Source of the DNA: an uncultured bacterium
Lineage (GTDB): Bacteria; Patescibacteriota; Patescibacteriia; CAIQCM01
DNA length: 14,324 nucleotides
Direction: 5' to 3'
Assembly (NCBI GenBank): GCA_903870305.1
Contig: CAIQCM010000132.1
Location: 1 to 14,324, forward strand
Shown here: piece by piece, positions 1-14,324 of the stretch
Layout: the number at the start of each line of letters is the position of its first letter
Numbering within the stretch: position 1 is the first letter of the stretch
Program-made: the position numbers and the translations under genes
Notes under the pieces: model-generated
The model's input: only the letters and a program-made list of their open reading frames with translations
Databases searched by the model: none
Told to the model about the DNA's origin: nothing

Positions 1-71
1 AATATCACCATGGTTGCTGTATTTATGAGATTGCCGCGTCGTTCGTTTCGACTCACTCCTCGCAATGACGA
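1..71. repeat. Partial copy of dispersed inverted-repeat element (copy 1)
   Basis: Bases 1-71 match 10453-10523 with a single visible mismatch (t versus c near base 26). The copy is cut by the window edge. The shared right end contains CTCGCAATGAC, the inverted complement of GTCATTGCGAG, which is the left end of the complete copy at about 10410. This is a small non-coding MITE-like element seen directly in the sequence. It lies just upstream of the glycosyltransferase gene. Confidence 0.85.
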
Positions 72-135
72 TAATTGATAAAGGCATTTCAAATACCCAC
101 TTGTTGCGCGTTATGAATAATAGTAAGGTAGTGCC

Positions 136-1236
136 ATGAAAATCGCTTTGGTGCATGACCATTTGGTGCAGGACGGGGGCGCGGAGCGGGTGCTCGCGGC
201 GCTGCAGAATTTGTATCCTCAAGCGCCGACCTTTGTACTGTTCCATGACGAGGAGCGCGCCAACCCCGTGTTTCTAAAAAAAGATATTCGCACGAGCTGG
301 CTCCAGAAAATTCCCGGCGCTGTCGAACACTATCAATGGTTCTTGCCGCTCATGCCGCATGCCGTTGAAAACCTCGACCTCTCGGGGTACGACATTGTTA
401 TTTCCTCATCGTCGGGATTTGCCAAGGGCGTCATCACGCCTGAGCACGCGCTTCACCTCTGCTACTGCCACACGCCGACCCGCTATCTGTGGAGCGACAC
501 GCACTCGTATCTTTCCGATCTCCGCCGCGGTCCCGTGGTAAAAGCCGTCGTGCGCTCGCTCCTCCCCCGCCTCCGACTTTGGGACAAAGCCGCGGCCGAT
601 CGCGTTGATGGTTTTATTGCGAACTCGAACGCCGTGGCAAAACGCATTAAAAAATATTACCGCCGCGACTCGGAGGTGATCTACCCGCCGGTCGAGCTGG
701 AAAAATTTAGCGTGAGCAACAAGCCGGGAACGTACTACCTTATCGGTGGCCGTGCCACCCACTACAAAAGGTTCGACATCGCCGTTGACGCTTTTTCGCG
801 CCTTGGTTTGCCGCTCAAGGTCTTTGGCGCCGGGCCGGCGCTCGACAACCTGCGAGGCCGCGCCAAACCCTGCGTCGAATTTGTCGGTGCGGTCTCGGAC
901 AAAGAAAAGTCCAAACTCTATCGCGACTGCATCGCTTTCATAAATCCTCAAGAGGAGGACTTTGGCATCACCGCGGTCGAAGCCATGGCAAGCGGCCGGC
1001 CGGTCATCGCCTTCGCCGCGGGCGGCGCATTAGAGACGGTCATTCCCGGGGTAACCGGCGAACTCATCGACGAACAGAATTGGGAAACCCTGGGCGACCG
1101 CCTCCTCGACTTTAAGCCGCAAAACTTCGACCCGCTCATGATCCGCCGCCACGCCGAGAATTTTTCGACCGAAAAATTTCAAAAAAACATTTCCGAATTG
1201 GTCGAGAGGGAATACGCCCGCTTTTCCACTACTTGA
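136..1236 (+). CDS. Family 4 glycosyltransferase (GT-B fold)
   Basis: A cytoplasmic or membrane-associated retaining glycosyltransferase of the GT4 type, predicted to move a sugar from a nucleotide-sugar donor onto a surface glycan or lipid-linked acceptor. The N-terminal Rossmann half begins MKIALVHDHL, with the glycine-rich GGAER at residues 14-18. CHTPTRYLW (111-119) and ANSNAVAKRI (162-171) are typical of mannosyltransferase-like (WbaZ-type) members. The donor-binding half has the EX7E signature E274...E282 within EEDFGITAVE, followed by MASGRPVIAF. At 366 residues it has full family length. The start ATG has only a weak AGGT upstream. A TTGTTG-17-TAAGGT promoter-like pair ends 6 bases before the ATG, so the message could be nearly leaderless. 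It is followed within about 30 bases by the DUF4012 gene, suggesting a surface-polysaccharide role. The sugar and acceptor cannot be read from sequence. Confidence 0.93.
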   Translation: MKIALVHDHLVQDGGAERVLAALQNLYPQAPTFVLFHDEERANPVFLKKDIRTSWLQKIPGAVEHYQWFLPLMPHAVENLDLSGYDIVISSSSGFAKGVITPEHALHLCYCHTPTRYLWSDTHSYLSDLRRGPVVKAVVRSLLPRLRLWDKAAADRVDGFIANSNAVAKRIKKYYRRDSEVIYPPVELEKFSVSNKPGTYYLIGGRATHYKRFDIAVDAFSRLGLPLKVFGAGPALDNLRGRAKPCVEFVGAVSDKEKSKLYRDCIAFINPQEEDFGITAVEAMASGRPVIAFAAGGALETVIPGVTGELIDEQNWETLGDRLLDFKPQNFDPLMIRRHAENFSTEKFQKNISELVEREYARFSTT

Positions 1237-1258
1237 CCCGCAAAAAACGTGTTAGAAT
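1233..1258 (+). promoter_or_regulatory. Candidate promoter upstream of the DUF4012 gene
   Basis: TTGACC at 1233-1238 overlaps the glycosyltransferase stop codon. An extended -10 (TGTTAGAAT, hexamer 1253-1258) follows at a short 14-base spacing. The predicted start point (about 1265) lies only a couple of bases before the ATG at 1267. The extended -10 could compensate for the short spacer. This is a pattern-based call only. Confidence 0.4.
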
Positions 1259-1266
1259 AGCTTTCT

Positions 1267-3756
1267 ATGCCAAGGAAGGGCGCGGCTATTCCAAAGCCGC
1301 GAGTTTCACGAGTTAGAAAGACATCAAAAACGGCGAAGCCGGCGGTTTTTTTCGTCGCCCCGACCACCCCCTTCATTCCCAAGATCAAAGCGCGCGATTC
1401 GTTCATGATAAAAACCGCGCCCAATGCCCCCTCGGCGCACCTCGTTGACTTGCGCGCGATCACCATGAGTAGGCCAAGCGGAACTTTTAAGAAGAAAACA
1501 AAAAGCAAAGAACAAGGCCGGGCGGGATCGACCGTTCTGCGCACCATTTCCGGCCGGCCGAACGCCGCTCGCTCGCTCGACCAACTTATGGTGGTCGCTT
1601 TTGGCCGATTCCTTTACTCGTGCGCGAAAGGGATCGTTGTCGGCGCCGGAAAACTTGTCGTTGCGCCGCTCACTTTGGGTTTGGCGTTCGCGGACAAGAT
1701 CGATCCAGATCTCCGCGCCAATATCGACGCGAAAAACCAAGAACCAAAAACCAATTTCCAAACAAGCGAACCAGCCACGAGCCACGCGCCACGAGCCACG
1801 CGCCAATTCAACATGCGACGCGCGCTGGTTTCTTTCGCGGGCACTTCTCTCGCCATTGTCCTGCCGCTTCAGGGCTTGAACGCCTGGCGCGCACTTGAGA
1901 CGGCCAAAGCGCAAGCCGAGAACGCGGGCGCCACCGCCGTCGGCGCCTTGAATGGCACCTCGTCGCTTGCGGAAGCGCAAACCGCCATCACGGCCGCGCG
2001 GCAATCCGTCGACAACCTCGGCCAAGTGGCCAATGCGCTCCTTGCCAACGCGCCGGGCGCCGGCGGCATGTTCCGTTCGGGCAAAGCGCTATTGGACGCG
2101 GGCGCGAACCTCGCCTCCGCCGCCACGTTGCTCACGCGTTCCCTCGATTTTATTAACGATCCTTCGCTCGACCTCACTTCCAAGCTCGAACGAGCGCAAA
2201 ACCTGGCGCAGCAAGCGCAACCGCTCTTGGCTTCGGCTCAGACCGAACTCGCCGGTGCCGACGCGCTTCCCTCAAGCGCGAACGTCGACCTTGGTTCGAT
2301 CAAAGAAAAAGTGGCGGCCATGAACGATCTTGTGAACGCTTTTATCAGGGTCGCGCCGGCGCTGCGCAATGTTTTGGGCGAAACCCAAGCGCGGCGTTAT
2401 CTGGTCATCTTCCAGAACAACGCCGAGCTGCGCCCCACCGGCGGCTTCATCGGCTCGTTCGCGCTCCTCGACGTTGACCGCGGCGCCGTGACCGCCGTCG
2501 AGGTTCCGGCCGGCGGTTCATACGACCTTCAAGGGTCGCTTAAGGCCAGCGTCCTTTCTCCCGACCCCCTGCGGCTCGTGCGGGCTAAGTGGGAATTCCA
2601 AGATGCCAATTGGTTCCCTGATTTTCCGACAAGCGCAAAAAAATTAACCTGGTTCTACAACCAAAGTTCGGGTCCTTCGGTTGACGGCGTGATCGCAATA
2701 AACGCGCCGGTCTTAGCCGAACTTCTTGATGCGGTCGGTCCCATCAACATGCCGGCTTACGGCACGGTTGCCACCAGCACAACGGTGCTCCAGACGGCCC
2801 AACAAATAGTCGAGAGCCCGGCCGCGCGCGCGGGCGGCAAGCCCAAACAATTCATCGCCGACCTCATGCCGCTGGTCCTTCAAAAGATCATGTCCTCAAG
2901 CGGCGATCAAGCAATCGGCGCTTTGTCGATCTTTATGAAAGCCCTGCGCGAAAAAGACATTCAAATGGCCTTTTCGAATAATGACGAAGAGCAGGCCTTT
3001 GACCGCCTTGGCTGGACCGGACAGCTTGATCCCGTCCCGGCGGCCTTTGATTCGTTCGAACTGGTACGCGCGAACATCGCCGGCGCCAAAACGGACGCGG
3101 TCATAAAGACCGATGTTAAACACGAGAGCGTTGTCGCCGAGGACGGCACCGTGACCGACCATGTCAGTGTGACGCTCACCCACACCGGAAACAAAGGCGA
3201 TCAATTCACCGGCGTGCGCAATGTCGAGTATTTGCGGATCTATGTTCCGGAGGGAAGCAAACTCGTGAAAGCGAGCGGCGACATCCGTCCGCCTGCGCCG
3301 TCATTCTTCGACACCCCGCCCGAAGGATGCGCGCCGGACCAAACGCTTGCGTCAATCGAAGGTGCGGTTCTTCACGATCCAAACAGCGGCACGGCTGTGA
3401 ATAACGAATTCAGCCGCACCGTTTTTGGCGTTTGGACGCAGACCGACCCGGGCATGAGCTCAACCGTTTCTTTCGACTACACCCTCCCGTTTGCCATTTC
3501 CCCCGTCGAGACGAGCTCGATCTCAGTCGCCCAACGACTTGGCATTACCGCAACCCCGGCCCCGTCGGCGCCGTTCGGACTTGTCATTAACAAGCAGTCC
3601 GGCGCCGCCAACACCGAAATAAATTCCACGCTCAAATTGCCGACCGGCTGGTATCCATCGTTCGCTTCGCCCGAAGGCATCGCCGGCACCGACGGTTGGT
3701 CGTACACGAGCTCACTTGATACGGACAAGGTCATCGGAGCGATTATCTCAAAATAA
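1267..3756 (+). CDS. DUF4012 domain membrane-anchored protein
   Basis: An 829-residue protein with a basic N-terminal tail of about 100 residues and a moderately hydrophobic stretch (about 108-142). A clear membrane segment follows at about 185-204 (ALVSFAGTSLAIVLPLQGL). An Ala/Gln-rich probable coiled coil spans 205-360. The DUF4012 core begins near residue 377 (RRYLVIFQNN) with the family hallmark NNAELRPTGGFIGS (384-397), then DANWFPDFP. The remainder is a long extracytoplasmic region. DUF4012 has no proven activity; it is recurrent beside glycosyltransferases in Patescibacteria and Actinobacteria, so a cell-envelope polysaccharide role is inferred. No Shine-Dalgarno precedes ATG 1267. The first 46 codons contain two hairpins, so ATG 1405 (MIKTAPNAPSAHLVDLR) is a possible true start. 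Residues 156-180 are encoded by two heptanucleotide arrays, giving KNQEPKTNFQ and ATSHAPRATR just before the membrane segment. Confidence 0.9.
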   Translation: MPRKGAAIPKPRVSRVRKTSKTAKPAVFFVAPTTPFIPKIKARDSFMIKTAPNAPSAHLVDLRAITMSRPSGTFKKKTKSKEQGRAGSTVLRTISGRPNAARSLDQLMVVAFGRFLYSCAKGIVVGAGKLVVAPLTLGLAFADKIDPDLRANIDAKNQEPKTNFQTSEPATSHAPRATRQFNMRRALVSFAGTSLAIVLPLQGLNAWRALETAKAQAENAGATAVGALNGTSSLAEAQTAITAARQSVDNLGQVANALLANAPGAGGMFRSGKALLDAGANLASAATLLTRSLDFINDPSLDLTSKLERAQNLAQQAQPLLASAQTELAGADALPSSANVDLGSIKEKVAAMNDLVNAFIRVAPALRNVLGETQARRYLVIFQNNAELRPTGGFIGSFALLDVDRGAVTAVEVPAGGSYDLQGSLKASVLSPDPLRLVRAKWEFQDANWFPDFPTSAKKLTWFYNQSSGPSVDGVIAINAPVLAELLDAVGPINMPAYGTVATSTTVLQTAQQIVESPAARAGGKPKQFIADLMPLVLQKIMSSSGDQAIGALSIFMKALREKDIQMAFSNNDEEQAFDRLGWTGQLDPVPAAFDSFELVRANIAGAKTDAVIKTDVKHESVVAEDGTVTDHVSVTLTHTGNKGDQFTGVRNVEYLRIYVPEGSKLVKASGDIRPPAPSFFDTPPEGCAPDQTLASIEGAVLHDPNSGTAVNNEFSRTVFGVWTQTDPGMSSTVSFDYTLPFAISPVETSSISVAQRLGITATPAPSAPFGLVINKQSGAANTEINSTLKLPTGWYPSFASPEGIAGTDGWSYTSSLDTDKVIGAIISK
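1735..1759 (+). repeat. AACCAAG heptanucleotide array inside DUF4012 gene
   Basis: Three 7-base units (AACCAAG 1735-1741, AACCAAA 1742-1748, AACCAAT 1749-1755) are followed by TTCC. They translate in frame as part of KNQEPKTNFQ. The same array, in the same orientation relative to the coding strand, occurs twice in the FemAB-type gene and once in ileS. Confidence 0.9.
1774..1805 (+). repeat. GCCACGA heptanucleotide array inside DUF4012 gene
   Basis: Units GCCACGA, GCCACGC, GCCACGA, GCCACGC and a partial GCCA run from 1774 to 1805, fifteen bases after the AACCAAG array. They encode ATSHAPRATR in frame. The insertion site is the linker just before the predicted membrane helix, where extra residues would be tolerated. 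Confidence 0.9.
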
Positions 3757-3784
3757 CTTTTAGCTTTTAGGTTTTAGCTTTTAG
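3757..3784 (+). repeat. CTTTTAG heptanucleotide array
   Basis: Four exact-length units (CTTTTAG, CTTTTAG, GTTTTAG, CTTTTAG) start on the base immediately after the TAA stop of the DUF4012 gene. They fill most of the 41-base gap to the next gene. The unit contains TAG and its complement contains TAA, so a long array is closed in all six frames. Confidence 0.93.
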
Positions 3785-3797
3785 TACGCCGACAAAT

Positions 3798-5633
3798 ATG
3801 GAGGAGAATATTCCTTTGAAGAAAAAACGCGCCGCCACCAAGACCGAGATTGGCCGCGAGCTCAAGGCCATCTACGGAAACGACGAGGATGGCGAGCCGG
3901 TCAATCTCAAGACCTTTGACCGCGTAAAAAAACAAAGACGTTGGCCTAAACTTGCCATCGCCGTGCTTTGTCTTTTTGCTTTGTCCGGGATCACTTGGGC
4001 CGGGATCATCCGCTGGGGCGGCACGGCGCATTACGGCAACAATATTTCACTTACAATCGACGGGCCCGAGGCACCGCGCGCCGGCGAGGTCGAAACTTGG
4101 ACGATCCATTATAAGAACAACGAGGATCTGCCGCTCGCCCGTGCCGCGCTCACCCTGAACTTGCCGCTTTCGATCACGATCGTTTCGTCTGATCCGCCAC
4201 TCGCTGACGCGAATACGCGTTCGCCTTCATGGAATATTGGCGCCGTTGCTCCCGGCGCTGACGGCGCGGTGACGGTAAAAGGCCGCGTCCTTGACGCCGT
4301 CGGCGCCCCGTTGGCGATACAGGCGTCCCTCACCTATCGTCCGGCCAATTTCAACGCCGATTTCGAAAAGCCCGCCGTTTGGTCGTCGCGGATCATGGAC
4401 GGACCTATTACCGCCGCTTTTTTGGGACCCGACGAAGCCGTACCGGGCGACGCGCAGACGTTCACGCTCACCATCTCGCGACGCGATGACCTGACGCCGG
4501 ACGCCGTCATCCCCGACCTGAAAATTCATTTCGATCCCGATCAGCTTATCGTCGTAAAGACGGCCACGCCCGCCTTTGACGCGACAAGCGGACGGACTTG
4601 GACCGTGCCGGCGCCGGCGTCCGGCAAACCGGTCACCTTTACGATCATTGGAAGTTTTGCGACCAACACGACCGGCAACCAAACGGTCAAAGCCGATATC
4701 GGCGCGACCGGATCCGACGGCGGCTTTATGGAATTTGTTCCCGCAACCGTGACCGTTAACGTTCTGCCCGGCGACCTGGTCTTAACGCTCATTAGAAACG
4801 GATCAAATACCGACTCGACTGTCGGCTTGGGAGAAACCATGCACGTTTCCGTTGATTACGAGAACGACAGTACCAAGACGATCACCGATGCGGAAATTTC
4901 GCTCACCGCTTCCGGCACGCCGTCAGTCAGCGGTGTAAGCCCCGTCGATTGGAGCACGTTAAATGACATTCGCGGCGGCAAGCGCGTTGGCAACACCGTC
5001 ACTTGGACCAAGAAAGAGATCCCCGAACTCGGCTCTGTCGCCACCGGCGCCAAGGGTTCGATCGACATCGATCTGAAAACAACTTCGACGGTGTTCACGA
5101 CGACCGATCGTAACTATGACGTCGACTTGAGCGCCCGCGGACTGATCGGCACCCTGGACGGAAAAAAGAGCGGCAAGACCGTTTCCACGCCCGTCATGCG
5201 CACACTGATCTCGAGCGACGCGCGCGTGAGCGCCGCCTCGGCTTTGGCGCCGGATTCAACGCCGCTCGCCGCCGGACAAACCTCGACCTACCGCGTTGTT
5301 TGGGTGATCTCAAACTCGCTTCACGAGGTCAAAGGAATAAAAGTCACGGCGCAATTGCCCGACAATGTCACTTTCGCCGCAAAAGGAAATGTCGACGTGC
5401 CCGACCTTGCCTATGACGACGCTTCGCGTTCCGTAACATGGACCGTCGACCGCCTTCCCACCTCTTTCAAATCGATCTCCGCCGACTTTACCTTGAACGT
5501 GACGGCGCCGGCCGCTTATACCGGCAAGGCCTTGCCGCTCTTGGGCGAAACAACCTTAACCGCCACCGACAGTGCCACCGCCGGCTCGCTCGCGGACTCC
5601 GCCGCCGCGCTCACGACCAATCTTGGCACGTAG
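3798..5633 (+). CDS. Single-pass exported protein with repeated DUF11-like beta-sandwich modules
   Basis: A 611-residue protein with a basic cytoplasmic head (KKKRAATKTEIGREL), one membrane segment at about 51-71 (KLAIAVLCLFALSGITWAGII) and a long Thr/Ser/Val/Asp-rich exterior part. The exterior shows repeated beta-sandwich phrases such as AGEVETWTIHYKNNED, PGDAQTFTLTISRRDD, LGETMHVSVDYENDS and AGQTSTYRVVWVISNS, each followed by LNLP or AQLPDNV-type strands. This pattern resembles DUF11/CARDB-like surface modules, roughly four copies. No catalytic motif is seen; an adhesive or scaffold role at the cell surface is inferred. A strong Shine-Dalgarno (GGAGGAG, 3800-3806) lies after the ATG and nine bases before an in-frame TTG at 3816, so translation may actually start at TTG 3816. 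It follows the DUF4012 gene by 41 bases and probably shares its transcript. Confidence 0.85.
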   Translation: MEENIPLKKKRAATKTEIGRELKAIYGNDEDGEPVNLKTFDRVKKQRRWPKLAIAVLCLFALSGITWAGIIRWGGTAHYGNNISLTIDGPEAPRAGEVETWTIHYKNNEDLPLARAALTLNLPLSITIVSSDPPLADANTRSPSWNIGAVAPGADGAVTVKGRVLDAVGAPLAIQASLTYRPANFNADFEKPAVWSSRIMDGPITAAFLGPDEAVPGDAQTFTLTISRRDDLTPDAVIPDLKIHFDPDQLIVVKTATPAFDATSGRTWTVPAPASGKPVTFTIIGSFATNTTGNQTVKADIGATGSDGGFMEFVPATVTVNVLPGDLVLTLIRNGSNTDSTVGLGETMHVSVDYENDSTKTITDAEISLTASGTPSVSGVSPVDWSTLNDIRGGKRVGNTVTWTKKEIPELGSVATGAKGSIDIDLKTTSTVFTTTDRNYDVDLSARGLIGTLDGKKSGKTVSTPVMRTLISSDARVSAASALAPDSTPLAAGQTSTYRVVWVISNSLHEVKGIKVTAQLPDNVTFAAKGNVDVPDLAYDDASRSVTWTVDRLPTSFKSISADFTLNVTAPAAYTGKALPLLGETTLTATDSATAGSLADSAAALTTNLGT

Positions 5634-5654
5634 CATGTGGCTCATGGCACGTGG
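5627..5654 (+). repeat. CACGTGG-type heptanucleotide array overlapping a stop codon
   Basis: Units CACGTAG, CATGTGG, CTCATGG and CACGTGG are degenerate copies whose complement (CCACGTG, CCATGAG) resembles the GCCACGA family at 1774. The first unit supplies the last Thr codon and the TAG stop of the 611-residue protein, so the array reaches into the coding end. Confidence 0.7.
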
Positions 5655-5664
5655 GAAATAGAAA

Positions 5665-5703
5665 AGAAAAAACACCTCGCATTTTTTGCGAGGTGTTTTT
5701 TCT
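5665..5703. terminator. Bidirectional Rho-independent terminator
   Basis: ACACCTCGCA pairs with TGCGAGGTGT around a T-rich loop, flanked by A-runs on the left and T-runs on the right, so it works on both strands. It closes the + strand surface-protein genes. On the - strand it sits directly behind tRNA-Arg, one base after the discriminator. Confidence 0.93.
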
Positions 5704-5775
5704 TGCGCCCGCCAAGAATTGAACTTGGATCCCAGGCTTCGGAGGCCTATGCCCTATCCATTGGACTACGGGCGC
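5704..5775 (-). tRNA. tRNA-Arg (anticodon CCG)
   Basis: A full cloverleaf of 72 nt. The acceptor stem GCGCCCG pairs with CGGGCGC. The D-arm is GTCC/GGGC with GG in the loop. The anticodon stem TAGGC/GCCTG holds loop CTCCGAA, giving anticodon CCG. The T-arm is CCAAG-TTCAATT-CTTGG. The discriminator is A and CCA is not encoded, so a CCA-adding enzyme is required. The first ten bases overlap the end of the upstream FemAB-type gene, and the shared terminator begins right after the 3' end. Confidence 0.95.
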
Positions 5776-6737
5776 ATGCGACGGACAAGCGTGTAAACGC
5801 TATACCAAAACTTGTTCACGGGCAAATCAAGGGTGCCGGGGGCGGAAACATCGGCACCGCCAAAGCCGCGCTTAAAACGGGTGATCCCGGCCCAGCCGGA
5901 TTTGGGGTCGTCGGAAATTCCCCACAAGTCGTAATGTTTCATTCCTCGCTCTTTGGCCTGTTTCATGATCGCCCAATGCAGGGCATATGGCGCCATCACA
6001 TTGCGCATCTCGTTGGATGATGCGCCGTGCAAATAGGTTGCGGTACCCGCCGAAAATATCACGATCGCTGCCGCAAGGAGTTTGCCTTCATATTCAGCGC
6101 CATAAACCTCAACGTCGGGCATTTTAATTTGTTTTTCATAATACCCGCGCGGGTGCAAACGAAACCCGTCGCGCTTGGCCGTTTCTTCAAAGAGACGGAA
6201 TATGTTATCAAACTTCTTGGAAATTGGTTCTTGGTTCTTGGTTGTTATGACATTATGTTTTTCCGCAACGCGAATGTTATATCGCGTTTTTTGATGCATG
6301 GCCGCCAAAAGATCATCTTCATTCTTTGACAGATCGATAATACTTGTAGCTCTGGGATTAATGTCATGGGATTGCCGCACTCGCTTCGGCTCGCTCGCAA
6401 TGACAGCGGACTGGGGCTCAATGCGCAAAAACACCACCCTCGCCTCTTTGGCTTTATTTTTTAATTCTTCAATGACACCTTGGAAATTGGTTCTTGGTTC
6501 TTGGTTCTTTCCGTTAAAGATCGGTCCTTTCGGGCAAAACCAATATTTCTTCCCTAGCGGCAAAGACAACTCGACGACCTGCGCCAAGGACTTGTCGTCG
6601 GCGAACCGAAAAACTTTTCGTCCCAAAGAAATTTGAAATTCTCCCCACTCCCACGATTGCAAAAAATGACCCGACGGGACCGTGCGGGCTTCATGCAATT
6701 TCGTCCATTCGGTTTTGTCATTTATTTCGTGGAGCAT
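5766..6737 (-). CDS. FemAB-type peptidoglycan interpeptide bridge aminoacyltransferase
   Basis: A 323-residue member of the FemA/FemB/FemX (GNAT-fold) family, which adds amino acids from aminoacyl-tRNA to the peptidoglycan stem peptide at the inner membrane face. Family features are SGHFLQSWEWGEFQ (22-35), a basic MHQKTRYNIRVAEK (147-160), GKLLAAAIVIFSAGTATYLHGASS (218-241), APYALHWAIMKQAKERGMKHYDLWGI (249-274) and ITRFKRGFGG (285-294). Three segments look foreign and are encoded by repeats: KNQEPRTNFQ (77-86), VIASEPKRVRQSHD (112-125) and ITTKNQEPIS (164-173). All keep the frame. There is no clear Shine-Dalgarno at ATG 6737; a TAAAAT hexamer lies seven bases upstream. ruvA is 86 bases upstream on the same strand. 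The stop TAG lies within the tRNA-Arg gene. Its neighbour being a tRNA gene fits but does not prove an Arg-tRNA donor. Confidence 0.88.
   Translation of the reverse strand: MLHEINDKTEWTKLHEARTVPSGHFLQSWEWGEFQISLGRKVFRFADDKSLAQVVELSLPLGKKYWFCPKGPIFNGKNQEPRTNFQGVIEELKNKAKEARVVFLRIEPQSAVIASEPKRVRQSHDINPRATSIIDLSKNEDDLLAAMHQKTRYNIRVAEKHNVITTKNQEPISKKFDNIFRLFEETAKRDGFRLHPRGYYEKQIKMPDVEVYGAEYEGKLLAAAIVIFSAGTATYLHGASSNEMRNVMAPYALHWAIMKQAKERGMKHYDLWGISDDPKSGWAGITRFKRGFGGADVSAPGTLDLPVNKFWYSVYTLVRRMRP
6219..6248 (-). repeat. AACCAAG heptanucleotide array in FemAB-type gene (copy B)
   Basis: Three 7-base units (on the + strand TTGGTTC, TTGGTTC, TTGGTTG at 6224-6244) are flanked by GGAAA and TTAT. The whole 30-base block is identical to 11504-11533 inside ileS. 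Both encode ITTKNQEPIS in frame. Confidence 0.93.
6362..6405 (-). repeat. MITE-like GTCATTGCGAG element inside the FemAB-type gene
   Basis: A short inverted-repeat unit. The + strand starts GTCATGGGATTGCCGC and ends CTCGCTCGCAATGAC, so the ends are inverted relatives of each other. It shares GATTGCCGC and CGCAATGAC with the right half of the larger elements at 1-71 and 10408-10523. It is read in frame as VIASEPKRVRQSHD without a stop codon. Confidence 0.8.
6482..6511 (-). repeat. AACCAAG heptanucleotide array in FemAB-type gene (copy C)
   Basis: Three TTGGTTC units (+ strand 6487-6507) are preceded by GGAAA, the same left flank as the other copies. In the coding direction this copy is in a different codon phase from copy B, yet it still reads KNQEPRTNFQ because a 7-base unit gives the same cyclic peptide in all frames. 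Confidence 0.92.
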
Positions 6738-6760
6738 CTAAAATATTTTAACGACTAAGT

Positions 6761-6818
6761 ATGAATGATGAAGGATGAATACGTCCGTCATTAGTCGTTA
6801 GTCGTTCATCATTAGTCG
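6761..6818. repeat. ATGAATG and TTAGTCG heptanucleotide arrays between ruvA and the FemAB-type gene
   Basis: Units ATGAATG, ATGAAGG and ATGAATA (6761-6781) are followed by TTAGTCG, TTAGTCG, TTCATCA and TTAGTCG (6791-6818). An inverted AACGACTAA lies at 6750-6758. The arrays fill nearly the whole 86-base intergenic gap and begin within a few bases of the ruvA stop codon (TAA, complement of 6824-6826). Confidence 0.9.
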
Positions 6819-6823
6819 TTCGA

Positions 6824-7378
6824 TTATCTTCTTCCCAATCGCTTCAGCGCCGCCTTGACCCGATCTTCCACTGTCGCGCCTTCTATTCCCATGACGGCCG
6901 ACCGCGCTTCTTCGCGCGAATAGCCGAGCCCCACGAGCGCATCCGCGGCTTCGTCGCCGCCGGCGTCGACATCGGCCAGCTTGCCTTTCAACTCGAGCAC
7001 GATCTTTTGCGCCGTCTTTTTTCCAACGCCATGGATCTCGGAAAGCGCGGCGATGTTTCCTTGGTCGATCCATTTCTTAACGGCATTGATATTTGACGCG
7101 CCGACGATCCCGAGCCCCATCTTGGGACCGACGCCGGAAACGGTGATGATTTTCCAAAAGAATTCCAGTTCGTCAGCCGTCGCAAAACCAAAAAACTCGC
7201 GGCCGTCCTCGCGCTGCTGCTCGTGCGTCCAAAGCGTTATCGGCTCGCCAAGCTTCGCGGAAAGCACAATGCTTGGAGAGGCAAAAACGCGATAACCCAA
7301 ACCGGCCGTTTCAACAACGAGCCAATTCTCGCCTTTACGCAACATATTGCCCTTGATCCATGCGATCATATGGTTCAT
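6824..7378 (-). CDS. ruvA: Holliday junction branch migration protein RuvA
   Basis: RuvA binds four-way DNA junctions as a tetramer and guides the RuvB motors during recombination repair. At 184 residues it has near-normal length. Domain I (OB fold) starts MIAWIKGNMLRKGENWLVVETAGLGYRVF. Domain II holds two helix-hairpin-helix motifs, ITVSGVGPKMGLGIVGA and LSEIHGVGKKTAQKIVLELKGKL. Domain III, the RuvB-contacting three-helix bundle, is ALVGLGYSREEARSAV. The start at 7378 is supported by AGGAT six bases upstream; MIAWIKG at codon 4 is the usual family start but has no ribosome-binding site. No ruvB or ruvC is adjacent. It is co-oriented with the FemAB-type gene 86 bases downstream. Confidence 0.95.
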   Translation of the reverse strand: MNHMIAWIKGNMLRKGENWLVVETAGLGYRVFASPSIVLSAKLGEPITLWTHEQQREDGREFFGFATADELEFFWKIITVSGVGPKMGLGIVGASNINAVKKWIDQGNIAALSEIHGVGKKTAQKIVLELKGKLADVDAGGDEAADALVGLGYSREEARSAVMGIEGATVEDRVKAALKRLGRR

Positions 7379-7421
7379 TTATATCCTATTTCTTGTTTGC
7401 TGTCATTGTTATCTCTGGCGG

Positions 7422-7437
7422 GCTGCCTTCGGGCAGC
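7422..7437. other. UUCG-tetraloop hairpin in the ruvA leader
   Basis: GCTGCC-TTCG-GGCAGC forms a perfect six-pair stem on the + strand; on the - strand, the sense for ruvA, the loop is CGAA. It lies about 45 bases upstream of the ruvA start and next to the inverted-repeat element at 7440. A role in termination or leader structure is possible but not shown. Confidence 0.55.
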
Positions 7438-7439
7438 GA

Positions 7440-7537
7440 CTCGATGCCAATATGCTAATCCCTACGAATATGACTAATCCGATACGAATTCGTACCGTCA
7501 TTCGTTATATTCGTACAATTCGTATATTAGCATCGAG
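7440..7537. repeat. Inverted-repeat element packed with ATTCGTA/TACGAAT units
   Basis: The ends CTCGATG (7440-7446) and CATCGAG (7531-7537) are inverted, as are CTAAT/ATTAG just inside. The interior holds TACGAAT at 7463 and 7483 and ATTCGT(A/T) at 7488, 7500, 7509 and 7518. CTAATCC plus TACGAAT is directly repeated with a 19-base period. The element is A+T-richer than its surroundings and lies between a terminator and ruvA. No ORF is supported. It is most easily read as a small non-autonomous mobile element. Confidence 0.7.
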
Positions 7538-7554
7538 CCAAGGACGCCGCAGCG

Positions 7555-7594
7555 GCCAAAAGAAAACCGGCCTCCCCGCGAGCGGGAGACCGGC
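7555..7594 (-). terminator. Rho-independent terminator of the 117-residue ORF
   Basis: On the - strand GCCGGTCTCCCGC pairs with GCGGGGAGGCCGG, followed by TTTTCTTTT. It starts about 20 bases after the stop codon of the small protein gene at 7615. Confidence 0.9.
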
Positions 7595-7614
7595 AAATTG
7601 CGATGATCGACGGA

Positions 7615-7968
7615 CTAGCCCATCGCGTCGGCGACGGCTGTTAGCAGTTCTTCGTCGACCGGAATCGCGCAGTCATCGACCGGCGGTTCTTCGACAAAAC
7701 GCGAATCGGCGCCGGTGAGATGAACGAGTTCGGACGGGTCGTCATGAATGGGAATTATCGGGATATTCCCGACAACGCGCCGTCCCCAGGGGGCGCCGGG
7801 GTGCCGTCTGCGTTTCACGCCTCGGTCCAGCGCTCGTACCTGTTCCCTCAGGGCTTCATCGCCGCAGATCGCCTCCTCTTGGAACAGTTCGGATGCGTTC
7901 ATACCATGGAGCACGGGCGGGTCTTTTCCCAAACTTCTAGTACTGCTGAACGTTCTGCTCTGGGGCAT
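7615..7968 (-). CDS. Unrecognised small protein (117 residues)
   Basis: No family is recognised. The start MPQSRTF at 7968 is chosen because GAGGGAGAG lies just upstream; the frame stays open for ten more codons but that upstream ATG lacks a ribosome-binding site. The protein has a mixed N-terminal part (SELFQEEAICGDEALREQVRALD) and a basic patch (RGVKRRRHPGAPWGRR). An Ile/Pro-rich strand (NIPIIPIHDDPSELVHL) and an acidic tail (FVEEPPVDDCAIPVDEELL) follow. There is no signal peptide or membrane segment. It has its own promoter (8024-8052) and terminator (7555-7594), so it is a free-standing unit. A nucleic-acid-binding accessory or mobile-cassette protein is possible but unsupported. Confidence 0.65.
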   Translation of the reverse strand: MPQSRTFSSTRSLGKDPPVLHGMNASELFQEEAICGDEALREQVRALDRGVKRRRHPGAPWGRRVVGNIPIIPIHDDPSELVHLTGADSRFVEEPPVDDCAIPVDEELLTAVADAMG

Positions 7969-8023
7969 TGCTTCTCTCCCTCGATTCGTTGTTCTCAAGA
8001 TAAGTTAAAGGAACACAGGGGTG

Positions 8024-8052
8024 ATGCTATCACGAAATTCGCACCTTGGCAA
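8024..8052 (-). promoter_or_regulatory. Promoter of the 117-residue ORF
   Basis: On the - strand TTGCCA (complement of 8047-8052) and TAGCAT (complement of 8024-8029) are separated by exactly 17 bases. The predicted start point is near 8017, giving a leader of about 48 bases before ATG 7968. It lies directly after the terminator at 8060-8097. Confidence 0.6.
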
Positions 8053-8059
8053 GATGCAA

Positions 8060-8097
8060 TGGATAAGAAACACCGGCTCTCCTTTTGGAAAGCCGGT
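8060..8097 (-). terminator. Terminator behind the tRNA-like element
   Basis: On the - strand ACCGGCTTTCC pairs with GGAGAGCCGGT across an AAAA loop, followed by GTTTCTTA. It starts six bases after the CCA of the tRNA-like element, as expected for the end of its transcript. Confidence 0.75.
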
Positions 8098-8102
8098 TCG
8101 TT

Positions 8103-8187
8103 TGGTGACATCGTTGGGAATTGAACCCACTCGATTATCCTGATCCCGGTGGTCCGGGGTGTCTTTCCTGGCTTAACAGGCGATGTC
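8103..8187 (-). ncRNA. tRNA-like element with encoded CCA and no acceptable anticodon loop
   Basis: The 85-nt - strand element begins GACATCG and ends CGATGTC-A-CCA, a perfect seven-pair acceptor stem (eight with the preceding T). Before the 3' strand is a canonical T-loop in GGG-TTCAATT-CCC. A D-arm-like TGTT/GACA with GG in its loop follows the acceptor. In the anticodon position the RNA instead forms CCCGG-ACCA-CCGGG, a four-base loop with no T33 or anticodon. The size fits a class II tRNA. It may be a decayed tRNA, an undetected intron-containing or divergent tRNA, or a tRNA mimic. It lies 38 bases after the 89-residue ORF, with its own hairpin (8195-8213) upstream and a terminator just downstream. 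Confidence 0.5.
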
Positions 8188-8194
8188 ATGCGGT

Positions 8195-8213
8195 GCCGCG
8201 ATGCGCTCGCGGC
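8195..8213. other. Hairpin between the 89-residue ORF and the tRNA-like element
   Basis: GCCGCGA-TGCGC-TCGCGGC forms a perfect seven-pair stem with a five-base loop. There is no T-run, so it is not a standard terminator. It may be a processing or stability element separating the ORF from the structured RNA. Confidence 0.6.
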
Positions 8214-8225
8214 GGGCGTGATTTA

Positions 8226-8495
8226 TTAGATCCAGAACCAACTGCAGTTCCTGGCCTTGGGGCGCTTGCGCGGCGGCTTGCAGATCGCTTTGCCCTTGTT
8301 GCGAAGAGCGCGTCGCACGCGGTCGCGGAACGACGACCTGAACTCCGCGTCAGCCGCGATGAGCTCGAGATCGGGACGACTCTCCCAAGGATCTTTGACC
8401 GGCACGGTCTCGGGCGGCGCCTCAATAGTACGATGTACAATACTGCCGTCAAGACGAATTTCGATCACTGGGATCAAACCGATACTGGATTTCAT
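8226..8495 (-). CDS. Unrecognised small protein (89 residues)
   Basis: The start at 8495 is supported by AAGGAGAG with good spacing; the overlapping alternative frame has no such site. The N-terminal half (IGLIPVIEIRLDGSIVHRTIEAPPETVPVKD) looks beta-rich. The C-terminal half is strongly basic (FRDRVRRALRNKGKAICKPPRKRPKARN), suggesting nucleic-acid binding. No membrane segment or known family is recognised. It vaguely resembles the 117-residue neighbour in an Ile-Pro strand, a VH(L/R)T word and an E(E/A)PP word. It is followed by a hairpin, the tRNA-like element and a terminator. Confidence 0.65.
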   Translation of the reverse strand: MKSSIGLIPVIEIRLDGSIVHRTIEAPPETVPVKDPWESRPDLELIAADAEFRSSFRDRVRRALRNKGKAICKPPRKRPKARNCSWFWI

Positions 8496-8516
8496 GAACT
8501 CTCCTTGATTCGGTTT

Positions 8517-8635
8517 CCGGCGACAAAATCGCCGGTTGAAAATGCTTTTCGCATCTCCGGAACAAGAGCCGTGCTCGTGTTCCAGAGTTGCGAGGGGAGT
8601 TTTTTACGCTCCCCTTTTTGTCGGAATTATTCCGA
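8517..8635. other. Run of four hairpins between two small ORFs
   Basis: In order on the + strand: CCGGCGA-CAAAA-TCGCCGG (8517-8535); GGAACA-a-GAGC with GCTC-g-TGTTCC (8559-8583); GGGGAG with CTCCCC (8594-8614); and TCGGAA-TTA-TTCCGA (8621-8635). Four good stems in 120 bases is far more than chance and lies entirely between the 47- and 89-residue ORFs. A structured leader, an RNA gene or a recombination site could explain it. Confidence 0.7.
8594..8619 (+). terminator. Terminator-shaped hairpin facing the + strand
   Basis: GGGGAG and CTCCCC flank a nine-base loop and are followed by TTTTT on the + strand only. No + strand gene is evident before it, so its client is unknown. It may block antisense transcription or be part of the hairpin run. 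Confidence 0.55.
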
Positions 8636-8644
8636 CGCGTGTAT

Positions 8645-8788
8645 TCAGCTCCGAGCCGGTTTTTCGATGATGAAGTCGAGAATGGCCGGCTCGTAGAGCG
8701 AGTCGTCTTCTTCGCCCTTTCGCAGAGCGAAACCGACGTCGAGCTCTTCGCGCGGATCACCTTCGCAGTCAAACAACATGCATTCCAT
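8645..8788 (-). CDS. Unrecognised very small acidic protein (47-51 residues)
   Basis: The preferred start MECMLFDCEGD at 8788 has GGAGG five bases upstream. MEVFMEC at 8800 also has GGAG five bases upstream, giving 51 residues. Both sites support real translation. The product (DPREELDVGFALRKGEEDDSLYEPAILDFIIEKPARS) is acidic, with a hydrophobic C-terminal strand and two Cys near the start. No family is recognised. The frame stays open upstream to 9052, but that extension is translated MITE sequence (SEGAVATRN, LRDPSLRFGMT) and is not credible. It heads the row of small - strand ORFs. Confidence 0.55.
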   Translation of the reverse strand: MECMLFDCEGDPREELDVGFALRKGEEDDSLYEPAILDFIIEKPARS

Positions 8789-8835
8789 GAAAACCTCCAT
8801 AACTTCTCCGACCGCGGCACCCGGAATAGGTGACG

Positions 8836-8891
8836 TTCGCGGAGACGGATCAAAAGATATTTTCTTTTGGTCTGTCCCCGCGAATTTTTTT
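8836..8891 (+). terminator. Long hairpin followed by T7
   Basis: TTCGCGG-a-GAC pairs with GTC-c-CCGCGAA and an inner CAAAAGA pairs with TCTTTTG, spanning 8836-8884. TTTTTTT follows on the + strand. It lies in the leader of the 47-residue ORF on the opposite strand and next to the MITE at 8891. No + strand gene is seen before it. A REP-like palindrome is an alternative reading. Confidence 0.55.
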
Positions 8892-8974
8892 GTCATCCCG
8901 AACCGCAGTGAGGGATCTCGTAGCTTCATTATAGTGTTGAGATTCCTCGTCGCTACCGCTCCCTCGGAATGACA
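8891..8974. repeat. MITE-like element with GTCAT...ATGAC ends
   Basis: The left end TGTCATCCCGA and right end TCGGAATGACA are imperfect inverted repeats of about 29 bases each, including GAGGGATCTC against GAGATTCCTC inside. The element is 84 bases long and contains no ORF of its own. Elements with GTCATNCCGA-type ends are widespread non-autonomous repeats in bacterial genomes. The - strand carries a TATAAT word inside it that could serve the small ORF downstream. Confidence 0.8.
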
Positions 8975-9021
8975 ATATATATTAATGAAATTATCCCGTT
9001 TCGTCCTTTCGGACTCTTCAC

Positions 9022-9080
9022 AAAAAATTTCCCGTAAAATCCATGAAACCATTTTCTAAATTCACGGATTTTATTGGGAA
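9022..9080 (-). terminator. Terminator of the pentapeptide-repeat gene
   Basis: On the - strand TTCCC..TAAAATCC.TGAA pairs with TTCATGGATTTTACGGGAA (about 17 of 20 positions), followed by ATTTTTTG. A second hairpin GGCGTCAC/GTGACGCC lies just upstream at 9081-9106. Together they close the gene ending at 9126. Confidence 0.85.
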
Positions 9081-9106
9081 GGCGTCACAACCGTTGTCGT
9101 GACGCC
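9081..9106. other. Eight-pair hairpin next to the terminator
   Basis: GGCGTCAC and GTGACGCC enclose a ten-base interval that can itself pair (CAAC with GTTG). It sits between the pentapeptide-protein stop codon and the T-run terminator, where it may protect the 3' end of the message. Confidence 0.7.
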
Positions 9107-9125
9107 ATTCGCTAGTTTGAAGTAT

Positions 9126-9977
9126 CTATCCCGCGGCCTTTGCTTTCCTTTCTTGGGCCTGCTGCCTGACCACCTCGGTAATGAGATCGCCAAGTTCTTG
9201 ATCGTCCATTTTCACGTCATCGAGCTTTACCCCGACCAACCGACAGCTGAACTCAAATGACGCATCCGTCAGATCCGCACCGGTAAAATCACACCCCTCG
9301 AAATCGCATGCCGAGAATGACCCGCTGATCTTCGACCCCCGAAAGCTGGCGTTTTTGGCATCAACATTTTTCCATGAGCAATACATAGTTGCCTTTTCCA
9401 TCTTTGATCCTGCCACCGAAACAGACCAGGCATTCACGTAATGGGCACTTACGCCGGTTAAATCCAAATTACTTAGATCGACGTCTGTCAATTCCAGGCC
9501 CTTCTTTCCGAACGAACGATTGAATAAGTCAATGTGCCCGGACGAAAGGAGGTCAACTACCCGCCCCTCGATCAATCGAGCGAGCGTTCTTGCGTGTTCT
9601 CTCTTGGCAACTTTCGTGTTCCAATGCGTTTCATCGATGACCCCTCGTTGTTCCTCGAACCACTCAATGAGTGGCTTAACGCATTGGCTATAGGCAAACC
9701 ACACAACGAATACAACGAAGGCGAGCAAGAGAGCCGGGCCGATCAAAGCAGGTCCGATGATGTTCAATAGGCCCAAGAGGCCGGAGTCATCCGAATGATC
9801 ATCGACGCGATGTAGTCGATCGTGCGTGCTTCCGTAATCAGAATCACCACCTCTTGAGAGGGATGAAAGGTAACCGCTTTCATGTCCCGATGATGCACGA
9901 GTGTCGTCGCCTTGGTCATCGCAACCTACAGCGATGAACCCGACTGACAAGACAACAAATAGCATGATGTTCTTCAT
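9126..9977 (-). CDS. Lipoprotein-like membrane protein with pentapeptide repeats
   Basis: The 283-residue product starts with a signal peptide ending in a lipobox-like IAVGC (Cys19). A Ser/Asp/His-rich low-complexity linker (20-65) follows, then a strong membrane segment (66-97, LLGLLNIIGPALIGPALLLAFVVFVVWFAY). A charged helical part spans 100-150. The pentapeptide-repeat beta-helix spans about 160-245 (DLSNLDLTGVS ... CDFEGCDFTGADLTDASFEFS). Pentapeptide domains are structural and bind proteins or imitate DNA; the target here is unknown. A lipid-anchored N-terminus plus one membrane helix would place the repeat domain on the other side of the membrane from the lipid anchor. AGGAGA lies ten bases before the ATG. 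Base composition is lower in G+C than the flanking genes, hinting at transfer. Upstream are a small-RNA-like unit and its promoter. Confidence 0.82.
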   Translation of the reverse strand: MKNIMLFVVLSVGFIAVGCDDQGDDTRASSGHESGYLSSLSRGGDSDYGSTHDRLHRVDDHSDDSGLLGLLNIIGPALIGPALLLAFVVFVVWFAYSQCVKPLIEWFEEQRGVIDETHWNTKVAKREHARTLARLIEGRVVDLLSSGHIDLFNRSFGKKGLELTDVDLSNLDLTGVSAHYVNAWSVSVAGSKMEKATMYCSWKNVDAKNASFRGSKISGSFSACDFEGCDFTGADLTDASFEFSCRLVGVKLDDVKMDDQELGDLITEVVRQQAQERKAKAAG

Positions 9978-10117
9978 TTTTCCGTTTCTCCTGGATTGTA
10001 ATGAGCTATGCGGACTTCCCGCAGAGCCCGGGTTTTCGTAACCTGAACTCTGTTAGAAGAGCGACAAATATTTAGTAAAATTTTGCTTAAATACTCCCCC
10101 GCCGATTGTTCGAATAA

Positions 10118-10287
10118 ATAAAAAGGACGCATTTGTATTCGTCTAGAGAGACAACAACAAATGCGTCCTGTGATCGATTTTTCGATCAAAGTGGTCAAAA
10201 TACTCGTTGACCGCGAGCTCTCTCCTTAATTTTCAATCGGTGCCGCGTTCAAGTCTCTTACGCTTGGACGTGGCTCATTCACTTACA
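10118..10287 (-). ncRNA. Candidate small RNA (about 170 nt) or attenuator leader
   Basis: A near-consensus promoter (10294-10322) starts a transcript that meets a strong terminator (10125-10168). In between, the - strand RNA can form a GCC..GGC stem with an inner CAAG/CTTG (10242-10274), GGTCAA/TTGACC (10193-10212) and GATCGA-AAAA-TCGATC (10172-10187). An exposed AAGGAGAG lies between stems, but no start codon follows at usable distance. An 18-codon GTG ORF is present without a ribosome-binding site. No match to SRP, 6S, tmRNA or RNase P signature motifs is recognised. It may be a free small RNA, or a terminator-controlled leader of the pentapeptide gene 140 bases further on. Confidence 0.6.
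10121..10168 (-). terminator. Terminator of the small-RNA unit
   Basis: On the - strand GGACGCATTTG and CAAATGCGTCC form a perfect eleven-pair stem around a 22-base loop, followed by TTTTTATTTATT. This is one of the strongest terminators in the window. Confidence 0.9.
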
Positions 10288-10293
10288 AGAAAC

Positions 10294-10322
10294 ACTATAT
10301 CACATATAATAGATTTTGTCAA
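10294..10322 (-). promoter_or_regulatory. Near-consensus sigma-70-type promoter
   Basis: On the - strand TTGACA (complement of 10317-10322) and TATAGT (complement of 10294-10299) are exactly 17 bases apart. This is the best promoter match in the window. It drives the candidate small RNA, with a predicted start point near 10287, and lies directly behind the ileS terminator. Confidence 0.85.
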
Positions 10323-10334
10323 GCCCCATACAAC

Positions 10335-10364
10335 AATAAAATGGCTCGCTTGAGCCATTTTATT
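10335..10364. terminator. Bidirectional terminator downstream of ileS
   Basis: AATAAAATGGCTC and GAGCCATTTTATT form a perfect thirteen-pair stem with loop GCTT, with A-rich and T-rich flanks on both sides. It separates ileS and its trailing repeats from the small-RNA promoter. Confidence 0.93.
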
Positions 10365-10407
10365 TTATCTATGTTAAGCGATTTTTACATATCAAAACCA
10401 CAAAAAA

Positions 10408-10523
10408 CCTGTCATTGCGAGGAGGCCGAAGCCGACGAAGCAATCCCCTCGAAATATCACCATGGTTGCTGTATTCATGAGATTGCCGCGTCGTTCGTTT
10501 CGACTCACTCCTCGCAATGACGA
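10408..10523. repeat. MITE-like GTCATTGCGAGGA element (complete copy)
   Basis: The element begins TGTCATTGCGAGGA and ends TCCTCGCAATGACG, inverted ends of about 13 bases. The inner GAAGCAATC and GATTGCCGC are also roughly inverted. Its right 71 bases are repeated at 1-71, and a trimmed relative lies inside the FemAB-type gene (6362-6405). There is no coding capacity. Confidence 0.88.
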
Positions 10524-10574
10524 GAGTTGATTGGGCCTTTTCAAAAACAGTGGCCGTAGCCGACCAAGCGAGAT

Positions 10575-10629
10575 TGGATTCACCCCTCGGGGTGCAAGCC
10601 CGCCTCCGCGGGAATGACGAGTCGTCATT
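10575..10629. repeat. Hairpin-rich repeat at the end of ileS
   Basis: CACCCC-TC-GGGGTG (10581-10594) and CCCGC/GCGGG (10599-10612) are followed by GGAATGAC and the palindrome AATGACGA-g-TCGTCATT (10613-10629), which reaches into the ileS stop codon. Elements with GTCATTCCCGCG ends are common dispersed bacterial repeats; here one abuts the gene end. Confidence 0.65.
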
Positions 10630-13600
10630 ATATTTTCTTCACGCCGATCCAAAGTTTTTTCCCATCAATATCCAATTCGCGCGAGACATCAACTTCGCCG
10701 CGTTCCATGACTACCTCGTCGGCGCGGGCGGAGGCGGCCAAATGTTCTTTTTCGGTCGTTAAGATTGATTTGAATTCAATGTCATCAATATCAAACATTA
10801 GTGTGATCCGGTCGGCGGGAGTGAGCTTGGCTTCTTTTCTGAGGTCGTTTATTTGGCGCATAATTTCGCGCATCATTCCTTCGCGCTTAAGTTCGGCGGT
10901 TATCTCGGTGCGCAGCGCGACAGTCAACCCATTCGCGCTCTTGATTATCCAACCGCCGCGCTCATCAATGCGGTCAATCGATCTCACAAGCTTGACGTTC
11001 AATTCTTCGGCGGCAAGCGGCAGAAGTTCGTCAATATTTTTTAGCGCAGCTTTTTCTATTTCGACCTCGGAAAGCGGCTGACGCAATTTAACTTCGGCCT
11101 CGTCGCGCAGGGCGTGCCCCAGCTCGACGATCTTTCGAATCGTTGCCATCTCGGCGATAAGATCATCGTCGATCTCCTTGTCGTTGAACTTCGGCCAATC
11201 AACAAGATGCACCGACTCCCCTTCACCGGCCAGCTCGGCATACATCGCCTCGGCGACGAACGGCGTCATTGGCGCGAGCAGTTTGGTCACGGTCATGAGC
11301 GCTTCGTAGAGCGGTTCGACCGAAGCGCCGGCGCGGAAGCGGTCGCGCGAGCGGCGCACATACCAAGTGGAAAGTTCATTCACAAACTCCATGACCGCGC
11401 GTCCGGCATCGGTCGGGCGGTAGGCGTCGAGATTTTCGGTAACGTTCTTAACAAGCTGATTCAATCGCGATCGCAACCACTTATCAAGAATATGTTCTGG
11501 ACTGGAAATTGGTTCTTGGTTCTTGGTTGTTATTTGAGACAGTTTCCAAAATTCCATGGTGTTCCAAAGAATGAGGAACACTTTCTTAACAATGCCGTCG
11601 ACGTCATGCTCGTCAAAGCGCTTGTAGTCGCCGGGCTGGTTAACCGTGAACAGATAAAAGCGCACCGCATCGGCACCGAACTTTTCAAACATCTTCCACG
11701 GATCGACAATGTTGCCCTTGGACTTGGACATCTTAAAGCCCTTAGCGTCCAAAATATGGTTCATCGAGATCACATTTTTGTACGGCGGGCGCTTGTAGCC
11801 CAGCAAGGTGTTGACCGCAAGAAGCGTATAGAACCAACCGCGCGTCTGGTCGATGGCTTCGGAAATAAAATCCGCCGGGAATGATAACCCCTTATCGATG
11901 CGCTCTTTGTTTTCGAAAGGATAATGCCACTGCGCGAACGGCATACAGCCCGAATCAAACCACACGTCCATAACATCCTTAACGCGTCGCATTTCGCCTT
12001 TGCATTCGTCGCATTTAATAACGACCTCGTCGATATACGGACGATGCGGATCAAGCTCGCCGCCATCGTTAAATGGCCAGTTAGGCAAGAATACTTCAAC
12101 GGGCTGCGCAAATACGGGATAGCGCCTGTCTTTAAGCTCATTGTCCGGCACGCGACTAAGCGTGCAATCCAAAACATAGAGCGGGTCGCCGTGGCTTACC
12201 ACGAGCACTGTTTCGCCCGCGTGCTTCGCGTTTATCTCGCGGACGAAATCCATCATCCGCTTTCTCAGCTGCGAGAAATTTTCTCCGCCCTCCGGCGCGT
12301 GGGTCCAGCGTTCGGCCGGCGACGGAAAGGCCTTGTAAAATTCATTCGGGCTTTTGCCGTTCATCTCCCCAAACTCGCTTTCTTTTAACCGTTCGTCGGT
12401 TGCAACCGGCAACCCCAAAGCCGCGGCAACGATGCCGGCCGTTTCTTGAGTGCGCACATAGGGCGAGCTATAGATGGCGACGATCTTTTCTTTGCCAAGT
12501 TTTTTTGCCGTGGCCTCGGCCATCTCTTTGCCTTTTTCGGTCAAATGAACTTTGTGACCCTCCGGCCCTGAGGAGATCATTTCGGAAACATTGCTTTCGG
12601 CCTCGCCGTGGCGCATAAGCAGAAGCCGCGCCGGCTTGGCTAAACGCTTTTCTTCGAGGTCGGAAAACGATCCCACCACGGTCTTGTGGCCTTTGTCGCA
12701 TTTCCAAACAGGGAGCGGGGTCGCCCAAAAACGTTCGCGCGAAATGGCCCAGTCCTTGTTGCCTTTAAGCCACTCGCCAAAGCGCCCTTCCTTAAGGTGT
12801 GCCGGCTCCCAATTTATTTCTTCATTGGCTTTGATCATCGTCTCGGCCGTTTCGGATGTTTTAAAAAACCACGACGGCTTGGCGTAATAGATAAGCGGGC
12901 TCTTGCAGCGCCAGCAAAACGGGTAGGTGTGGCGGATGGTTTCTTTCTTGTAAAGTTTTCCGCTCGCGGCAAGGTCTTCAATAATAAGCGGATCGGCTTT
13001 TTTAACAAAGAGGCCCGCCCACGGCTTAACTTCGTCCATGAATTCGCCGGCCGTGTTCACCAAATGCTGCTGCGGCAGTTTGTTGGCAACGCCCAAATTA
13101 AAGTCGTCCACCCCGTACATGGGCGCAATGTGCACAATTCCCGTTCCGTCCTCGGTCGAAACAAAATCCGCCGCCAGAACATGATGCGCCGTCCCGGAAT
13201 ACTTAACAAAGGAATACGGCGCTTCGTATTCAACCCCAACCAGCTCCTTGCCCGAAAGTTCACGGAGCACTTTGTATTCGCCGTCGATGGCCGTAAGCCG
13301 CGCGGTCGCGAGAATAAGATGTTCGCCGCCCGCAAGTTCGATCTCGGAGTATTTGACGTCCTCGCCCACGGCAAGCGCCACATTCGCGGGCAAGGTCCAC
13401 GGCGTGGTCGTCCAAACCAAGAAGCTCGCGCCGCCCAAAAGATCATCCTTTATCTTAAAGCGAACAAAAACCGAAACATCGTCGACGTCTTCGTAACCTT
13501 GAGCCAGTTCATGCGAAGCCAGCGTCGTCCCGCAGCGCGGACAATGCGGCACCACCTTGTAGCCCTCATAAAGCAATTTGCGTCCGTCGATCTCCTTTAC

Positions 13601-14071
13601 TATCCACCAAAGCGATTCAATATAGTTCGGCTCGTAGGTAATGTAGGGGTGCTCCAAGTCGACCCAGTAGCCGGAACGTTTGGTGAATTTGGTCCAAAGA
13701 TCTTTGTACTCCCAAACCGATTCGCGGCACTTGCGGTTGTAGGCGGCCACCCCGTACTCCTCAACCTCGCGCTTCGACTTAAACCCGAGCTTCTTTTCAA
13801 CTTCAATTTCAACCGGCAATCCATGCGTGTCCCAGCCGGCCTTGCGCTCGACGTGGAATCCTTGCATCGTCTTATAGCGCAAGATAACGTCCTTAAAATA
13901 ACGGGCGATGAGGTGATGGATCCCCGGCTTACCGTTAGCCGTCGGCGGTCCTTCAAAAAAGATGAAATTGCCCTCAGGCGAGGGCTTTTGAAGCGATTTG
14001 TTAAAAATATCCTTCTCATCCCACTCCTTCAGTATTTTCTCCTCAAGTTCGGGAAATTTGGGTACTGGCAT
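10628..14071 (-). CDS. ileS: Isoleucyl-tRNA synthetase, type 2, with an inserted histidine-phosphatase domain
   Basis: A class I synthetase that charges tRNA-Ile. Residues 36-60 hold the first signature as ANGKPGIHH, i.e. GIHH (50-53) instead of HIGH. KAGWDTHGLPVE spans 78-89. The CP1 editing domain includes TTTPWTLPAN (221-230) and HIAPMYGVDDF (314-324). KMSKS is at 780-784. The anticodon-binding domain and a type 2 C-terminal region (LKREGMMREIMRQINDLRKEAKL) follow. Cys pairs occur at 177/180, 386/389 and 687/690. Between WKC458DKGH and C687xxC690 sits a complete histidine-phosphatase domain (about 481-645), which explains the length of 1147. ITTKNQEPIS (847-856) is a heptanucleotide-array insertion. 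ATG 14071 is the first start after an in-frame TGA and has no close Shine-Dalgarno. A terminator lies at 10335-10364. Confidence 0.96.
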   Translation of the reverse strand: MPVPKFPELEEKILKEWDEKDIFNKSLQKPSPEGNFIFFEGPPTANGKPGIHHLIARYFKDVILRYKTMQGFHVERKAGWDTHGLPVEIEVEKKLGFKSKREVEEYGVAAYNRKCRESVWEYKDLWTKFTKRSGYWVDLEHPYITYEPNYIESLWWIVKEIDGRKLLYEGYKVVPHCPRCGTTLASHELAQGYEDVDDVSVFVRFKIKDDLLGGASFLVWTTTPWTLPANVALAVGEDVKYSEIELAGGEHLILATARLTAIDGEYKVLRELSGKELVGVEYEAPYSFVKYSGTAHHVLAADFVSTEDGTGIVHIAPMYGVDDFNLGVANKLPQQHLVNTAGEFMDEVKPWAGLFVKKADPLIIEDLAASGKLYKKETIRHTYPFCWRCKSPLIYYAKPSWFFKTSETAETMIKANEEINWEPAHLKEGRFGEWLKGNKDWAISRERFWATPLPVWKCDKGHKTVVGSFSDLEEKRLAKPARLLLMRHGEAESNVSEMISSGPEGHKVHLTEKGKEMAEATAKKLGKEKIVAIYSSPYVRTQETAGIVAAALGLPVATDERLKESEFGEMNGKSPNEFYKAFPSPAERWTHAPEGGENFSQLRKRMMDFVREINAKHAGETVLVVSHGDPLYVLDCTLSRVPDNELKDRRYPVFAQPVEVFLPNWPFNDGGELDPHRPYIDEVVIKCDECKGEMRRVKDVMDVWFDSGCMPFAQWHYPFENKERIDKGLSFPADFISEAIDQTRGWFYTLLAVNTLLGYKRPPYKNVISMNHILDAKGFKMSKSKGNIVDPWKMFEKFGADAVRFYLFTVNQPGDYKRFDEHDVDGIVKKVFLILWNTMEFWKLSQITTKNQEPISSPEHILDKWLRSRLNQLVKNVTENLDAYRPTDAGRAVMEFVNELSTWYVRRSRDRFRAGASVEPLYEALMTVTKLLAPMTPFVAEAMYAELAGEGESVHLVDWPKFNDKEIDDDLIAEMATIRKIVELGHALRDEAEVKLRQPLSEVEIEKAALKNIDELLPLAAEELNVKLVRSIDRIDERGGWIIKSANGLTVALRTEITAELKREGMMREIMRQINDLRKEAKLTPADRITLMFDIDDIEFKSILTTEKEHLAASARADEVVMERGEVDVSRELDIDGKKLWIGVKKI
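11504..11533 (-). repeat. AACCAAG heptanucleotide array inside ileS (copy D)
   Basis: The 30-base block is identical to 6219-6248 in the FemAB-type gene. It lies in the linker between the catalytic core and the anticodon-binding domain and is translated in frame as ITTKNQEPIS. Confidence 0.93.
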
Positions 14072-14079
14072 AGAAAATC

Positions 14080-14108
14080 AAAGTACCTTTTTTTGCTCAT
14101 TTTGGCAA
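14080..14108 (-). promoter_or_regulatory. Candidate ileS promoter
   Basis: On the - strand TTGCCA (complement of 14103-14108) and TACTTT (complement of 14080-14085) are 17 bases apart. The predicted start point is about two bases before ATG 14071, so the message may be leaderless. The -10 match is only moderate. Confidence 0.4.
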
Positions 14109-14126
14109 GAATAAATACAGTCGTTT

Positions 14127-14155
14127 TTGACTGAGCTTGGAAATGATGATTTAAT
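14127..14155 (+). promoter_or_regulatory. Promoter of the partial gene at the right edge
   Basis: TTGACT (14127-14132) and TTTAAT (14150-14155) are separated by 17 bases. The predicted start near 14162 gives a leader of about 50 bases before ATG 14212. It is divergent from the ileS promoter. Confidence 0.6.
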
Positions 14156-14211
14156 GCATCTCGCCCTTTTAAACGACCAATAAAGTTGAACATGGAATTG
14201 GAGGCATCACG

Positions 14212-14324
14212 ATGTACATTCCAACACTGCTTGCCCGTCTCGTAGGAGAAAATTTTTTCCAAAATCAACTACGAGAGGTCGAGGAAGATCACGCTTCAAC
14301 CGTGGCCAGGATCCACGCTGCGAC
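14212..14324 (+). CDS. Partial CDS, unrecognised, cut by the window edge
   Basis: ATG 14212 is preceded by GGAGG (14200-14204) seven bases upstream and by a good promoter. The frame is open to the window end: MYIPTLLARLVGENFFQNQL, then REVEEDHASTVARIHAA, 37 codons visible. The start is amphipathic and the rest acidic and helical. It is too short to name a family. It is divergently transcribed from ileS. Confidence 0.65.
   Translation, partial: MYIPTLLARLVGENFFQNQLREVEEDHASTVARIHAA

What the first reader, a model, noticed from the sequence alone, without database searches (positions are those of the whole stretch)
12137..12631. Complete histidine-phosphatase domain inserted in the zinc-knuckle region of IleRS
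Residues about 481-645 of the synthetase read as an intact phosphoglycerate-mutase-like histidine phosphatase. R487-H488-G489-E490 carries the nucleophile, SSPYVRTQET carries R540, KESEFGEMNG carries a candidate acid at E564 or E566, and VVSHGD carries H627. The frame is continuous on both sides. The flanking synthetase sequence (WKCDKGH before, KCDEC after) looks like two halves of one metal knuckle, so the domain would project from its tip. An active phosphatase inside an aminoacyl-tRNA synthetase suggests a coupled activity, such as removal of a nucleotide or signalling phosphate, or control of charging. The family architecture is established knowledge; the coupling is inference.
Basis: partly seen in the sequence, partly recalled or inferred. 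Interest (0 to 1): 0.78.

Follow-up and report, generated by a model that had tools for sequence, protein, structure and literature searches.

The report
Phosphatase built into isoleucyl-tRNA synthetase
In a good many small-genome Patescibacteria the enzyme that loads isoleucine onto tRNA carries an apparently intact phosphatase inside it, a pairing that was gained or lost repeatedly, which suggests that the two activities belong together, although what the phosphatase acts on is unknown.

Summary
Window 10628-14071 (-) encodes one continuous 1147-aa IleRS (TIGR00392, 869.8 bits). It holds an intact His_Phos_1 domain (PF00300, 143.6 bits, aa 483-648) in the hairpin between the two halves of the second zinc knuckle; the insert is aa 481 to about 671. 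It is not an assembly artefact: 410 proteins match this region. R487, H488, R540 and H627 are invariant in the best 120; E564 is the acid (117 E, 3 D), E566 is not. In 143 genomes of the phylum, 24 of 140 IleRSs carry it (lower bound).

Further: IleRS can hold one, two or three copies. ValRS also holds copies, at two different places. Four genomes keep a related phosphatase gene close to an IleRS without the insert (three directly upstream). In one family one phosphatase lineage sits on two IleRS backbones. In an HP-only search all 29 listed matches in frames of 850 aa or more were in IleRS or ValRS (list cut). This supports a selected link to the synthetase.

Substrate and coupling remain inferred. 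The domain evolves 4-5 times faster than the synthetase and meets none of the specific HP families listed. Seven paper searches found nothing on it.

The parts
10628..14071 (-). isoleucyl-tRNA synthetase, 1147 aa, with inserted histidine phosphatase domain
12059..12631 (-). whole insert (aa 481 to about 671), in the hairpin between knuckle halves
   Evidence: 1ile and P. megaterium IleRS2 blocks stop before and resume after it
12128..12625 (-). His_Phos_1 domain match, aa 483-648
   Evidence: PF00300 E 7.7e-42, 143.6 bits
12608..12613 (-). R487-H488, phosphate-binding Arg and nucleophile His (roles from the family, recalled)
   Evidence: 120 of 120 proteins; 67 of 67 first IleRS inserts
12452..12454 (-). 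R540, second active-site Arg
   Evidence: 120 of 120; 67 of 67
12380..12382 (-). E564, candidate general acid
   Evidence: 117 E and 3 D of 120; E566 is E in 9 of 120
12191..12193 (-). H627, second active-site His
   Evidence: 120 of 120; 67 of 67
12686..12700 (-). first half of second zinc knuckle (C458...H462)
   Evidence: alignment with 1ile; C458 in 113 of 120
12002..12013 (-). second half of second zinc knuckle (C687..C690)
   Evidence: alignment with 1ile; C687 in 114 and C690 in 113 of 120
13913..13924 (-). class I signature motif in swapped form, G50-I-H-H53
   Evidence: swapped GXHH form described in PMC10485003 (passages)
11720..11734 (-). KMSKS motif, aa 780-784

Best explanation
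Shown by sequence and model: the protein is a type-2-like IleRS carrying a complete, catalytically equipped histidine phosphatase of the PhoE/PspA fold type in the hairpin of its second zinc knuckle. The active-site set is kept in relatives that share only 27-41% of the domain. Inferred from evolution: the physical or operon link of this phosphatase to IleRS (and ValRS) is itself selected, because it was gained or lost many times, at more than one place, and because a phosphatase gene of the same group lies close to an IleRS without the insert in four genomes, directly upstream in three. Inferred mechanism: the domain is an active phosphomonoesterase that forms a phospho-histidine on H488 and works beside the synthetase on a small phosphorylated compound linked to charging, either a product such as AMP or an inhibitory or damaged phospho-compound, without taking part in the aminoacylation chemistry itself.
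For: Domain and residues. Site. Spread: 24 of 140 IleRSs in 143 genomes at least 90% complete. Specificity: in an HP-only search 29 of 29 listed matches in frames of 850 aa or more were IleRS or ValRS (list cut; identities). Independent sites and copies: two or three HPs in IleRS (L101, L102, L120, L193), ValRS at the same hairpin (L109, L110) and at another loop (L103, L104). Gene neighbours: ArgRS-HP-IleRS in L115 and L116, ArgRS-other-HP-IleRS in L050 with a 4-nt HP/IleRS overlap, looser in L117. Separate-gene HPs nest among inserted ones; an inserts-only clade is rejected, AU p 0.0045. In family f61 four HPs form one clade (98/86) on two IleRS backbones; one backbone clade is rejected, AU p 2.9e-67.
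Against: No substrate, activity or distance between active sites could be measured; the tools gave no coordinates. The domain changes fast: 51% identity against 88% and 84% for the synthetase parts within one genus, dN 0.43 against 0.08 and 0.10 (dS saturated), which fits a loosely attached module. No residue signature marks IleRS-linked HPs clearly from free ones. 116 of 140 IleRSs show no HP (3 of them fragments). G174 keeps a close free relative on another contig than its IleRS. A few copies lack the usual acid or last His (L108 S for His; P0126 first copy A, L111 and L112 S, one P for the acid). HP trees are poorly resolved: 24 of 148 inner branches starred, and one clade of all main inserts plus separate genes has only 71/87 support. 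The groups for the AU tests were named after the trees were seen. The four neighbour cases were found by HP matches to the query, so they give no frequency.
Confidence: 0.5

Rival explanations
1. Bolt-on enzyme: a general small-molecule phosphatase is carried by IleRS only because the exposed knuckle loop tolerates insertions and the synthetase is always expressed. It works for metabolism at large, with no link to charging.
For: Fast divergence with sharp borders. Other small enzymes ride on some of the same synthetases: GNAT (L105), NUDIX and serine hydrolase (L112), HAD and serine hydrolase (L106). Nearest solved relatives are metabolic phosphatases.
Against: If the loop took anything, other inserts without HP should be common, but IleRSs with no listed HP are 931-1099 aa, with one exception of 1154 aa that carries repeat-like peptides (three fragments under 700 aa set aside). 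The separate genes beside IleRS do not need the loop.
Confidence: 0.3
2. Regulatory phosphatase: the domain removes phosphate from a protein or from RNA ends (the synthetase itself, a neighbour, or tRNA) and so controls charging.
For: Position in the knuckle hairpin between the two halves of the synthetase's catalytic part; the superfamily includes protein phosphatases (recalled).
Against: The nearest structures are small-molecule phosphatases, and fast divergence argues against a tight protein interface. I did not search for a partner kinase or RNA.
Confidence: 0.15
3. Structural filler or decaying domain without activity.
For: A few inserted copies have lost the acid or a His.
Against: Four active-site residues 120 of 120 and 67 of 67 at low overall identity; dN/dS about 0.3 in the domain, with dS saturated.
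Confidence: 0.03
4. Assembly or binning artefact.
For: None found.
Against: Continuous frame; same architecture in a same-genus genome and in 36 of the 80 loci fetched from public species genomes, as a long IleRS frame with the domain.
Confidence: 0.01

Closest known systems
Type 2 isoleucyl-tRNA synthetase (P. megaterium IleRS2, 8c8u; T. thermophilus IleRS, 1ile)
   Different: About 190 residues of phosphatase inserted in the second knuckle hairpin; swapped GIHH motif instead of HXGH
PhoE / PspA-type histidine phosphatases (1h2e, 4ij5)
   Different: Embedded in a synthetase; scores far below the curated cut-offs of the HP subfamilies shown (25 of 31 rows shown)
NCBIfam ileS_w_GNAT (IleRS with an acetyltransferase domain)
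   Same: An enzyme domain carried by IleRS
   Different: Different domain; the window protein scores 338 against a cut-off of 1999

Membership tests
Histidine phosphatase superfamily, branch 1 (PF00300) | Score over curated cut-off along most of the profile | tested here: met
   143.6 bits against 21.7, profile 1-168 of 194
Histidine phosphatase superfamily, branch 1 (PF00300) | Active-site set RH..R..E..H | tested here: met
   R487 H488 R540 E564 H627; 120 of 120 for R, H, R, H
Histidine phosphatase superfamily, branch 1 (PF00300) | Fold | tested here: met
Histidine phosphatase superfamily, branch 1 (PF00300) | Phosphatase activity through phospho-His | not testable with these tools
   needs purified protein
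Isoleucyl-tRNA synthetase (TIGR00392) | Equivalog score | tested here: met
   869.8 bits against 621.4
Isoleucyl-tRNA synthetase (TIGR00392) | Charges tRNA-Ile | not testable with these tools
   one IleRS row in its genome at the threshold (genome 90.5% complete), so presumed active
GXHH mupirocin hyper-resistant IleRS2 class | Swapped GXHH motif | tested here: met
   G50-I-H-H53; motif as described in passages of PMC10485003
GXHH mupirocin hyper-resistant IleRS2 class | Raised inhibition constant for mupirocin | not testable with these tools
   no assay
PspA phosphoserine phosphatase (NF045917) | Equivalog cut-off | tested here: not met
   86.5 against 350
Alpha-ribazole phosphatase CobC (TIGR03162) | Equivalog cut-off | tested here: not met
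   91.1 against 162.9
IleRS with GNAT domain (NF040702) | Family cut-off and acetyltransferase domain | tested here: not met
   338.4 against 1999; no GNAT domain among the Pfam matches

The most novel reading that the evidence does not exclude
On-board protection of the charging enzyme: Patescibacteria arm IleRS, less often ValRS, with one to three phosphatase modules (and sometimes GNAT, NUDIX, HAD or serine hydrolase modules) that destroy phosphorylated, nucleotide-like inhibitors or dead-end products at the synthetase itself. This would explain the fast divergence around a fixed active site, the extra copies, the swapping between backbones, and perhaps the swapped GIHH motif in the same enzyme.
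Probability: 0.12. Interest if true: 0.85.

Novelty: new variant of a known kind. Interest (0 to 1): 0.62.

Why it matters
Synthetases with appended domains are known, but a catalytic phosphatase that is found in IleRS and ValRS repeatedly, at two kinds of place, in up to three copies in IleRS, and also beside IleRS as a separate gene, points to an unrecognised chemical need at isoleucine and valine charging in a large group of mostly uncultured bacteria. It can be tested directly with one recombinant protein and one point mutant.

Tried and rejected
Assembly artefact: rejected. General insertion-tolerant loop as the whole explanation: weakened by the length survey. The exception G022 (1154 aa) was read: its extra length is repeat-like peptide, with no HP match. 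Substrate signature: looked for columns that separate IleRS-linked from free HPs; none decisive. PspA, CobC and other HP subfamilies as the identity: below cut-offs. E566 as acid: rejected. Distance from the HP active site to the charging site: not computed, since no coordinates are laid in the Python box. Paper searches: seven on the architecture, listings only; 0, 0, 0, 0, 1, 4 and 6 papers were listed and none, by title and start of abstract, treats it. One more search was on mupirocin resistance. Read: passages of PMC10485003 and of PMC9437257 (no mention of phosphatase), nothing else. Counts are lower bounds because their match lists are cut. Rows dropped: for the IleRS tree duplicate loci, 15 Actinomycetota/Chloroflexota loci set aside to thin the set, and loci that failed the two-piece IleRS test (such as L111, L112 and L117); HP rows under 120 aligned residues, L041, L047, L052 and duplicate loci were left out. 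L117 and L122 were not in the smaller HP tree.

Full report
Observation. The window's minus strand encodes an IleRS of 1147 aa at 10628-14071. The family model ileS scores 869.8 bits against a cut-off of 621.4, and His_Phos_1 matches aa 483-648 at E 7.7e-42.

Catalytic state. In the best 120 of 410 proteins that match this region, R487, H488, R540 and H627 are invariant; E564 is E in 117 and D in 3, while E566 is E in only 9. The 120 were chosen by similarity. In a broader set of 67 first IleRS inserts the same four residues are 67 of 67 and the acid is 66 E and 1 D (rows with at least 120 aligned residues). In 27 ValRS inserts they are 27, 27, 27 and 26. Exceptions: P0126 first copy has A at the acid, L108 (ValRS) has S at the last His, L111 and L112 have S at the acid position, and one long row has P.

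Spread. In 143 evenly drawn genomes of the window's phylum at least 90% complete, 140 have an IleRS row, and 24 of these carry the domain. The tool does not name the phylum; the named relatives make it Patescibacteria. Median frame length is 1191.5 aa with and 993.5 aa without a listed HP. Frames without one are 931-1099 aa, except one of 1154 aa and three fragments below 700 aa whose state is unknown. In the larger draw of 379 genomes the cut list shows 59 genomes with IleRS-HP; 34 of these were checked by Pfam or a domain search on fetched DNA, and the rest are judged by flank match and frame length. Of 80 loci fetched from named species genomes, 36 have a long IleRS frame with the domain. 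Their names are Patescibacteria groups or unnamed bacteria, apart from one record labelled Spirochaetia (L030). In one search one name is Eisenbacteria (P0045). Both may be mis-binned.

Specificity. In a search with PF00300 alone in the same 143 genomes, 105 have a match at E 1e-15 or better. The list, which is cut, holds 29 matches in frames of 850 aa or more, from 25 genomes, and all 29 lie in IleRS or ValRS (identities). ValRS carries a listed HP in 3 of 123 ValRS rows (G044, G003, G046). A protein search from a ValRS insert found 69 proteins, many of them IleRS by their C-terminal domain. The shorter fusions I read are of other kinds: dehydrogenase-mutase (L205, L206), mutase-pyruvate kinase (L207) (names from reading the sequences, no family search was run) and VTT-HP (L113).

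Copies and places. L101, L120 and L193 have two HPs and L102 has three in one IleRS. The ValRS of G046 has two. P0123, a protein found with the ValRS insert, has four, the last partial (its class was not checked beyond Pfam). In ValRS L109 and L110 the domain is in the matching hairpin; in L103 and L104 it is in a later loop, after the WFSSG..W stretch. Some of these proteins carry further enzyme domains: GNAT in L105, NUDIX and serine hydrolase in L112, HAD and serine hydrolase in L106.

Neighbour genes. In L115 the order is ArgRS, HP, IleRS, with 1 nt and 14 nt between them. In L116 it is the same, with 4 nt between HP and IleRS. The IleRSs are 966 and 965 aa and lack the insert. In L050 it is ArgRS, another gene, HP, IleRS (935 aa, no insert), and HP and IleRS overlap by 4 nt. 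In L117 ArgRS, HP and IleRS lie in the same order, but small genes stand between, and that IleRS (1064-aa frame) has no insert. Of 40 other free HP loci fetched with up to about 4 kb on each side, none had an IleRS or ArgRS in the stretch; one had a ValRS about 2.6 kb away (L148). Three of the four genomes were fetched because their free HPs stood near the top (203, 173 and 155.5 bits), the fourth came, so this is not a frequency.

History. On a tree of 113 IleRS cores (69 with and 44 without HP) built without the insert columns, presence of HP needs at least 15 changes, 10 of them forced by well-supported branches; shuffled labels need 35 (quick method; the rows without HP were sampled by choice). 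In the HP tree 60 of 67 first IleRS inserts fall in one set with the four separate genes (support 90), while three of four second copies and 21 of 27 ValRS inserts lie apart. That tree is poorly resolved (24 of 148 inner branches starred). In a smaller, careful tree a clade of main inserts without the separate genes L050, L115 and L116 is rejected (AU p 0.0045), and the main inserts plus these genes form one side with weak support (71/87). In family f61 four HPs form one clade (98/86), but their IleRS cores belong to two far clades; holding the cores together is rejected (AU p 2.9e-67), and placing the HP of L184 with that of its core neighbour L187 is rejected at p 0.014. So the phosphatase was kept, or moved across, while the synthetase beneath it changed. 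These groups were chosen after seeing the trees.

Pace. Between the window and L121 of the same genus, the domain is 51% identical against 88% and 84% for the parts before and after it; dN is 0.43 against 0.08 and 0.10, with dS 1.1-1.5 and so saturated. The five active-site codons are unchanged. This pattern allows either fast divergence or exchange of the module.

Reading. That the domain is a phosphatase by ancestry and has kept its active site is well supported. That its link to IleRS is selected rests on four lines: preference for IleRS and ValRS, repeated gain or loss, more than one insertion place, and separate genes beside IleRS. What it acts on, and whether it changes charging, is open. 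My best guess is a small phosphorylated compound at the synthetase, at even odds. The bolt-on rival is the strongest alternative.

Literature. Paper searches on the architecture gave no paper about it. The library holds open-licence papers only, so this is not proof of absence. The swapped GXHH motif and its link with mupirocin hyper-resistance come from passages of PMC10485003; here only the motif is seen.

Gene gaps in L115 and L116 were recounted with stop codons, and IleRS or ValRS identity and HP state of L111, L112, L202, L203 and L204 were tested.

Noticed in passing
window 13913-13924: The class I signature motif is swapped (GIHH). PMC10485003 links GXHH in IleRS2 with mupirocin hyper-resistance. 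In the 120 relatives the first motif position is G or A in 66 and H in 47, with 7 gaps.
   Followed up: partly
window 1732-1761, 6217-6248, 6480-6514, 11503-11533: A repeat built of AAGAACC units lies inside three reading frames (DUF4012 protein, FemAB protein, IleRS near aa 847-857) and adds peptides such as KNQEPIS. The 14-mer occurs 54 times in the genome (29 + 25, overlaps counted); the reversed control (35) is a phase shift of the same units, so it is no real control.
   Followed up: partly
window 1-96 and 10453-10548: A 96-nt direct repeat, 91% identical, perhaps part of a dispersed element.
   Followed up: no
L105, L106, L112: Other enzyme domains ride on HP-bearing synthetases: GNAT in an IleRS, HAD and serine hydrolase in a ValRS, NUDIX and serine hydrolase in an IleRS.
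   Followed up: partly
L202 1015-4467: An IleRS of 1150 aa from G022 with repeat-like peptides at several places, one of them in the same knuckle hairpin.
   Followed up: partly
L030: A contig labelled Spirochaetia carries an IleRS with the insert that groups with Patescibacteria rows; probably mis-binned.
   Followed up: no
L115 3545-6445: The IleRS beside the separate HP gene in G348 has an altered KMSKS region (EMHKSKGN) and groups with an archaeal row in the core tree.
   Followed up: no
L205, L206, L207, L113: Other phosphatase or mutase fusions in the phylum: dehydrogenase-mutase, mutase-pyruvate kinase (named from reading the sequences) and VTT-HP.
   Followed up: no
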